From positions 4,216,001 to 4,280,000 of the forward strand of contig NZ_FNSD01000001.1 of NCBI RefSeq assembly GCF_900105625.1: a stretch of 64,000 bases of DNA. Reading direction: 5' to 3'. Under the pieces are notes generated by a model. That model saw only the letters and a list, made by a program, of their open reading frames with translations. It ran no database searches and had not been told where the DNA came from. Shown here piece after piece: positions 1 to 64,000 of this stretch. Source of the DNA: Terriglobus roseus. GTDB lineage: Bacteria > Acidobacteriota > Terriglobia > Terriglobales > Acidobacteriaceae. The translations under genes were made by a program, and so were the position numbers. Each line of letters opens with the position of its first letter. The stretch's first letter is position 1.

Positions 1-1
1 C

Positions 2-1330
2 ATCAACAGCACGCCAACCGTCGGCAGCGCAGGCCTTGCAACCAACCGTGCAAAGTTCCTCCCGGAGCCGCGTGTCGGCCTCGCGTGGAACGTCTCCGGC
101 GATAACAAGACCGCCATCCGCGCTGGCTTTGGCCTGCACCATTCGTTGCTCGACAACCTGGACTATCGCCTCGACCAGGCCGCGCCGTACAACACCACGC
201 TGTCGTACAGCGGCACCACGGTGGCGAACCCGACATCCGGCGCGCCCGGCCTGATCTCGCCGTCCAACGTGCAGCCAGACATCGCAACGCCCACCGTCTA
301 CTCCTACTCGCTGCACATCGAACGCCAGCTTGCCGCGAACCTCTCCGTTACTGTTGGCTACATCGGCTCCCGGGGCACCCACCAGATCCTGTCGTCAAAT
401 CAGAACGAGCCGGCTTCGCAGTCATGCGCCAACAACTGCCCAACAGGCGTGCCCAACGGCACGCTTTACTACCCGACGACCACGCGTGCGAATCCGGCCG
501 TGGCTAACACCACTTCGTGGTCAAGTGGTGGCAGCAGCAACTACAACGGACTGGTGCTGGATGTGCGTCAGAGCCTGCGCAAGGGCCTGACACTGCGGGG
601 CGTGTATACCTTCAGCAAGAATCTTGACAACGGCAGTGCGTGGAATACCAGCGTCTCGGCTAACACGCCCGCCTTTGTCAGCTACCCGAAGAATCCATCG
701 CTCGACTACGGTCCCGCGGCAACTGACGTACGGCAACTTGCAGCGTTCAACGGCAGCTACGATCTGCCCTTCGGCACCAGCGCCAGCAGCAATCCTGTCT
801 TTCGTCGCTCCGTCGGCGGATGGTCCGTGAGCACCATCGTCACGTTGCAGACCGGTCTGCCGTTCACGCCGCAACTCGGCTACAACCCCACCGGCTCCGG
901 CGACACGCGAAATCCCGTCCGTCCCAATCGCAACCCGAACTTCACCGGCAAGCTCTATACCGGCGGCAGCACGGCGCAGCGCGCAGCGAAGTACTTTGAC
1001 GCATCGGCCTTCTCCGCACCCGCCTATGGCACTGTCGGCAATCTTGGACGAGACACGCTGGTATCTCCCGGCTTCGCCAACTGGGATCTGTCGCTGCTGA
1101 AGAACACCCAGGTAAGCGAGCGTCTCAGAGTGCAGTTCCGCGCGGAAGCCTTCAACCTGCTCAACCACACCAACCTGCTCACACCGAACCCGGTCGTCTT
1201 CTCCTCCGGACCGACGCAGGGCACCGCCGCCAACCAGACCGCCGCCGTCGTCGCAAGCCCCACGGCAGGCGTCATCACCGCGGCAGCCACATCACGCCAG
1301 CTCCAATTCGGCGTCAAGGTTCTCTTCTAG
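2..1330 (+). CDS. TonB-dependent receptor, Oar-like (C-terminal part)
   Basis: Partial gene: the reading frame is open from base 2, so the N-terminal plug and any carboxypeptidase-regulatory domain lie outside the window. About 442 residues of outer-membrane beta-barrel are present. They contain the segments PEPRVGLAWN, SLHIERQLAANLSVTVGYIG and RVQFRAEAFNLLNHTNL that I recognise from acidobacterial Oar-type receptors. The protein ends in QFGVKVLF; a terminal Phe after alternating hydrophobics is the usual barrel-assembly signal. The substrate is unknown; the family is usually linked to uptake of large ligands such as glycans or siderophores. A GC-rich hairpin follows the stop. Family call is firm, substrate is not. 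Confidence 0.9.
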   Translation: MNSTPTVGSAGLATNRAKFLPEPRVGLAWNVSGDNKTAIRAGFGLHHSLLDNLDYRLDQAAPYNTTLSYSGTTVANPTSGAPGLISPSNVQPDIATPTVYSYSLHIERQLAANLSVTVGYIGSRGTHQILSSNQNEPASQSCANNCPTGVPNGTLYYPTTTRANPAVANTTSWSSGGSSNYNGLVLDVRQSLRKGLTLRGVYTFSKNLDNGSAWNTSVSANTPAFVSYPKNPSLDYGPAATDVRQLAAFNGSYDLPFGTSASSNPVFRRSVGGWSVSTIVTLQTGLPFTPQLGYNPTGSGDTRNPVRPNRNPNFTGKLYTGGSTAQRAAKYFDASAFSAPAYGTVGNLGRDTLVSPGFANWDLSLLKNTQVSERLRVQFRAEAFNLLNHTNLLTPNPVVFSSGPTQGTAANQTAAVVASPTAGVITAAATSRQLQFGVKVLF

Positions 1331-1350
1331 TCGGAAGCGAAGAAGAGAAA

Positions 1351-1380
1351 GGCCGGTGTGGGGCGACACCCGCACCGGCC
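1351..1380 (+). terminator. Stem-loop after TonB receptor
   Basis: A 12-bp stem (1351-1362 with 1369-1380, one G-U pair) around a 6-nt loop lies 20 bp past the receptor stop. There is no good T-run after it, so it may be a weak terminator or an mRNA-stabilising hairpin. Confidence 0.5.
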
Positions 1381-1555
1381 AACATTTCCATCGACCACAA
1401 GATCGGGTGCTCCACACATACGCAAAGCGGATGTGTGGGTTGCTCGTGAAGCGGAGAGCAGCGGGCCAAAGCCCGCGCAATCCTCGCCCAGGGGAAGCCC
1501 TTCGTGCGCGGAATGAGAAATCAAGCGGCCCAAAGGCCCACGCGAAGGATGCTTT
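1381..1555. other. Intergenic DNA with small inverted repeats
   Basis: No gene is supported here. Two short perfect inverted repeats are visible: CCACACAT at 1412-1419 with ATGTGTGG at 1431-1438, and GCGGGC/GCCCGC at 1461-1476 with a CAAA loop. The composition resembles the palindrome-rich spacers seen near 7.8-8.3 kb. Confidence 0.5.
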
Positions 1556-1584
1556 TTGAATCCGAAGCCCCCGTTTGCTAATCT
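1556..1584 (+). promoter_or_regulatory. Predicted promoter of the cys leader/cysDNH operon
   Basis: A TTGAAT -35-like hexamer (1556-1561) is separated by exactly 17 bp from a TAATCT -10-like hexamer (1579-1584). The predicted start of transcription (about 1590-1592) lies only 5-7 nt before the ATG of the Cys-rich leader at 1597, implying a leaderless or nearly leaderless first ORF. This is a prediction from spacing and hexamer match only. Confidence 0.45.
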
Positions 1585-1596
1585 CAAAGAGCAGAC

Positions 1597-1668
1597 ATGC
1601 GCGCGCCCCTTTCCATCTGCGACTGTTGTCCGGCCGTCCTCACGGCTGTGTGTTGTTGCGCGCGCTAG
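1597..1668 (+). CDS. Cysteine-rich leader peptide of the sulfate-assimilation operon
   Basis: A 23-codon ORF (ATG 1597, TAG 1666-1668) encodes a peptide with 6 Cys out of 23 residues: Cys8, Cys10-Cys11 and the triplet Cys19-Cys20-Cys21. It ends 65 nt before cysD and begins just after a predicted promoter. A small stem (GCCGT/ACGGC, 1633-1646) lies in the codons before the Cys triplet, and a CU-rich tract (1681-1690) with TCCT could pair with the cysD ribosome-binding site AGGA near 1726-1729. I infer that ribosome stalling at Cys codons senses Cys-tRNA and adjusts cysDNH expression. No intrinsic terminator with a U-run is visible between leader and cysD, so control could be translational or Rho-dependent. 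Chance occurrence is possible but unlikely given content and position. Confidence 0.6.
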   Translation: MRAPLSICDCCPAVLTAVCCCAR

Positions 1669-1733
1669 ACTTCCGCTCTGCCTCTCCTCCACCAAACATC
1701 TCAGCGCACGTCCCCATGCACTCATAGGAATCG

Positions 1734-2675
1734 ATGGCCACACTCACTCCATCTCTGCCGCCTGTCACCGCAGCACCACCGCGCCTCAGTCACCTGCGTC
1801 TGCTCGAAGCTGAGAGCATCCAGATCCTGCGCGAGGTCGCCGCCGAGTTTGAAAAGCCGGTCATGCTCTACAGCATCGGCAAGGACTCCTCCGTCATGCT
1901 GCGGCTGGCGCAGAAGGCCTTCTATCCCGGCCCCATTCCGTTCCCGTTGCTGCACATCGACACCGGCTACAAGTTCCGCGAGATGATCGAATTCCGCGAC
2001 AACATGGCGAAGTCCATCGGTGCGGAGCTGCTCGTGTGGCGCAATGAAGAGGCTCTCGCAAACGGCACCAATCCCATCAAGCTCGACACCAAGCGCTGCT
2101 GCGGTCTGCTGAAGACGCAGGCGCTGCTCGACGGTCTGAGCCACTACGGCTTCACCGCGGCCTTCGGTGGCGCTCGCCGCGACGAAGAAAAGTCGCGCGC
2201 AAAGGAACGCATCTACAGCTTCCGCGACACAGCCGGCCAGTGGGATCCGAAGAACCAGCGCCCCGAGCTCTGGAACCTCTACAACGCCCGCATCCACCCA
2301 GGCGAAAGCATTCGCGTCTTCCCGCTCAGCAACTGGACGGAGGTGGATGTGTGGCAGTACATCCACGAAGAAAACATCCCCGTGGTCGATCTCTACTTCG
2401 CGAAGGAGCGGCCAATGTATTTGCGCGGCGACGCGTTGCTGCCCACCGAGCAGGACTTCGTGGCACGCCTTGGTGAGAAGCCCACCATGGTCAAGAGCCG
2501 CCTGCGCTCGCTCGGCTGCAGCCCCTGCACCGGCGCCATTCGCAGCGACGCCGACACCATCCCAAAAATCATCGAAGAGATCCTTGGTTTCCGCTCGTCC
2601 GAACGCGCCAATCGCGTCATCGACCACGACCAGGAAGGCTCCATGGAGATCAAGAAGCGCGAGGGCTACTTCTAA
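1734..2675 (+). CDS. cysD: Sulfate adenylyltransferase subunit 2 (CysD)
   Basis: CysD is the catalytic ATP sulfurylase subunit; with the GTPase CysN it activates sulfate to adenosine 5'-phosphosulfate (APS) in the cytoplasm. The 313-residue protein carries the PP-loop motif SIGKDSS at about residues 47-53, followed by [11 protein letters not shown] and the [21 protein letters not shown] and SLGCSPCTG segments typical of CysD. Its length is close to the family norm. The start at 1734 follows a short AGGA site (1726-1729). The gene is followed after 2 bp by cysN, so they form one transcription unit preceded by the Cys-rich leader at 1597. Confidence 0.97.
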
Positions 2676-2677
2676 AC

Positions 2678-4315
2678 ATGAGCGCTTTGAATAACGATCT
2701 CGTCGAGTTGAAGCTGGACTCCACTTCGCATGCCTCCAACGACCAGGCGGCCAACGGAGCGCCCTCGGGCGAACCCGAGTCCTGGAATCCCAACATTGCG
2801 CTCCACAATCCGCACCTCGGCCAGACACCCGAGCCGGAACCGATTCACGTGTCCGCCGAGTTCGCTGCGAACTTCAACATCAGCGACTACCTCGCGGAAG
2901 AACGCGGCAAGGACCTGCTGCGCTTCTCCACCGCAGGCTCCGTCGATGACGGCAAGTCCACGCTTATCGGCCGCCTGCTCTACGACACGCAATCCGTCTA
3001 CGACGACCAGATCCAGTCCATCGAAGGCAAGGGAACCACCGCGCCCGGTGTGCTCGATCTTGCACTGCTGACCGACGGCCTGCGTGCCGAACGCGAGCAG
3101 GGCATCACTATCGACGTCGCCTATCGCTACTTCAGCACGGCGCGCCGCAAGTTCATCATCGCGGACACCCCCGGCCACGAGCAGTACACGCGCAACATGG
3201 CTACCGGCGCCAGCACGGCTGATGTTGCCGTTGTGCTCGTCGACGCGCGGAAGGGCGTGCTCATCCAGTCGCGCCGCCATGCGTACATCACCGCGTTGCT
3301 CGGCGTGCGGAATGTCATCGTAGCCGTGAACAAGATGGATCTCGTCGATTACAGCGAGGAGGTCTTCGGAAAGATCCAGCAGGACTTCACCAGGTTCTTC
3401 CACGATCTCGACGTCGACGGCAACGACCAGACCACGCTGCACTTCGTCCCGGTGAGCGCACTCGCCGGCGACAACGTCGTCCATAGCAGCAGCAACACTC
3501 CGTGGTATCGCGGCCAGACGCTTCTCGGCCTGCTCGAATCGATTCCGTCCTCGCAGGTCAATGTCGACGCACCCTTCCGCATGGCGGTGCAGCGCGTCAT
3601 TCGTCCCAACCTCGACTTCCGCGGCTTCGCCGGGCAGATCTCCGCAGGCATCATCCGCGTCGGTGACACCATCACCGCACTCCCCAGCGGTAAACACAGC
3701 AAGGTGCAACGCATCGTCACCTTCGATGGCGACCTGCCGGAAGCCTTCGCACCACTCTCCGTCACGCTCACCCTCGAAGACGAGATCGACATCAGTCGCG
3801 GCGACCTGCTCGTCAACACGGCTGAGCAACCCGTCATCGCGAAGGGTTTCACAGCATCGCTCGTGTGGATGGATGAGACACCGCTGGAACTTGGCAAGCG
3901 CTACCTGCTGAAGCAGGGAAGCCGCAGCGTTCCTGCGCAGGTCAGCACACTCGTGCGCACGGTCGATCTGTCAGAAGTGCCCGGCCAGCTAAGCCATCAC
4001 AAAGCTGCGTCGACACTGTCGATGAACGGCATCGGCAACGTCACCGTCGAAGCCCTGCAGCCGCTCGCGTTCGACACCTATGCAGCGAACCGCCACACCG
4101 GCAGCTTCGTCCTCATCGACCTGCAGACCAATGCAACCGTCGCTGCTGGCATGATCCGCAAGGCGGAACTTACAGGCACCCAGGCTGCCGCACAGATCAC
4201 ACGCGACATCATCCTGCACCCCACACACGCACTGCGTCTGCAGGGCAGTGAAGACGCCATCGCAGCGGCCATCGAGGCACTGCGCAGCGCAGGCGCACTC
4301 CGGGAGAACGACTAA
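2678..4315 (+). CDS. cysN: Sulfate adenylyltransferase subunit 1, GTPase (CysN)
   Basis: CysN is the EF-Tu-like GTPase that drives APS formation by CysD. The 545-residue protein shows the G1 P-loop GSVDDGKS at residues 87-94, G3 DTPGHEQY and G4 NKMD, then two beta-barrel domains. It lacks a C-terminal APS kinase domain, so it is CysN and not the NodQ/CysNC fusion. The roughly 65-residue polar N-terminal extension before the GTPase core is longer than in classical CysN and carries no motif I recognise. The stop codon overlaps the cysH start (TAATG at 4313-4317), indicating translational coupling. Confidence 0.96.
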   Translation: MSALNNDLVELKLDSTSHASNDQAANGAPSGEPESWNPNIALHNPHLGQTPEPEPIHVSAEFAANFNISDYLAEERGKDLLRFSTAGSVDDGKSTLIGRLLYDTQSVYDDQIQSIEGKGTTAPGVLDLALLTDGLRAEREQGITIDVAYRYFSTARRKFIIADTPGHEQYTRNMATGASTADVAVVLVDARKGVLIQSRRHAYITALLGVRNVIVAVNKMDLVDYSEEVFGKIQQDFTRFFHDLDVDGNDQTTLHFVPVSALAGDNVVHSSSNTPWYRGQTLLGLLESIPSSQVNVDAPFRMAVQRVIRPNLDFRGFAGQISAGIIRVGDTITALPSGKHSKVQRIVTFDGDLPEAFAPLSVTLTLEDEIDISRGDLLVNTAEQPVIAKGFTASLVWMDETPLELGKRYLLKQGSRSVPAQVSTLVRTVDLSEVPGQLSHHKAASTLSMNGIGNVTVEALQPLAFDTYAANRHTGSFVLIDLQTNATVAAGMIRKAELTGTQAAAQITRDIILHPTHALRLQGSEDAIAAAIEALRSAGALREND

Positions 4316-5157
4316 TGGCAGAGCTTCCCATCAACACCGCTGAAGTCGTTTCGCGCGAACACGAAAAGCAGGTTTTGCGCGCAGAGCGTGAGACCGAGCG
4401 AGCCGGCGGCGCGCCGCTCCCCAGCGTGCCCATCAACGACACCGCAAACCTGCGCCCCGAACTGCTCGAGCAGTTAGCCCATGTGCGTCAAACACTGCGG
4501 GAAGAATTAAGCGCGGTGGGCCCCGATGAGGCCTGCCTCACCTGCAGTTTCCAGGCCGAAGACGTTCTGCTGTTGCACCTCGCGATGGAGCTGCGGCCAG
4601 ACATCCCTGTACTCTTCCTCGACACCGGCTACCACTTCAAAGAGACCTACGAATACCGCGATCGCATCGCCACCGATTGGCACCTGAACCTCACCAACCT
4701 GCTGCCGCGACAGACCGTCCCTCAGCAGGAATCCGAGTTCGGCCTCCTCTACCAGACCGAGCCCAATCGCTGCTGCGGCTTCCGCAAAGTCGAGCCGCTC
4801 TTCGACGCCGTCGCGCAGTACAAGGTCTGGCTCACCGGCCTCCGCCGCGAACAGGCACGCTCGCGCACCGCCCTCAAAGAGATCGACGACTTCGCCGTGA
4901 AGCCCGGCATCATCGTGCGTAAACTCAGCCCCTTCGCGGACTGGACCACGCGCGATGTCTGGCAGCTCTGCGCCCACTTCAACATCCCGCTGCTGCCGCT
5001 CTACGACCTCGGCTACACCAGCATCGGCTGCGAGCCATGTACCACGCTGCCCACCGACCCGAACGATCCTCGTTCCGGCAGATGGGCAGGCAAGAAAGTG
5101 GAGTGCGGCATCCATATCCAGGCCACAGAAGATGGCAATCCGGATGCCTCGCACTAA
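4315..5157 (+). CDS. cysH: Adenylyl-sulfate (APS) reductase, CysH family
   Basis: Reduces activated sulfate to sulfite with thioredoxin. The 280-residue protein has the PAPS/APS reductase core (FLDTGYHFKET; CCGFRKVEPL; TGLRREQARSR), a CEPCT motif and the catalytic C-terminal KVECGIH cysteine. The CC plus CxxC pattern is the [4Fe-4S] ligand set that distinguishes APS reductases from PAPS-specific enzymes. This fits the lack of an APS kinase (cysC) in the operon. An N-terminal extension of about 50 polar residues precedes the core. Translation is coupled to cysN by a 1-bp overlap. Sulfite reductase is not in this window. Confidence 0.94.
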   Translation: MAELPINTAEVVSREHEKQVLRAERETERAGGAPLPSVPINDTANLRPELLEQLAHVRQTLREELSAVGPDEACLTCSFQAEDVLLLHLAMELRPDIPVLFLDTGYHFKETYEYRDRIATDWHLNLTNLLPRQTVPQQESEFGLLYQTEPNRCCGFRKVEPLFDAVAQYKVWLTGLRREQARSRTALKEIDDFAVKPGIIVRKLSPFADWTTRDVWQLCAHFNIPLLPLYDLGYTSIGCEPCTTLPTDPNDPRSGRWAGKKVECGIHIQATEDGNPDASH

Positions 5158-5229
5158 GTAGTTAGCCAAGCGAATGAAATGGCTGACACGGGTACGGAAC
5201 GCAGCAGCACCGCTGTTTGAAAGCTACGG

Positions 5230-5994
5230 ATGCATTACCTTATTGGCTTCATCATCGCGATGTTCATCGCGCTCACCGGCGTAGGCGCCGGCACGATTAC
5301 GACACCGCTTTTGATCCTCTTTCTTGGTGTGCCCACCAGCATCGCCGTCACCACGGGGCTGGTCTTCGCCGCATCCGTGAAGTTACTGCTGGTGCCCACG
5401 CAGATCCTCCGCAAACAGGTCGCGTGGAAGGTGCTCGGCTGGATGTTGCTGGGTGGTCTGCCCGGCGTTCTGCTCGGCTCCTTCTTCCTCGCACACCTCG
5501 TCAGCAAGGGTTCGCAACACTTCATGAACGCCTTGCTGGGCGCGGTGCTGGTGGGCACGGCGATCTACCAGATCTTCTACTCCTTCCGGCCGATCAAGAA
5601 CCCGCGTGAGATCACCCGCGACGCACCCTGGGCCATGCCACTGCTCATGTTTCCTGTCGGTGCAGAGGTTGGTTTTTCCTCGGCCGGTGCGGGCGCGCTG
5701 GGCACTGCGGCTCTGCTCTCACTCACCACGCTGCCACCTGCGCAGGTCGTGGGAACGGACATCCTCTTTGGTTTCCTGGTCGCGGTCATCGGCAGCGGCG
5801 TCCACATGTTCAACGGCGCGCATGACACACAGTTGCTGAAGGAGTTGATTATCGGCGGCATCGGCGGCGTCATTGTCGGAACCGTCTCGGCAAAGTTCAT
5901 CCCGAAGCGCCCGTTGCGCTTCGCGCTGTGGGTCTGGCTGCTTATCATCGGCGTGCAGTTTCTGTACACCAACATGATCAGTGTCGCGAAGTAG
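5230..5994 (+). CDS. TauE/SafE family sulfur-anion permease
   Basis: A 254-residue integral membrane protein with about 7-8 hydrophobic helices. It contains the family signatures GVGAGTITTPLLILFLGVP near the N-terminus and VGFSSAGAGALGTAALLSLT in the middle, corresponding to the two TauE/SafE repeats. The family moves sulfite, sulfoacetate, taurine or other anions. Lying 72 bp downstream of cysH on the same strand and before a strong terminator, it is probably the last gene of the sulfate-assimilation operon. I infer a role in sulfate uptake or sulfite efflux; direction and substrate cannot be read from sequence. The ATG at 5230 has only a weak ribosome-binding site. Confidence 0.88.
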   Translation: MHYLIGFIIAMFIALTGVGAGTITTPLLILFLGVPTSIAVTTGLVFAASVKLLLVPTQILRKQVAWKVLGWMLLGGLPGVLLGSFFLAHLVSKGSQHFMNALLGAVLVGTAIYQIFYSFRPIKNPREITRDAPWAMPLLMFPVGAEVGFSSAGAGALGTAALLSLTTLPPAQVVGTDILFGFLVAVIGSGVHMFNGAHDTQLLKELIIGGIGGVIVGTVSAKFIPKRPLRFALWVWLLIIGVQFLYTNMISVAK

Positions 5995-6013
5995 CGAAAG
6001 CCTCTTCAAAGGT

Positions 6014-6045
6014 AAAAAGCGCGGGCATCAATGCCCGCGCTTTTT
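6014..6045. terminator. Bidirectional intrinsic terminator
   Basis: A perfect 15-bp inverted repeat (AAAAAGCGCGGGCAT with ATGCCCGCGCTTTTT) around a 2-nt loop. It has an A-run on the left and a T-run on the right, so it can end both the cys operon (+) and the convergent gene at 6063 (-). Confidence 0.9.
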
Positions 6046-6062
6046 ATTGGTCGTACAGTGAC

Positions 6063-6473
6063 TTAATTATTTCCGCACGCATGGTTATAGACCACCGGCT
6101 TCTTCCACTCTTCCATGGTCGCAAACAGGATGCAGTTCGCGCCGGTCTCAGTGTTCACGCGCCACGTCAGATTCCCCTGGCGATAGACCTGGAACTTGCC
6201 AGTGCCGGTGAAGGCCGCGCCATTCGGCGGGTTCGGCTGGATGCTGTCTGTCGCGGTAGTCGGCCGGTTCTCAATAGCCGCGCGAGGTTTCTGCGCGGGT
6301 GCCGGCGTTTGTTCGGCAGTGGGAGTCGGATCGTCTTTCACCGTGTCCGCGCCGGTGTCATCAATCTTGATGGCGCCATCCGCAGCCTGCGTCGCCAGAT
6401 GCCGCTGGTAGGCGTAATACCCCAGGTAGAGCGCCAACAAAACCACGACAATTCCGAAAATTCGCTTCCCCAT
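6063..6473 (-). CDS. Single-pass membrane protein of unknown function
   Basis: I do not recognise this 136-residue protein. An N-terminal transmembrane anchor (GKRIFGIVVVLLALYLGYYA) is followed by a Pro/Thr/Ala-rich linker of about 45 residues. A compact C-terminal part contains two Cys (GANCILFATMEEWKKP and NHACGNN), suggesting a small extracytoplasmic domain. The start at 6473 is chosen over an upstream in-frame start because a GAGGGTG ribosome-binding site precedes it and the hydrophobic segment begins immediately. It is divergent from the glycosyltransferase at 6612 and convergent with the cys operon. Confidence 0.7.
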   Translation of the reverse strand: MGKRIFGIVVVLLALYLGYYAYQRHLATQAADGAIKIDDTGADTVKDDPTPTAEQTPAPAQKPRAAIENRPTTATDSIQPNPPNGAAFTGTGKFQVYRQGNLTWRVNTETGANCILFATMEEWKKPVVYNHACGNN

Positions 6474-6599
6474 GTCACCCTCAAGGTACCATCGGCGCGT
6501 TGTGTCGGCAGTACCACTTTTGATCCGGCAAATCACCCTCCGATCAGATCGGCGTCGCACCAGCAGCTATTTTCCAGGGCCACTCCAAGACGTGAGGCG

Positions 6600-6605
6600 T
6601 AAAAT
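6600..6605 (+). promoter_or_regulatory. Candidate -10 box; possible leaderless mRNA for GT2 gene
   Basis: TAAAAT ends 6 nt before the GTG start at 6612, so a transcript made from it would start at or near the start codon. No convincing -35 hexamer was seen. Confidence 0.25.
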
Positions 6606-6611
6606 CAATAC

Positions 6612-7589
6612 GTGCCGAAGTATTCCATTGTCGTCCCGTTTCATAACGAGGAAGAAAACGTAACTGCGCTTTATGACCGTCTGAAAGACGTCATGGAGCA
6701 TGTGGGCGAGACCTTCGAGATGATCCTCGTCGACGATGGCTCGCGCGATCGCACCTATCGCCTGCTGGAAGAGATTGCCGCCGTCGACAGCCGTGTGCTC
6801 GTCATCAAGCTTCGCCGCAATTTCGGACAGACCTCCGCACTCGCTGCGGGCTTTGACCATGCGCAGGGCGACTATGTCCTTGCCATGGACGGCGATCTGC
6901 AGCACGATCCGCGTGAGATCCCGGGCTTCCTGTCCAAGCTCGAAGAGGGTTACGACGTCGTCAGCGGATGGCGCGCGCAACGTGCCGATAACTTCGTCAT
7001 GCGCCGCATCCCGTCGCGCATCGCCAACTGGCTGATGGCGAAACTCAGCGGCGTCGACATTCACGACTTCGGTACCACCTTCAAGGCCTACCGCCGTGAA
7101 GTCATTCAGAACATCCCGCTCTACGGCCAGATGCACCGCTTCATCCCGGCACTCGCATCCTGGTACGGCGCATCGATTTGTGAGATCCCGATCTCGAACC
7201 CGCCGCGCGTTGCGGGCAAGAGCCACTACGGCATCACGCGCACCTTCCGCGTCTTCTTCGATCTGCTGACCATCCGCTTCCTGCTGAAGTACATGATGCG
7301 GCCGCTGCACTTCTTCGGCAGCTTCGGCGCGATCAGCGTCCTCGCAGGCATGCTGATGGCTCTATGGCTGGCGGTGTTGAAGGTCGTCACACACGGCCAC
7401 ATGCTCGCACAGCATGGCCCCTGGTTCATCATGGCTTCGGTCTTGATCCTGGCCGGCGTGCAGCTTATCGGCATCGGCCTGCTGGGCGAGCTACAGGTGC
7501 GTCACTACCACTCACCGCAGCACCGCGCGCCCTACGCCGTCGAGCGCATGGTGCGTTTGCGGTCGTCGGAAGAGACGATGCTCTCGTAG
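6612..7589 (+). CDS. GT2 family glycosyltransferase, dolichol/undecaprenyl-phosphate sugar transferase-like
   Basis: A 325-residue protein with a GT-A fold and two C-terminal membrane helices. The N-terminus YSIVVPFHNEEENV, the metal/nucleotide-binding DDGSRD and AMDGDLQHDP motifs, and the RRNFGQTSALAAGFDHA segment match DPM1/ArnC-like enzymes. These move a sugar from a nucleotide donor to a polyprenyl phosphate at the membrane. The hydrophobic segments lie at about residues 238-262 and 275-297. The start is a GTG. The donor sugar is unknown. The gene is monocistronic, followed by a strong terminator. Confidence 0.88.
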   Translation: MPKYSIVVPFHNEEENVTALYDRLKDVMEHVGETFEMILVDDGSRDRTYRLLEEIAAVDSRVLVIKLRRNFGQTSALAAGFDHAQGDYVLAMDGDLQHDPREIPGFLSKLEEGYDVVSGWRAQRADNFVMRRIPSRIANWLMAKLSGVDIHDFGTTFKAYRREVIQNIPLYGQMHRFIPALASWYGASICEIPISNPPRVAGKSHYGITRTFRVFFDLLTIRFLLKYMMRPLHFFGSFGAISVLAGMLMALWLAVLKVVTHGHMLAQHGPWFIMASVLILAGVQLIGIGLLGELQVRHYHSPQHRAPYAVERMVRLRSSEETMLS

Positions 7590-7611
7590 GTTTGTCACTT
7601 GGAATACAAGT

Positions 7612-7640
7612 AGGGCCGCGACACAGTCGCGGCCCTTGTT
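7612..7640 (+). terminator. Intrinsic terminator of GT2 gene
   Basis: Perfect 10-bp stem AGGGCCGCGA/TCGCGGCCCT around a 5-nt loop, followed by TGTTATTT, 22 bp after the stop. Confidence 0.8.
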
Positions 7641-8287
7641 ATTTCTCCGGCGTTCTCTCCCTATTGGCGTCATCCCCAAACGCAGCGAAGGACCCCTGCG
7701 AAGCTCAATCACCGATACCATTAGCATCTTGCAGCCACCAGCACTCGCGATCGTCCGAAGCGCAGTAATTCAGCTCTGTCACTGTCCCCGCCTCGATCCG
7801 TTTCACTTGGTCACCAGCGGACTGAAGGTCCGCGACTTCCCAGCCCAGGGCGAAGCCCAGGGGTCCGGAGTCGATGGGACAATTGCGGGCTGAAGGCCCC
7901 GCGACAGAACGCTCCCCTTGTGCAAGAGACGTTCGGGGCAGCCTGCTCTTTGTCGCGTGCTTTCAGCTCGCCGAGCGGCGCCTCGAAAGGCACCCAGGGC
8001 TACGCCCTGGGGTAGGAAGTCACGGGCCTTCAGCCCGCCGGGGTGCGGGATGCCCATTCATGACAGCTGCTTCGTCATGAGAGGATTTGCAGTGACAGCG
8101 GGAACGAAGTGCCCGCCACCAATGGAAGGATTCTTTCGGAGGGGCAGGGTTTCAGCCCTGCCATTTCAGTCATCACTCAAGATGGCTTTAGCCGCTGAGG
8201 GATTTCGCTTCAGTTGCTAAAGCCGAATCCTGTTGTCATCCGCATATGGCATGGCTGAAGCCATGCCCTTCCGAAAACAAGACGCTC
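7641..8287. repeat. Palindrome-rich (REP-like) intergenic block
   Basis: No gene is supported in this stretch. It holds several imperfect palindromes built around GGGC-TTCAG-CCC or CAGGG-CTACG-CCCTG cores: about 7841-7865, 7991-8015, 8025-8042 (CGGGCCTTCAGCCCG), 8139-8162 (GGGGCAGGGTTTCAGCCC) and 8249-8272 (GGCATGGCTGAAGCCATGCC). A perfect relative lies at 56424-56459. The layout looks like accumulated extragenic palindromes, not coding sequence. Confidence 0.65.
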
Positions 8288-10864
8288 CTAGAACGTCAAC
8301 GCAATCTGTCCGGTCACCGTGCGCGGGCTCACAAAGTGCGTTCCGCTGAACGTCGACAGGAAGTTGTACAGCGCCACCTTGTTCGTCAGGTTGCTGCCGG
8401 TGATGGACACGTTGGTCTTGTATCGATCCTTATGCAGCACGTTGTCCCAGCCAAGCTGCGCATCGAACAGCGTGCGAGGCGCCACGCGCGGTGGATTCCT
8501 GTCGTCGTTCTCCGTGCCCGGTGCGGGGATTTTGATCAGCGGCGAGTACAACTGGTTTGCCGAGCAGCTTGTGATCGGCGCTGCCAGCGTCGCCTTCACG
8601 TTGCCGCACTGCAACTGGATCTGCGCCTGCTGGTCGGGCGTGAAACCGAGCACTGTTGCCGCGTCCGTCGCCGCGCCTGCCACCATGCCGCTCTCATACC
8701 GCCACGTCAGACCCGCGTAGGGACCATGCTTGAACTGGTATTGGAAGTTGCTCGACTGCTGGAATGCCTGGTCATGATCGATACGGAAAACGGTGCTGGT
8801 GTTGATGCTGGGATCGTTCGAGAGCACGCCGCCAACCTCGGGTCCGAAGAAGCGCGAACGCGTGTGCCCAATCGCCGAATAAGCCGAGAAGCCATGATAG
8901 TTCGGGATGCTGACCTTCACGCCCAGTCCATCAATCTTCGACTTCGCCCACTGGATGGGGAAGGCAAGCGGCGAATTCAGCACGGTGTCAAAGTCAAAGT
9001 CGCGATCGGTGTACTTCCAGAAGTACTCCGCGTTCACAACCACGAAGTGGCTGAAGGCCTGTTCAAAGCCGGCGTTGTACTGGTTGCGTGCTGCGGGCTT
9101 CAAAGGCACGGCAGCCACGGCATCGCCTGCCGTGCTCTCCAGCCCACCAATGCCCGTGGAACTGCTGACCAGCAGGTTCTCGTTGTAGGGCGTCAGGAAG
9201 AACTTGCCATAGCCCAGGCGGAAGACGGTGCCTGTCGAAGCCAGGTGATAGCTGACACCCAGGCGTGGCTGCACCAGTGACCGCCGGCTCAGGCCGTTGT
9301 AGTTATCCACGCGACCGCCCAGTTGCAGATTCAGGTTGTGCCACGTGATGTTGTCTTCCACGTAGAAAGCTTCCTGCTTGATATCCGTGCGTCCCTTGAA
9401 GGTGTACAGCGAACCACCGCGCGTCAGGTCGTACGAGGCCAAGCCCGCGCTGTAACCATCATTCGCTACGTAGTTATTTCCAACACCGCACTGCGCCTGT
9501 GTCCGGATCGTCGGATCGGTCACGGCGTTGCCGTTTGCGTCGTTGCAGGGCGCATTGAATGTTGCGTTCGTCACGCCCAGGCCAAAGCCCTCTGACAGGA
9601 ACGTGTGATAGATCGTCGCTCCCACCTTGATGGTCTGGATACCCTTTGTCATGGTGTAGTCAGCCTTGAAACCCGCGTTCTGCAGGCGACGCGATTGAGA
9701 CAGCGTGACCGGCGAATCATCCAGGATGTCGTGGCTGGGGTAGTAGTGAAAGTTATCCTGCCGCAGGTATGGCGACATGCTGAACAGGCTGGTCGCGTTG
9801 ATCGTGTGCGTCCAGGAGGGTGCGATGTTGAACGAGATGATCTTGCCGCGCTGATCCTGCGTCGGCTGGTCGTACTGGTTCGGCTGTTGAAACCACGAAC
9901 GCGAGAAGGTCGTGTTCAACTGCAGCGCATCCTTGTCCGTCGGGTGCCAGTCCGCACGGTTGAAGATGTTCTGGTTGTTGCCGATGTCGTGGATCGGATG
10001 CAGCTCCGGGCTGTCCAGGTAACGTCCGCTGCGGAAGCCGTCGACGGAGACGAAGTCGCCGACCTTCGCGCCGCCTACGCCGAAGGCAAGGGACGGCGAG
10101 AACGTTCCAAAACTGCCGTACCCCATCGAGACGGTGCCCGTCGGCTTCAACTGGCCAAGGCCGCTGCGTGTCGTCGTCTCGACGACCAGGCTGGTCTTGT
10201 CGCCATACTCGGCCGGGGCGATGCCGTTGATCACGTTGACCGACTGGATGATGTTGGGCGAGGGCTGGTTGCCGAAGACGCGGCTCTGCTGATCGCTGAT
10301 GGGCTGGCCGTCGATGGCAAAGGTGGTGTCGGCGTGCTCGCCCAGCGGATGGAAGAGACCGTTGGAATCCGACGCGATGCCCGGCGTGCTGAGTGTCACC
10401 AGCGACGACAGCGGGGAAGACGTACTGACCAGAGGCAGCTTCGTGAACAGGTCGCGGTCAATGGTATTGGCCTGCTGCGCGCTGGTGTTCAGCACGTCCT
10501 CTGCCTCGACGGTGATCTCCTGCGAGGCAGCGCCAATGACCATCTTCAGATCGACCGTCGTCGGCGATCCGGTGCGCACCTGTGCATCGCCGGTGCCTGC
10601 GGCAAAGCCGGCTGCGGCCGCCTCAACGTGGTAGCGGTTGTAGGGCAGGTTTGAGAAGGTGTAGTGTCCTGCGCCGTCGCTGGTCGCGGTGCGGCGCAGG
10701 CCGCTGACCGGATTGGTGATGGTGACCGTGGCGTTCGGAACAGCGGCGCCGGAGGGATCGGCGACGGTGCCTGTCACGGATCCTGTGTTGCTTTGAGCGA
10801 CAAGCGAAACACCGGCAACGGCCGGTGACAGAGCAAGCATGAAGGCGAATCGGCCCATGCGCAT
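8288..10864 (-). CDS. TonB-dependent receptor with carboxypeptidase-regulatory-like domain
   Basis: A complete 858-residue outer-membrane receptor. In order it has a signal peptide (MRMGRFAFMLALSPAVAGVSLVAQ), an Ig-fold carboxypeptidase-regulatory domain (GSVTGTVADPSGAAVPNA), a plug domain containing FAIDGQPISDQQ and INGIAPAEYGDKTS, then a beta-barrel ending in TGQIALTF. The start at 10864 follows AGGGAG at good spacing; the frame extends upstream without stops but lacks other support. It lies about 106 bp downstream of a small Cys-containing exported protein (10971-11339) and is likely co-transcribed with it. In other bacteria such small proteins often accompany metal-linked TonB receptors, so a copper or iron role is possible, but this is inference. 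Confidence 0.92.
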   Translation of the reverse strand: MRMGRFAFMLALSPAVAGVSLVAQSNTGSVTGTVADPSGAAVPNATVTITNPVSGLRRTATSDGAGHYTFSNLPYNRYHVEAAAAGFAAGTGDAQVRTGSPTTVDLKMVIGAASQEITVEAEDVLNTSAQQANTIDRDLFTKLPLVSTSSPLSSLVTLSTPGIASDSNGLFHPLGEHADTTFAIDGQPISDQQSRVFGNQPSPNIIQSVNVINGIAPAEYGDKTSLVVETTTRSGLGQLKPTGTVSMGYGSFGTFSPSLAFGVGGAKVGDFVSVDGFRSGRYLDSPELHPIHDIGNNQNIFNRADWHPTDKDALQLNTTFSRSWFQQPNQYDQPTQDQRGKIISFNIAPSWTHTINATSLFSMSPYLRQDNFHYYPSHDILDDSPVTLSQSRRLQNAGFKADYTMTKGIQTIKVGATIYHTFLSEGFGLGVTNATFNAPCNDANGNAVTDPTIRTQAQCGVGNNYVANDGYSAGLASYDLTRGGSLYTFKGRTDIKQEAFYVEDNITWHNLNLQLGGRVDNYNGLSRRSLVQPRLGVSYHLASTGTVFRLGYGKFFLTPYNENLLVSSSTGIGGLESTAGDAVAAVPLKPAARNQYNAGFEQAFSHFVVVNAEYFWKYTDRDFDFDTVLNSPLAFPIQWAKSKIDGLGVKVSIPNYHGFSAYSAIGHTRSRFFGPEVGGVLSNDPSINTSTVFRIDHDQAFQQSSNFQYQFKHGPYAGLTWRYESGMVAGAATDAATVLGFTPDQQAQIQLQCGNVKATLAAPITSCSANQLYSPLIKIPAPGTENDDRNPPRVAPRTLFDAQLGWDNVLHKDRYKTNVSITGSNLTNKVALYNFLSTFSGTHFVSPRTVTGQIALTF

Positions 10865-10970
10865 GTGTTGGTTCTCCCTGAGTGTTGTTGCCTGCGGAGC
10901 GGTGCGTCGAGCGCACCCTGCGGACTCATCAAGCCGTAAACAACACGACAGAGAGTCCGTACTACCCGGG

Positions 10971-11339
10971 CTAAAACGCTGGAGGAGGCCGGCAGAACAG
11001 GGAAGAGTGCCAACCCGTGACCGGACCGGAGGCCGCGATGCGCAGAACAGGTCGCGGCTGCGACACCCGCGGAATCCCAAAGGCAAAGACAGCCAGCGTG
11101 ACGATCGTCGAAAGCGCAACGCAAAGTGCGCAGGCATCGGCGGAGTCAGGACCGGCAGGATTGCCGGTCTGGTCGAGAGTCAGGCCCATGCCATGCAGCG
11201 AGGGAGCCGCAAGGGCATCTGCGTGGCCCGTTGCCGTGTGCGCAAAGGAGAACATCAGCAGCAGCAGGCAGAGCACCGCACACGCCTGGCTGAAGGCCGA
11301 GGACGAGCGGTCGCGCACTGGGAACTGAGGAAGTCTCAT
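10971..11339 (-). CDS. Small exported protein, DUF2946-like
   Basis: A 122-residue protein with an N-terminal hydrophobic signal or anchor (about residues 15-34), a CALC pair (CxxC) in the middle next to a second hydrophobic stretch, and the C-terminal ending SLFCRPPPAF. The overall plan (signal, CxxC, hydrophobic segment, Pro-rich RPPP tail) resembles DUF2946 proteins, which often sit beside TonB receptors and copper genes. Similarity is by eye and moderate. It is the first gene of a probable two-gene operon with the receptor at 8288-10864. Confidence 0.6.
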   Translation of the reverse strand: MRLPQFPVRDRSSSAFSQACAVLCLLLLMFSFAHTATGHADALAAPSLHGMGLTLDQTGNPAGPDSADACALCVALSTIVTLAVFAFGIPRVSQPRPVLRIAASGPVTGWHSSLFCRPPPAF

Positions 11340-11390
11340 TTGGATGGAACCAACTCCAGCTTACACACAACAGCCTCGCCCACGAAAACC

Positions 11391-11396
11391 TGTCAA
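11391..11396 (-). promoter_or_regulatory. Candidate -35 box (TTGACA) for the DUF2946-TonB operon
   Basis: A consensus TTGACA on the minus strand lies about 52 bp upstream of the start at 11339. The matching -10 region is poor, so an activator or alternative arrangement may apply. Confidence 0.3.
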
Positions 11397-11431
11397 GAGG
11401 TAAATCGCGTAAGTGGCCTGTTATGTGAGAC

Positions 11432-11466
11432 GTAGAGGTGGCCGGAAAGCTGCGCCAAACCTCTAC
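11432..11466. promoter_or_regulatory. Inverted repeat in regulatory region
   Basis: GTAGAGGT (11432-11439) pairs perfectly with ACCTCTAC (11459-11466). Further internal GGC/GCC pairing is possible. It lies between the divergent signals of this spacer. Confidence 0.45.
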
Positions 11467-11486
11467 AATAGAAGTAGGGACTATTG
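11464..11486 (+). promoter_or_regulatory. Candidate -10 box overlapping a dyad operator
   Basis: TACAAT (11464-11469) overlaps the left half of CAATAG-N9-CTATTG (11466-11486), a perfect 6-bp dyad. A dyad laid over a -10 box is a common repressor arrangement. It points rightward, away from the DUF2946 gene, toward a well-formed ribosome-binding site at 11558-11565, yet no long ORF follows. Confidence 0.35.
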
Positions 11487-11570
11487 GGAGGGTGAGACCC
11501 AGATCTTGCGGCCGGATCGGGAATCCGTCAGTCCGGTATGGAGTCGGCATCTCCGGTAAAGGAGGGCGCG

Positions 11571-11597
11571 ATGGCTGCTAACCCCTTTGGAATCTGA
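11571..11597 (+). other. Eight-codon ORF with strong ribosome-binding site (gene remnant or leader)
   Basis: AAAGGAGGGCGCG precedes an ATG at 11571 that opens only MAANPFGI before TGA at 11595. The frame is also open upstream to another ATG at 11538. The ORF ends inside the TGGAAT repeat cluster, so it may be a gene start truncated by repeat DNA, a short leader, or coincidence. Confidence 0.3.
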
Positions 11598-11673
11598 TTT
11601 TTGTCTGTAACTCCCATGGAATCTAATTTTTGCCGATTCGGGAATCGTCAACTTCAATGGAATGAATAATTTG
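11579..11673. repeat. Three degenerate copies of a TAAC..TGGAAT..ATTTTTG unit
   Basis: Copies begin at 11579, 11608 and 11649. The first two are 29 bp apart and share TGGAATCT(G/A)ATTTTTG (11588-11603 and 11617-11632). The third reads TGGAATGAATAATTTG (11658-11673). AT-rich for this genome and non-coding. Confidence 0.6.
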
Positions 11674-11684
11674 CAAGAATAAGG

Positions 11685-11698
11685 GGGAGGGGTACCCC
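11685..11698. repeat. G/C-rich palindrome after APC permease
   Basis: GGGGTACCCC (11689-11698) is a perfect 10-bp palindrome within GGGGGAGGGGTACCCCC, just 3' of the permease stop on the minus strand. It could fold as a short hairpin but has no U-run next to it. Confidence 0.35.
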
Positions 11699-11702
11699 CG
11701 CG

Positions 11703-13571
11703 CTAGCTGACATGCACGATAGGGCGACGCTCCTGCTGCGGGATTGCCTTGCGAAGGACCTCCTGGGTCAGCGGAGCCGTATCGCCCTCGCCCAGGAACA
11801 GGAATCGCATGATGTTCACGGCGGGACTTACCTGCGTCCACCGGAAGTACACGTGAGGCACCTTGCCGGTTCGGCGCTCCAGGTAGATCAGTACGCCCGC
11901 GATGGCATTGGCGACGACGGGACTCTTGGCGCTGAGGATGCGGTGCCGGCCCACACGCCGGCCGGTGACGCACAGCGTCTCAGAGAAATCGGAGGCGTCG
12001 CCGCGCACGACCTCGAAGAAGAAAAGGCACTCGTCGTCGCTGAGGTTGTGGAAGCGACGAACTTTCCAGTCGGCCACGTCCAGCAGTTCAACGGAATCGC
12101 CCAGTTCGGGTCCGCGAGCCACCAGCCGAATGAGTTGGTCGTCATCCTCGGCAAGGATGGAGTCCGCCGCTTCGTCCAGTTCCACCTCGGTGATGCGGAG
12201 TTCCGTCGACCGCAGCGCTCGCGAGACGAATGAGGACAGCAGGATGCAGCCGATGAAGATGGACGAGATCTTCAGGCCTTCTGGCCGCTCCACGATGTTG
12301 GCGAGTGTCGTGTAAGCGAAGATTGCGGTGGTCGCGATGAAGGCCCAGCGCAGCTTGGTGTTCCACACACTGAGCATCACCGCGACGGATGCCGAGGTAA
12401 TCAGTACGAGGACACCCGTCGCATACGCGCCGCCCTGTGCATCGACGTCCGCGTGAAACAGGATCGTGACAACCGTCGCGATGCCCATGAAGACCAGCAC
12501 CAGCGGTCGCGAGGCTCGCGCCCACTCAGGCGCCATGCCGAACTTGGGCAGGTAACGCGGGATCAGGTTCAGCAGGCCGGCCATTGCGCTTGCGCCGGCA
12601 AAGCCAAGGATCAGGATCGTGCTGACGTCGTACGCTGTGCCCAGGACGTTGCCGGCGTAGTGGTGCGCCAGCCATGCCATCGCGCGGCCGTTCGCCTCAC
12701 CGCCCTCGGCGAACTCCTTCGCCGGAATCAGGACGGTCGTAATGATGCTGGTCGAGATCAGGAAGACACTCATGATCGCCGCCGCCGTGACCAGCAGGTG
12801 CCGGGCGTTGCGGACGCGCTCTTCTTCCGAATCTGCCTTGATCAGCGGCATCACCGCAACGCCGGTTTCAAAGCCGGACAGACCGAGTGCCAGCTTGGGA
12901 AACAGCAGCAGTGAAAGGCCGATCATCATCGGGATGCTCTGGTGCCGCTCGCCGATGGCGAGACGCCAGTGGTGCAGTACAGCGGGGTGCTTGATGATCT
13001 CCCAGAAGCCGGCGCCGACCACGATGGCGTTCAGCACCAGGTAGCTGCCGACGAGCCAGACCGCGACGTCGATGGCTTCCTTGAAGCCCTTCAAAAAGAT
13101 GCCGCTGAGAATCGCCAGGATCAGCAGCGTCACGATCATCTGGTGATCCATCCAGCCCGGCATCAGCGGGTTGTGGATCAGGTGGTTCGCGCCATCCGCC
13201 GCGGACAGCGTCATCGTGATCACGAAATCAGTCGTTGCAAAGCCGAGCAGCACCAGAACGAAGATCTTGCCGCCCCACGCGGGAAAAAGCCGCTGCAGCA
13301 TGGCGACGGAGCCCTGCCCATACGGACTCGCCTTGCAGACGCGCCGGTAGACAGGCAGTGCGGCGAAGAGCGTCACCAGAACAAGAACCAGCGTGGCCAG
13401 CGGCGACAGAACGCCCGCGGCAAGGAACGCAATGCCTGGCTGGTATCCCAGCGTCGAGAAGTAGTCGACGCCGGTGAGGCACATCACGCGCCACCACGGA
13501 TTCTGCGCCTCATGTTCAACGTTCGGCGTAGGAACGCGCAAATCGGCGAGCAGCCAGTCTGAGAATGTCAT
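11703..13571 (-). CDS. APC superfamily permease with cytoplasmic C-terminal extension
   Basis: A 622-residue polytopic protein. About 12 hydrophobic helices fill residues 30-450, with [16 protein letters not shown] at the first helix and [16 protein letters not shown] in the middle, typical of amino-acid/polyamine/organocation transporters. A hydrophilic domain of about 165 residues follows and may be regulatory. Substrate (amino acid, amine or K+) cannot be fixed. The frame is open upstream to 13643; the start at 13571 is chosen because the extra 24 residues look non-conserved, but neither start has a good ribosome-binding site. It is divergent from phoB. Confidence 0.82.
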
Positions 13572-13730
13572 CTGTTCGTTCGGAGTCCTCGCCAAAGTAT
13601 AAGGTTGGCTGGTCGGTACGACTGCTTCTTGCCAACGATTCATACGTCATTAGCATTCCCCGACCCGGAGTGCGCTAGGCTGATGCGGAGGGCCGCTTGT
13701 AGCGGACCTTTTCAAGGGGGATTGCCGCAC

Positions 13731-14474
13731 GTGAGTCAGACTATCTTTCTGCTGGAAGACGACGCGGACATCAGTCGGCTCGTTCGCTACCACCTGGAAG
13801 CTTCCGGCTTCACCGTGCAGGCGTTCTCGAACGCCGGCGATGTTCTGCCTGCAGCCGAACGCAAAGCACCGTCGCTGTTCCTGCTGGACATCATGGTTCC
13901 CGGCGGCGATGGCCTCGACCTCTGCCGTCGCATGCGCCTGAATCCCGCTCTCAGCAGCGTTCCCGTCATCTTCCTGACGGCGCTGGCGACCGAGAGCGAC
14001 CGGGTACACGGTCTGGAACTGGGCGCGGACGACTACATCACCAAGCCGTTCGGCACACGGGAATTGCTGGCCCGCGTGAAGGCCGTTCTGCGGCGCTTCG
14101 AGCGCCAGGAACCAACCGAGACGCTGCGCGTTGGAGAGATCGAGATCGACGGCAGCGCCATGCAGCTGCGGGTGCGCGGTGAACTTGTCACAACGACAGC
14201 CACTGAGTTCCGCCTGCTGGACTATCTTGCCCGTCATCCCGGACGTGTCTTCAGCCGCGACCAGTTGCTGGACGCAGTCTGGGGCGATGCCCGCTTTGTG
14301 ACGCCGCGTTCCGTCGATGTTTACGTTCGCCGCATCCGCGAGAAGATCGAAGATGACGCCGAAGAGCCGCGCTACCTGAAGACCATGCGCGGTGCGGGCT
14401 ACCGCTTCGAGCGTGCGGATAAGATTTCGCAGGCTGCCGCTGTTCCCAGCGAAGCCGCTGTCGAACCCGCGTAG
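13731..14474 (+). CDS. phoB: PhoB-like OmpR-family response regulator
   Basis: A 247-residue cytoplasmic transcription factor. The receiver domain (about 1-120) has the acidic pair in LLEDDADIS, the phospho-acceptor Asp in FLLDIMVPGGDG and the Lys of YITKPFGTRELLARV. The C-terminal winged helix (about 140-235) contains EFRLLDYLARHPGRVFSRDQLLDAVWG and RSVDVYVRRIREKIE, the PhoB/OmpR recognition region. The GTG at 13731 follows AAGGGGG at 10 nt and gives the natural receiver N-terminus. Downstream are a PhoR-like kinase (12 bp gap) and PhoU, which support the phosphate-response assignment. No pst transporter is in the window. Confidence 0.88.
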   Translation: MSQTIFLLEDDADISRLVRYHLEASGFTVQAFSNAGDVLPAAERKAPSLFLLDIMVPGGDGLDLCRRMRLNPALSSVPVIFLTALATESDRVHGLELGADDYITKPFGTRELLARVKAVLRRFERQEPTETLRVGEIEIDGSAMQLRVRGELVTTTATEFRLLDYLARHPGRVFSRDQLLDAVWGDARFVTPRSVDVYVRRIREKIEDDAEEPRYLKTMRGAGYRFERADKISQAAAVPSEAAVEPA

Positions 14475-14486
14475 ACTGCGGCCAGG

Positions 14487-15875
14487 GTGAAACGCCTCCT
14501 CAAGCATCCGCTGACACACGCGCTGCTATGCTTCGGCTTCGGCGCGCTGCTGATTGCGTCGATTCCTCGAAATCCGGGGTTCCGATGGATTGCCGTGATG
14601 CTCTACGCTGCCACGTGCCTCTCCAGCGGCCTTGCTGTTCGCAGGCAATTCCGCATCCGCGCCAATGCCGCAGCACGCGGCGTAGCCGCCATCGTCGGCC
14701 ATCACCAAAGCTCCACCGGCACGACGCTCGCGCCAGTACTCGATCTGCGAAACACCGTCGACGGCGGCGGTCCGATCTTTGATCCGATCCTGCGCGCCGC
14801 ACGCGACGCCAGGGAATACATCGCCGCAGAACGCGCCAGGCTGGAAGAGCGTGGCAATCAGCTTGAGGTCCTGCTCGAAGGCATGCAGGATGCTGTACTG
14901 GGTGTGGACTCAGCCGGACGCGCCCAGTGGAGTAACGGCCACATGCAGCGCCTGATGGGCCGCGACACTGCCGGCGTCTCCGTTCGGCACGGTCGTGCCC
15001 TGGTCCATACCTTCCGCGATCCCGCGTTGCTGGCGTCGATTCAGAACACGCTCGACAACGGCGTTATCACCGAATGCCGCAGCGAGTCCATCGTCGCAGG
15101 CCGCATCTTCCAGGTTCACGCGGCGCCATTGCCAGGCGGTGGCGCAGTCGTCGTTCTGCATGACAACACCCAGGCAGAGCAGATGGAACGGACGCAGCGT
15201 GACTTTGTCGCGAATGTTTCGCATGAACTGCGTACGCCGCTGACATCCATCGTCGGCTACGTCGAGACGGTGCTGGACCACGAGACACTCTCTGTTCCCG
15301 CACGTGAATTCCTCGACACCGTCCTGAAGAACGCTTCGCGCATGCATCGGCTCACGGAAGACCTGCTCTTGCTGACACGCGTCGAGCGCGCGGAGAATCC
15401 ACTGGAGCCCGCGCCGGTTGAGTCTGACCAGTTGCTGCGCGATGCCCTCAGCATGGTCTCCGGTTCGACCTATGCGGAGGGTGCCCGGCTGGAGATTGAC
15501 GGCAGCACGAGGCGCCGCGTGCTCGCCGATGAGAACGCGATCCTCCAGGTGTTGGCCAATCTGCTTGAGAATGCTGTGAAGTATTCGACCGGCATCGTAG
15601 TGCAACCGCGTGTGATCCTGTCTGCCAGAGAGACCGAAGGCGAGGTGGAGTTCTGCGTGAAAGACGATGGCCCAGGCATCGCGTCGGAGCATCTGCCGCG
15701 CATCTTCGAACGCTTCTACCGCGTTGAAAAGGCTCGGTCGCGGGCTACGGGTGGGACGGGACTCGGGCTCTCGATCGCGCGCGATCTCATTGAGCAGCAT
15801 GGCGGCCGCATCTGGGTCGAAAGCGCGCTGGGCGAGGGGAGTACCTTCCGATTTACCCTTCCGTTCGCTGATTGA
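14487..15875 (+). CDS. phoR: PhoR-like sensor histidine kinase
   Basis: A 462-residue kinase with two N-terminal membrane helices (about residues 10-28 and 31-50) and no sizeable periplasmic sensor, as in PhoR. Then come a coiled linker, a PAS domain (about 120-225), HisKA with phospho-acceptor His246 in VSHELRTPLTSIVGY, and HATPase_c boxes NLLENAVKYS, DDGPGIASEHLPRIFERFYR and GGTGLGLSIARDL. The start is GTG. The lack of a periplasmic domain suggests that the signal comes through other proteins, in known systems PstSCAB-PhoU. The partner regulator is encoded 12 bp upstream. Confidence 0.88.
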   Translation: MKRLLKHPLTHALLCFGFGALLIASIPRNPGFRWIAVMLYAATCLSSGLAVRRQFRIRANAAARGVAAIVGHHQSSTGTTLAPVLDLRNTVDGGGPIFDPILRAARDAREYIAAERARLEERGNQLEVLLEGMQDAVLGVDSAGRAQWSNGHMQRLMGRDTAGVSVRHGRALVHTFRDPALLASIQNTLDNGVITECRSESIVAGRIFQVHAAPLPGGGAVVVLHDNTQAEQMERTQRDFVANVSHELRTPLTSIVGYVETVLDHETLSVPAREFLDTVLKNASRMHRLTEDLLLLTRVERAENPLEPAPVESDQLLRDALSMVSGSTYAEGARLEIDGSTRRRVLADENAILQVLANLLENAVKYSTGIVVQPRVILSARETEGEVEFCVKDDGPGIASEHLPRIFERFYRVEKARSRATGGTGLGLSIARDLIEQHGGRIWVESALGEGSTFRFTLPFAD

Positions 15876-16046
15876 CAGTCTTTTCACGCTTTTCCCGTAC
15901 TCTAATAGCACGATTTCGTGTGCAGTACGTAAGGCGTAAGACATAGACACGATCGTGTACGCGGGCAGCACCATCTCACATTCTGTAAGCAAATTCCGCC
16001 GCGCAAGGTGCGCACGGACAGCGAAGGCATCGAGGGGTTCCGGATC

Positions 16047-16709
16047 ATGAGGAAGCGTTTCCACCAATCTCTCGACGAACTGAAAGAGAAGCTGCTGGTC
16101 ATGGCGGGCTTTTCCGAACAGGCGATTCAGCGTGCCATTGAGGCCTATCGCACTCGCGACGGCGAGATGGTAGAGCTCGTGCGTAAGTCGGAGCCATCGA
16201 TCAACCGCCTCGAACGTGAGATCGACTCCACAGCATTGGATCTGCTGGCGACTGAGCAGCCCATGGCGGTTGACTTGCGCTTCATCCTGTCTGTGATCCG
16301 AATCAACGCTGACCTGGAACGCGTCGGCGATCTCGCCGTGAACATTGCCGTGCGTGTCGGCGAGACGAACGCGCTGCAGCCTGTTGATCTCCCGGTGGAC
16401 ATCCCACGGCTCGGGACACTGGCTGCTGCCATGATCCGCAAGGCCCTGGAAGCCTTCATTGATGGCGATGCGGAGATGGCAGAGAGCGTACTGGCGTTGG
16501 ATGATGAGGTCGATCGTTTAAACTCGGCCGCCTTCCACGCTCTCTCCCGCGTCATTCGTGAGCAGCCCGCCGTCACCACGCAGGCGCTGAACGCGATGCT
16601 AATCGCCCGCAATCTGGAGCGCGTGGGAGACCACGCCACCAACATCGCAGAAGACGTCATCTTCTGGGTGAAGGGCAATGACATCCGCCACAAGATGACC
16701 GCAGCGTAA
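16047..16709 (+). CDS. phoU: Phosphate signalling protein PhoU
   Basis: A 220-residue all-helical protein built of two three-helix repeats. Both carry the family's metal-binding signature: LERVGDLAVNIA near residue 105 and LERVGDHATNIAEDV near residue 200. PhoU links the Pst phosphate transporter to PhoR and limits Pho activation when phosphate is plentiful. The ATG at 16047 follows GAGGGG at 9 nt; an earlier in-frame start lacks support. A 171-bp spacer separates it from phoR, enough for its own promoter. Convergent with the AddA-like gene. Confidence 0.92.
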   Translation: MRKRFHQSLDELKEKLLVMAGFSEQAIQRAIEAYRTRDGEMVELVRKSEPSINRLEREIDSTALDLLATEQPMAVDLRFILSVIRINADLERVGDLAVNIAVRVGETNALQPVDLPVDIPRLGTLAAAMIRKALEAFIDGDAEMAESVLALDDEVDRLNSAAFHALSRVIREQPAVTTQALNAMLIARNLERVGDHATNIAEDVIFWVKGNDIRHKMTAA

Positions 16710-16870
16710 GTTAACCGTGCGACCGGTCAGTGGCTCATGCCATCGAGCTGGGTCACAGGGTGATCCCCGGATCGATGTCAACACCGTGTAAGTCATCCGG
16801 TGACCACCCGTCAATGGAACACTTCACCAGCGGCTGAAGCGAGGATCAAGCGTTGAGACGAGCGGGGAGT

Positions 16871-19800
16871 TCAGCCAAATAGGCTGAATTGTCCCTTGCT
16901 GTTTGTGAGTGTCGAAACCTCTTCAACCTCTGCTGTGATCGCGCCGCCCGAAACGCCAACATCGGAAGCCTCAACGCTCGTTGGAGCATCGTCGGCGGTG
17001 AACTGCCACGAGATCATCCGTCCCATTAACGGATAGAACAACGCCAGCATGATCGGTGTGTCCGCAGGCAACGTCTTCAGCCGCATCGCAGCATACGCAC
17101 GCAGCTGCTGTTCGTAAGTGATCCGTTCTTCTGCCAGAAAAAGATCCTGCTCACCGGCAGCACGGTCGGCAGTCTTGAAGTCCACGATCCAGAGCGTGTC
17201 TTCTCCCGCAGCGCCCGGCTTGCTGCCAGCAAAGAAGCTGCGGTCGAGACGTACACGAACCATCTCGGTACCTTCACCGCTACGCCATGCCGCCTCATTA
17301 GAAGACATGCGATGCTGCAGCAGCAGCCACCTGCCGTCCGTGCTGCGCAGCATCTGGAGGAGCGCACGTTCCACGGTGCCAGCTGCACGCTCCACCGCAG
17401 CGGGCGGCAAACCGCCCGAGCGAAGCATCGCGTGAATAGCCGTAGACCATTGCGGCACTTCACGCGCCATATGATCCAGCGCGCTCTCTGGCGTCTCGCC
17501 TGCGGCGATGTAATGAGCGACAGCCTGAGTGACTCGCTCTACAAAGGCGTGAATCGCATTGCCGACGGCACGGGCGCCAAAGGTTCCCTGCGGCCGAGCG
17601 AATCGCTGACGTGTCGTGCCTGCGTCGAGACTCAGATAGCTCCCCATCGCGGGCTGGGAGTTGTGCAGGGAACGGATTGGATCGACGCCGTCCGGCAATC
17701 TCTGGAAAGACGGTAGCCGAAAGGTCTTCGGCTCCACGTCCTCAAGATCGGCAGATGCGGCAAGTGCCAGCGGCCCCGTCTCGAATGTATCGTTGACCAG
17801 CTCGATGCCGTGTACCGGAGATGTCTCCATTTCGGGGATGGCATCAACACGGAACTCCATGGAAGCCGCAGGCCATGCGGCTTTCAAAAGTGTCCCAGCT
17901 TTGACGGTCGGCGCGCCGTCACTCGCACGCGCCTCCGGGAATCCGTAAAGGTGCAGCGAAACACGGGCACGCGTCGCAGCCACGTAGAACAGCCGCTTCA
18001 ACTCGAGGTAGACGCGCTCGCGCCGGCGCTTGCGAATGTACTGCAGGACGGCCTCTGCCTGGCCGCCCTTCGCAGGCAATGGCGCCAGTAGTACATCGTC
18101 CGAGTTGGCAACTTCCAGCCACTCGAGCGCGGTGAAGGCATCTCGTCCCGCAGGGCGATGCAGACCGGGTACTATCACCAGATCCCACTCAAGGCCCTTA
18201 GCGCGGTGGACTGTCATGATGTCGACAGCGTTTGCAACATGGCCGGTCTGGGCAAACAGGCGCTCCACGCGACGGTTCAGTGCGGGCAGCGTTACGGCTT
18301 CGCCGTCGGTTTCCATCGCATCCAGAACGCGCAGGTACTGTCGTACATTCTCGCGACCCACGTCATCGGTGCACAGGTCGCCGCCCAGTGAGCGCCAGGT
18401 ACGGTCCACCCGGTCCGCAAGCGCCGCTGTACCTGCGTGACGCAGGGCGCCGTCCATGACGTCCAGCAAGCGAAGGACCCGTGAGGCGGCAGGCGCAGGC
18501 AGCAGCGATGTACGCTGACGAAGCAAGGGACGCAGCGCGTCGCCGCGGTGTTGACGATCATCGCCGGCTACCAGCGTGTGCAGATGCGCGAGCTCCACAC
18601 CACACCACGGTGCACGCAGCAGCGCAACCCAGGCAACGCGATCGGCTGGATGCAGCAGCGCGCGCGTCACCGCCATCACGTCCAGCACCTCCTGCCGTTC
18701 GGACAGACTCTCAAGGTCCACGGCGCGGTAAGGGATACCCGCTCTGCGCAGCGTGTTGGCAATTTCCGTGACATGAGTTCGCGCACGGGTCAGCACCGCG
18801 ATGGTCGATGTCTCGCCTTTTCGGGCCCGCCACTGGCGAATGACTGTTGCAATCGCCCTGGCTTCCTGGCGCACGGCACGCCGCCGCACGCGTCGGTTCT
18901 CCATGAGACCGTCGCCGGGCGCGATGGCCCTCAGATGCCACTGCGCACCATCGCCTTCGACAGGATCCTTCGCTGCGGTCGCCGTGTGGAACTCCACATC
19001 TCCCTCGGGCGCGTGGTGCGGCGGGAAGATGCGCGTAAAGGCGCCATTCAGTTCCTCGACAAGCGTTCGTGTGGAGCGGAAGTTGCTCGATAGCCGCAAC
19101 ACGCTGAGCTGAATCTCGCCCAGCAGCCCAGACGCCATGCAGCCTTGAAAGCGATCAACGCGCGCCTGCCGGAAGAGGTAGATCGACTGTTTCGGATCGC
19201 CGACAAGGAAGACGGTCTGGCTTGCGCCATCCCATCCGGAGGTGAGCGTCTGGAGCAGGTCGTACTGGCCCGAGGAGGTGTCCTGCATCTCGTCCACCAG
19301 CAGGTGCCGCAGCGGAGCACCAAGCGCACTCTGCGCCTCAAAGGCGTTCTCCTTCAGAGCAGTCCGCGCAGCCAGCGCGATTTCCGTGAAATCGCAAACA
19401 CCCTCGCGCGCGAAGAGCAGTTGTAACTCCACCAGCGCGCGCTCCAACAGGCGGAAGAGCGCCTTTGCGACCTCCCACTGTTCGCGGGGATACACGGCGC
19501 CTTCAAAACCGCGCACAATATTCAACAGGTCCTTCAGTTCTTCTGATTGAATCGATTCAATCAGCTCCTTCAGACGCGCTTTAGCCTTTGCATCGACAAC
19601 AGCGAAGACGTGGTTCGTATTGTGCGAAGCGCGCCAGCCATCCTTGGTCAGCAAGGCATGTGCGATGGCCTTCCAGTACCGCAACTGGTCCGGGCCACAG
19701 CCGGGAGGCACGGGCATGCCGCCGCATTCCCGAAACGGATGCGGATAGTCCTTGTAAGGATCTGCATAGGCAAGCTGCTCGGTGATGGCGGCAATCTCCA

Positions 19801-20560
19801 GCAGCGCCTCTTCATCGAAGGCGTCCCGCAGCTCTTCCATTGCACCGCAGACGACGCGCTCCAACGAGGCGTTCAGGCGGGGCAGCGTCACGTGTTCAAG
19901 ATGCTCCTCCGTCAGGTGACTGCCCAGTGGGATCAGGCTGCCCCATTGCTCGCGCGTGCCCAGCATCTCTGCCAGCACTCTCTCGCAGAAGATCAGGTCC
20001 CCGTCGCGATGCAGCAGGACGGTACGTACCGCTTCGTTCAGTGCTTCGTCTTCGCCGCCGAACTGCATCATGACGGCGCGTGCCGCGCGAGCATAGATGG
20101 GGCGCGCATCCTGCATGGGACGAGTCACGCCCGCCTCGCCGGAAAGCAGCGGAAGTGACCGGGCGATCTCTCCGCACAGGGAATCGATGGTGCGAATGTT
20201 GAGTCGCTGCGGCCGTTGCAGCAGCCGCCATCCTCGCTCGGCATCGCGTGTCAATACGGCCTGCGCCAGCTGCCTGGTGAGCCGGGCAAAGTCACTGTCA
20301 GCCTTGGCTGTGCCATCCGCGGTGGAGCTCAACGCGGCCAGCACACGCTCCTGCATTTCGGCCGTGGCTTTGTTGGTGAAGGTAAGCGCCAGCACTTGTG
20401 CAGGCTCGTCGACGGTGGCCAGCAGCTTCAGGAAGCGCTGGATCAGAAGGCCCGTCTTGCCACTGCCTGCGGGCGCTTCCACAATGCAGGAAGTCGTGAC
20501 GTCCAGCGCTGCTTCACGCTCTGCGGCGTCGCTCATCGGTGTCGGGAACTCGATTACCAC
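16871..20560 (-). CDS. addA: AddA-like UvrD-family helicase with PD-(D/E)XK nuclease domain
   Basis: A 1229-residue protein probably acting in double-strand break end resection. The SF1 helicase part has Walker A APAGSGKTGLLIQRFL (GSGKT 32-36), motif Ia LALTFTNKATAEMQERV, Walker B LLVDEMQDTSSGQYDLLQ, VGDPKQSIYLFRQARVD, and motif V/VI VDIMTVHRAKGLEWDLVIVP. The C-terminal nuclease has LWIVDFKTADRA and YEQQLRAYAA. This domain order is that of AddA. The GTG start overlaps the end of the upstream AddB-like gene by 7 nt, preceded by GAGG, so the two are translationally coupled. The symbol is by architecture; strict AddA orthology is not proven. Confidence 0.85.
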   Translation of the reverse strand: MVIEFPTPMSDAAEREAALDVTTSCIVEAPAGSGKTGLLIQRFLKLLATVDEPAQVLALTFTNKATAEMQERVLAALSSTADGTAKADSDFARLTRQLAQAVLTRDAERGWRLLQRPQRLNIRTIDSLCGEIARSLPLLSGEAGVTRPMQDARPIYARAARAVMMQFGGEDEALNEAVRTVLLHRDGDLIFCERVLAEMLGTREQWGSLIPLGSHLTEEHLEHVTLPRLNASLERVVCGAMEELRDAFDEEALLEIAAITEQLAYADPYKDYPHPFRECGGMPVPPGCGPDQLRYWKAIAHALLTKDGWRASHNTNHVFAVVDAKAKARLKELIESIQSEELKDLLNIVRGFEGAVYPREQWEVAKALFRLLERALVELQLLFAREGVCDFTEIALAARTALKENAFEAQSALGAPLRHLLVDEMQDTSSGQYDLLQTLTSGWDGASQTVFLVGDPKQSIYLFRQARVDRFQGCMASGLLGEIQLSVLRLSSNFRSTRTLVEELNGAFTRIFPPHHAPEGDVEFHTATAAKDPVEGDGAQWHLRAIAPGDGLMENRRVRRRAVRQEARAIATVIRQWRARKGETSTIAVLTRARTHVTEIANTLRRAGIPYRAVDLESLSERQEVLDVMAVTRALLHPADRVAWVALLRAPWCGVELAHLHTLVAGDDRQHRGDALRPLLRQRTSLLPAPAASRVLRLLDVMDGALRHAGTAALADRVDRTWRSLGGDLCTDDVGRENVRQYLRVLDAMETDGEAVTLPALNRRVERLFAQTGHVANAVDIMTVHRAKGLEWDLVIVPGLHRPAGRDAFTALEWLEVANSDDVLLAPLPAKGGQAEAVLQYIRKRRRERVYLELKRLFYVAATRARVSLHLYGFPEARASDGAPTVKAGTLLKAAWPAASMEFRVDAIPEMETSPVHGIELVNDTFETGPLALAASADLEDVEPKTFRLPSFQRLPDGVDPIRSLHNSQPAMGSYLSLDAGTTRQRFARPQGTFGARAVGNAIHAFVERVTQAVAHYIAAGETPESALDHMAREVPQWSTAIHAMLRSGGLPPAAVERAAGTVERALLQMLRSTDGRWLLLQHRMSSNEAAWRSGEGTEMVRVRLDRSFFAGSKPGAAGEDTLWIVDFKTADRAAGEQDLFLAEERITYEQQLRAYAAMRLKTLPADTPIMLALFYPLMGRMISWQFTADDAPTSVEASDVGVSGGAITAEVEEVSTLTNSKGQFSLFG

Positions 20561-23310
20561 GCGGGGGCCTCATCTTCCTCTTCCGTCAGGTCGTCGTCGG
20601 GTTCCAGTTGCGTCAGGTCGAGCCGGCAGATAGGGCGGGCCGCACAGTGCTTGCAGGTGATCAGGTGGTCCTTGGGATCGACGGCAGCTTCGCCATTGGC
20701 ATACGCCTCCGCCAGCCGCTGCAGATCTCGCCGCCATTCCTCCATGCGTTCATCGAAGGGTAGATCGCGCTTCGTTCTGGTCGCGGGTCCGATCATGCCG
20801 GCACGTTCGGCCATCTCGTCGAACTTCATGCCGTCCTTCTGAACACGAACGCTGCCAAAGGCGATGCCGCGCACATCGTCGATGCCGCCAGCGATGGCGT
20901 AGACGGGAAGTTGTGGCGCTTCGAGTCGTTCGCCGATCCAATCCTTTCGCTCGGCGACTCCAGTCTTGTAGTCGATCAGGACGCTTGCCGCTGTTCCCTC
21001 CTCTTCGCTGCCAACGCGATCGATGCGATCCACGCGCATGTCCATACGCAACGGACCGACCTGGGCGCCGGGAACCTGGAGTTCCGTGTGCAGCACGACG
21101 AAGGGAGGACGTTGGCATTCCACATCGAGCCAAGAGGAGAGCAGCTTGAAAAGCCGCTCGCGCTGCACCTGGAGATAGGCCTCGTCCCATTGATTTGCGG
21201 GCGTGTTAGCGAAGGCCTTCTCGATGCAGACTTGCAAAAGCGTATCCCGCTCTCGTGCACCGTTCGTATCAACCTTGCTGATTCGCAACAGCTCGGCCTG
21301 CGTCTTCACCGTCTCCCAGAATGCCTGTAGTGCGGTATGAACCTGCTCGCCGCGGTCACGCGCGGAAAGACCCGCGTCAAGCGTTTCCAGTTCTCGCACG
21401 AAGAGACGACCTTGAGCGAATGCGCGAAAGCCGCACTGCGCCTGCGCTGTAAGGACGCTGACACCGCCCGCTGCCACACCGTCCGGCAGTGAAGGCAGGG
21501 AGATCAAGTCTTCTACCGGCTTAACCAGTGCGGGAGTCGCGACCGCTTCGTTCACCGCGGCGGACTCGAAGACAATGCCGGGCATCGCTTCGACGAATGG
21601 TGACGGTCTGCGGTGGCCCTCAGGACCGCTCGCTGCATAGCTGAAAATTGTCGTCGCGGACGAACGCACGCAACGCATTGTTGCCTCGCGCGCTTCGTTC
21701 TCGTCGCGGTCAGTTTCGCTGCCGGGCATGCCGAGTGCACGCTGCAGTGCGGAAGGCAGCAGGGGATGCATTGCGCGTCGGGGTGGCCAGGTGGCGTCGT
21801 CCGCATGCAGGAACCAGAGCACGTCGGCAGTACTGCCCGCGGCTTCAGTGACGCTCATCACCTGGATGGGAGCGCCCCTGTTTTCCGGAGCGAAGAGCGT
21901 CTCTCGTAGGATGTCCGTAAGGTCGTCGAGAAAGGCAGCAAAGGTCGTTCTTGCACCCAGGAGGTCCAGCGTTGAGAGACGATCCAGCGCCTCTTCCCAT
22001 CGGTCTACGGCCTGGTATTCCGTGCTCGACCGCTCCTGCCGGCCCGGCCATCCAGCGCGTTGCAGCAGTTTGCGGCTCTCATCCGCGAAGAAAGCATACG
22101 AGTTACGCGAGTCTTCGAGCGTGCGCGCTGCCGATGCGACGCCGCGTAGAGCTGTGGCAGTGCCTGCATCGCTCCTCGCGAGGATGGCTGTTGCTTCAGC
22201 AAGCGATACCTGCGCGCGCAAGAGAGTAGCGGAGGCTTCACGCAAAACAGAGGCATCCAGCTCCGCACCGCGTTCCGGCGTGGGCGCCATCGACAGGTAA
22301 GGACTGCACAGGATTGCGCCTGCATCGGGAATAGCGATCGATCCTGCACACCACCGCAGCAGCCGCAGAGCATCGGCCACCATGCCGACCTGTGAGAGCG
22401 GCCGCCCGGTTGAGAACTCGTAGGGCGCGGAGTGGATCGGTGCGGTGACATCGGCGAGCGCCGGCGCGACGGCGGACCGCAGCGCGCGTTCCAACTCAGG
22501 CCGCGCAGTTTCCAGGTCTGGCGCAATAATCGCTACACGCTTGCCGCCCGTAAGTGCTTCGCGAGCCCACGCGCTGCACGCGCGCAACTCGTCGTCTGGA
22601 CTGCCGCAGGCCAGCAGCGTCGGTGAAGTCATTTGTTCGCGCGCCGGCTCTACGTGTTGCAGCGATGCTCCGACCTGTTGCAGGGAATCGGCCACGGCGC
22701 GCTGCGCGGGTGTCAAACGATCGAAGCCGTAAAGAAGGTACTCCGCGACGACGGTCGCTCTTCGGTTGCGCAGCAGGCCTGCAATCTCGATGTCCAGATA
22801 TGAGTTCGGAAGCAGACCTTCGTCGCTGCACAGGTTGCTGAATTGCCTGTACCAACCGGCGAACGTCGCGGCATCGGACAGATCAGCCTGCAGGTTCATC
22901 CGGCCGAAGCGATCTTCGATATCGAATGCGCCTAAGAGCCGCAGCGCCGCGGAGCATAGCTTTGCCTGCGAGGTCAGTGGGCGAAGGCTCTGCGCCGCAT
23001 CTTGCTGGAGAACACGCTGCCATACAGCGCGCTCCTGCAGGTCGTTGAGCAGCACGCGCGTTTCTGACCCGGCGATCAAAGCCGACTGCCATAACGATGC
23101 GGTCCACGCCGTCCAGGACAACACGTTGGCCGGTTGCCAGGCTAACGTGCCTTCAGCACGCCGCGCATCGTCGAAGTGTGCTGAAAGGCGACGAGCGGTG
23201 CGTAGATTCGGCGTCAGAACGACGGCGCCGCGCTTCAAGGCAGCGTCCACGCGCACGGAAAGATGGTCCGAGCCAGCCGATTCAGGTTGGGTTGCGGGGC
23301 GGTCGGACAT
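20554..23310 (-). CDS. AddB-like PD-(D/E)XK nuclease / inactive-helicase subunit
   Basis: A 918-residue partner for the AddA-like protein. The C-terminal nuclease contains VLIDYKTGVAERKDW and is framed by a Cys in AQAQCGFRAFAQGRL and three Cys in the final TCKHCAARPICRL, the AddB-type [4Fe-4S] staple. The N-terminal region corresponds to the helicase-like part, but the start of the protein (RGAVVLTPNLRTARRLSAHF) lacks a GxxGxGKT Walker A motif, so it is probably a structural or recognition domain. This resembles the family annotated as probable DNA repair protein TIGR03623. It follows the MFS gene by 18 bp. Confidence 0.82.
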   Translation of the reverse strand: MSDRPATQPESAGSDHLSVRVDAALKRGAVVLTPNLRTARRLSAHFDDARRAEGTLAWQPANVLSWTAWTASLWQSALIAGSETRVLLNDLQERAVWQRVLQQDAAQSLRPLTSQAKLCSAALRLLGAFDIEDRFGRMNLQADLSDAATFAGWYRQFSNLCSDEGLLPNSYLDIEIAGLLRNRRATVVAEYLLYGFDRLTPAQRAVADSLQQVGASLQHVEPAREQMTSPTLLACGSPDDELRACSAWAREALTGGKRVAIIAPDLETARPELERALRSAVAPALADVTAPIHSAPYEFSTGRPLSQVGMVADALRLLRWCAGSIAIPDAGAILCSPYLSMAPTPERGAELDASVLREASATLLRAQVSLAEATAILARSDAGTATALRGVASAARTLEDSRNSYAFFADESRKLLQRAGWPGRQERSSTEYQAVDRWEEALDRLSTLDLLGARTTFAAFLDDLTDILRETLFAPENRGAPIQVMSVTEAAGSTADVLWFLHADDATWPPRRAMHPLLPSALQRALGMPGSETDRDENEAREATMRCVRSSATTIFSYAASGPEGHRRPSPFVEAMPGIVFESAAVNEAVATPALVKPVEDLISLPSLPDGVAAGGVSVLTAQAQCGFRAFAQGRLFVRELETLDAGLSARDRGEQVHTALQAFWETVKTQAELLRISKVDTNGARERDTLLQVCIEKAFANTPANQWDEAYLQVQRERLFKLLSSWLDVECQRPPFVVLHTELQVPGAQVGPLRMDMRVDRIDRVGSEEEGTAASVLIDYKTGVAERKDWIGERLEAPQLPVYAIAGGIDDVRGIAFGSVRVQKDGMKFDEMAERAGMIGPATRTKRDLPFDERMEEWRRDLQRLAEAYANGEAAVDPKDHLITCKHCAARPICRLDLTQLEPDDDLTEEEDEAPAW

Positions 23311-23328
23311 TCTCTTTTTATACGCCTT

Positions 23329-24546
23329 TCAAGCCTGCTGGATCTCACCTGCACTTGCGGGCTGGCCGCGGCGAAAGCTCAGTGCGAAGAGCAACAGTAG
23401 ACCGCACAGGGGGACCAGCAGGGCCGTTCGCAGGGAACCAGAAGCGCGCGAGACGGTTCCCAGCAGCAGCGGCAGCGTCGCCGCGCCGATACCAGACACA
23501 GCGATGATGGTCCCAACCTCATGAGCGGCTGCGCCTTCTCCCAGCATGGATGAGAGGACCAGAGGGAACCACGGCGCCAGTGCGATGCCCAGCAGCCCAG
23601 CGATCACAGTGATGGTTGAGCCCCCATGGGCGCGGCTCAGCATCGCGGTAAGTGCTGTGGCGGTGAGCAAAGATCCGATCAGCAAAGTCCGCTCGCGCAT
23701 CAGTCTCAGCAGCAGTGGCGCCAGCGCGCGGCCTGACGTGATGCCAATCCAGAGGGCGGACTCGCCGAGGGCGCTGGTCTGCAGCGCACCCGATCCGTAC
23801 CGCGTGCCGAAGGTGGTAATCCATCCACCGATGGATGTCTCCACGCCGCCGTACAGCAGAAGGAGGAAGCCGAAGTAAGCAAAGGCGATTCCAGACAAAC
23901 CGCGCCCTGAGGTCCCAGCGCCTTTCGCCACACGCGCTGGACCGAAGCCTTTTGCGTTCACCATGGCCGCGATGCAGGCGGAGAAAAAGAGGGTCGCGGC
24001 AGAGCCCAACAGCATACCCAGTCGAACATGTGGCAGCAGGCTGCCGAGCAGGAAGGGAGCGCATACCGCACCCAGGCTCCAGCTCAGATTGACCAGGGAC
24101 AGGGCCGATCCCCGGTGGCTGGCGAAGCGCTGGGAAGCCAGCAAGTTGACCGCGGTGAGCATCTGTCCAACGCCAAACCCCAGCGGCAGCAGCGCCGCCG
24201 CGTCCCAGGGCAGGGAAGCGTGCGACAGCGCGCATGCGCCCAGCAGAGCAAAGCCAAGGGTCGCGGCGGCCGATCCCCGGATCAACGAGAACCACAGGCG
24301 GCTGGAAGTGGTGACACCCCCGAAGAAGGCCCCCACGAATTGTGCGGTGAAGAAAAGCCCGCTGCCGCTGTCAGTGGCATGCGCGCTTGCGGCCAGCACG
24401 GGCAGGGTTGGCCCCAGGAACACTGTGCCGAAACCGGCAAGCAGCATGCAGAGATGAAGAAGTGCAAGGTGGGGGGATGCACCGGCCGTGATTTCGGCTG
24501 GCGTCGGGGCGGGCGCTGCTGTGCGCTCGCCGGACTGATGATTCAT
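23329..24546 (-). CDS. MFS transporter, fucose-permease-like
   Basis: A 405-residue, roughly 12-helix major facilitator protein. The segments HLCMLLAGFGTVFLGPTLPV (helix 1), SLVNLSWSLGAVCAPFLLG (helix 5 area) and GGVETSIGGWITTFG (start of the second half) resemble sugar-type MFS carriers near FucP. The start at 24546 has an excellent GGAGGG site 4-9 nt upstream; a longer frame to 24714 would run into the divergent SCO gene. It is the first gene of a run ending in the AddB- and AddA-like genes (18 bp gap), though a functional link to DNA repair is not obvious. Confidence 0.82.
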   Translation of the reverse strand: MNHQSGERTAAPAPTPAEITAGASPHLALLHLCMLLAGFGTVFLGPTLPVLAASAHATDSGSGLFFTAQFVGAFFGGVTTSSRLWFSLIRGSAAATLGFALLGACALSHASLPWDAAALLPLGFGVGQMLTAVNLLASQRFASHRGSALSLVNLSWSLGAVCAPFLLGSLLPHVRLGMLLGSAATLFFSACIAAMVNAKGFGPARVAKGAGTSGRGLSGIAFAYFGFLLLLYGGVETSIGGWITTFGTRYGSGALQTSALGESALWIGITSGRALAPLLLRLMRERTLLIGSLLTATALTAMLSRAHGGSTITVIAGLLGIALAPWFPLVLSSMLGEGAAAHEVGTIIAVSGIGAATLPLLLGTVSRASGSLRTALLVPLCGLLLLFALSFRRGQPASAGEIQQA

Positions 24547-24620
24547 GTTCCCTCCGCGGCTCGTCGGCGCAGAAGGCTGCGCTCGCCGGCCATCTCTTCC
24601 TCGCAAAGTATCATGGACGG

Positions 24621-25517
24621 ATGAGCCGTAACGTACAAAGGTGCTGCGCCGCTGTCGTGCTCTGCTTCTGCGGACTGATCGCCGGATGCCGCAAGTCGAC
24701 TGAGGTGCTCCCAAAAACGACGAAGCAGTTCTCCGTCAAAGGCAAAATCATCGCCACCGATCCGGAGCATGCGGAGATCACCCTGCAGCACGATGCGATC
24801 CCCGGCCTGATGGAAGCCATGACCATGCCCTACAAGGTCGCGCGCAAGGAGATCGTCAATGAGTTGCACCCCGGCGATGTGATCCGCGCGCGCCTTCTGG
24901 CCGACCAAACGAGCGATGGCGATTTCACGGGTGCCAAGCTGGATGAGATCGCAGTCATCGCGCAGGCCAAGCCGGATTTCAAGCCGACCAGTAACTATCA
25001 CGCTCCCAACGTTGGCGACGTGCTGCCGGACTTTACTCTGATCGATCAGGATGGCAAGCCCATTCATACGGCAAAGTTCAAGGGCAAGACGTTGCTCATC
25101 ACCTTCATCTACACGCGCTGCCCGCTCGACGACTTCTGCCCAAAGATGAGCCGCAATTTCGCAGCGATCTCCAAGTCGCTGGCAGGAGATCGCGCACTGT
25201 ATGACGGCACGCACATGCTGTCGATTTCGTTTGATCCTGCCTATGACAAGCCCTCTGTCCTGCGCGCTTACGGCAAGTCCTACACGGGTGATGGCGGGTT
25301 TGCGCACTGGCAGTTTGCCGCGCCAACGGCTGCAGCGCTCCCGGAAGTAGAGAAGTACTTCAACGTGGGCGTGACGCCGGAAGGCAACGGCTCCCTGACA
25401 CATTCGTTGTCGACTCTGCTGATCGATCCGGCTGGCAAGGTGGCGGCCTGGTATCCCGGCAGTGAATGGACACCGGAAGAAGTGGTCGCGAAGATTCGAT
25501 CCGTGCCCCGCAGCTGA
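24621..25517 (+). CDS. CusF-like copper-binding domain fused to SCO1/SenC domain
   Basis: A 298-residue probable lipoprotein: the signal ends in FCGLIAGC. Residues about 35-115 form a CusF-like domain (HDAIPGLMEAMTMPY, the Met-rich Cu site). Residues about 125-295 form an SCO1 thioredoxin fold (LPDFTLIDQDGKP). The metal-binding Cys pair is in YTRCPLDDFCPKMS, a CX5C spacing instead of classical CX3C, and the conserved His is in GSLTHSLSTLLI. SCO proteins deliver copper to the CuA site of cytochrome oxidase; the CusF half probably binds the copper. A heme A synthase is encoded at 50.8 kb. Divergent from the MFS gene by 74 bp. Confidence 0.88.
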   Translation: MSRNVQRCCAAVVLCFCGLIAGCRKSTEVLPKTTKQFSVKGKIIATDPEHAEITLQHDAIPGLMEAMTMPYKVARKEIVNELHPGDVIRARLLADQTSDGDFTGAKLDEIAVIAQAKPDFKPTSNYHAPNVGDVLPDFTLIDQDGKPIHTAKFKGKTLLITFIYTRCPLDDFCPKMSRNFAAISKSLAGDRALYDGTHMLSISFDPAYDKPSVLRAYGKSYTGDGGFAHWQFAAPTAAALPEVEKYFNVGVTPEGNGSLTHSLSTLLIDPAGKVAAWYPGSEWTPEEVVAKIRSVPRS

Positions 25518-25604
25518 TCGGGCACACAAGAATCCCATCGCGGCTGGTCTGCCGTGCATCTAGATAACTGCAGCAGCTACAAGGCCCGAGGAGGGCGGCA
25601 ACAC

Positions 25605-27509
25605 ATGGGATCGTTCGGACCCTCAATGTCGGGCGGTCATTCGGCCCGCGGCGTGGAACGCGCATCGCGTAATCCATCGCGTTCTATCTCAGCAGAGCTC
25701 ACACAGAAGAAGCCAAAGCCCCCGCTGAAGCGGGTGTGGCCCGAGGTCATGAAGCTGGTGAAGCCGCGTCTGCCGCTACTGGGCGGCAGTCTGCTGGTGC
25801 TGATTCTCAACCGTGCCTGTGGCCTCGTCCTGCCGGCTTCCACGAAGTACCTGATCGACGACGTCATGCGACAGCACCACGCCGAGATGCTGCCACGCAT
25901 TGTTGGTCTGGTCGTCACGGCGACGATCCTGCAGGGTGTGACCACCTTTGCGCTCACTCAGATGTTGTCGAAAGCCGGCCAACGCCTCATCACGGAGATG
26001 CGTACGAAGGTGCAGGCCCACATCGGCCGCCTGCCCGTCGCGTACTACGATGCCAACCGCTCCGGAACGCTGGTGGCTCGCATCATGTCTGACGTAGAGG
26101 GCGTACGCAACATCATTGGCACGGGGCTCGTCGACTTCCTCGGTGGCTTGATGACAGCGATCTTCGCGTTCATCTACCTGATCCGTCTCTCAACGCAGAT
26201 GACGCTGCTGACCTTTGGCGTCCTGATTTTGTTCGGTGGCGTGATGGCTCGCGCCTTCAAGACCATCCGTCCCATCTTTCGTGCGCGCGCCATCATCAAT
26301 GCAGAGGTGACGGGCCGTCTCACGGAATCGCTAGGTGGCGTTCGCGTTGTGAAGGGCTACCACGCCGAGGATAGCGAGGCGCAGGTCTTCGCTGAGGGTG
26401 CGCAGCGGTTGCTGAAGAATGTGATCAGCACGCTGACGGCGCAGTCGATCATGGCACTCTCATCCACTGCGGTGATGGGAATCGTTGGAGCTCTCGTGAT
26501 GTACCTGGGTGCTCGACAGGTGCTTGCCGGTCAACTGTCCACGGGTGGCTATGTCACTTACACCATGTTCCTCGCGTTCATGATCGCGCCGCTGATGAGC
26601 CTGGTGAATATCGGCACGCAGATTACAGAGGCGCTCGCAGGCCTGGACCGCACAGCAGAGATTCTGAACGAGCGCGAAGAAGATGCCTATCCGAATCGTA
26701 AGGTCGTTCTGCCTGCCATCGCGGGTGATGTTGTCTTCAACAACGTTGTGTTCGAATACGACCCTGGCAAGCCGGTCCTTCATGGCGTGAGCTTTGAAGC
26801 GAGGCCGGACACGGTCACTGCGCTGGTCGGTTCGTCCGGATCGGGTAAGTCGACGATCATCTCGCTCGTCTGCGCCTTCCACGATGCAACCTCAGGCAAG
26901 GTGCTGGTAGACGGCATCGACCTTTCTACCGTGCAGCTCGCTTCGTACCGATCGCAGCTTGGTGTGGTGCTGCAGGAGACGTTCCTCTTCGACGGGACCG
27001 TGCGTGACAACGTGGTCTTCTCGCGACCGGATGCCACGGAGGCCCAGTTCCTCGAGGCGTGCCGCATCGCACGTGTGGACGAGTTTGCGGAGCGGTTTGA
27101 GCTTGGTTACAACACGATCGTGGGCGAGCGCGGTGTGAAGCTCTCCGGAGGCCAGCGTCAGCGGTTATCCATCGCACGCGCCATCCTTGCCGATCCGCGT
27201 ATTCTGATCCTCGACGAAGCAACAAGCTCGCTCGATTCAGAAAGCGAAGCGATGATTCAACAGGGGCTCAACCACCTGATGACAGGACGAACCACATTCG
27301 TGATCGCGCATCGTCTCAGCACGATTCGCAACGCCGATCAGATCCTGGTGATCGAAGGTGGCAACATCGTGGAGCGTGGCACGCATAGTGTGCTCTTCGC
27401 TTTACGTGGACGCTACCGTGAGCTGTATGACCGCCAGCACGGCCTGGAAAGCAACCTGTTTCTCGCGCCGGGCGAGGGGGACAAACTGGTGGAGCCGGCG
27501 GCTGTTTAG
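25605..27509 (+). CDS. Half-size ABC exporter (MsbA/multidrug type)
   Basis: A 634-residue fused permease-ATPase. About 45 polar residues precede a six-helix ABC type-1 membrane domain (about 55-345) and an ATPase domain. The latter has Walker A GSSGSGKST near residue 409, signature LSGGQRQRLSIARAIL, Walker B ILILDEATSSLDSES and switch His in IAHRLSTIRNADQ. Such proteins act as homodimers and export lipids, lipid A-core or drugs; the substrate is unknown here. The ATG at 25605 follows GGAGGG at good spacing and is preferred to an in-frame ATG at 25554. It ends 18 bp from the convergent oligopeptidase gene. Confidence 0.9.
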   Translation: MGSFGPSMSGGHSARGVERASRNPSRSISAELTQKKPKPPLKRVWPEVMKLVKPRLPLLGGSLLVLILNRACGLVLPASTKYLIDDVMRQHHAEMLPRIVGLVVTATILQGVTTFALTQMLSKAGQRLITEMRTKVQAHIGRLPVAYYDANRSGTLVARIMSDVEGVRNIIGTGLVDFLGGLMTAIFAFIYLIRLSTQMTLLTFGVLILFGGVMARAFKTIRPIFRARAIINAEVTGRLTESLGGVRVVKGYHAEDSEAQVFAEGAQRLLKNVISTLTAQSIMALSSTAVMGIVGALVMYLGARQVLAGQLSTGGYVTYTMFLAFMIAPLMSLVNIGTQITEALAGLDRTAEILNEREEDAYPNRKVVLPAIAGDVVFNNVVFEYDPGKPVLHGVSFEARPDTVTALVGSSGSGKSTIISLVCAFHDATSGKVLVDGIDLSTVQLASYRSQLGVVLQETFLFDGTVRDNVVFSRPDATEAQFLEACRIARVDEFAERFELGYNTIVGERGVKLSGGQRQRLSIARAILADPRILILDEATSSLDSESEAMIQQGLNHLMTGRTTFVIAHRLSTIRNADQILVIEGGNIVERGTHSVLFALRGRYRELYDRQHGLESNLFLAPGEGDKLVEPAAV

Positions 27510-27527
27510 TACCAGCCGCCGCTGCCC

Positions 27528-29636
27528 CTACGCCAGTCCCAGCTCTACCAGGATAAACGCGTAATCCATGGCGATCTCTCGCAGGTAGTCGTAGCGGCCT
27601 GATGCGCCGCCGTGGCCTGCGTCCATGTTTGTATGCAGCAGCAGTGGCGTATCCGCATTCGTCTTGAGTGTCCGTAGCTTCGCTACGAACTTTGCGGGTT
27701 CCCAATACATCACCTGCGAATCATTCAGGCTGGTCTTTACCAGCGTCGCGGGATACGCGCCGGGCTGCAGGTTGTCATAGGGCGAATAACTGCGCATGTA
27801 AGTGAATGCTTCGGGCTCGTTCGGATTGCCCCACTCTTCATACTCCGCTACGGTCAACGGCAGCGTTGCATCGAGCATGGTGTTCATCACGTCGACGAAG
27901 GGCACGTGCGACAACACGACTCGGAATAGATCGGGTCGCAGGTTCACGACGGCACCCATCAGCAGGCCGCCTGCGCTACCGCCCTCAATGATGACCTTAT
28001 CCTTTGCGCCGTATTTCTCTGCGATCAGGTGTTCTGTTGCTGCGATGAAGTCGGTGAAGGTGTTGCGCTTCACCATCATCTTTCCGTCGTCGTGCCATGC
28101 ATCGCCCAGATCGCCGCCACCGCGAATGTGCGCGTAGGCCATCACGATACCTCGATCCAGCAACGAAAGACGGCTGGTGCCGAAGCCTACCGGCAGAGCA
28201 TAGCCGTAGGAACCGTAGCCATAGACATACAGCGGATTCGTCCCGTCTTTCTTGAACGCATCGCGACGATAGACAAGCGACACCGGCACGCGGACGCCAT
28301 CGCTCGCCGTCGCCCACACACGCTCGGAGGCGTAATGTTCTCGATCGAAGCCACCGGGCACTTCCTGCTGCTTCAGCAATGTCGAGATGCCTGTGGCGAC
28401 GTCGTACTCATAGACGGATGCAGGTGTCACCAGCGATTGATAGCTGTAGCGTAGCGTGGTTGCGTCGAAGTTGCGATTGACGTGCAGACCTGCGCTGTAA
28501 CTCGGTTCAGGAAAGGCAACGGTCGCAAAGTCCTTGCTCAATGTGTCGCCATCAAAGCGGAAGACGCGCATGCGATCCAGTCCCTGAACAATCTCAGAGG
28601 CGACGGCAAAGTGCTGGAAGACCTCGAAATCATCCAGCGGAATCTCTTTGTTCTCAGCAAACAGTTCTGTCCAGTGCTCACGATCGGGAGTTGCAACTGG
28701 CGCAGTGACCACGCGGAAGTTCTTGCCGGTGTCGTTCACGCGGATGTAGAAGAGACCGTCGCGATGATCCGGGTAATACTCCTGATCGGCAACGCGTTCG
28801 GCGAGTAGCTGGAACTCCGCAGTCGGTGTCATGGCATCGACGAAGCGATACTCCGAGGTCGTATGACTGCCGACTTCGAGGAAGAGAAACTTGCGATCGC
28901 GCGAACGGCCTACGCCAACGTTGAAGCGCTCGTCTTTCTCTTCGAAGACGAAGACATCGGTATCCGCAGCGGCGCCCAGCGTATGTCGCAGAACGCGGTC
29001 CTGCCGCTTCGTCTGTTCATCCTCTACCGTGTAAAGGATCATCTTCGCGTCAGGCGTCCATACCAGCGATCCAACGCGTTCCGCTGTGTCCGGAAGCACC
29101 TCACCCGTGCGCAGATCTTTCACGTGCAGGGTGTACTGGCGGAAGCCTGTCTCGTCTGTCGTGTACGCCAGCAGATTGCCGTCTGGACTAACCGAAAGCG
29201 CACCGAGTGCCATGAAGGGCTTGCCTTCGGCAAGCTTGTTCACATCGAGCAGAACTTCCTCTGGAGCGGTGGCGTCATAGCTCCGATCTGCGGCTGCGCG
29301 GCGGCGGCAGTGGATGGCATACTGCGAGCCTTCGATGGTGTGCGTGAAGTAGTACCAGTCACCATCGCGATAGGGGACAGAGGTATCGGTCTCCTTGATG
29401 TGCGAAAGCATCTCGCGATACAGCGTCTCCTGCAGGCCTTTCGTTGGCGCAAGGACCGTGTCGGTGTAGTCATTCTCCGCTTCCAGGTATGCCCGGACCT
29501 CAGCCGACTCTTTCTCGCGCAGCCAGAAGTAATCATCGTCGAGCGTTTGCCCATGCAGTTGCGTCGGGTGCGGGATGCGCGCTGCGGTAGGTGGCTGAAC
29601 GGCTGGGTCGACTGCGGCAAGAAGGGGACTGTTCAT
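27528..29636 (-). CDS. ptrB: Oligopeptidase B-like serine peptidase (S9)
   Basis: A 702-residue prolyl-oligopeptidase family enzyme that cleaves short peptides, typically after basic residues, in the cytoplasm; no signal peptide is seen. The N-terminal cap starts with DDDYFWLREKES, followed by a beta-propeller (about 75-420). The alpha/beta-hydrolase domain has the catalytic Ser554 in EGGSAGGLLMG and His in NMDAGHGGASGR. Length and motifs match PtrB. Start ATG at 29636. A perfect 6-bp dyad (29664-29679) lies 28 bp upstream. Confidence 0.9.
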   Translation of the reverse strand: MNSPLLAAVDPAVQPPTAARIPHPTQLHGQTLDDDYFWLREKESAEVRAYLEAENDYTDTVLAPTKGLQETLYREMLSHIKETDTSVPYRDGDWYYFTHTIEGSQYAIHCRRRAAADRSYDATAPEEVLLDVNKLAEGKPFMALGALSVSPDGNLLAYTTDETGFRQYTLHVKDLRTGEVLPDTAERVGSLVWTPDAKMILYTVEDEQTKRQDRVLRHTLGAAADTDVFVFEEKDERFNVGVGRSRDRKFLFLEVGSHTTSEYRFVDAMTPTAEFQLLAERVADQEYYPDHRDGLFYIRVNDTGKNFRVVTAPVATPDREHWTELFAENKEIPLDDFEVFQHFAVASEIVQGLDRMRVFRFDGDTLSKDFATVAFPEPSYSAGLHVNRNFDATTLRYSYQSLVTPASVYEYDVATGISTLLKQQEVPGGFDREHYASERVWATASDGVRVPVSLVYRRDAFKKDGTNPLYVYGYGSYGYALPVGFGTSRLSLLDRGIVMAYAHIRGGGDLGDAWHDDGKMMVKRNTFTDFIAATEHLIAEKYGAKDKVIIEGGSAGGLLMGAVVNLRPDLFRVVLSHVPFVDVMNTMLDATLPLTVAEYEEWGNPNEPEAFTYMRSYSPYDNLQPGAYPATLVKTSLNDSQVMYWEPAKFVAKLRTLKTNADTPLLLHTNMDAGHGGASGRYDYLREIAMDYAFILVELGLA

Positions 29637-29663
29637 CCTCTTCAGGATACAAACTCTCGCCTA

Positions 29664-29679
29664 TGTTCGTATGCGAACA
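29664..29679. promoter_or_regulatory. Dyad upstream of ptrB
   Basis: TGTTCG-TATG-CGAACA is a perfect inverted repeat in the spacer between ptrB and the DUF4142 gene. It could be an operator or small hairpin. The half-sites are in the opposite order from the Gram-positive LexA box, so no regulator is named. Confidence 0.3.
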
Positions 29680-29819
29680 AAGTGGCGCGCCGTGGCGTAG
29701 CAACGGATTTGGCGCGTTCGGTCCCTAAACAACTGACCTGCGTGGAGATGCGCAGAGGTAGCCGGCACTTTCGCCGCTGCTGAACGAACGATCGATTTGC
29801 ACGTAATGGGAGAATGACC

Positions 29820-30332
29820 ATGAAGATCCGCACGCTTGCACTGACTGCCACGTTGTTCGCCTGTACCGCCACCGCAGCATTCGGACAGGGCTTCTCCGAT
29901 AAGGACAAGAGCTTTCTGAAGGAGTCCACGCAGGACAACATGGCTGAAGTGAAGATGGCCGAACTGGCGCTGAAGACCACGAAGAACCCGAAGATCCGCA
30001 GCTTTGCAGAGAAGATGGTGACGGACCATAATGCTCTGCTGGCAGGCGCCAAGCCCGTAGCCGCCAAGGCTGGTGTAGAGCCACCCAAAACCGACGGCTT
30101 CGAAGCCAATGCCGACTACCTGAAGCTGAAGGTACTGACCGGTGAAACCTTCGATAAGAGCTATGTGAAGACCATGGTGAGCGATCACCATAGCGACCTG
30201 GACAAGATCAAGCAGGAGAACGCGGCGACATCGAATCCCGATATGAAGAAGCTAACGACGCACGCTGCGACCGTCGTTGCGGGGCACACGAAGATGGTCG
30301 ACGCACTGGCAGGATCGATGGGCTTGCAGTAA
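29820..30332 (+). CDS. DUF4142 ferritin-like exported protein
   Basis: A 170-residue protein with a signal peptide (MKIRTLALTATLFACTATAAFG) and a helical domain matching DUF4142: FLKESTQDNMAEVKMAELAL, RSFAEKMVTDHNAL and MVSDHHSDLDKIK, with regularly spaced His/Glu/Asp in a four-helix layout. The fold is ferritin-like; the function is unknown, and family members are often stress-linked and envelope-located. The ATG at 29820 has GGGAG at 7 nt and is preferred to the ATG 6 nt upstream, which leaves the site too close. A terminator follows. Confidence 0.88.
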   Translation: MKIRTLALTATLFACTATAAFGQGFSDKDKSFLKESTQDNMAEVKMAELALKTTKNPKIRSFAEKMVTDHNALLAGAKPVAAKAGVEPPKTDGFEANADYLKLKVLTGETFDKSYVKTMVSDHHSDLDKIKQENAATSNPDMKKLTTHAATVVAGHTKMVDALAGSMGLQ

Positions 30333-30360
30333 GTTTCTCCAAACATCTGCGGCGGCGCAG

Positions 30361-30386
30361 AGGGCAGGCAACGCGCCTGCCCTTTG
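30361..30386 (+). terminator. Intrinsic terminator of DUF4142 gene
   Basis: Perfect 9-bp stem AGGGCAGGC/GCCTGCCCT with a 5-nt loop followed by TT, 28 bp after the stop. Confidence 0.7.
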
Positions 30387-30452
30387 CTATGTCTCTCAGG
30401 TGTGATTGAAAACACGGAACATTTTCTGCGTCGCAGCGTATCATCAAGCGTG

Positions 30453-31271
30453 ATGGCAGCACGGCTCCGGTATCTTTGGTTCTTCGTCGTTGCACTGGCT
30501 CTGTTCGGGTGTATTTTCCCCGCAGCCGCCGAGTCTGTGAAGTCGATGCCGCAACCGACGGCGTATATCAACGACTACGCGGGCGTTCTCAACGACTCTA
30601 CGAAATCTGATCTTGATGCGCAGCTGAAGCAGCTGGATACGCAGGCGCATGCGCAGGTCTTCGTGGCAATCATCCACAAGATCGAAGACGACAACAGTCC
30701 AGCGGAATTCGCAAACCAGCTGTTCGCGAAATGGAAGCCGGGTTCCAAAGGATCCGATCACGGCGTGCTGCTGCTGTTATCCGTGGAAGATCACAAGTAT
30801 CAGTTTGAGATTGGCTACGGTCTCGAAGGCATTCTGCCCGATGCCAAGACCGGCGATATCGGTCGGGAGATGGTGCCGGACCTGAAGGCCGGCAGCTACG
30901 ACGGCGCGGTACGCACAGCGGTCAACGACCTGACAAACATCATCGCGCAGGATGCTGGCGTTACGCTCGATGTACCGCAGCACACCTACCGTCGGCAGAC
31001 CGTGCGACAGAAGTCGGGTGCCAGCGGCATCATCGGTTTCCTGGTCGTTTTGTTCATCATCTTCCTGCTCATGCGCGGCGGCGGTCGCGGGGGGCCGGGC
31101 GGCTTCCTGACCGGTATGCTGTTGGGCAATATGCTTGGCGGTAGTCGATATCGCGGCGGTGGCGATGGTGGATTTGGTGGCGGCTTCGGCGGCGGTGGTG
31201 ACAGCGGCGGTGGCTTCGGCGGCGGTGGCGGCGGCAGTTCGGGCGGCGGCGGTGCCGGTGGCGGCTGGTAA
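30453..31271 (+). CDS. TPM-domain membrane protein (YgcG/Psb32-like)
   Basis: A 272-residue exported protein. A signal peptide is followed by a TPM domain (about 35-170) with the hallmark VNDYAGVL-type start (here INDYAGVLNDSTKSDLDAQL), ATxxGhE-like core (FEIGYGLEGILPDAKTGDIG) and a run of acidic residues. A transmembrane helix (GIIGFLVVLFIIFLLM) and a Gly-rich tail of about 60 residues complete it. TPM proteins are linked to membrane protein quality control and sometimes phosphatase activity. It is followed by lemA, a very common pairing. The start is uncertain: a GTG lies one codon earlier and neither has a clear ribosome-binding site. Confidence 0.87.
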   Translation: MAARLRYLWFFVVALALFGCIFPAAAESVKSMPQPTAYINDYAGVLNDSTKSDLDAQLKQLDTQAHAQVFVAIIHKIEDDNSPAEFANQLFAKWKPGSKGSDHGVLLLLSVEDHKYQFEIGYGLEGILPDAKTGDIGREMVPDLKAGSYDGAVRTAVNDLTNIIAQDAGVTLDVPQHTYRRQTVRQKSGASGIIGFLVVLFIIFLLMRGGGRGGPGGFLTGMLLGNMLGGSRYRGGGDGGFGGGFGGGGDSGGGFGGGGGGSSGGGGAGGGW

Positions 31272-31328
31272 GTTTTCGAGGGTGAACAGATGGCACAGAT
31301 GCTGGAAGGCAATTCAAGTGGGGGAACG

Positions 31329-31901
31329 ATGAAAAAGGGCTTGATCGGTCTGATTGTGGCGGTTGTACTCATTGGCCTGGTGGCGATGAGCTTTATCTCC
31401 GCGAAGAACTCGATCGCGGTGAAATCAAACGGGATTGACGCGGCTTTCAGCGAGGTTGATGTCAACCTGCAACGGCGCGCCGATCTGATTCCGAACCTGG
31501 TCGCCAGCGTCAAGGGCTATGCCAAGGTAGAGACCAATATCCTCACCGCCATCGCAGAGGCTCGCAGCGGCTTGCTGCAGGCGCGCACGCCTGACGAGAA
31601 GCTTGCAGCGAACGATCGTCTGTCCGCCACGCTGCTGCCGCTTACGCGCATGCAGGAGGCTTACCCGGACCTAAAGAGCAACCAGCAGTTCATGCGGCTG
31701 GAAGATGAGCTCTCGGGTACGGAGAACCGTATTGCCGTCGCACGCAAGCGTTACAACGACTCCATCCTGGACTACAACAATACGATCGCAGTCTTCCCGA
31801 ACAGCATGTGGGCCAGCATCGCCGGTTACAAGCCGCGGACGACATACTACCGCGCGGATCCAGGTTCTGCCACGGTTCCGAAGGTCGACTTCGATAAGTA
31901 G
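31329..31901 (+). CDS. lemA: LemA family protein
   Basis: A 190-residue protein with one N-terminal membrane helix (GLIGLIVAVVLIGLVAM) and a helical periplasmic or cytoplasmic bundle. The LemA signature is clear: DAAFSEVDVNLQRRADLIPNLVASVKGYA, RMQEAYPDLKSNQQFMRLEDELSGTENRIAVARKRYND and YNNTIAVFPN. Function is poorly understood; it commonly pairs with TPM proteins as here (57 bp gap). The ATG at 31329 follows a GGGGG site. A strong terminator follows. Confidence 0.93.
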   Translation: MKKGLIGLIVAVVLIGLVAMSFISAKNSIAVKSNGIDAAFSEVDVNLQRRADLIPNLVASVKGYAKVETNILTAIAEARSGLLQARTPDEKLAANDRLSATLLPLTRMQEAYPDLKSNQQFMRLEDELSGTENRIAVARKRYNDSILDYNNTIAVFPNSMWASIAGYKPRTTYYRADPGSATVPKVDFDK

Positions 31902-31922
31902 TTCAATCGAAGCAGAAAGAAT

Positions 31923-31966
31923 GGCCGGGATGGCAGCGAAAGCTGATCCGTCCTGGCCTTTTTTTT
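31923..31966 (+). terminator. Intrinsic terminator of lemA
   Basis: An 11-bp stem (31923-31933 with 31948-31958, one G-T pair and one mismatch) followed by a run of eight T. Confidence 0.85.
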
Positions 31967-32006
31967 GCGACAAGCTTATGGATAGAAAGGGAAGTAGCGT
32001 GACGAA

Positions 32007-33011
32007 CTACCGGTCTCGGTCTGTCACGTAACCTGGCACCCACAACAGTGCGCGTAAAGCCCGGCCCGCCTCAGCATTGGCTTGTGGCAGATCGGCAATC
32101 GACTGACGAGCAGCTTCGGCGTACGCGCGGGCGGCGTCCATCGCATAGTCCAGAGAGCCGTGGCCGCGCAGGATGTCGAGGATGGTTGAGTGCTTTACGC
32201 GGGTAAAGCTGCGGTCGGCCAGAACGGTCCGAATGGCCTCGCGCTCGGCACCGGTACCGCGTTCCAATGCATGAATCACGGCCAGGGTAGCCTTACCCTC
32301 GCGGAGATCGCTCGCGGCGGGCTTGCCCAGTGTTGCTTCTTCGCCCGTCAGGTCCAGTACGTCATCGACGATCTGAAATGCAAGTCCAAGGTTGCGGCCA
32401 TACTCGCCCAGCTGTTGTTCGACAGTTTCGTCCACACCGGCCAGTGCCGCGCCGAGTTGCATGCTCACCTTGAACAGCATTGCGGTCTTGCGGAAGATCA
32501 GGTCGAAGTACTCTTCTTCATTAATCAGGTGGCCAAGCTTCTGCATCTGCAGGAGCTCACCTTCGACCATCTGCTGGGTCAAGCCGATCAGCAGATCGAG
32601 GATCTTGAAGTTTCGTTCGTCCAGCGCAGTCTGGAAGGACTGCATGTAGAGCCAGTCGCCGGCCAGGACGCATTTGCTGGCACCCCAGGCGGTGTTTGCG
32701 CTGGGCTTGCCGCGGCGAGTCTGCGCCTCATCGATGATGTCGTCGTGGACCAGCGTTGCCGTGTGCAGCATCTCTACGACCGCGCCCAGCCTGATCCGGC
32801 TCTCGCCGGTGAATCCGAGGGCCTTTGCAGAGAGCAGCAGCAGGAGTGGCCGGATGCGCTTGCCGCCACCTGAGAGCAGGTAGCGGGCGATGTCCTGAAT
32901 GACTACGACTTCCGACTTGGACTGGCGTCCAAACTCCCGCTCAACGGCGGAAAGGTCGTCGCGGACAAGGTCAAAGACCTCTTTCGCGGTCGCAATGGGT
33001 AAGGAACTCAC
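32007..33011 (-). CDS. ispB: Polyprenyl diphosphate synthase (octaprenyl/solanesyl type)
   Basis: A 334-residue trans-isoprenyl diphosphate synthase. First Asp-rich motif LVHDDIIDEAQTRRGKP and second motif QIVDDVLDLTGEE bind Mg-diphosphate; GGGKRIRPLLLLL is the conserved N-terminal region. These enzymes make the long isoprenoid tail of menaquinone or ubiquinone. The residues before the first Asp-rich motif (GAVVEMLHTATL) have small side chains, consistent with a long-chain product, but chain length cannot be fixed by eye. The start is GTG at 33011. The symbol reflects the closest well-known family member. Confidence 0.85.
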   Translation of the reverse strand: MSSLPIATAKEVFDLVRDDLSAVEREFGRQSKSEVVVIQDIARYLLSGGGKRIRPLLLLLSAKALGFTGESRIRLGAVVEMLHTATLVHDDIIDEAQTRRGKPSANTAWGASKCVLAGDWLYMQSFQTALDERNFKILDLLIGLTQQMVEGELLQMQKLGHLINEEEYFDLIFRKTAMLFKVSMQLGAALAGVDETVEQQLGEYGRNLGLAFQIVDDVLDLTGEEATLGKPAASDLREGKATLAVIHALERGTGAEREAIRTVLADRSFTRVKHSTILDILRGHGSLDYAMDAARAYAEAARQSIADLPQANAEAGRALRALLWVPGYVTDRDR

Positions 33012-33104
33012 GCATCTTTGACTTTATCAGTAACCGCAGCGTCACACACTATTTCAGAACGTTCGTCCTGTTGGAAGCGGGGATATGTTCTTCGTGTGCA
33101 ACGC

Positions 33105-33139
33105 AAAAAGGGTGCCCCACGGGTCGCTGTGTGGCACCC
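33105..33139 (-). terminator. Intrinsic terminator of yajQ
   Basis: GGGTGCC (33110-33116) pairs with GGCACCC (33133-33139), with further inner pairing. On the minus strand the stem is followed by TTTTT, 16 bp after the yajQ stop. Confidence 0.75.
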
Positions 33140-33154
33140 AGTCACTGTCCACGG

Positions 33155-33658
33155 TTAGTTCGAGCGGTAGTTTGTAAACTGCAGTTCCACGCCAATATCC
33201 TTGCCCTTCAGCAGGGTAATGATCTGCTGAAGAACATCGCGATCCTTGCTGACGACGCGAACGGTCTCGCCCTGAATGGAGGCCTGCGCCTTCAACTTGG
33301 AGTCTTTGATGGCCGCCACGATCTTCTTCGCGGCATCGGACTGGATACCCTGCTTCAGCTTGACCTTCTGGCGGACGGAACTGTTCGCGGCGGGCTCAAT
33401 CTTCTCGTATTCGAGGTTCTTCAGGCTGATGCCGCGCTTGACCATCTTCTGCTGCAGGATCTCGGTCACGGCCTTGATGGTGTACTCATCCTGCGACGCC
33501 AGCAGGATGTTCTCATCGCCACCCTCGAGCGTGATGGTGGACTTCGAGTTCTTCAGATCGAAGCGGGCGTTAACTTCCTTGGTCGCCTGCTCGATGGCGT
33601 TCTTAACTTCCTGGATCTCGACCTTGCTCACAACGTCGAAGCTATTTTCGGCTGCCAT
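33155..33658 (-). CDS. yajQ: YajQ family nucleotide-binding protein
   Basis: A 167-residue cytoplasmic protein with two ferredoxin-like halves. The N-terminus SFDVVSKVEIQEVKNAIEQA, the core RFDLKNSKSTITLEG and the C-terminus KDRDVLQQIITLLKGKDIGVELQFTN, seen in part here, are diagnostic. Some members bind cyclic di-GMP and act with transcription factors; in others binding of tRNA/rRNA or nucleotides is reported. Single gene with its own terminator. Confidence 0.93.
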   Translation of the reverse strand: MAAENSFDVVSKVEIQEVKNAIEQATKEVNARFDLKNSKSTITLEGGDENILLASQDEYTIKAVTEILQQKMVKRGISLKNLEYEKIEPAANSSVRQKVKLKQGIQSDAAKKIVAAIKDSKLKAQASIQGETVRVVSKDRDVLQQIITLLKGKDIGVELQFTNYRSN

Positions 33659-33775
33659 TGTTGTTCTCCTTGCCAGTGGTGCAGTCTTGCTGTGGTGCGT
33701 GGGAGTGCTATGTGTTCAGAGCACCGAATCCGTGCGGCGCGTTGCCGGGCCATTCTACGTACTTCCGCAAGACCG

Positions 33776-34627
33776 CTACGTCGTCACGTCGAATAGCCGT
33801 GCAAAGTTTGCTGTGGTTTCTGCTGCAAGTTGCTCTAACGAAATGTTGCGAAGTCCGGCGACGAACTCTGCCGTAACGCGGGTACGGCCGGGCTCGTTGC
33901 GTTCGCCCCGATGCGGGACAGGGGCGAGAAACGGCGCGTCCGTCTCGACGAGGTAACGGTTGGAGGGAACAAGCTCAGCTGCTTCGCGGATAGAAGGGAA
34001 GCGGGAGTAGGTAACGTTTCCTGCGAAGGACAAGTAGAAGCCGAGGTCCAGGGCGTGCCGAGCCTCGTCGGCCGAGCCCGAGAAGCAGTGCATCACGCCT
34101 ACTCCACCCTCGCTGCTGAAGTGCTCTGCGATCAGCCGCAGCAGGTCGTCCTGCGCATCGGCCGGTCCAAAGCGTTCCTTGGCCTGCGGCGTGGCGAGAT
34201 CGCTGGTCCTGCAGTGGATCAGGATGGGCTTTTTCACCGCAAGTGCGATCTCCATCTGCGCGAGAAAGGCTCGCTGTTGCACGTCGATATCAGGGTTGTC
34301 GGAATGGTAGTAGTCCAGGCCGATCTCGCCAATGGCGACGACGTTGGGGTCTGCCGCGAGGGTTGTCAGCTTCGCTAACGATGCTTTGTTCGCGTGTGCC
34401 GCCTCCTGCGGATGAATCCCGGCGCTACAGACAATGCGTGGCGCGGCAGCGTTGCCCCTGTACTTCACGGCAAGGTCACGCGCGCGATGCATCGTCTCCG
34501 GGCCGTCTCCGATCCCGACGGCAAGGATAGTCTTGACGTCGGACTCGAGTGCGCGCGTCAATACCGCGTCGAGGTCGTCGGCATAGCTGGAGAAGTCGAG
34601 ATGTGCGTGTGAATCAACGATGTGCAT
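33776..34627 (-). CDS. tatD: TatD family metal-dependent hydrolase
   Basis: A 283-residue TIM-barrel hydrolase. Metal ligands are visible in VDSHAHLD (start), IGEIGLDYYH, KPILIHCRTS, VMHCFSGSADEA and VETDAPFLAP. TatD proteins act as DNases or D-aminoacyl-type hydrolases in DNA repair and quality control. The ATG at 34627 gives the usual M-h-V-D-S-H-A-H beginning; the frame extends to 34663 but would then overlap the divergent gene region. The symbol is for the family; the exact paralogue (TatD, YcfH, YjjV) is not resolved. Confidence 0.9.
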   Translation of the reverse strand: MHIVDSHAHLDFSSYADDLDAVLTRALESDVKTILAVGIGDGPETMHRARDLAVKYRGNAAAPRIVCSAGIHPQEAAHANKASLAKLTTLAADPNVVAIGEIGLDYYHSDNPDIDVQQRAFLAQMEIALAVKKPILIHCRTSDLATPQAKERFGPADAQDDLLRLIAEHFSSEGGVGVMHCFSGSADEARHALDLGFYLSFAGNVTYSRFPSIREAAELVPSNRYLVETDAPFLAPVPHRGERNEPGRTRVTAEFVAGLRNISLEQLAAETTANFARLFDVTT

Positions 34628-34728
34628 AAGGTTACCGAATCGGGTTGGCAATGCCATACCCATCCCTCTATTCTGTCATCCCACAGGCATTCACAGAACG
34701 ACACGCGACAGCGCGGAGAGACAGAACG

Positions 34729-35595
34729 ATGGGTGAGCTTCTCCGTAGTCATCTTCTGATGGCGCTTGGTCTATGGTGCGGGTCCGCCGTCGCTCAGATC
34801 CTGCATCCGCAGCAACCGATGCCTTCGTTTGAAGTGGCCACGATAAAACCCTGGAAGCCGAGCCAACCGGCACCCACAGCCGATGGTGGTCCCGGTGCGG
34901 TGAAGAAGATTGTGAAGATGGCTCCGGTAGGGTCGCCCCCGCTCTCGCAGCGCGTTCACTTCATCGGCCAGATCCAGTTGCTGATCGAATCCGCCTACAA
35001 TCTGCCGGTGTCATCGGGTAATCGCATTCTGGGTGGTCCGGAGTGGGTACGCAGCGAGGGCGACCGTTATGAGCTCATGGCGAAGATCGACGACGCAAAA
35101 TTCGCCGAGATGCAGCGCCTCACCGTCTCGCAACAGCAAGGCCAGGTCGCACGGATGGAGCAGACGCTCCTGGCGGAGCGCTTGGGTCTGAAGGTGCATT
35201 TTGAGATGCGGGAGATGCCCGTCTACACGCTCGTGATCGCCAAGGGTGGAGCGAAGCTCACCGCCTCATCAGGGAGCGATCCGAGCCGGCTTACAGTGGC
35301 CAGAAGCGAAGGAGAAAATGATCTTGCGGCGAAGTCTGTGACAATGGACGAGCTCGTACGATCGCCCTTCCTGCGCGGGATCGGCAGGCCTGTGTTCAAT
35401 CAAACCGGGATAGTTGGTCCTTGTGACTTCTCACTCAAATGGTCTGCGGATGAGGTGGCTTCCTCGGAGGGAAGCAGTGCGGTTCCCGGTCTGTTCCCTG
35501 CGTTGGAAGAGCAACTAGGGCTGAAGCTTGTCGCATCGAGAGGGCCGGTCGAGGTAATCGTCATCGATCACATCGACCGGCCTTCAGATAACTAA
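34729..35595 (+). CDS. TIGR03435 family protein (acidobacterial expansion family)
   Basis: A 288-residue exported protein with a signal peptide (LLRSHLLMALGLWCGSAVAQ). Recognisable family blocks are PSFEVATIKPWKP, QLLIESAYNLP, RILGGPEWVRSEGDRYELMAK, LKVHFEMREMPVYTLVIAKGG and a C-terminal LEEQLGLKLVASRGPVEVIV. The family is strongly expanded in Acidobacteria and some Planctomycetes; its function is unknown. The start at 34729 follows GGAGAG. Convergent with metG, 7 bp apart. Confidence 0.87.
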   Translation: MGELLRSHLLMALGLWCGSAVAQILHPQQPMPSFEVATIKPWKPSQPAPTADGGPGAVKKIVKMAPVGSPPLSQRVHFIGQIQLLIESAYNLPVSSGNRILGGPEWVRSEGDRYELMAKIDDAKFAEMQRLTVSQQQGQVARMEQTLLAERLGLKVHFEMREMPVYTLVIAKGGAKLTASSGSDPSRLTVARSEGENDLAAKSVTMDELVRSPFLRGIGRPVFNQTGIVGPCDFSLKWSADEVASSEGSSAVPGLFPALEEQLGLKLVASRGPVEVIVIDHIDRPSDN

Positions 35596-35602
35596 GCGAA
35601 GC

Positions 35603-37777
35603 CTAGCGTAGTCGCGCGCCGATCTCGATGTCTTCGAGGAAGCTCGCGAGTGCTGGTGTGCCGTCGCCGACTGAGGCAGCAACGACCATGCCCTGCGACT
35701 CGTAGCCGCGCAGCTTGCGTGGCGCGAGGTTTGCGACGATGACGACCTTCCGGCCCACCAGCTTCTCCGGCTCGTAGAACTGTGCGATGCCTGCGAGGAT
35801 CTGGCGCTTCTCATAGCCAAGGTCGACTTCAAGACGCAGCAGTTTGTCAGCCTTCGGGATGCGCTCGGCGACGAGCACCTTCGCTACGCGGAGATCGACC
35901 TTGATGAAGTCGTCGATGGTGATCTCGGGGGTATCAGGCTTGGTCGCGACCTTAGGATCAACGGCCGCGATTTCCGTTGCTGGCGCGGCCTCTGCGCGCG
36001 GCGATGCTGTTGGAGTTCCATCGGCGATGGGTGTCAGAGGCTGTTCGCCTTCTGCGAGGTTTTGCGGTGCGTTGGGGTCGATTGCTGCGGGCTTTTGTTC
36101 TGCGTCGTTCATACGTGTGATCAGTTCTTTCTCCGCGCGCGGGAAGATCGGCGCGATGGTTCCAAGCCTGGTGTTCGCAGCGAACCCGCCGCGGGAAAGG
36201 TCGCGTAGTTCGCCGAGTTCCGCGGCACGTTCGATGCTGCCAAGGCCCAGTTGCTCCCACACGCGTGCAGTGGCGTAAGGCAAAACTGGATGCAGCAGTG
36301 CGGTGATGATGCGGATGCTCTTCGCGGCGGTCCGGAGCACTTCGGCGAGGCGCTCGCGTTGCGCAGGATCCTTCGCCAGCTTCCACGGTGCGTTGGCTGT
36401 GAGGTACTGATCCGTCGCAGCGACGAGTGCTGACGTCGCAGAGACGGCAGCGGTGAACTCTTGCCGCTCAAGAGCTCCGCGCACGCTATCGATCGCTTCG
36501 GCAGTGGCCGCCGTAAGCTCCGTCGTCAGACCGCTCTCTGGGATCACGCTTTCGAAGTTCTGCGCGATCATGTTCAGCGTACGGCTTACGAGATTGCCGT
36601 ATCCGTTGGCCAGGTCGCTGTTGTAACGGGCAACAAGCGCGTCAAAGCTGAACGATCCGTCCTGCCCGAAGGGGATCTCACGCAGCAGGAAGTAGCGAAG
36701 CACGTCCGCGCCGAAGAGATCCTGCTCATACTTCTCGGTGTCCGGTTTGAGCGATCCGAAGGCATCGAGGATTGTCTCAGTCCGCACAATGTTGCCGCGG
36801 CTCTTGGACATCTTCGATTCTTCGAAGAGCAACCAGCCGTGCGCGACGATCTTCTTTGGCAGCGGCAGGCCTGCGGCGAGCAGGAAGGCCGGCCAGTAGA
36901 CGCAGTGGAAGCGGACGATCTCCTTGCCAACGAAGTGCAGATCGGCGGGCCAGAAACGCGCGAACATCTCTGCGCCATCTTCGGTGTCATCGCCGTATCC
37001 GACGGCCGTCATGTAGTTCGCCAGGGCGTCCAGCCATACATAAATGACGTGCTTTTGAGACGTTTCAGATGCTGCAATGTCCGGCACCGGGATGCCCCAG
37101 TCGAAGCTTGTGCGCGAAACGCTCAGATCCTTCACTGCACCCGGCACGTAGGCGACGCCGGTATCGCTCAGCAGCGTCTCCGAACCGTCGTTCACGTTGC
37201 CGCGGAGGAAGCTAAGGACCTCGTTCTTGCGGGCCTCGGGGGTAATGGTCAACTGGTTCGATTCGATCAGGTCGATGAGCGGCTTTTGGAAGGAGGAGAG
37301 CCGGAAGTAGAAGTTCTCTTCCGTGATAGTCTCGGTCGGCTTGCCGTCGGGGCCTATGGTGCCCGGGGGACCTTCGACGAACATCTCCTCACCAACGGAG
37401 TACTGGCCGGTGTAGCTGTCGAGGTAGATGTGGCCGCGCTGGTAGAGCGCCGTGAACAGCTTCTGCACGCCGCGCTTATGCTTCGCATCGGTCGTGCGGA
37501 TGTACTGGTCATACGTGATCCCCATCCGGTGCCAGAGCGAGCGGAAGCTGGCGCTGACGTCGTCGGCGAACTGTTGGGGCTCGATGCCTGCGGCTGCGGC
37601 GGAGCGGCCGATCTTCTGGCCGTGTTCGTCGGTGCCTGTTAGGAAGTAGGTGTCGGCACCATCAATGCGTTTGCGGCGCGCAAGTGTGTCTGCGGCAATG
37701 GTGGTGTACGCGTGGCCGATGTGCGGGCGCGCGTTGACGTAGTAAATCGGGGTCGTTATATAGAACTTTTCAGGCAT
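35603..37777 (-). CDS. metG: Methionyl-tRNA synthetase with C-terminal tRNA-binding domain
   Basis: A 724-residue class I synthetase that charges tRNA-Met. HIGH motif in ARPHIGHAYTTI, KMSKS in ESKMSKSRGNIV, and WPADLHFVGKEIVRFH are present. The zinc-knuckle Cys sets are absent, as in MetG2-type enzymes. An anticodon-binding domain (about 390-520) leads through an Ala/Pro-rich linker (about 560-610) to an EMAP-II/Arc1p-like domain (IDDFIKVDLRVAKVLVAE to the end). The start at 37777 gives the normal N-terminus EKFYITTPIYYVN; the frame is open for another 97 residues with no homology and would overlap hldD. Confidence 0.94.
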   Translation of the reverse strand: MPEKFYITTPIYYVNARPHIGHAYTTIAADTLARRKRIDGADTYFLTGTDEHGQKIGRSAAAAGIEPQQFADDVSASFRSLWHRMGITYDQYIRTTDAKHKRGVQKLFTALYQRGHIYLDSYTGQYSVGEEMFVEGPPGTIGPDGKPTETITEENFYFRLSSFQKPLIDLIESNQLTITPEARKNEVLSFLRGNVNDGSETLLSDTGVAYVPGAVKDLSVSRTSFDWGIPVPDIAASETSQKHVIYVWLDALANYMTAVGYGDDTEDGAEMFARFWPADLHFVGKEIVRFHCVYWPAFLLAAGLPLPKKIVAHGWLLFEESKMSKSRGNIVRTETILDAFGSLKPDTEKYEQDLFGADVLRYFLLREIPFGQDGSFSFDALVARYNSDLANGYGNLVSRTLNMIAQNFESVIPESGLTTELTAATAEAIDSVRGALERQEFTAAVSATSALVAATDQYLTANAPWKLAKDPAQRERLAEVLRTAAKSIRIITALLHPVLPYATARVWEQLGLGSIERAAELGELRDLSRGGFAANTRLGTIAPIFPRAEKELITRMNDAEQKPAAIDPNAPQNLAEGEQPLTPIADGTPTASPRAEAAPATEIAAVDPKVATKPDTPEITIDDFIKVDLRVAKVLVAERIPKADKLLRLEVDLGYEKRQILAGIAQFYEPEKLVGRKVVIVANLAPRKLRGYESQGMVVAASVGDGTPALASFLEDIEIGARLR

Positions 37778-37888
37778 CGCGGCTGATGCCAAGTTTACCA
37801 GTGCGACAGCGGTCATCCATTGCATCCAAGGGTGGAACGCGCGGATCGGTGTGGATTGACGGTCAACTTGTCCGCCATCGTCGCCGTC

Positions 37889-37894
37889 TACAAT
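37889..37894 (+). promoter_or_regulatory. Candidate -10 box for the heptose operon
   Basis: TACAAT lies 7 nt before the ATG at 37902, with TTGTCC (37868-37873) 15 bp upstream as a weak -35. If used, the hldD mRNA would be leaderless and would exclude the ATG at 37893. Confidence 0.25.
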
Positions 37895-37901
37895 GTCAGC
37901 C

Positions 37902-38894
37902 ATGGGCAAGATGACAGTCGTAACGGGAGCTGCGGGATTTATTGGCCGCAATGTAGTGGCGGAGCTGAATCGCCGCGGGCAGACCGACCTGCTGCTGGTC
38001 GACGACCTGGGCACCGATGAGAAGTGGAAGAATCTGGTCGGCCTGAAGTACGAAGACCTGTTGCCCATTGACGACTTTCTTGACCGTGTTCACAGCGACA
38101 GCGAAAGCGCTCTGCCTGAGATCGACGGCATCGTGCACCTGGGCGCGTGCAGCGCCACCACCGAGAAGGACGCGGACTATCTGCTGACCAACAACTACGC
38201 CTACACCCGCACCCTGTGCGAGTGGGCGCAGGTGCATGGCGTGAGGTTTGTCTACGCTTCCAGCGCGGCCACGTACGGCGATGGCGCGCTGGGCTATGAC
38301 GACAGTGACGCTGTCACACCGAACCTGAAGCCGCTGAACATGTACGGCTACTCAAAGCACATGTTTGACCTGTGGGCCCTCCGCAACAACCTGTACAGCG
38401 GTGCGAATCCCATCGCAGGGTTGAAGTACTTCAATGTCTATGGACCTTACGAGGACCACAAGGATGACATGCGCTCCGTCGTCCACAAGAGCTTCGGCCA
38501 GGTGGGCGAGGGCGAGGGCAAGGTGAAACTTTTCAAGAGTCACAAGCCTGAGTACAAAGACGGCGAGCAGATGCGCGACTTCGTTTATGTGAAGGACGCA
38601 GTCGCCGTGACGCTATGGCTGCTGGAAAACCCAAGTATCGGTGGCCTGTTCAACTGTGGCACCGGCATCTCACGCACCTGGCGCGACCTGGTTACGGCGG
38701 TCTATGCTGCGATCGGCAAGGAACCGAAGATCGAATACATCGACATGCCCGAGAGCCTGCGCGAAAAGTACCAGTACTACACCGAAGCCAAGCCCGATAA
38801 GTTGCGGGCCGCTGGGTATGACAAGCCATTCACCACGCTCGAAGATGGCATCCGAGATTACGTGAAGAACTATCTGCAGGCGCGGAAGGCATAG
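37902..38894 (+). CDS. hldD: ADP-L-glycero-D-manno-heptose-6-epimerase
   Basis: An extended short-chain dehydrogenase/reductase that epimerises ADP-D,D-heptose to ADP-L,D-heptose for the LPS inner core. TVVTGAAGFIGRNVV is the NAD(P)-binding Gly motif; YASSAATYGDG, MYGYSKHMFD (catalytic Tyr/Lys), FNVYGPYEDHKDDMRS and QMRDFVYVKD are HldD-specific. About 330 residues. Possible starts are 37893, 37902 and 37911; 37902 is chosen because a -10-like box overlaps the first, but 37911 gives the shortest typical N-terminus. The next gene, gmhA, starts 2 bp after the stop. Confidence 0.93.
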   Translation: MGKMTVVTGAAGFIGRNVVAELNRRGQTDLLLVDDLGTDEKWKNLVGLKYEDLLPIDDFLDRVHSDSESALPEIDGIVHLGACSATTEKDADYLLTNNYAYTRTLCEWAQVHGVRFVYASSAATYGDGALGYDDSDAVTPNLKPLNMYGYSKHMFDLWALRNNLYSGANPIAGLKYFNVYGPYEDHKDDMRSVVHKSFGQVGEGEGKVKLFKSHKPEYKDGEQMRDFVYVKDAVAVTLWLLENPSIGGLFNCGTGISRTWRDLVTAVYAAIGKEPKIEYIDMPESLREKYQYYTEAKPDKLRAAGYDKPFTTLEDGIRDYVKNYLQARKA

Positions 38895-38896
38895 GC

Positions 38897-39517
38897 ATGG
38901 CTGAGGCTTCGATCAGGGCCGATGGTTCGATTTTCCAGCACAACGTGTCGGATGCCACCGCAATGCTGCAGTCGCTGTTGAAGCTGGAGCCCCAGGTGGA
39001 ACAGGCGGCATCGCTGCTGGCGAAGGCACTGCTGGGTGGCAACAAGCTGCTGGCCTGTGGCAACGGTGGCTCGGCAGCGGACGCATCGCACCTGACGACG
39101 GAGTTTGTCGTGCGCTTCCAGGCTGATCGCCGGCCCTATCCCGCGATCAGCTTTGCGACCAACGGTGGCGATCTGACTGCTTGCGGTAACGACTACGGTT
39201 TTGACGAGATCTTTGCGCGGCAGGTACGAGCCTACGGCCACAAGGGAGACGTGCTGTTTGCCTTCACTACCAGCGGCAACAGCGAGAATGTTCTGCGCGC
39301 GCTCCTGACCGCGAAGGAGACCGGTGTCACCACCGTCGCCTTCCTTGGCCGCGACGGTGGCCGCTCCGGTGGCATTGCCGACGTTGAATTCCTCGTGGAG
39401 CATGGCGTCACAGCCCGCATCCAGGAAGCGCACAAACTGTTGCTGCACACGATCTGCGAGCTGGTTGAGGTTCGGCTGCACGCCGCAGCCTCCGCGGGCC
39501 ATCAACCCCTGACATAA
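38897..39517 (+). CDS. gmhA: Phosphoheptose (sedoheptulose-7-phosphate) isomerase
   Basis: A 206-residue SIS-domain isomerase for the first step of heptose synthesis: sedoheptulose-7-P to D-glycero-D-manno-heptose-7-P. The motifs LLACGNGGSAADASHLTTEFVVRF, FTTSGNSENVLRAL and HKLLLHTICELVE are typical GmhA. The N-terminal helix is somewhat longer than in E. coli. It is 2 bp from hldD, so the two heptose genes are coupled, and 26 bp upstream of a ROK kinase. Confidence 0.93.
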   Translation: MAEASIRADGSIFQHNVSDATAMLQSLLKLEPQVEQAASLLAKALLGGNKLLACGNGGSAADASHLTTEFVVRFQADRRPYPAISFATNGGDLTACGNDYGFDEIFARQVRAYGHKGDVLFAFTTSGNSENVLRALLTAKETGVTTVAFLGRDGGRSGGIADVEFLVEHGVTARIQEAHKLLLHTICELVEVRLHAAASAGHQPLT

Positions 39518-39543
39518 GAAACACGGCAAGGATTTACGAACAG

Positions 39544-40455
39544 ATGAGCATTCGCATTGGCATTGACCTGGGCGGCACCAAGATTGAGGGCCGCGCCTTT
39601 GACGAGCACGGACACGAGCTGGACCGCCTGCGCGTCGCGACACCGCGTGAAGATTACCCCGGCACCATTGAGGCGATCGTCGACGTTGCGCATTCCCTGG
39701 AAGTACGCGTCGGCTCCAAGGGAACTGTCGGTGTGGGCATTCCAGGCTCCGTCGTGCGATCGACCGGGCTTGTGAAGAACGCGAACTCTACGTGGCTGAA
39801 CGGCCGCGCCATCGAGGTCGACCTGACAAAGCGCATGGGCCGTGAGGTCCGCTGTGCCAATGACGCCAACTGCCTGGCAGTCTCCGAGGCGACCGATGGT
39901 GCGGGTGCGGGTTACGCCGTCGTCTTCGGCGTCATCATCGGCACTGGCTGCGGTGGCGGCCTTGCCATCAACGGGCACGTACACAATGGTCCGAATGGCC
40001 TGGCAGGCGAGTGGGGCCACAATCCGCTGCCCCGCCAGACCGCCGCGGAGTGGCCCGGCCCTGTCTGCTACTGCGGCAAGCTGAGCTGCATTGAGATGTG
40101 GTGCTGCGGTACCGGTCTGGAGCGGGACTTCCGGACTGTGACGGGTAAAACTCTGCGAGGGCCGGAAATCGTTGCAGCGAGTGTGGCAGGCGATGCCGAC
40201 GCCGAGGCCGCGATCGTACGGTTCGAAGATCGCCTCGCCAAGAGCCTGGCAACGATCTATAACTCACTGGACCCGGACTGCATTGTGCTCGGTGGCGGCC
40301 TGTCGCAGCTGGACCGGCTGTACACAAATCTGCCGCCGCTGATCTCGACCTATACGTTTGGCGGGCCGGTGGAGACACCGATCAAGAAGGCCGTCCACGG
40401 AGATGCGAGTGGTGTGCGCGGTGCGGCCTGGCTTTGGCCATCGGCTGCAGTTTAA
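39544..40455 (+). CDS. ROK family sugar kinase
   Basis: A 303-residue kinase of the ROK family. ATP-binding motif GIDLGGTKIEG at the N-terminus, sugar-contact EWGHNPLPR, and the structural zinc motif CYCGKLSCIEMWCCGTG (ROK CxCGxxxC) resemble Mak/fructokinase-type enzymes. Usual substrates are fructose, mannose, glucose or GlcNAc. Placement as third gene after hldD and gmhA suggests a heptose- or sedoheptulose-related substrate or supply of sugar phosphate; no HldE kinase is in the window. That functional link is inference. A hairpin terminator follows. Confidence 0.87.
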   Translation: MSIRIGIDLGGTKIEGRAFDEHGHELDRLRVATPREDYPGTIEAIVDVAHSLEVRVGSKGTVGVGIPGSVVRSTGLVKNANSTWLNGRAIEVDLTKRMGREVRCANDANCLAVSEATDGAGAGYAVVFGVIIGTGCGGGLAINGHVHNGPNGLAGEWGHNPLPRQTAAEWPGPVCYCGKLSCIEMWCCGTGLERDFRTVTGKTLRGPEIVAASVAGDADAEAAIVRFEDRLAKSLATIYNSLDPDCIVLGGGLSQLDRLYTNLPPLISTYTFGGPVETPIKKAVHGDASGVRGAAWLWPSAAV

Positions 40456-40479
40456 GCCAGGGCATCTACCTTCCTGAAG

Positions 40480-40519
40480 CCAGTTTGTCATCCCTTCGCT
40501 TCACGGAATGACAAACTGG
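40480..40519. terminator. Inverted repeat between convergent genes
   Basis: A perfect 12-bp stem CCAGTTTGTCAT (40480-40491) with ATGACAAACTGG (40508-40519), between the ROK gene and the CYCXC gene. Its GTCAT...ATGAC ends look like a dispersed palindrome that doubles as a transcription end. No strong U-run. Confidence 0.55.
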
Positions 40520-40542
40520 TAAGGACTCGGCAGGGACGCCAA

Positions 40543-40980
40543 CTACAGCGCAGCGTGCTCCAGATCCACACTCAGCCACTGACCCTTCTCAATCGCCGCA
40601 CGGATTTGTGCGGGCGTCTTGCCGAGCTTTGTCTGCTGGTAAGCGAAGACCGCTTCCTTCATACAGGTGGAGCACTCGGCGCCGTGCAGGCCTTCGAAGC
40701 AGCTATGGAGGCTATTGTGGCCCATGGCCTGATCGCAGCGGCAGTAACAGGGCATCTGGTGTAGAACGGGCTGAATCTTGGCCGCCATCTTGTACGCCGT
40801 GACCTGATACGGATGGGAGAAGTAAACACCGGTGGTCTGCGCTCCGGAGAGGACGGGCGGCAGCGGCTTGGTGGGTGCGCCGTTGTTGTACGCGGGAATA
40901 TCCGCAGACGGGTTCGACCACTGCGCGCAGGCGGCAACAGTCAGCAGGGCAATGGCGAGCAGCGGCAGCAGGCGTTTCAT
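40543..40980 (-). CDS. CYCXC-type lipoprotein (PCYCxC motif)
   Basis: A 145-residue exported protein; the signal ends with a lipobox-like TVAAC. The core contains PCYCRCDQAMGHNSLHSCF and AECSTCMKEAVFAYQQTKLG, matching the PCYCGC/CYCXC family, in which some members carry selenocysteine. This one has Cys throughout. The last part (LGKTPAQIRAAIEKGQW) is also conserved. Eight Cys in the mature protein suggest metal or redox chemistry, but no function is established. Confidence 0.82.
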   Translation of the reverse strand: MKRLLPLLAIALLTVAACAQWSNPSADIPAYNNGAPTKPLPPVLSGAQTTGVYFSHPYQVTAYKMAAKIQPVLHQMPCYCRCDQAMGHNSLHSCFEGLHGAECSTCMKEAVFAYQQTKLGKTPAQIRAAIEKGQWLSVDLEHAAL

Positions 40981-41130
40981 GTGTCCATGATAATCCCGTG
41001 GGGCTTGCTCTGAGGTATCTGATGGCTCAGCAGTCGAAGCTCACGGTCGCGTGATCGCTCACCCTTTTGCTTCGCGACGAACCCGACCCGGGATGATCGT
41101 CATTCGATTTGAGGATGAGTGCGCTAAGCA

Positions 41131-41167
41131 AAAAAAAGCCCGTATCGACGATTACCGCCGATACGGG
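41131..41167 (-). terminator. Strong intrinsic terminator downstream of glmU
   Basis: A perfect 9-bp stem CCCGTATCG (41139-41147) with CGATACGGG (41159-41167). On the minus strand it is followed by a run of T from the A-tract at 41130-41137. It is 170 bp beyond the glmU stop, unusually far for a simple gene end. Confidence 0.85.
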
Positions 41168-41250
41168 GGAGGCCAGTGACGCAACTTGTAGCGGAGGGAG
41201 AAACTCAACCTTCGCAGAACCTTTGGGCAACAACCGCGCCCACACACAGT
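41131..41250 (-). ncRNA. Candidate small RNA or long glmU 3' UTR
   Basis: The minus-strand DNA before the terminator at 41131-41167 has two C-rich stretches, CTCCCTCCG and CCTCCCCC, that could pair with Shine-Dalgarno sequences. A weak CATACT -10-like box is near 41250. There is no ORF. The combination (anti-SD tracts plus intrinsic terminator, 170 bp from glmU) fits a trans-acting sRNA, but it may be only a 3' UTR. Confidence 0.3.
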
Positions 41251-41337
41251 ATGACGCAAATCGGGGTTTGAAGTTGCTGTTTGGTACGTAAAAATGCAGA
41301 AATATATAAAAAACAGTAGAAATGGCCGAGTATGACG

Positions 41338-42774
41338 TCAGCGGCCGTTCCCCTCTGCTAGCCGGGCGGCGGCACGTTTGTCAGATGCCCAACCCGCTTT
41401 GGTCACTTGCCTAGCGCGCCCAAGTGCCAAGGCGTCGGCCGGAACGTCTTCCGTAATGCTCGATCCTGCAGCAACATAGGAGCCACTTTCTAAAGTGACG
41501 GGTGCAATCAGCGTTGAGTCCGAACCTACAAAAACACCATCACCAATGGTTGTGCGGTGCTTGTGGACGCCGTCGTAGTTGCAGGTGATGACTCCCGCGC
41601 CGATGTTTGACCCGGCCCCGATGGTCGCGTCGCCCAGGTAGGCAAGGTGGTTGGCCTTTGAGCCCTCTCCCAAGGTCGTTTTCTTCGTCTCTACGAAGTT
41701 GCCGACGTGGGCGCGGGCGCCAATCTGGCTTTCGGGACGAATGTGAGCGTAGGGGCCAAGCTGCGCTCCGTCGCCGACCGTGGAGTCGGTGAGGATGCAG
41801 CCGTTGCGGATGAGGACGCCCTCGCCGATCGTGCAATTTTCGATGACAGAGAAGGAGCGGATGCGGCAGTTGGCACCAATGGTTGTGGCGCCCAAAAGCT
41901 GAACGAAGGGTTCGATGACCGTGTCTGCCGATACCTGGACTGAAGCGTCGATGACGCAGGTGTCCGGCCGAAAGATGGTGACGCCGGCCGCCATCAGCCG
42001 GGCGGCAGACCGCTCACGGAAGCTGGCGTCGAGGTGCATCATCTCCGCAATGGTATTCGCGCCGAGCACTTCGTCGACGGAGTCCGCGGCGATGGCGACG
42101 ACGCGCTCCTCATCATGCACGAGCATCGCGGCGATGTCCGTCAGGTAGAACTCACCGGCAGAGTTGGTGTTCGCGAGCTTGCCAAGTCTGTCGAAGAGTG
42201 CGCTGGTGCGAAAGGCATAGATGCCACTGTTGATCTCGCGCAGGCGCTCGGGAGTGGCGAGCTCATCTTCGGAGAGAGACTTCTGCTCGACGATGCCGCT
42301 GACATCCTCGGAGCCGTCCTGCTTGCGGAGTACGCGGCCGTACCCGGTGGGGTCGGGTGGAATGGCCGTGAGGATCGTCATCGCTGCGTTCTGCTTTAGA
42401 TGCGTGGTGCGCAGGGCGGTGATGGTCTCCGGGCGGATGAGCGGCACGTCGCCGGAGAGGACGATGAGGTGCGTAGGCGGCGTGGTGCCGGTCTCGGCAT
42501 ACCAGTCGCGGACGCACTGCAGTGCGTGGCCCGTGCCGAGTTGCTGCGGCTGCAGCACAAAGCGGACGCCGGTAGGCGCTGCGGCCGCCTGAATCTGTGC
42601 TGCCTGGTGACCGACGACGACGAGAATGTCTGCAGCCGAGACCTGGGTTCTGGCTGCGTCGATAACGTGCAACAGAAGCGCTTTACCGCCGACGGCGTGC
42701 AGAACCTTGGGGCGGGCGCTCTTGAGTCGCGTGCCTTTGCCCGCGGCCATGACGACAATGCCGAAATCACTCAT
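41338..42774 (-). CDS. glmU: Bifunctional GlcNAc-1-phosphate uridylyltransferase / glucosamine-1-phosphate acetyltransferase
   Basis: A 478-residue bifunctional enzyme making UDP-GlcNAc for peptidoglycan and LPS. The N-terminal nucleotidyltransferase has VVMAAGKGTRLKSARPKVLH and LSGDVPLIRPETI. The C-terminal left-handed beta-helix of hexapeptide repeats (about 255-455) contains ARAHVGNFVETKKTTLG, KANHLAYLGDATIG and ITCNYDGVHKHRT, which are acetyltransferase active-site regions. Length is normal. With murA and murQ in the same window it marks cell-wall metabolism. A strong terminator is 170 bp downstream. Confidence 0.95.
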   Translation of the reverse strand: MSDFGIVVMAAGKGTRLKSARPKVLHAVGGKALLLHVIDAARTQVSAADILVVVGHQAAQIQAAAAPTGVRFVLQPQQLGTGHALQCVRDWYAETGTTPPTHLIVLSGDVPLIRPETITALRTTHLKQNAAMTILTAIPPDPTGYGRVLRKQDGSEDVSGIVEQKSLSEDELATPERLREINSGIYAFRTSALFDRLGKLANTNSAGEFYLTDIAAMLVHDEERVVAIAADSVDEVLGANTIAEMMHLDASFRERSAARLMAAGVTIFRPDTCVIDASVQVSADTVIEPFVQLLGATTIGANCRIRSFSVIENCTIGEGVLIRNGCILTDSTVGDGAQLGPYAHIRPESQIGARAHVGNFVETKKTTLGEGSKANHLAYLGDATIGAGSNIGAGVITCNYDGVHKHRTTIGDGVFVGSDSTLIAPVTLESGSYVAAGSSITEDVPADALALGRARQVTKAGWASDKRAAARLAEGNGR

Positions 42775-42917
42775 GCACCCGATGCTACGACGAAGCGGCC
42801 GGACGTGCTTTGACGGTGGCCACCGGGAGCGATCCGAGGAAACTATCGAACGGAGGAATGACCTGAACGTGTGGTTGCCAAGGGTGATGGCGCAGGGGAG
42901 ACTATGTCGTCACTCCT

Positions 42918-45900
42918 ATGATTTCTACGAAGGTTTCTCGCCGCTTTGCCGGCCAAGCGTGTTGCTCTGTCCGCATCGCCGCGGCGATTGCCTTGTCTTT
43001 CGGTTTTGCTGGAATTGCGTTGGCGCAGGATGCTGCGAATCAACGGGTGGCTCTTCCCGCACTGCGGCAGGTACTGCCCGTGGGTGGCAGCGCGACGGGC
43101 GATCTCCCCGCGTCGCAACCCGTGCCCTTGGTGACGGTGCAGCTGAAGCGCAGCGCGGCGCAGCAGGCTGACCTGGACGCGTTTCTGAAGTCGGTGCAGA
43201 CCAAGGGCTCTGCGGAATATCACCACTGGCTGACACCGGCGCAGTTTGCGGCGCGCTTTGCGCCTTCCGCTGCGGACGTTGCGCCGGTGACGGCCTGGCT
43301 TGGATCGCAGGGGTTGCAGGTTCAGTCGGTATCGGCCGGCGGGATGCGCCTTACGGCCAGCGGCACAGCGGCGCAGGTGGCTGGCGCGTTCCATGTCCGT
43401 CTACAGCGGTACGCGCTGCCTGCCGGGGATCGCGTGCAGGTGGATGGCACGCCAACCGTGCCGGATGCGCTGGTGTCTTCGGTGCTCGCCGTGGGTGGGC
43501 TTGATCAGACTTCGGCGACGGCTACCGCCGACGCGGTAGCAGGTCTTGAGGCGTCGATTGATGCGAACACCGCTGCGGTGCTGGCGGCCGATCTGAGCGG
43601 TGCCAGCGCGAGCGCCGAAGAACTGAACGCAGCGTTGGAACAGGCAGGCGCGCAAGGGCAGACGGTGGTGTTGCAGCACGTCACGGCTCAAGTGCTACCG
43701 GCGCACGCGCTGGTGCTGGTGTCGAACACGCATCCAAGCGCCACTTTGGATGCAACAGACGTGACCAGGACCTTGCGGCCTGACTGGCAGGTCGCTCCGG
43801 GACTTCCCTCCAACACGCTGCGTGCGTTGCCGGATGCTTCGGCGGTCGATGCCAATGCTCTTACGGCGGCCCTGCAGCAGATTGTGACGAAAGCCGCGGC
43901 GCGGCAGGGTGAGGTGGCGTCGACGTTCTACAGGTTGGCGTCCGCCAAGGGTGTCTTCACGCACGCGGACACAACGGTCCCGGTGGGAACGTGGAGTGCA
44001 TCGGACGGCCTCGGGACGGTGGATCCGATTGCGCTGGTGAAGGCATGGCCTTACGGCGTTACGGCGCCGAACAGCACGACGATTGCGCTCTCAGCCCACG
44101 TGGTGACGCACGGCGGGACAATTACGTTGACTGCAACGGTGACCGGCAGCAACGGGACGCCGACGGGGACCGTCAGCTTTGGCAGCAGCCAGAGCGGCAC
44201 ACTGGGATCGTCAACGCTGGATTCTACCGGCACTGCGACGTACACGCTGAACACGCTGGCCGGTGGTCAGTATGGATTCTTCGGCACATACAGCGGCGAC
44301 AACACTTACGCCTCCACGACGACCAATGTCGATACGGCTACTGTCAATCCAGAGGCCGTGACGATCACGGGTGCACTGTCTTCCGCGACGGCTGTGGGAG
44401 GTACCTTGCCGATCCTGGTGACCGTGAAGTCGCCCAGCGGCATTGGTCAGCCTGCCGGGGCCGTCACGGTGAATGCCTATGGAACGAACGTCAGCGCCTC
44501 GGCATTCGCGGGCACGCTGGTGGCGACATCGACGGCGGGCACGTCGGCTGCGGCGGTAGCGGTGCCGGCGAGCAACGCTGGTTCATTCACCTTCCAGGCC
44601 AGTTGCACGACGGATGCGAGCTTCTCCTGCTATCAGCCTGCGTCGTTCGCGGTGACTGTGGTTCAGGGAACACCGACGGTCACGCTGACACAGGCGGGCA
44701 CAGCAACGACCGCGACTCTGACGGCGACGGTGGCAGCGCCGGCCGGCAGCACTTCGGCGGCGGTGCCAACGGGCACTGTGCAGTTCCTGGATGGGACGAC
44801 AGTCCTCGGGAGCGGAACGGTCGATAGTTCCGGCGTGGCGGCGTATGCGGGTGCGCTTGGCACCGGCACGACGCACTCGGTCAGTGCGACGTACCAGGGC
44901 GATGCAAATTATGTCACTGCCAGCTCCAACGCTGCGGCTGCGACCAAGAAGACGCCAACGGTGACGTTGGCAATGGCTTCGACGGGCACCTCGTTGCAGG
45001 TGACGGTATCCGGCGGCAGCACGGCCACGGTCGTGCCGACGGGCAATGTACAGTTCCTGGACAACACCACGGCGCTGGCAACGGCTGCTGTGGATACGAC
45101 GGGTGTCGCGTCCTACATGGGCACCTACAGCTCCGCGACAGGGCACACGATTACGGCTGTGTACGCTGGCGACTCGAACTACAACACCGCAACCAGCAAC
45201 GTGTTGCCGTCAACGACAAAGGCAACGGCGGCCGCGGTCCTGATGCAGACCAGCACCGCAGGCGCGGCGTCTGCGGCATTCCGTGTGACGGTCGCATCAG
45301 CCACGACGAGCAGCAACGCCCCCACTGGCAGCGTGCAGTTCCTGGATGGCACGACGGTCGTCGGCAACTCACCACTCACCACGGCCGGCGTTGCAACTTA
45401 CACTGGCACGCTGGCAACTTCGGTGGCTCACTCCATCACAGCGTTGTACCTGGGTGACGCGAACTTCAACGCGGTGACCTCAAATGCAGTTGCGGTTGCG
45501 GCTACGACGTCGCTGATCACCACAACCACGGCACTCACGTCGTCAAGTGGCTATACCGGCGTGTACGGCACAGCCTTGTCACTGATCTCCGTGATCACGC
45601 CATCGAGTTACGTCGCAGCGGGCACCGCGCCGACTGGCACCATCACGATCATGGACGCTGGTCTGCCCGTGGGAACTGGGACGCTGAGCGCAGGCAATGC
45701 AACGATAGTTGTGTCCACACTCACCGTCGGCGCGCATGCTCTCACCGCGGTTTATGGCGGCGACAGCAACTATGCCGCAAGCACTTCGGCTGGGGTGGCT
45801 TTCTCGATCACGCCGCTGACGGCGACCCTTACTGCTTCGATTTCACCGACAGGCTCTGTCGTCTATGGCAACAATGCAAGCATCGCGATCACGGTGACGG

Positions 45901-47255
45901 CTGCATCCGGCACGGTTGGCCCGTCGGGGACTGTGATGGCCACGATCAGCGGCAGCAATGGCACCTACTCGGCACCGCTTGTCGCGACCACTGGATCGCT
46001 CATCAGCACTGCGAACCTTGTGCTGCCAGTGCCGCCGCCCGGTACGTACACCGTCACCGTGAAGTGCAACACAAACCTCGTGTGCAACACGGTGACCCTG
46101 TCGTTGACGACGGCAAAAGGCTTCACGACCACCACGATCAACGGCGTCACACCGACCACGCCGCAGGCCGGCACGCCGGTCAGCATCAGCGCGACTGTTG
46201 CAAATACGGGGACCGGTTCCGGCGCGTACACCTACTCCGGCATGGTCAGTTTTTATAGCAACAACAAGTTCCTTGGCTCGGGCGCAGTAGTCAACGGTTT
46301 GGCGACGGGCACGGTCGTCTTCCTCAGCGCGTCTTCCCAATCGGTCACGGCTATCTACAGCGGCGACGTGAATTGGACAGGGAGTACCTCCGATCCGATC
46401 ACCGTGACGCCGACACCGATCCCAGCGACGATCGTGGTCGCCTCGAACACGCTCACCGGTATCGTCGGGCAAAATATCACGCTCACCGCCGCGGTCAGCG
46501 CCGGCATTACGAACACGGCGCTGGTGCCCAGCGGCACCGTCGCGTTTTACGACACATTCAATGGCATTGTGGTGAATCTCGGTTCTGCGACGGTGCTGTC
46601 CAACGGTTTGAACACTGGCTATGCGCAGCTGTCCACCACGGGGCTGCGGCCCGGTTCGCACTCGATCCTCGCCGTCTACTCGGGCGATGCGGTCTTCCTG
46701 AAGACGCAGTACAGCAACCTGGTCGTGAATATCGGTGACTTCGCTCTCACCTTTGCGCCCGCGTCGTTGAGCCTGTCGTCGGGCAGCACGGGCAAGGGCG
46801 TTCTTACTGTTGCAGGTCTCGATGGCTATTCGGGAGCGGTTGCGCTTGCTTGCACCATGCCTGCTGGCACGGAGACGACCTGCGCCCTGTCTTCTGCGCT
46901 CATAAACACCGGCGGCACAGTACAGTTCACCGTGAGCACGACGAAGAACACTGCCTTGCTGGTGCGAACTCTGGCAGCGTCGCGGGTCGCAGGCGCTGCG
47001 CTCTTCGGTGGTTTACTGAGCGTTTGCGTCCTGCGTCGCCGCAGACGTGTGGCTGCTCTGCTGTCGTTGCTGCTTGTGGCAGTGATCGCAGGTGGCGGCT
47101 GTACCCAGGTGGCTGCCACGGACGACTCGTCCACCGGCACCACGACGAGCACCGGCACACCGCTTGGGACGATCAATCTGACAATCACTGCTGCGACTAC
47201 GGATCTGGCAGTGAATGCACGGCATACTTATGTCATCCCGGTGACCGTGCAGTAG
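42918..47255 (+). CDS. Pro-kumamolisin/Ig-like repeat surface protein with eroded S53 peptidase core
   Basis: A 1445-residue exported protein. After a signal peptide (cut near ALAQ, residue 36), residues about 45-195 form an S53 pro-domain (HHWLTPAQFAARFAPS, H102 region; ASGTAAQVAGAFHVRLQ). Only about 185 residues (195-380) remain where S53 catalytic domains have 350-400. The ends are recognisable (E211/D215 pair; WQVAPGLPSNTLRALPD; RQGEVASTFYRLASAKGVF; GLGTVDPIALVKAWPYG), but the SGTS-type nucleophile region is absent, so it should be inactive. From about 385 to 1320 follow roughly ten Ig-like repeats of 85-95 residues (PTGTVQFLDGTTVLG and relatives). The end has two hydrophobic segments around RRRRR, a GGGC site, and an acidic Thr-rich tail. 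Probably a surface or adhesion protein. Confidence 0.87.
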   Translation: MISTKVSRRFAGQACCSVRIAAAIALSFGFAGIALAQDAANQRVALPALRQVLPVGGSATGDLPASQPVPLVTVQLKRSAAQQADLDAFLKSVQTKGSAEYHHWLTPAQFAARFAPSAADVAPVTAWLGSQGLQVQSVSAGGMRLTASGTAAQVAGAFHVRLQRYALPAGDRVQVDGTPTVPDALVSSVLAVGGLDQTSATATADAVAGLEASIDANTAAVLAADLSGASASAEELNAALEQAGAQGQTVVLQHVTAQVLPAHALVLVSNTHPSATLDATDVTRTLRPDWQVAPGLPSNTLRALPDASAVDANALTAALQQIVTKAAARQGEVASTFYRLASAKGVFTHADTTVPVGTWSASDGLGTVDPIALVKAWPYGVTAPNSTTIALSAHVVTHGGTITLTATVTGSNGTPTGTVSFGSSQSGTLGSSTLDSTGTATYTLNTLAGGQYGFFGTYSGDNTYASTTTNVDTATVNPEAVTITGALSSATAVGGTLPILVTVKSPSGIGQPAGAVTVNAYGTNVSASAFAGTLVATSTAGTSAAAVAVPASNAGSFTFQASCTTDASFSCYQPASFAVTVVQGTPTVTLTQAGTATTATLTATVAAPAGSTSAAVPTGTVQFLDGTTVLGSGTVDSSGVAAYAGALGTGTTHSVSATYQGDANYVTASSNAAAATKKTPTVTLAMASTGTSLQVTVSGGSTATVVPTGNVQFLDNTTALATAAVDTTGVASYMGTYSSATGHTITAVYAGDSNYNTATSNVLPSTTKATAAAVLMQTSTAGAASAAFRVTVASATTSSNAPTGSVQFLDGTTVVGNSPLTTAGVATYTGTLATSVAHSITALYLGDANFNAVTSNAVAVAATTSLITTTTALTSSSGYTGVYGTALSLISVITPSSYVAAGTAPTGTITIMDAGLPVGTGTLSAGNATIVVSTLTVGAHALTAVYGGDSNYAASTSAGVAFSITPLTATLTASISPTGSVVYGNNASIAITVTAASGTVGPSGTVMATISGSNGTYSAPLVATTGSLISTANLVLPVPPPGTYTVTVKCNTNLVCNTVTLSLTTAKGFTTTTINGVTPTTPQAGTPVSISATVANTGTGSGAYTYSGMVSFYSNNKFLGSGAVVNGLATGTVVFLSASSQSVTAIYSGDVNWTGSTSDPITVTPTPIPATIVVASNTLTGIVGQNITLTAAVSAGITNTALVPSGTVAFYDTFNGIVVNLGSATVLSNGLNTGYAQLSTTGLRPGSHSILAVYSGDAVFLKTQYSNLVVNIGDFALTFAPASLSLSSGSTGKGVLTVAGLDGYSGAVALACTMPAGTETTCALSSALINTGGTVQFTVSTTKNTALLVRTLAASRVAGAALFGGLLSVCVLRRRRRVAALLSLLLVAVIAGGGCTQVAATDDSSTGTTTSTGTPLGTINLTITAATTDLAVNARHTYVIPVTVQ
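44040..46730 (+). repeat. Ig-like repeat array within the 42918 gene
   Basis: Degenerate coding repeats of about 270-285 bp. The best conserved are near 44770, 45035 and 45320, sharing GT(G/A)CAGTTCCTGGA at the same phase (PTG-VQFLD peptides). Likely grew by unequal exchange and is prone to assembly and length variation. Confidence 0.7.
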
Positions 47256-47280
47256 GGGAGAGACTGTCGCGTCTGGCCTG

Positions 47281-47676
47281 TCAGGAAGTGTGGGCAAAGG
47301 CAGCCGACGGACCCCCGACTGCGTCGGTGTCATCCCCAAGGTCCATGGCCGCGAGGAGGCCGTGCCGCAGGGCGAACACGTGAAGGACCTCGCTGTCCGA
47401 AAGAACATCCCCGTGAAGGCTCTTCACAAGTTGATGAACCCTGACGCGGATCTTGCCGCCTTTTTCTTCAGCCAGCTCCAGCGGTTCGACGTGGGGATCG
47501 AACTCACTCCATTGCCGAGTCCAATAGGCGCGGATACTCTCTTTCCCGACGATCTTGCCGCCCTCGGAAGCCTTGGGCCAGCTCACATCCTCCGTCATTA
47601 GAGCCAGCGCGCTGTCAATGTCACGCTTGTTAAAAGCGGCGTATGCCTGCCGGACAAGAGTTTCCAGGTCTCGCAT
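47281..47676 (-). CDS. SnoaL-like (NTF2-fold) protein
   Basis: A 131-residue cytoplasmic protein with an NTF2-like cone: YAAFNKRDIDSALALMTEDVSWP, GGKIVGKESIRAYWTRQWSEFDP and VHVFALRHGL-type strands. Such proteins are small hydrolases, isomerases or binding proteins; no catalytic residues can be assigned. The start at 47676 has AGGAGA at 9 nt, and the frame further upstream lies in the ppk1 3' end. It begins 22 bp after ppk1 stops and is probably co-transcribed with it. Confidence 0.8.
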   Translation of the reverse strand: MRDLETLVRQAYAAFNKRDIDSALALMTEDVSWPKASEGGKIVGKESIRAYWTRQWSEFDPHVEPLELAEEKGGKIRVRVHQLVKSLHGDVLSDSEVLHVFALRHGLLAAMDLGDDTDAVGGPSAAFAHTS

Positions 47677-47698
47677 CGTCTGTTCTCCTTGACGCTTT

Positions 47699-50179
47699 CT
47701 AGGGCGAAGTAGCCTTCTTCGCGGAGGCCTTCTTTGCAGACGCCCTCTTTGCAACGGCCTTCTTCGCAGCAGCATTTACGGGTGCTGCTGACTTCGCGGG
47801 AACTGCCTTCTTTGCCTGTGCAGAAGGTGCGGTGTGCTTCACCGCGGCGGCCTTCTTTTCTGCTGTCGAGACGTCCGAAGACCTGTGACGCAGAACGCGT
47901 CTCGCCGGCGGGCTTACCTTGTCTGCGGCTGCGTCCTTCGCCTCCGTCGCGGATTTTGCTGCGGCGGAGTGCCCAGGGTTGGGCGATGCCGGCGCCGATT
48001 CGGCTGCGGCAAGTTCCATCAGGAGGACTTGTGCTTCCACAGGATGGGAGCCGCGCGGAGGTCGCGTGTACTCGCCGTCCTCCTGCAGCAGCCGTGCCTT
48101 CACCGTGTCCGACAGGTATGCCTCAAGAATCTCTTCGCGCAGGCGCTTCTTGAGCGCCGGGGCGGTAACGGGGTAGAGGTCTTCGCAGCGCTCATACAGG
48201 TTGCGCGGCATCCAGTCAGCCGATCCGCAGAAGACTTCGCTCTTATCGGCTGCGCCGGTCTTTCCGTCGGTGCCGTTGGCAAACCAGAAGATGCGGCTGT
48301 GTTCCAGGAACCGGCCGACGATTGATCGCACGCGAATACGTTCGCTGAGTTTGCGGACACCGGGTCGCAGTGAGCACATGCCGCGGATGATCAGGTCAAT
48401 CTCCACTCCAGCCTGGGATGCGGCGTACAGCGCGCGGATGGTTTTGCCGTCCAGCAACGCATTCATCTTCGCGACGATGCGCGCGGGGCGCCCGGCGCGG
48501 GCGTGCTGCGCTTCCCGGTCGATCAGGTGCAGGATGTCATTCGCCAGGGTGACGGGAGCCACCATCAGCGGCCGGAAGTTCTCATCCTGCGCGTCTGCCG
48601 TCAGGTAGTTGAAGACGCGCTGGACGGCACCGGTAATGGCCTCGTCCGCAGTGATCAGGCTGATGTCCGTGTAGAAGCGTGCGGTAACAGAGTTGTAGTT
48701 GCCGGTGCCAAGGTGCGCATAGCGGCGGGTCACACCGTCGGGATCTCTGCGCACGAGCAGTGCGAGTTTCGCATGCGTTTTCAGGCCGACGATGCCATGG
48801 AAGACCTGCACGCCCGCGTCTTCCAGCGTGCGCGCCCAGCGAATGTTGGAATCCTCATCGAAACGTGCCATCAGCTCGACGACGACGGTGACATCGGTTG
48901 TCTGGGCAGCATCCAGCAGGGCCTGGAAGAGCGGGGAATCAGCCGAGGTTCGGTAGAGTGTCTGCTTGATGGCGATGACGCGATCATCCTCCGTTCCGGC
49001 CTCGATGAAGCGCTCGACGGCGCGGAAGGAATCAAAGGGATGGTGGAGAAGGATGTCGCCCTGGCGCAGCGTTTCGAATAGGCAGCCGGGCCGGCCATCC
49101 GGCAGCGGCGGCGGCATGTAGTCGCGTCCGACAAATTTCGGGAACTTCAGGTCCGGGCGGTCGACCGCGTTCACGATTTCCATGACACGCGTCAGGTTGA
49201 CCGGCTCTTCTGCGCGGAAGATCTGCCAGCGCTCCAGTTCGAAGTTGACGCGCAGCTGGTCGATCAGCTCTTCGTCGGCACCGGCCGCAATCTCCAGCCG
49301 AACGACGTCTCCCTTGCGGCGGTTGTGCAGCTCGGCGCGGACGCTCTCCAGCAGTGATCGCGACTCTTCTTCCTGCAGGTAGAGGTTGCTGTTGCGGGTG
49401 ACACGAAAGGCAGCGCGTGCCAGCACTTCGTAGCCGGGGAAGAGGCGGGGGACGCGTGCCTGGATCAACTCATGAAGAAACAGGAAGCGGTACGTGCCGT
49501 CCGGCGAAGGCAGGCGGACCAGCCGAGGCAACGAGCGGGGAACAGTGACCACACCCAGCATGCCGACGCCGGGAGTACGGCGACCGCCCTGCTTGCGTCG
49601 CAGAAGGAGACCGATGCACAACGCCTTGTTGAGAACGCGGGGGAAAGGATGCGTCGGGTCGATGGTGACGGGCGTCAGCAGCGGATCGACCTCGCGGTCG
49701 AAGTACTCGTTGGCGTGACGAAGCGAGGCTTCATCCAGGTCGTCCCAGTCCAGCAGCTCCACGCGTTCGTCGCGCAGAGCAGGGATGAGGCTGCGCGTCC
49801 AGCAGGCGTACTGTTCGCGGTTGAAGCGGTGCAGCTGGTCGGCCAGGGCGTCCAGGCGCTCCTGCTCGCTCATGCCGTCATCGTCCTCGCCAAGCGGCTT
49901 CTGGTAGCCGTCTTCAATCCGCTGCAGGATGCCGGCGACGCGAACTTCGATGAATTCGTCTAGATTTGACGCGGTGATGGAGAGAAACTTGACGCGCTCC
50001 AGTAGGGGATTCGTCGTGTCCTGCGCCTCTTCCAGAACGCGGCCGTTGAAGCGAAGCCAGGACTCGTCGCGATTAAAGAACAGGTGCTGGGGAGAGCTGC
50101 TGTTCGCTATGCTGCGGGCGGGCTGAGCGGTGCGTTGCGGCGTGGCCTTGGCCCTGGAAGTATTCGCGTTCTTCGGCAT
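47699..50179 (-). CDS. ppk1: Polyphosphate kinase 1 with Lys/Ala-rich C-terminal tail
   Basis: Makes and reverses inorganic polyphosphate from ATP. The core (about residues 30-725) has LFFNRDESWLRFNGRVLEEA, FLSITASNLDEFIEVRV, HPFDSFRAVERFIE, AIKQTLYRTS, MARFDEDSNIRWAR and the phospho-His region GLKTHAKLALLVRR. About 95 extra residues follow, rich in Lys, Ala, Ser and Pro, ending in KRASAKKASAKKATSP, like histone H1-type tails. A shorter basic segment is also at the N-terminus. The tail might bind polyphosphate, nucleoid DNA or be a lysine polyphosphorylation target (inference). phoU/phoB are in the same window but far away. Confidence 0.94.
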   Translation of the reverse strand: MPKNANTSRAKATPQRTAQPARSIANSSSPQHLFFNRDESWLRFNGRVLEEAQDTTNPLLERVKFLSITASNLDEFIEVRVAGILQRIEDGYQKPLGEDDDGMSEQERLDALADQLHRFNREQYACWTRSLIPALRDERVELLDWDDLDEASLRHANEYFDREVDPLLTPVTIDPTHPFPRVLNKALCIGLLLRRKQGGRRTPGVGMLGVVTVPRSLPRLVRLPSPDGTYRFLFLHELIQARVPRLFPGYEVLARAAFRVTRNSNLYLQEEESRSLLESVRAELHNRRKGDVVRLEIAAGADEELIDQLRVNFELERWQIFRAEEPVNLTRVMEIVNAVDRPDLKFPKFVGRDYMPPPLPDGRPGCLFETLRQGDILLHHPFDSFRAVERFIEAGTEDDRVIAIKQTLYRTSADSPLFQALLDAAQTTDVTVVVELMARFDEDSNIRWARTLEDAGVQVFHGIVGLKTHAKLALLVRRDPDGVTRRYAHLGTGNYNSVTARFYTDISLITADEAITGAVQRVFNYLTADAQDENFRPLMVAPVTLANDILHLIDREAQHARAGRPARIVAKMNALLDGKTIRALYAASQAGVEIDLIIRGMCSLRPGVRKLSERIRVRSIVGRFLEHSRIFWFANGTDGKTGAADKSEVFCGSADWMPRNLYERCEDLYPVTAPALKKRLREEILEAYLSDTVKARLLQEDGEYTRPPRGSHPVEAQVLLMELAAAESAPASPNPGHSAAAKSATEAKDAAADKVSPPARRVLRHRSSDVSTAEKKAAAVKHTAPSAQAKKAVPAKSAAPVNAAAKKAVAKRASAKKASAKKATSP

Positions 50180-50350
50180 GCTCTCTCTTGGATGAAGCGC
50201 CCGGCGAGATGGGCGCCTCGATGTCAGATTGTGTGCTCGATAGTACCGGCAATGTGTGAATTCCCGTTGATTTGCACAACGTCCAACTCGTTCGCGTGTT
50301 CAGGAATCTATGCTGAAGACAGAAAGTCTTCACATACAAGGGAGTACGAC

Positions 50351-50734
50351 ATGCGACCGATCAGTTTTGCAGCGGTAGTTCTTGGAGTTGCGGTTTCCGC
50401 AGGTAGCCTGGTGGCGCAGACCGCCAAGCAGGACATGAAGGACGCCGGCCACGACACGGTGACCGCCACCAAGAAAACGGGCCACGTCATCGCCAAGGGC
50501 ACTGAAAAGGGCTACGACAAGACCAAGGAAGGCACTGTAAAAGCGGCGCACGCAACCGCACATGGCACCAAGGTCGCGGCCAAGGACACCGCTCACGTGA
50601 CCGAGAAGGGCTACGACAAGACCAAGGAAGGCACCGTAAAGGCCGCTGACGCGACCGCGCACGGCACCAAGGTTGCAGCCCACAAGACTGCCAATGGAAC
50701 GAAAAAGGCTGCCGACAAGGTCGACGGAAAGTAA
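50351..50734 (+). CDS. Secreted LEA-like Lys/Ala/Thr repeat protein
   Basis: A 127-residue exported protein: signal peptide MRPISFAAVVLGVAVSAGS, then an amphipathic, highly charged repeat region. Two 33-residue units in tandem (50504-50602 and 50603-50701) start EKGYDKTKEGTVKAA and contain ATAHGTKVAA. A shorter degenerate unit precedes them. The 11-residue sub-period with Lys, Thr, Ala and His resembles group-3 LEA or apolipoprotein-like desiccation proteins. I infer envelope stress protection. The start has AAGGGAG at 7 nt. A GGAAT-N18-GTCT element (50307-50333) upstream could be an ECF sigma-factor promoter. Confidence 0.75.
   Translation: MRPISFAAVVLGVAVSAGSLVAQTAKQDMKDAGHDTVTATKKTGHVIAKGTEKGYDKTKEGTVKAAHATAHGTKVAAKDTAHVTEKGYDKTKEGTVKAADATAHGTKVAAHKTANGTKKAADKVDGK
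50504..50701 (+). repeat. Two 99-bp coding tandem repeats
   Basis: Units at 50504-50602 and 50603-50701 share long identical blocks (for example AAGGGCTACGACAAGACCAA) with mostly synonymous differences near the 3' ends. Confidence 0.85.
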
Positions 50735-50751
50735 CGTTTTTGGGTCGTAAA

Positions 50752-50793
50752 CAGAAGAAAGGGGACGCGGATATCCGCGTCCCCTTTCTTCTG
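50752..50793. terminator. 42-bp perfect palindrome, bidirectional terminator
   Basis: A perfect 21+21 bp inverted repeat whose outer arms are AGAAGAAA/TTTCTTCT and core GGGGACGCGGAT. It sits between the convergent LEA-like gene and ctaA and can end both. Confidence 0.85.
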
Positions 50794-50804
50794 CTTCGAA
50801 GGCG

Positions 50805-51758
50805 TTAGATTTCTGCGATTCGTTGCGTTGCACGAGGAAACAGGACAGGTACGGCCAATGCCGAAAGCGTGATCCAGAACAGGTCAGCGCCGAGCAGGTG
50901 CAGCACCTGGATCCAGGTCGGCGCCAGTGTCAGTACGTCGGCAATGCCAATGGCCGCCTGCATCCAGAGGTTCAGCATCAGGAGGTTCGCCCCCTTCGAG
51001 GCGCCTCCTCTACGCATCAGGACGGCAAGCCAGATGGAACCGGCCACCACAAGGAGCGACGCGGCCGGGTGCATCCAACGCATGCGAACCAGCAGGGGTG
51101 AGTTGGCTGCGAAGTCGGCAGCGATTGCTGCGCGTAACGATGCGGATGGAAAGAGCGTGTCGGCAAGCGCTGCGACCGAACCCGTGGCGCCGGTGACGAT
51201 GCTCGCGAGCAGTGTCAGCACCATCGGTATCCGAAAAGAAGCCGCATTCGCCACCCGCATGCCGCGGCCCAGCAGGACTGCAACGACCGTGGCTGCGGCC
51301 AGCAGCAGCATGGTGTTCGTGAAGTGGATCGACTGGACCAGCACGCGAGCGTCCGAGGTGTTCTTCTCGACGTAGTGGCCGAGAACCAATACGGCTCCAA
51401 GAGCTCCTTCGATCAGCAGCAGGATGCCGGCCACAATCGACGCGGTCCGCGCCGGGTGGCGCTTCGGTGTGGCATAGAACGTCCAGACGATGAGCCCCAC
51501 GAACATCGCCGTACAAATGCCGGTGAGCGAGCGGTGAAGGAACTCAATGACGGTGGCCACGCGTTGGAAATGCGGCAGCACTTCGCCATTGCAGAGGGGC
51601 CAATGGTCCCCGCACCCGGCACCGGAGGATGTTGCGCGAACCACAGCACCCTCAAGCACCACGATGACGAAGAAAGCCAAGGTGGCCCACGCCCACGCAC
51701 GTGCACCGCGTCGGCTGCGTTGTTCGTGGACCGCGGGCGTTGTGATCTGTGTTGCCAT
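50805..51758 (-). CDS. ctaA: Heme A synthase, COX15/CtaA family
   Basis: A 317-residue membrane protein with eight predicted helices that oxidises heme O to heme A for aa3-type cytochrome oxidase. GAVVRATSSGAGCGDHWPLCNG carries the Cys pair and RATGSG-like loop, seen here as shorter parts RATSSGAGCGDHWPLCNG. Heme-ligand His are in EFLHRSLTG, SIHFTNTML, RMRWMHPAASLL and VLHLLGADLFW. The start at 51758 has AAGGAAA at 9 nt. The CusF-SCO gene at 24.6 kb probably serves the same oxidase. Confidence 0.92.
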   Translation of the reverse strand: MATQITTPAVHEQRSRRGARAWAWATLAFFVIVVLEGAVVRATSSGAGCGDHWPLCNGEVLPHFQRVATVIEFLHRSLTGICTAMFVGLIVWTFYATPKRHPARTASIVAGILLLIEGALGAVLVLGHYVEKNTSDARVLVQSIHFTNTMLLLAAATVVAVLLGRGMRVANAASFRIPMVLTLLASIVTGATGSVAALADTLFPSASLRAAIAADFAANSPLLVRMRWMHPAASLLVVAGSIWLAVLMRRGGASKGANLLMLNLWMQAAIGIADVLTLAPTWIQVLHLLGADLFWITLSALAVPVLFPRATQRIAEI

Positions 51759-51777
51759 AGTGGTTTTCCTTGCCTGC

Positions 51778-52638
51778 TTAGCCGGCAGCAAGTTCCTTGG
51801 CGCGTGCTGTGGCGCGTTTAACAGCCTTGATCAATGTGACGCGGAGGCCGCCCTCTTCAAGTTCGAGAATGCCGTCGACGGTGCAGCCGGCCGGGGTGGT
51901 GACGGCGTCCTTCAACAGGGCAGGGTGGTAGCCCGTCTCCAGCACCATGCGCGCGGAGCCGTAGGTGGTCTGCGCGGCAAGCATGGTGGCGACGTCGCGC
52001 GGCAGGCCGACGTTGACGCCGGCCTCAGCCAGTGCCTCGATGATGATGTAGATGAACGCAGGACCGGAGCCGGAGAGACCCGTGACGGCGTCCATGTGCT
52101 TCTCATCCACAACCACGGTGCGACCGACCGTACCGAAGATGCGCTGGGCGATCGACATCTGCTGCTCGGTGACGAAGCGGCCGGCGCAGAGCGCGGTGAT
52201 GCCGGCGGCGAGCATCGCAGGGGTATTCGGCATGGCGCGGATGACACCGAGATCCATGCCTGCTGCCTCCTCGATGGAGGCCGTCTTCACAGAGGCCGCG
52301 AAGGAGAGCAGGAGCTTCGACGGCGTCAGCACCGGGCGGATGAGTTCGACGAGGCCGGGCACCTGCATGGGCTTAACGCCGAGCAGGATTACATCCGCGT
52401 TGCGTGCGGCCTCGACGTTGTCGGTCGAAACTTCCACGCTGAACTGTGCGGAGAGCGCATGCGCACGTTCCGGGTGCGCGACCGTGGCGGTGATCTGCTC
52501 CGGATGTAACAGGTTGTTCTTGAGGAAGGCCTGCAGAAGGATGCCGCCCATCTTACCCGCGCCAAGGATCGCAACTTTCACGCCGGGCATGGCCGCAGGT
52601 GTGACGGGAAGTTCGTAGTCCAGTGTTTCGTCGCTCAT
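51778..52638 (-). CDS. proC: Pyrroline-5-carboxylate reductase
   Basis: Last step of proline synthesis. The 286-residue protein has the Rossmann motif VAILGAGKMGGILLQAF, DVILLGVKPMQV, IRAMPNTPAM and the C-terminal TGLSGSGPAFIYIIIEALAEAG and YHPALLKDAVTTPAGCT segments that form the dimer and active site. The start at 52638 overlaps the Uma2-like gene stop by 4 nt (ATGA), so the two are translationally coupled. The frame is open further upstream but inside the other gene. ctaA starts 19 bp after its stop. Confidence 0.94.
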   Translation of the reverse strand: MSDETLDYELPVTPAAMPGVKVAILGAGKMGGILLQAFLKNNLLHPEQITATVAHPERAHALSAQFSVEVSTDNVEAARNADVILLGVKPMQVPGLVELIRPVLTPSKLLLSFAASVKTASIEEAAGMDLGVIRAMPNTPAMLAAGITALCAGRFVTEQQMSIAQRIFGTVGRTVVVDEKHMDAVTGLSGSGPAFIYIIIEALAEAGVNVGLPRDVATMLAAQTTYGSARMVLETGYHPALLKDAVTTPAGCTVDGILELEEGGLRVTLIKAVKRATARAKELAAG

Positions 52639-53177
52639 GCTTTTTCTTTGTTCTTTCGTTTGTCGAGATCCGCGAAGAGATCGTTCACGTCGAGTGCGAT
52701 ATCGGTGCCCGGCGCCCGCAGGATCAGATCTTGTTGTCGTTCCAAGCCACCCGGACCGTATACGTAGGCGATCCTTTCCTGGGGATCGATGAGCCAGATG
52801 TTGGAGACGCCCATGGTGCGATAGTCGGATAGAACCATGACGGCACGAGCCAGGCGATCTTCTGGACACATAATCTCTACACAGATCACTGGTGGAGTCT
52901 CTCCGACTTGCTCATCGGGAAGATCGGATTGAACCAAAGCCACGTCGCAGATGCGAACACGCTTTTCACCAACGATCATGCGGTATTCGAGGATAGGCTC
53001 CAGAGCAAAAGAAGCTTCACGCAGGAGAAACCAACTGTAAACGTAGCCCTGTGCCCGCCCGTGATCTTTCTCGCCCAAGTTCCGCTCCTGGATTTCGCCG
53101 TCGACTAAATCCACGTCGGGGTGGAAGGAAGTGTGAAGGTACTGCTCCATCGTCATCAACGTAGGTGTCGTCGCCAT
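52635..53177 (-). CDS. Uma2 family (DUF820) putative endonuclease-like protein
   Basis: A 180-residue protein with the Uma2/DUF820 fold, a restriction-endonuclease-like PD-(D/E)XK core: DLVDGEIQERN, RICDVALVQSD, VICVEIMCPEDRLARA and MGVSNIWLIDPQERIAYVY. Asp (in CDVAL) and Glu (in CVEIM) are in the expected places; the usual Lys is not seen, as in many family members. Nuclease activity is unproven for the family, which is expanded in cyanobacteria and acidobacteria. The stop overlaps the proC start (ATGA). Confidence 0.85.
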   Translation of the reverse strand: MATTPTLMTMEQYLHTSFHPDVDLVDGEIQERNLGEKDHGRAQGYVYSWFLLREASFALEPILEYRMIVGEKRVRICDVALVQSDLPDEQVGETPPVICVEIMCPEDRLARAVMVLSDYRTMGVSNIWLIDPQERIAYVYGPGGLERQQDLILRAPGTDIALDVNDLFADLDKRKNKEKA

Positions 53178-53251
53178 CAGCTTGCCTCCTTATCAAAAGA
53201 TTACGCCAGCCGCTGCGTGGCGACTGGCGTTTATCGGGCGAAACGTTCGGT

Positions 53252-54868
53252 TTACTTCGTTGCCGTCAGGGCGAAGGAGCTTTCCGGGTACCACTCCGGC
53301 CGCGGTCCGTTGGCGACGCGAGTGGTGAGTTGCGCGAGGACGACGGTGAACTGGGCTGCTGCAACTTTGTCGACGGGCTGGTTCAGGTCATCGCTCGGCT
53401 TGTGGTAACGGGTCTTCACCCATTCGTTGAAGGTCTTCATCTCGGGCGAGTCCGGTGTCCAGCCGAACTTGAATGCGAGAGCGGGAATGCCCTGCTTCAC
53501 GAAATTCACCTGGTCGGACCGCACAAAGCGGTTCTCGTCAGGCTGCTTGTCGAACTGGACTTCGACGTCATTGCTCTGGAACGCTGCACGGGCGTCGTTG
53601 CCCAGCGTGCTCTCTGCCATCCCCTGGACCTCGATGTAGCGCAGCGGGAAGAGTGGCAGGTACATGTCCATGTTCAGGTCCGCGACGATGTCCTGCTTCG
53701 GCACCGTTGGTTTGCGGGCAAAGTAGGATGAGCCGAGTTCGCCAAGCTCCTCGCCCGCGAGGGTGATGAAGAGGATCGACCGCTTGGGCTTTGTCTTCTG
53801 CGCCATGAGGATCTTCGCGCATTCGATGACGGACGCGCTGCCGGAAGCGTTATCCATGGCGCCGTTATACAGGTGATCGCCTGCACCTTCGCCGCGTACG
53901 CCCAGGTGGTCCAGGTGCGCGCTGACGACGACGTACTCCTTCTTCAGTTTCGAGTCTGAACCCTCCACCATGCCGATGACGTTCGGCGCGCGAAAGGGCG
54001 TTCCTGCAACGGATGTCGTAACCGTGCTGAGGGTGCCGGAAAGTTTGAAGCTTGGTATCGGCATACCGGCCTTTGCCAGTGCCGTCAGTTCGGCTGGCGT
54101 ATGACCCGTGCCGGCGAAAAGCTTTGCGGCGCCTGCGTCTGTCAGAGTGCCGACGACCTTGATGCCGGGGAGGCTTTCGAGTGATGGGTCAGAGAAGTAC
54201 AAAGCGGAGGGAGCAGGTGCGGGTCCTTTTGCGGGTGGCGCATCCGCGGCCGCCGGGCGCGGCATTGCGATCTGAATCATGCCGACGGCGCCTGCGGCCT
54301 TCAGCGCTTTCCAGCGCTGGTCGTTGCTTCGGCCATAGGCGCGCTGCGGCCCCAGAAGGTGCTCCGGCGGGTAGTTGTAAAAGACGACGATGCGGCCCTT
54401 CACGTCGGCGTCGGTGTAGTTGTTGATGTGTTTGGCAGGGATGCGCAGGCCGTAGCCGATGAAGGCCAGAGGAGCTTCTACCGCGGAGTTTTTGAGCAGC
54501 GGAGTAAGGTACACATCCGTGCCAAGCGTGAGCGGCGTGGAGGCGCCCTGATGCTTCAGGACCGCGCTGGATTTCTCCAGATCGAGCGTCATCGGCTGGA
54601 AGTCAATCTGCTGTTTGTAACCGTCCGTGCCAGCGGGTTTCAGGCCGATGGCCTTGAACTGGCTCTCGACGTAAGCCACTGCAGCGTCGTAGCCGGGGGT
54701 GCCGGTGCGACGGCCCTGCAACTTATCGTCGGCCAGGTACTGTACATGCGACCACCAGGCGGCGGCAGGCTCGCTCCAGTCCGTACGCTCACTGAGCAGC
54801 GGGATCTGCGCATGGGCGGCCAGTGTGAGGGAGAAAGAAACGAGCAGGGCGGCGGCGGTTCGGCGCAT
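53252..54868 (-). CDS. Exported M28 family metallopeptidase with PA domain
   Basis: A 538-residue exported aminopeptidase-type zinc peptidase. Signal peptide MRRTAAALLVSFSLTLAAHAQ; a PA-type insertion (about 130-290) lies before the catalytic core. Metal ligands are visible in VVSAHLDHLG, GAMDNASGSAS, TLAGEELGELGS (catalytic Glu-Glu), LNMDMYLP and TRYHKPSDD. Periplasmic or secreted. Start at 54868 follows GGAGACC and gives the signal peptide directly. Confidence 0.88.
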   Translation of the reverse strand: MRRTAAALLVSFSLTLAAHAQIPLLSERTDWSEPAAAWWSHVQYLADDKLQGRRTGTPGYDAAVAYVESQFKAIGLKPAGTDGYKQQIDFQPMTLDLEKSSAVLKHQGASTPLTLGTDVYLTPLLKNSAVEAPLAFIGYGLRIPAKHINNYTDADVKGRIVVFYNYPPEHLLGPQRAYGRSNDQRWKALKAAGAVGMIQIAMPRPAAADAPPAKGPAPAPSALYFSDPSLESLPGIKVVGTLTDAGAAKLFAGTGHTPAELTALAKAGMPIPSFKLSGTLSTVTTSVAGTPFRAPNVIGMVEGSDSKLKKEYVVVSAHLDHLGVRGEGAGDHLYNGAMDNASGSASVIECAKILMAQKTKPKRSILFITLAGEELGELGSSYFARKPTVPKQDIVADLNMDMYLPLFPLRYIEVQGMAESTLGNDARAAFQSNDVEVQFDKQPDENRFVRSDQVNFVKQGIPALAFKFGWTPDSPEMKTFNEWVKTRYHKPSDDLNQPVDKVAAAQFTVVLAQLTTRVANGPRPEWYPESSFALTATK

Positions 54869-54974
54869 CAGAGAAGGTCTCCAGAAGTCACAAAGGGATG
54901 GGGCCATGGTAAATCCACCGGCACCATCCCCAGTTTGTGAACTTCCTTAGACCGCGGCTTCTTACGCCGAGATC

Positions 54975-56261
54975 CTACCGCTTGCCGAAGACCTCGCCCA
55001 TGCGACGGATCTGCGCGCCAACGCCGCGCAGCTTTTCCTCAATGTGCTCATAGCCGCGGTCGATGTGGTACACGCGGTCCAGAATCGTTTCGCCATCCGC
55101 GACCAGTGCAGCTAGTACCAGCGATGCGGAAGCGCGGAGGTCGCTGCACATGACGGCAGCAGCCTGCAGCGGCGTGCGGCCGGTGATGGTGGCGGTGCGG
55201 CCGTGGACACGGATGTCCGCGCCCATACGCGACAGTTCGCTGACGTGCATGAACCGGTTTTCGAAGATGTTCTCCGTCACGCTGGAGGTGCCTTCCGCCT
55301 GCGTTGCCAGCGCCATGTACTGCGCCTGCATGTCGGTCGGGAAACCGGGGTACTCGACGGTGGAGATGTCAGCAGCCTTCAGCGATCCACGGCCTTCGCT
55401 GCGGACGCGGATATTGTCCTTGCCCACGTCCATGCGGACGCCACACTCCTCCAGCTTGCTGATCACAGCGGCCAGGTGCGCGGGGTTGCAGCAGTCAACG
55501 TTCAAATCACCGCCCGATATGGCGCCCGCGATAAGGAAGGTTCCGGCCTCGATGCGATCCGGATTGATGCGGTGACGCACGCCGAGCAGCTTGTCGACGC
55601 CCTGCACGCGGATGGTGGAGGTGCCGGCGCCTTCGATCTTCGCGCCCATACCAATCAGCATGGCTGCCAGGTCGGTGACTTCCGGCTCCTGGGCGCAGTT
55701 CTCCATGACGGTCTCGCCTTCGGCCAGAGTCGCGGCCATCAGCAGATCTTCCGTACCGGTGACGGTGATCTTGTCAAAGACGATGTGTGCCCCCTTCAGG
55801 CGCTCCGTGCGTGCTTCGACGTAGCCGTACTCCTGAGTGATCTTGGCGCCCATCGCCTCAAGGCCCTTCAGGTGCAGATCGATGGGGCGATCACCGATGG
55901 TGCATCCGCCGGGCAGCGCGACACGGGCCATACCGGTGCGGGCGACGAGCGGTCCAAGCACCAGCGAGGACGCACGCATGGTCTTGACGATCTCGTACTT
56001 GGCCTGGGGGTCGCTGAGCACGGCGCACTGAATGGTGGTGCGATGCTGTGCGCGGCCGTAGCCCAGCTCGACCTGCGCGCCCATGGCTTCCAGCAGCTTG
56101 CGCTCGGTCTCGATGTCGCGGACCTGGGGAATGTTTTCCAGCACAACCTCGTCTGCGGTAAGGATGGCCGCAGCCATGCAGGGAAGTGCCGAGTTCTTTG
56201 CGCCGGAGACCTTGATGGTGCCGAGCAGGGGATTCCCGCCGCGGACGACAAACTTATCCAT
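54975..56261 (-). CDS. murA: UDP-N-acetylglucosamine 1-carboxyvinyltransferase
   Basis: First committed step of peptidoglycan synthesis: adds enolpyruvate to UDP-GlcNAc. The 428-residue protein has [32 protein letters not shown] and [15 protein letters not shown] with the catalytic Cys120 (fosfomycin target), [13 protein letters not shown] and [15 protein letters not shown]. Length and motifs are standard. The start at 56261 has a weak ribosome-binding site. It precedes the M28 gene by 106 bp on the same strand. Confidence 0.95.
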
Positions 56262-56423
56262 CGTTCGAGTTTACGAAAGAGTTACGAGGAAGATAGGTGC
56301 CGGGGGAGGTACTTTTCACACTGTTTGCCGTGCAACCCTGACATTGCAGTGACTTGAATCGGCAGAATGCATTGCGACGCCTTTAAATCTGTCCAAGGAC
56401 TGCTGTCTGTAGGGACGAAACGA

Positions 56424-56459
56424 ATCGTAAGGGCACGGCTTCAGCCGTGCCCTTACGAT
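56424..56459. repeat. REP-like perfect palindrome
   Basis: A 17-bp perfect stem with a 2-nt loop: the core GGGCACGGCTTCAGCCGTGC is closely related to the element at 8139-8162. It lies between murA and the Spy-like gene. Confidence 0.75.
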
Positions 56460-56543
56460 CCCACTCTATGGTGATACGGCCTGCGCCGTGGATGCGGATC
56501 GGCTTCATTGGTCCAGGACAGACGCCTGCAAACGGAATAGCGG

Positions 56544-56945
56544 TTAGACGGCTGGAGCGCCCGCCTTTTCGCGGGACTTTTCGTGGTGCATCTGCTTGAG
56601 CTGCTTCATCTGGTCGGGCGTCAGGATGTTGCTCATCTGCATGCGGGTGCTTTGGGCTATGGTGCGGCGCTGCTGTTTGCGCTGTGCCTCCGTCAGCGTG
56701 GTGTCGGCGCTCAAGGCCTCCATCTTGCTACGACGGTCGGCCAGAATCGGCTCCAGCTTTGCCGTCTGATCCGGGGACAGGCCAAGCTGCTGACTGATCT
56801 TCTGGGCAGCTTTGTGTGGGTCGTGTTTTCCGGCGTGCTTTGCCATGGGCGCTTCGTTCGCCTGTTGCGCGAAGGCCGAGGTTGCGGTGACGGAGAGTGT
56901 GCTGACAGCGAGAACGAGGGCGGCGAGGGACAGTGTGCGTTTCAT
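56544..56945 (-). CDS. Spy/CpxP-like LTXXQ periplasmic protein
   Basis: A 133-residue exported protein: signal peptide MKRTLSLAALVLAVSTLSVTATSAFAQ, then a His/Lys-rich helical region with LSPDQTAKLEPIL and LTPDQMKQLKQM, two repeats of the LTxxQ-type motif. The fold class includes the periplasmic chaperone Spy and the zinc-/copper-linked CpxP. Start at 56945 has AAGGAG at 8 nt. A dyad at 57000-57033 lies in its 193-bp upstream region shared with the M24 gene. Confidence 0.75.
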   Translation of the reverse strand: MKRTLSLAALVLAVSTLSVTATSAFAQQANEAPMAKHAGKHDPHKAAQKISQQLGLSPDQTAKLEPILADRRSKMEALSADTTLTEAQRKQQRRTIAQSTRMQMSNILTPDQMKQLKQMHHEKSREKAGAPAV

Positions 56946-56999
56946 CTTCGAACTCCTTGCGGCGGCGGTCAGGCCGCACTGCATTCATAGACACGCAGC

Positions 57000-57033
57000 G
57001 CAGCGATGGTTGCGCGCAACTTTCCATCGCTGC
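57000..57033. promoter_or_regulatory. Nested dyad in divergent promoter region
   Basis: GCAGCGATGG (57000-57009) and CCATCGCTGC (57024-57033) form a perfect 10-bp inverted repeat that encloses the palindrome TTGCGCGCAA (57010-57019). It lies between divergent genes, 55 bp from the Spy-like start and 106 bp from the M24 start. An operator or attenuator hairpin. Confidence 0.4.
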
Positions 57034-57138
57034 CGGGTTCGTGCAGCACTTTGCTGTAACTTGAAGGCATCAACACAAATTCAGAATGGGTGTGCTTCGC
57101 GGGCTTCAGTACTTCTGCGCGCGCATCGGGAGATTGCA

Positions 57139-58428
57139 ATGAATCGACGGAGATTTCTTGGCAGCACGGCATTGGCAGCGGCGGCAGCACCGGGATTTCT
57201 CTACGGCCAGCGGCCTGAGACGCCCGCAATGCCTACCGGTGCTCTTCCGCCGTCGATTGCAGCGCTGAAGAATCGCAGGTCTGAAGCAAAGCCCATTACG
57301 AATGAAGAGCGCGCCGCACGTGTCGCTCGCGCGAAGGAACTGATGGCGCAGCAGGGCATCGCCGGGCTGGTGATGGTGGGTAGCACGTCGCTGGTGTATT
57401 TCACGGGCATTCGGACAGGAAATAGCGAGCGCATGTTTGCGTACGTCATCCCGGCGAAGGGGGACGCCTTCATCGTGTGTCCGTACTTCGAGGAAGAGCG
57501 TATGCGCGAGCGGCTGACGACCACTCCCGGTGGCGATAACACGCGCATCTACACCTGGAAAGAAGATGAGAGCCCTTACGCGCTGGTGAACAAGGGGCTT
57601 GCGGATCTGGGTCTACGCACGGGCAAGATCGGCGTCGAGGAGAAGACGCCTTACGTCTTTGCGAACGAGATCGCCAAAGCATGTCCCGGCATGCAGATGG
57701 TGGATGCAACGCCCGTAACCGCAGGCTGCCGCATGATTAAAAGCCAGCACGAGCTGGACCTGATGCGCCTTGCAAACCAGGTGACGCTGAAGGTGTATGA
57801 GGCAGCGTGGAAGGCCGGCCATCCCGGCATGACGACCGAGCAGTTCAGCAATCTTATGGGCGTTGCCTATATCCAGTCAGGCTTTCCAGGCTTTTCAAGC
57901 TGCGAGACGGGCATCTACAGCGCGCTGCCCCATGGTTCGATCAAGCCGCAGGTCATCAAGGAGAACGACATTGTTCTGATCGACGATGGCTGCACCGTCG
58001 AGGGCTATCCCGCTGATATTTCGCGCACATGGGTCTACGGCAAGCCGACGGACAAGATGCTGAAGGTATTTGACGTGGTACACGCGGCGCAAGCCGCTGC
58101 GGCTGCCGCCGCGAAGGCCGGCAATGAAGCACAGATGGTCGACACGGCGGCCCGCGACGTCATTACCAAGGCCGGTTTTGGACCGGATTACAAGACCTTC
58201 ACACACCGGCTGGGCCACGGCATCGGTATGGACGGGCATGAGTGGACGTACCTGGTCCGTGGCAACAAGACCATCCTGCAGCCGAACATGACCTTCTCGG
58301 ACGAGCCAGGTATCTACCTGAAGGGCGAGTTTGGCGTGCGGCTTGAGGACGACATGATCATCACCGCAAATGGTGGTGAACTGTTCACGCCGCAGAGCCC
58401 ATCGCTGACGCAGCCGTTTGGGTCGTAA
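57139..58428 (+). CDS. Tat-exported M24 (Xaa-Pro aminopeptidase-type) metallopeptidase
   Basis: A 429-residue pita-bread-fold peptidase. The N-terminus MNRRRFLGSTALAAAAAPG is a twin-arginine signal, so the enzyme is exported folded. A creatinase-like N-domain (about 60-200) precedes the catalytic domain with metal ligands in LIDDGCTVEGYPADISRTW, the His of HRLGHGIGMDGHEW, FSDEPGIYL and VRLEDDMIIT. Prolidase-type activity on peptides is expected. The start at 57139 has GGGAG at 8 nt. A strong terminator follows. Confidence 0.9.
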   Translation: MNRRRFLGSTALAAAAAPGFLYGQRPETPAMPTGALPPSIAALKNRRSEAKPITNEERAARVARAKELMAQQGIAGLVMVGSTSLVYFTGIRTGNSERMFAYVIPAKGDAFIVCPYFEEERMRERLTTTPGGDNTRIYTWKEDESPYALVNKGLADLGLRTGKIGVEEKTPYVFANEIAKACPGMQMVDATPVTAGCRMIKSQHELDLMRLANQVTLKVYEAAWKAGHPGMTTEQFSNLMGVAYIQSGFPGFSSCETGIYSALPHGSIKPQVIKENDIVLIDDGCTVEGYPADISRTWVYGKPTDKMLKVFDVVHAAQAAAAAAAKAGNEAQMVDTAARDVITKAGFGPDYKTFTHRLGHGIGMDGHEWTYLVRGNKTILQPNMTFSDEPGIYLKGEFGVRLEDDMIITANGGELFTPQSPSLTQPFGS

Positions 58429-58453
58429 TTCTTCTCTCATGTTTTGAAGGTAT

Positions 58454-58486
58454 GAAGGGCGGCCACAACATCCGTGGCCGCCCTTC
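58454..58486 (+). terminator. Intrinsic terminator of M24 gene
   Basis: A perfect 13-bp stem GAAGGGCGGCCAC (58454-58466) with GTGGCCGCCCTTC (58474-58486), followed by a CTTGC stretch, 25 bp after the stop. Confidence 0.75.
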
Positions 58487-58534
58487 CTTGCTATGGCGCA
58501 ACGGTCGCTTTGCGCGGCATAATGGCAACATCCT

Positions 58535-60406
58535 TTGAGACGCCTTTGGCCCAGAACGTTCTTCGCGCAGCTGGTCCTGGGAACGATCCTGGTCCAGACC
58601 TTGATGCTGGGCGTCTTCCTCACCTGGGTGGTGATCTCGCAGCGCAATCTGGCACAGGAACGCACCAGCGCGCGCATTGCCGGTCAGCTCCAGCGCCTTT
58701 CGATGGCCAGCGCGAGGCAGCTGGCGCGAGGCGATCTATCGAGCCTGCAGGACATCCTTGAGCTCGCGGAGATCGCACCGACCATTCAGGCAACGCGGTT
58801 GACCGACCTGGCAGGCAAGACGCTTGCGGTTAGCAACGCCGGTCGCGATCGCGGACTGGACGCGCAGGAGCTCAAGGTGCTGCCAACTGCCACGACGCAG
58901 CAGATCTTCAAGATCAGGAATGGCCAGCCGGAGGCTGTTACACCAGTCCTTTGGAATGGCAAGGCGATCGCCCTGTTGTGGCTGGAACCGAATCCCTCCA
59001 TTTCGTTCAGTACGGCAAATACCGTTGCGCGCATCGCTCTGACCTATGGAGCGTTTGCCCTGCTGGCGAACCTCCTGCCCATCTTCCTGTTTACGCAGGC
59101 GATGACGCGGCCGCTGCGCCGGCTGAGCAGCGCCACGCAGAGTGTCGTTCGTAACGCTGGGAGAGAGGATGTCTTTCCCTTGCCGGTCACTACTGCGAAC
59201 GAAGCCGGCGTGCTGACAGTGAACTTCAACACGATGGTGCGTGAGTTGGAAGAGCAGCGCAGCGGTCTGCTGGAGACACTGGCGCTGCTTGATTCCATGC
59301 TTGGAAATGCACCCATCGGATTCGCGTTTTTCGACAGGGATTTTCGTTTCGTCCGATTGAATGGATTCTTTACAGAGATGTCCGGTCAGACACATGCGGC
59401 GCACATCGGTGCTCGGGTCGTCGACATTCACGCGGGTGACTTCGGACGCCATCTGCAACGCTGCGTGGCTGCGGTCTTTCAGAACGGGAAAGCCATGCGT
59501 GATGTCGAGCTCGCCGCGGAGCCGACGGGCGACGGCATGCCCCGCCGTACATGGCTGATGAACTTCTATCCCGTTCGCACGCAGGCCGATGCGGTGCGCT
59601 GGGTAGGTGTCATCGTTTCGGAGATCACGGACCGGCTGGCCGCGGAAGAGAAGCTGCGCAAGACCGAGAAGCTGGCAGCGGCGGGGCGCTTGGCCGCCAG
59701 CGTTGCGCACGAAATCAATAACCCGCTCGAGGCCGTTACGAACCTGCTCTACATCCTTCGCCATCACCAGCCGATGGACGAACAGGCGGTGCTCTACATC
59801 GAGATGGCGCAGGGTGAGCTGGCGCGTGTGGCCGAGATCACGCAACAGACCCTCCGCTTCTACCGGCAGTCCGTCTCACGCAGCCGGACGGACATCGCCG
59901 AGGTGATGACCTCCATCGTGACGCTCTATCAGCCACGTATGACAGCAGCCCGCGTCACCGTTGTGAAGGACTTCCGCGAAGGCACGGAGTTGCTCTGCTT
60001 CGGCGGTGAGATCCGGCAACTGCTGGCTAACCTGATCGTCAATGCCGTCGATGCCATGCAGGCGGGCGGCATCCTGTCGCTGCGCGCTCGTCATGGCAGC
60101 GGACGGCTGCAGGACGGCGCGTGGGGGGAGGGCGTGCATGTAAGTGTGGCCGACACCGGCATGGGGATGTCGCCGCAGACCATGGCGAAGATCTTCGAGG
60201 CCTTCTTCACGACCAAGCAGGCTACGGGAACGGGTCTTGGACTTTGGGTCAGTGAAGAGATCATCCGCAAGCACGGTGGCAGCATCCGCGTGCGCAGCCG
60301 CCAGGGCGAGCACAGCGGCACCTGCTTCTGGATGTTCTTTCCGTACGCTGCGGCTGTCGATGGGAAAGCCGTGGAGACTGCCCCGGCTAGCAGCCTTTCG
60401 AACTGA
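58535..60406 (+). CDS. Orphan sensor histidine kinase (HAMP-PAS-HisKA)
   Basis: A 623-residue membrane kinase. Helix 1 (FFAQLVLGTILVQTLMLGVF), a periplasmic region of about 130 residues, helix 2 (about 168-190), a HAMP domain (QAMTRPLRRLSSATQS), a PAS domain (about 245-375), HisKA with His392 in VAHEINNPLEAV, and HATPase_c boxes NLIVNAVDAMQAGG, DTGMGMSPQTMAKIFEAFFTTK and GTGLGLWVSEEI. The NTRC/AtoS-like H-box (HEINNPL) suggests control of a sigma-54 or hybrid regulator. No response regulator is next to it. Translation starts at a TTG (58535) with no strong ribosome-binding site, so the N-terminus is uncertain. Confidence 0.86.
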   Translation: MRRLWPRTFFAQLVLGTILVQTLMLGVFLTWVVISQRNLAQERTSARIAGQLQRLSMASARQLARGDLSSLQDILELAEIAPTIQATRLTDLAGKTLAVSNAGRDRGLDAQELKVLPTATTQQIFKIRNGQPEAVTPVLWNGKAIALLWLEPNPSISFSTANTVARIALTYGAFALLANLLPIFLFTQAMTRPLRRLSSATQSVVRNAGREDVFPLPVTTANEAGVLTVNFNTMVRELEEQRSGLLETLALLDSMLGNAPIGFAFFDRDFRFVRLNGFFTEMSGQTHAAHIGARVVDIHAGDFGRHLQRCVAAVFQNGKAMRDVELAAEPTGDGMPRRTWLMNFYPVRTQADAVRWVGVIVSEITDRLAAEEKLRKTEKLAAAGRLAASVAHEINNPLEAVTNLLYILRHHQPMDEQAVLYIEMAQGELARVAEITQQTLRFYRQSVSRSRTDIAEVMTSIVTLYQPRMTAARVTVVKDFREGTELLCFGGEIRQLLANLIVNAVDAMQAGGILSLRARHGSGRLQDGAWGEGVHVSVADTGMGMSPQTMAKIFEAFFTTKQATGTGLGLWVSEEIIRKHGGSIRVRSRQGEHSGTCFWMFFPYAAAVDGKAVETAPASSLSN

Positions 60407-60523
60407 CCGCGACGCTATCCCCTTGATGTCTGTGCGCCCCGCCGTCCTGTTGCAACAGGGCCTGTCAGTCTCGATCGAACCTCCGCGAGGTGCGAAGGGA
60501 TTATGGAGACGCGCCCGCGCAGG

Positions 60524-60548
60524 AAAAAGGCAGGGCCTGAGCCCTGCC
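60524..60548 (-). terminator. Intrinsic terminator of murQ
   Basis: A perfect 8-bp stem GGCAGGGC/GCCCTGCC with a 4-nt loop. On the minus strand it is followed by TTTTT, 28 bp after the murQ stop. Confidence 0.85.
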
Positions 60549-60575
60549 TATCAACACCGTTCCTTATGGCCCGGC

Positions 60576-61541
60576 TTACAGCTCCAGGGCAGTGTTCTCG
60601 ATAGCACGCCGCACGTTACCATCTGACTTCTGCAGGCGGCGAACCGCCTCCATCTTGTCGACATTTGCCTTGAGCATGACAACGGCGATGGGGATCGATT
60701 TGCCGGCGGATTTGATGGTTCGAATCGCCTGTTCGCGGTCGACGCCGGTAACACGCTGCAGCACGTTGATGCCGCGCTCTACCAGCTTTTCGTTCTTCAT
60801 GTGCACGTTCACCATCAGGTTGTCGTACACATAGCCGAGCCGCGTCATCGCGCCGGTTGTGATCATATTGGTGATCATCTTTTGCGCACTGGATGCCTTC
60901 AGGCGGGTCGATCCGCTGATGACCTCAGGGCCTACTTCGGCCACGATGGTGATATCCGCGGCGTCTGCCAGTCTTGTGCCCACGTTGCAGACGATGGCAG
61001 CGGTCTGTGCGCCGCGAACGCGAGCGTACTCCACCGCGCCGACGACGTAGGGCGTACGGCCCGAAGCCGAGATGCCGATGACGATGTCCTTGCGTGTGGG
61101 GCGGCGCTTCGCGATGTCGCGCTGGCCCATGTCTGGCGAGTCCTCATTGACGTCGGCCGCGCTGGCAAGCGCTTTCGGACCGCCGCACATGATGTATTGC
61201 ACCTGAGCGGGCTGCGTTGAAAAGGTAGCAGGGCATTCTGCAGCGTCGAGCGATGCGATGCGGCCCGATGAACCTGCGCCGACGTAGATGAGGCGACCGC
61301 CATCGCGAAGACAGCGCGCTACTACGTCAATGACCTGGGCGATCTCTGGCAGAGCCTTCTTCACGGCCGCACTCACCTTTGCGTCTTCCGCATTGATGAT
61401 GCGCGCAATCTCCAGGGCCGACTTGGTGTCGAGCCCTTCGGAGGCTTCATTCTGCCGCTCCGTGGCCAGGGTGCGGATGCTCTGCGTCTCACGCAGGGCC
61501 GGTTTGTGTGTTTGTTCTTCCATCATCAAAGTTGCAGGCAT
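60576..61541 (-). CDS. murQ: N-acetylmuramic acid 6-phosphate etherase
   Basis: A 321-residue SIS-domain lyase that splits MurNAc-6-P into GlcNAc-6-P and D-lactate in cell-wall recycling. RLIYVGAGSSGRIASLDAAECPATF carries the SIS serine patch and catalytic Glu, seen as shorter parts such as GAGSSGRIASLDAAECPATF; ISASGRTPYVVGA and KASSAQKMITNMITTGAM are typical MurQ. The start at 61541 follows GGAG at 5 nt. It shares an upstream region with lepB (divergent). Confidence 0.94.
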   Translation of the reverse strand: MPATLMMEEQTHKPALRETQSIRTLATERQNEASEGLDTKSALEIARIINAEDAKVSAAVKKALPEIAQVIDVVARCLRDGGRLIYVGAGSSGRIASLDAAECPATFSTQPAQVQYIMCGGPKALASAADVNEDSPDMGQRDIAKRRPTRKDIVIGISASGRTPYVVGAVEYARVRGAQTAAIVCNVGTRLADAADITIVAEVGPEVISGSTRLKASSAQKMITNMITTGAMTRLGYVYDNLMVNVHMKNEKLVERGINVLQRVTGVDREQAIRTIKSAGKSIPIAVVMLKANVDKMEAVRRLQKSDGNVRRAIENTALEL

Positions 61542-61708
61542 GGATCTCCGTCCTTCGCCACGGGGCCAATTCTATTCCAACGGCCGTACGATGCACGGAC
61601 TTTCCTTGGAGATACCCGGAAGAAACACCAGGAATTATCTTACGGATATCAGACATATGCTCCTTTCGGGGGATTTCATCGTCTTACATTACAGTTGAGT
61701 GCAGAGCC

Positions 61709-62290
61709 GTGAACGATCCGCAAGTAACAGATCCGCATCCCTTTGACCCGGCAGCCCCACCTGCGGTGGCCGCACCGCGACCGGCTACCTCCCTGGGATG
61801 GCTGCGCGATGTGCTTGCTTCTGTGGCGGTCTCCGTCTTCATCATCCTGTTTCTTTACCAGCCGGTCCGCGTGGAAGGCACCAGCATGGTGCCGATGCTG
61901 CAGGATCAGGACCGCCTTTTCATCAACAAACTTGCTTACCGCATGGGCGATGTCCGCCACAGCGACGTGGTCGTCTTTCACTATCCGCGCGACATCACGA
62001 AGAGCTACATCAAGCGCGTGATCGCGCTACCGGGAGACCGCCTGCGCATCGATCACGGCCGCGTTTATGTGAACGACGTCAAGCTGTCCGAGCCGTATGT
62101 GCCGGCGCGCTATGCGGACGAACGTTCGCAACCGGAGATGCTTGTCCCCGCCGGCGAGTACTTCGTGATGGGCGACCATCGCTCTATCTCCAGTGATAGC
62201 CGTGACTTCGGGACGGTGGACCGCGGACTGATCTACGGTAAGGCGAGCTTCGTCTACTGGCCCTTCGATCAGGCCGGCGCGGTCCACTAA
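61709..62290 (+). CDS. lepB: Signal peptidase I
   Basis: A 193-residue single-anchor membrane peptidase that removes signal peptides of exported proteins. Anchor helix VLASVAVSVFIILFLYQPV, catalytic Ser59 in VEGTSMVPML, catalytic Lys102 in SYIKRVIALPGDRL, then FVMGDHRSISSDSRDFG (box E). The polar N-terminal extension of about 28 residues is Pro/Ala-rich. A GTG at 61709 is taken as start, since the upstream frame to 61508 lies in the divergent murQ region and lacks homology; the ribosome-binding site is weak. Confidence 0.91.
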   Translation: MNDPQVTDPHPFDPAAPPAVAAPRPATSLGWLRDVLASVAVSVFIILFLYQPVRVEGTSMVPMLQDQDRLFINKLAYRMGDVRHSDVVVFHYPRDITKSYIKRVIALPGDRLRIDHGRVYVNDVKLSEPYVPARYADERSQPEMLVPAGEYFVMGDHRSISSDSRDFGTVDRGLIYGKASFVYWPFDQAGAVH

Positions 62291-62392
62291 AAGCGATACG
62301 AACCTTCGCTGAGTCCGGCACCGTGTTCGCACAACGCCGCCTTGCTCCCTTGCGTCACACTATCAATAGGCATTTCGCCCCTGGAGTTTCCA

Positions 62393-62548
62393 TTGAAAAA
62401 ATTTGCCAGCAGTCTGCTTTTGATGATCACGCTGTTCATCGTCGGCAGCGCAGTTCTGCCCACAGTGGCCAACGCGCAGCCGCGCCGCCGCTACCATCAC
62501 CGCTACTACCGTCACCACCGCCCTTACCACCGCGGCTATCGCCGGTAG
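62393..62548 (+). CDS. Tiny secreted His/Arg/Tyr-rich protein
   Basis: A 51-residue protein: a signal peptide (KKFASSLLLMITLFIVGSAV, cut near ANAQ) followed by only about 24 residues, PRRRYHHRYYRHHRPYHRG and a final YRR. It is extremely basic and aromatic with 7 His. A TTG start at 62393 is chosen because GGAG lies 7 nt upstream and it gives the signal peptide a KK N-terminus. It could bind metals, polyphosphate, LPS or nucleic acid. Family unknown to me; such short RH-rich exported peptides occur in Acidobacteria and alphaproteobacteria. Terminator follows. Confidence 0.65.
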   Translation: MKKFASSLLLMITLFIVGSAVLPTVANAQPRRRYHHRYYRHHRPYHRGYRR

Positions 62549-62581
62549 GTGTCATCGGGCTCATGGCCTGAAGAGACAAGA

Positions 62582-62610
62582 AAGCCCCGCCATTCGGCGG
62601 GGCTTCTCAT
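62582..62610. terminator. Bidirectional intrinsic terminator
   Basis: A perfect 10-bp stem AAGCCCCGCC/GGCGGGGCTT with an ATTC loop, between the small secreted protein gene and tpiA; T-rich on both sides. Confidence 0.8.
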
Positions 62611-62625
62611 TTGAATGGGCTGCTT

Positions 62626-63384
62626 TTACTTGGGGTGGGTGTGGATGATCTTCGCAAGGGATACCGGATCCAGGCTCGCACCACCGATAAGTAGGCCGTC
62701 AATGTCGGGCTGCGCGAGAAGTGCCGCACTGTTCTCGGGCTTCACGGATCCGCCGTAGAGGATCCGAGTCTTCTCGGCGACCTCCAGATTGAAGACCCGC
62801 GCGAGTTCGGCACGGATGATGGCATGCACCTCATTCGCTACTTCGGGGCTGGCGGTTGACCCGGTACCGATGGCCCAGACAGGTTCATAAGCGATCACAA
62901 GCGTTTTGGTGCTGGCCGCGGGGAGATTGGACAGCGCGGCACCCATCTGCGCCATCAGCGTGTCCTTTGTGAAACCGCCCTGGCGGTCCACCAGCATTTC
63001 GCCGAGGCAGACGACCGGCGTCAGGGAATGTGCGATGGCGGCCTTCAGCTTCAGGCTGACATGCTCATACGTCTCATTCGCATAGAGCCGGCGCTCAGAG
63101 TGACCGAGCAAAACATGCGTCGCGCCGATGCTCGTGAGCATGGTGGGCGAAGTCTGGCCGGTGTACGGGCCTTCGTTCAGCCAGTGCATCGTCTGTGCGC
63201 CTGCCTGGATATGCGTACCGCGGACACGGTCAATCACCGTTGAAAGCGATGTGGCCGTGGGAAAAATTACGATTTCGGACGCTTCGTGGTCATGAACCTT
63301 CGGGAGAAAGGCATTCAGGAATTCGAGCGACTCCATCGGAGTCTTGTACATCTTCCAGTTTGCCGCAATGATTTTCTTACGCAT
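62626..63384 (-). CDS. tpiA: Triosephosphate isomerase
   Basis: Interconverts dihydroxyacetone phosphate and glyceraldehyde-3-phosphate. The 252-residue TIM barrel has catalytic Lys in AANWKMYKT, His in LLGHSERRLYAN, Glu in IAYEPVWAIGTGSTA, and the phosphate-binding LYGGSVKPENSAAL and GLLIGGASLDP loops. It follows pgk on the same strand after 89 bp that contain a hairpin. Confidence 0.96.
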   Translation of the reverse strand: MRKKIIAANWKMYKTPMESLEFLNAFLPKVHDHEASEIVIFPTATSLSTVIDRVRGTHIQAGAQTMHWLNEGPYTGQTSPTMLTSIGATHVLLGHSERRLYANETYEHVSLKLKAAIAHSLTPVVCLGEMLVDRQGGFTKDTLMAQMGAALSNLPAASTKTLVIAYEPVWAIGTGSTASPEVANEVHAIIRAELARVFNLEVAEKTRILYGGSVKPENSAALLAQPDIDGLLIGGASLDPVSLAKIIHTHPK

Positions 63385-63420
63385 CGTTTGGTCCCAGCCT
63401 CTCTCAATGCGGCAGCTTAT

Positions 63421-63462
63421 GCGAGGCGGCAGTAACAGGCAACCCTGTTGCTGCCGCCTCGC
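63421..63462 (-). promoter_or_regulatory. Intercistronic hairpin between pgk and tpiA
   Basis: GCGAGGCGGCAG (63421-63432) pairs with CTGCCGCCTCGC (63451-63462), with a further T-G and AACAGG/CCTGTT inside, an 18-19 bp stem. It has no U-run on the minus strand, so it looks like an mRNA-stabilising or processing element, not a terminator. Confidence 0.45.
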
Positions 63463-63473
63463 GCGGTTGACGA

Positions 63474-64000
63474 TTACTTTTGCGTGAGCGCCGCGACACC
63501 CGGCAAGGTCTTGCCTTCCAGGAATTCGAGCGAAGCGCCCCCACCAGTGCTGATGTGCGTAATCTTATCCGTCACGCCGGCCATCACAGCGGCAGAAACA
63601 CTGTCGCCTCCACCGATGATGCTGGTGGCGAACTCATTGTCCGCAACAGCATGTGCGACAGCCATGGTGCCCTTTGCGAAGGCAGGCATCTCGAAGACAC
63701 CCATCGGACCGTTCCACACGATGGTGCGCGCGTCCTTGATCTCCTTGACGAACAGCGCAACGGACTTGGGTCCGATGTCGAGTGCCATGAGGTCTGCAGG
63801 GAAGTCTTCTGTGCCGTCGAAGGTGCTGGTCGTCGCGTCGGGTGCGAACTTGTCCGCGAGGATGTGGTCGACGGGCAGAAGGAAGCGCACGCCCTTCGCC
63901 TCGGCTTTTTTCAGCGCGGCTGCGGCGACGTCGATCTTGTCGGCTTCCAGCAGGCTCTTACCGGTCTTCTGGCCCTGAGCGTTCAGGAAGGTGTAAGCCA
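63474..64000 (-). CDS. pgk: Phosphoglycerate kinase (C-terminal part)
   Basis: Partial: the frame runs off the right edge, leaving about 175 C-terminal residues. They include [13 protein letters not shown] (ATP-binding lobe), [18 protein letters not shown] and the conserved end [38 protein letters not shown]. Pgk makes ATP from 1,3-bisphosphoglycerate. It is the upstream partner of tpiA in a glycolytic pair. Confidence 0.94.

Follow-up and report, generated by a model that had tools for sequence, protein, structure and literature searches.

The cysDNH operon in the stretch of Terriglobus roseus DNA analysed here (the window, 64,000 nt in total) is preceded by a short, cysteine-rich open reading frame (ORF) that begins almost at the predicted 5' end of the transcript. 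Judged by comparison of sequences, this ORF very probably encodes a cysteine-sensing leader peptide. The complete feature is probably a cysteine-responsive leader-peptide attenuator of cysDNH, for which Rho would be a possible output in the window.

The leader ORF and its promoter in the window

The leader ORF lies at 1597..1668 on the + strand (locus L001), with its ATG at 1597 and its TAG at 1666-1668, as read from the sequence and the ORF list. It has 23 codons (MRAPLSICDCCPAVLTAVCCCAR), six of which (codons 8, 10, 11, 19, 20 and 21) are Cys codons, and 65 nt separate its stop from the cysD start at 1734. An earlier note on this DNA had described such a 23-codon ORF with six Cys codons 65 nt before cysD, and its coordinates hold in the sequence and the ORF list. 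The Cys codons form two groups. The first, at 1618..1629 (+), holds codons 8, 10 and 11 (UGC, UGU, UGU). The second, at 1651..1659 (+), consists of codons 19-21 (UGU UGU UGC) and is the likely stall site. A CC or CCC near the ORF end is also found in the counterparts of L065, L066, L002, L003, L067, L068 and L159.

Behind the leader, all on the + strand, follow cysD for the small subunit of sulfate adenylyltransferase (1734..2675; NCBIfam TIGR02039, 445.9 bits), cysN for the large subunit (2678..4315; TIGR02034, 573.2 bits) and cysH for (phospho)adenylyl-sulfate reductase (4315..5157; NF002537, 225.3 bits). A TauE/SafE family permease gene (5230..5994; Pfam PF01925, 126.5 bits), which starts 72 nt after cysH, may belong to the same operon. 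The Shine-Dalgarno sequence of cysD is the AGGA at 1726..1729 (+).

The promoter that the earlier note placed just before the ATG is present and is conserved in relatives. It consists of the -35 element TTGAAT at 1556..1561 (+) and, after a spacer of 17 nt, the -10 element TAATCT (TANNNT) at 1579..1584 (+), 12 nt before the leader ATG. In the eight group A loci (window included), the -35 element is TTGAAT in seven and TTGAAC in one, and the spacer is always 17 nt. Transcription is predicted from the promoter position to start at 1590..1592 (+), 6-8 nt after the -10 element, which would place the 5' end only about 4-6 nt before the ATG. A generic promoter scan of 1300-1900 listed no promoter and missed TTGAAT-N17-TAATCT, because TAATCT fits only three of the six positions of TATAAT and falls under the threshold. 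The promoter call thus rests on conservation across relatives.

The same arrangement was observed in a hand-curated list of 75 such upstream ORFs (uORFs). TANNNT occurs 4-13 nt before the start, with its end 6-13 nt away, in 59 of them versus 11.1 expected, a count that is partly circular because the -10 element helped to pick the starts. A -35-like hexamer, which was not used in picking the ORFs, accompanies the -10 element at a spacing of 15-19 in 27 of the 75 versus 1.9 expected. A Shine-Dalgarno-like motif precedes the uORF in 10/75 cases, which is the chance level (8.3 expected), and precedes a possible cysD start in 48/75. Leaderless genes are predicted to make up 13.3% of genes on average in three acidobacterial genomes (PMC3160421), so that a near-leaderless mode of initiation is plausible here.

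Inside the ORF, between both Cys groups, lies a small stem of seven pairs at 1631..1648 (+). The earlier note had offered a stem at 1632-1647 as part of the output; the short pairing does exist, but the output role is unsupported. The scan found one such site versus 0.6 expected by chance, and in the consensus fold of seven group A loci 1/11 pairs was changed on both sides. As a functional element the stem is unproven.

Cysteine ORFs at other cysD loci

Ten ORFs on both strands of the 64-kb window pass the same loose Cys-ORF test, the leader ORF among them. The window case alone is therefore unconvincing, and the weight is carried by comparison across genomes. A search for CysD gave matches in 63 of 150 family genomes, at 66 places, in 17 of 19 genus genomes and in 67 of 297 genomes from the phylum. 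Further loci came from a scan of named genomes, of which the best 80 loci were kept. The test required a -10-like hexamer ending 4-13 nt before an ATG or GTG, an ORF of 8-45 codons with at least three Cys including one CC pair, and a distance of no more than 330 nt between ORF and CysD match. L071, which has no upstream DNA, and the copies L072, L074, L175, L177 and L180 were left out of the counts.

A near-leaderless Cys-rich ORF passes the test at 63/85 family cysD loci, versus 2.4 for dinucleotide shuffles and 2 for the reverse strand. When the test was run with each of the other 19 amino acids, no comparable excess was found; the largest was for Arg, with 24 versus 17.0 expected. None of the 42 non-acidobacterial loci pass (shuffles 1.0, reverse strand 2). 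Among the loci of the phylum sample outside the family, 4/11 pass (shuffles 0, reverse strand 1), of which L168, L171 and L174 have a terminator and L182 does not; L179 and L181 have CxC-type ORFs with a terminator, judged by eye. Beyond the main set, 26 named loci were covered, 24 of them acidobacterial by title, and a Cys ORF with a terminator was found at five (L095, L102, L103, L106 and L109). L112 of the same set has a weak Cys ORF without a terminator, and the other 20, some with little upstream DNA, gave nothing. Of 20 further loci, L275 is a positive family member, L276 has an ORF and a terminator far upstream of the CysD match, and 18 gave nothing, some having little upstream DNA (146 nt in L277). 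Within the phylum, the combination of Cys ORF and terminator also reaches loci of family f24, which are placed by phylum only. Since these share just the phylum with the window, the plan extends past its class.

The near relatives align with the window through promoter and ORF (L065, MRAPSFICDCCPAVLTAVCCCAR; L002, MRACCQCRNCCPAHPVAVCCRVR; L003 and L066 alike), and the aligned leader ORFs of L067 and L068 start with GTG. All six Cys are retained in L065, and Cys 10, 11, 19 and 20 are common to L002, L003 and L066. In contrast, no such ORF was found at L004, although its CysD is 92% identical. Conservation in close relatives, which the earlier note had set as a test, mostly holds: it is seen at L065, L002, L003 and L066 and breaks down at L004.

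Of the 22 family loci that fail, seven have a Cys ORF lacking a -10 element by the rule, which leaves 15. Two of these fail because another gene comes first: the Cys ORF of L038 lies about 930 nt upstream, ahead of cysH (283.0 bits, NF002537), and that of L036 about 960 nt upstream, ahead of a uroporphyrinogen-III methyltransferase (SUMT) gene (281.3 bits, NF004790). The cysH gene also comes first in L044 (285.6 bits) and L046 (by likeness), where only about 90-135 nt before cysH are covered. L070 has a two-Cys ORF (MSRIAQFRCCLRNVEQS). The remaining failing loci, including L004, have no Cys ORF upstream. A plain search of the window's own genome for TGYTGYTGY gave 612 forward and 615 reverse matches; it is unspecific, and its loci (L183-L212) were left out.

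The conserved Cys-rich ORF, its near-leaderless position and its link to sulfur operons support the idea, raised in the earlier note, that cysteine is sensed by ribosomes at the Cys codons.

Terminators in relatives and possible output in the window

No intrinsic terminator follows the ORF in the window, as the earlier note had stated for this locus, but this does not apply to the system at large. With a threshold of dG -12 or lower, an intrinsic terminator stands between ORF and cysD at 27/69 family uORF loci, whereas shuffling these regions gives an expectation of 0.9. Terminators and C-minus-G values were counted on the 69 family uORFs, which were curated by hand; two of them, L018 and L028, are scored as terminator-less despite weaker visible terminators. 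Loci with a terminator include L021, L026, L017, L029, L032 and L053, and the same plan of ORF and terminator occurs outside the family in L168, L171, L174, L102, L106, L109, L095 and L103. Paired changes are seen between ACCCACG..CGTGGGT in L021 and ACCCGC..GCGGGT in L024; the consensus fold of this group has 6/32 pairs changed on both sides, yet 29/192 cells are unpaired. Classical attenuation is thus common among the relatives, and the earlier preference for control of translation or Rho access over classical attenuation is not general.

Whether the 3' part of the ORF could build a classical antiterminator was modelled with a ribosome stalled at whichever Cys codon favoured this most and with folding allowed only as far as the loop of the terminator. 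Upstream RNA held the terminator's 5' arm with a mean probability of 0.76 under the stalled ribosome versus 0.25 with the ribosome at the stop. Compared with their own shuffles, 14/32 loci fell in the top tenth and 26/32 in the upper half; the shuffle mean, picked in the same way, was 0.65 and so not far below 0.76. When the whole terminator was included and folding was taken to equilibrium, the decrease exceeded 0.3 in 7/32 loci, and most loci were predicted to keep the terminator despite the stalled ribosome, so that the argument requires folding during transcription. The modelling gives moderate support to such an antiterminator in relatives. A separate hairpin type, GTCGAA-N4-TTCGAC with variants, occurs in the ORF right after the Cys codons at L012, L014, L016, L079, L081, L082, L085, L013 and L011. 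Its 3' half can also pair with CACCC further down, which gives a trp-like plan of four segments in which the U tract is poor.

The window differs in the composition of its leader. The RNA between ORF and cysD (1669-1733) has a C fraction of 0.43 and a G fraction of 0.14, and with C minus G at 0.29 it ranks first among the 42 terminator-less family uORF loci. By class, C minus G is 0.133 for these 42 versus 0.056 for loci with a terminator (p 5e-6, with loci that are related and not independent). The value of the window's leader is also above those of 19 other leaders of the window, and only 0.31% of non-coding 65-mers reach 0.29. The predicted fold of this leader is no more stable than its shuffles (z -0.4). 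Its C-rich, G-poor and, by weak predicted folds, weakly structured part at 1669..1725 (+) is a candidate Rho-loading region. A rho gene is present in the 4.8-Mb genome (721.5 bits), so that a C-rich, weakly structured leader and a gene for the factor itself are both found, which is no more than suggestive. The missing terminator together with the most C-rich, G-poor leader suggests Rho; on base composition we regard Rho as the output of the window's leader as an even call. The C-rich leader could also be merely a trait of the lineage.

From this we infer how the leader would work, including its translation, the stalling, the response to cysteine and the action of Rho. Transcription would begin a few bases before the ATG of the 23-codon ORF, and a ribosome would initiate without a Shine-Dalgarno site. 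Given an ample supply of charged tRNA-Cys, this ribosome would pass the mostly UGU Cys codons and stop at 1668; the C-rich, weakly structured RNA behind it would then be naked, and transcription would tend to terminate ahead of cysD or within it. If charged tRNA-Cys runs low, the ribosome would stall at the Cys codons just ahead of the C-rich region, keep Rho off and thereby hinder termination, which would allow transcription of the operon. Many relatives would instead use the intrinsic terminator as output, opposed by a pairing that involves the 3' part of the ORF. For the window, which is without such a terminator, Rho would be the most likely terminating agent.

The same cysteine-sensing ORF might instead act on translation, if the region around the Shine-Dalgarno sequence of cysD is paired with the ORF or with the CU tract and a stalled ribosome frees the site. 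In ribosome-free folds of L001, L002 and L003 the 3' end of the ORF does pair with a stretch just before the cysD start, where GCGCAC is common to L001, L002, L003 and L066 (GTGCAC in L065), and mycobacterial cysteine genes are described as being under translation attenuation (PMC13236596). However, duplex energies between the 3' part of the ORF and the leader equal those of shuffles (16 loci, z -1.5 to 1.4), the predicted Shine-Dalgarno access differs by no more than 0.05 between stalled ribosome and ribosome at the stop in L001, L065, L002, L003 and L066, and the relatives employ transcription terminators. We consider a translational output unlikely. The CU tract as an anti-Shine-Dalgarno element, which according to the earlier note could mask the cysD AGGA, was rejected on these duplex energies and on the nearly unchanged Shine-Dalgarno access.

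Translational coupling, in which ribosomes that finish the ORF at 1668 start again at cysD and arrive there at a rate set by slow Cys codons, would fit the gap of just 65 nt and the gaps of 51-74 nt in several family loci. It is quite improbable, as the gaps reach at least 200 nt elsewhere, some with a terminator between (L023, L031 and L047), cysD has its own AGGA, and coupling would lower rather than raise cysD under cysteine shortage.

Codon choice and evolution of the leader peptide

The ORF is better kept than the leader that follows it and than distal upstream DNA in 16/16 pairs of relatives. The values for ORF, leader and distal DNA are 0.92, 0.74 and 0.66 for L001/L065, and 0.96, 0.38 and 0.53 for L161/L162; in some pairs the promoter stretch is as well kept as the ORF. 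The dN/dS comparison that the earlier note had proposed gave no sign of selection on the whole peptide, as the changes are mostly non-synonymous (2 synonymous versus 11 not in L001/L002). It is the Cys codons that are retained.

A strong UGU preference is seen in the Cys leader ORFs of all groups, opposite to the UGC preference of genes. UGU makes up 320/421 Cys codons in the 75 uORFs. In contrast, cysD at the same 75 loci uses UGC for 329/343 and UGU for 14/343 Cys codons, and a wider CysD set, with non-acidobacterial loci and copies included, uses UGC for 724/820. Other pyrimidine-ending codons, taken from 74 of the 75 ORFs, end in T in only 198/773 cases, which gives an odds ratio of 9.3 against the Cys codons. 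Clustering of the 75 ORFs by DNA similarity gave 42 clusters, with a UGU majority in 39, a UGC majority in one and equality in two. In the window itself, UGU is used at 4/6 leader Cys codons versus 41/201 in its long ORFs. One tRNA-Cys with anticodon GCA usually serves both Cys codons, and UGU is then read by wobble. If a single such tRNA is present, wobble reading would let the leader follow charging more sharply. Alternatively, the UGU choice may be set by a demand of RNA structure. The preference can be tested directly and may show how leaders would be tuned to tRNA charging.

The codon data also bear on the proposal that the active agent is the Cys-rich peptide, either as an arrest peptide that senses metal or redox state or as a small thiol protein. 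Near metal genes, arrest peptides that carry conserved Cys/His have been described (PMC12992588), and the parts beside the Cys codons are alike within clades. Across clades, however, it is mainly the Cys runs that are common to the 42 uORF clusters, the choice of UGU works on codons and not on the peptide, and the neighbours are sulfur-assimilation genes, which makes an acting peptide very improbable. A chance ORF in a C/T-rich leader, which the ten passing ORFs in 64 kb would allow, is practically negligible and was rejected for the family taken together on the 63/85 loci versus 2.4 shuffled, the excess of terminators and the ORF similarity above that of the flanks in 16/16 pairs.

Known leader peptides and other possible sulfur targets

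Polycysteine leaderless ORFs of mycobacteria were reportedly tested by Canestrari et al. in 2020. Such cysteine-rich leaderless ORFs had been proposed as attenuators by Shell et al. in 2015 (PMC4633059), and a 2026 paper terms the mycobacterial mechanism translation attenuation (PMC13236596). The acidobacterial leader resembles these ORFs in its shortness, its clustered Cys codons, its predicted position near the transcript 5' end before sulfur genes and the proposed sensing of cysteine by ribosomes. It has no family model in common with them, and it differs in phylum, in the intrinsic terminator and possible rival pairing of many copies, and in the 5' end of the window, which is predicted to have 4-6 nt rather than none before the start. 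For Actinobacteria, Seliverstov et al. (2005) describe candidate cys leader peptides with no terminators behind them, and suggest Rho for the mycobacterial ones while calling their own prediction rather weak (PMC1262725). The window is likewise without an intrinsic terminator, its Cys codon runs also lie near the stop and Rho is suggested in both cases; in contrast, many acidobacterial copies have terminators (27/69 family loci; PMC1262725 for the comparison).

In trp- and his-type attenuators, a leader peptide with codons for the product amino acid is combined with rival pairing and an intrinsic terminator before the first gene. The acidobacterial relatives share these three elements but differ in reading cysteine and in a promoter-near start without a Shine-Dalgarno sequence, and the window lacks the terminator. 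The tna leader responds to free tryptophan through an arrest peptide, and ribosome position decides Rho access. Ribosome position on a leader peptide is likewise proposed to set Rho access in the window, although here the supply of charged tRNA is the expected signal. In its mode of action the acidobacterial leader, most likely a sensor of cysteine charging, would match the polycysteine ORFs of mycobacteria, and its counterparts in relatives would also match trp/his attenuators. A broader reading, tentative and just short of an even call, is that Acidobacteriota carry an old and patchy cysteine attenuator that reaches past the window's class, with a UGU-selected, near-leaderless peptide and an exchangeable output, either terminator and antiterminator or, at Terriglobus cysD, Rho.

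We know of no earlier cysteine leader peptide with an intrinsic terminator. A literature search, with most subscription papers outside it, found none with a terminator and no cysteine leader peptide in Acidobacteriota. In the sources consulted, cysteine attenuation is described for mycobacteria plus a few more Actinobacteria, and with no terminator (PMC4633059, PMC1262725, PMC13236596), and Naville and Gautheret (2010) state that almost no predicted attenuator in phyla like Acidobacteria has an associated function. If the proposal is true, a terminator behind a cysteine leader peptide would, to our knowledge, be seen here for the first time, and the loci would offer a natural series for output switching in attenuators. 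The matched loci with and without a terminator would serve as material for studying how an attenuator output gets replaced. It would also give a large, little-studied soil phylum an understood class of attenuators, and would show ribosomes reading cysteine supply in more than one phylum.

Known families were rejected as an explanation. The peptides of the window ORF and ten relatives matched no NCBIfam family at E up to 10, which is a weak test for such very short queries. Riboswitches, T-boxes and other RNA families were rejected as Rfam gave no match in window 1200-2000 up to E 1. At gathering scores, the only Rfam match in 20 loci (including L001, the window's own) was a group II intron RNA in L102, near a cysD locus (RF02001, 51.7 bits, L102:411-577, - strand).

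The Cys ORF is not confined to operons with cysD first, since it heads operons with cysH first (L038) or the SUMT gene first (L036). In the genus, a gene for a PF01077 reductase (NirA-family nitrite/sulfite) is preceded in five genomes (L213-L217) by MQTxxNxCCC... ORFs, which are followed by GCCCGCG..CGCGGGCTTTG, a terminator-like hairpin as judged by eye. Other Cys ORFs precede the reductase gene in L220 and L227, and a short one in L226. The genus cysD copies L001, L065, L002, L003, L066-L070, L051, L055, L073 and L075-L078 have no terminator at the threshold. Within this one genus the terminator type is therefore seen at the reductase gene and not at the cysD copies checked. In the window's genome the reductase gene sits behind a phoU-like gene (by eye) and has no Cys ORF within 400 nt upstream. 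Its product matches the NirA-family and nitrite/sulfite reductase models below the cut-off (best 384.6 of 523 bits) and is, from context, likely but not proven to be a sulfite reductase. A possible third target is a cysK-like gene: in 5/30 loci of the genus (L244-L247 and L262, one clade), a GTG-started CCC ORF of the VDNTVSNLGCCCVFLAISG type lies 141-157 nt upstream of the match, with no -10 element seen at the right distance. The window's genome has no GTG-started CCC ORF before a cysK-like gene.

Three further observations concern the DNA around the window's leader. A hairpin-like sequence, GGCCGGTG..CACCGGCC, lies at 1351-1380 directly after an outer-membrane barrel gene that ends at 1330, and is perhaps its terminator, though without a T run after it. 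Between this gene and the promoter, GC-rich palindrome-like blocks (agcgggccaaagcccgcgc) occupy 1440-1545, where L001 and L065 differ; a search for repeats of the pattern gave three matches versus 4.0 expected, and its fixed 4-base spacer misses a copy near 1460. Finally, an antisense ORF of 138 codons at 1327-1743 (- strand), with a third-position GC of 0.57, spans the whole leader; it looks spurious but could mislead gene callers.
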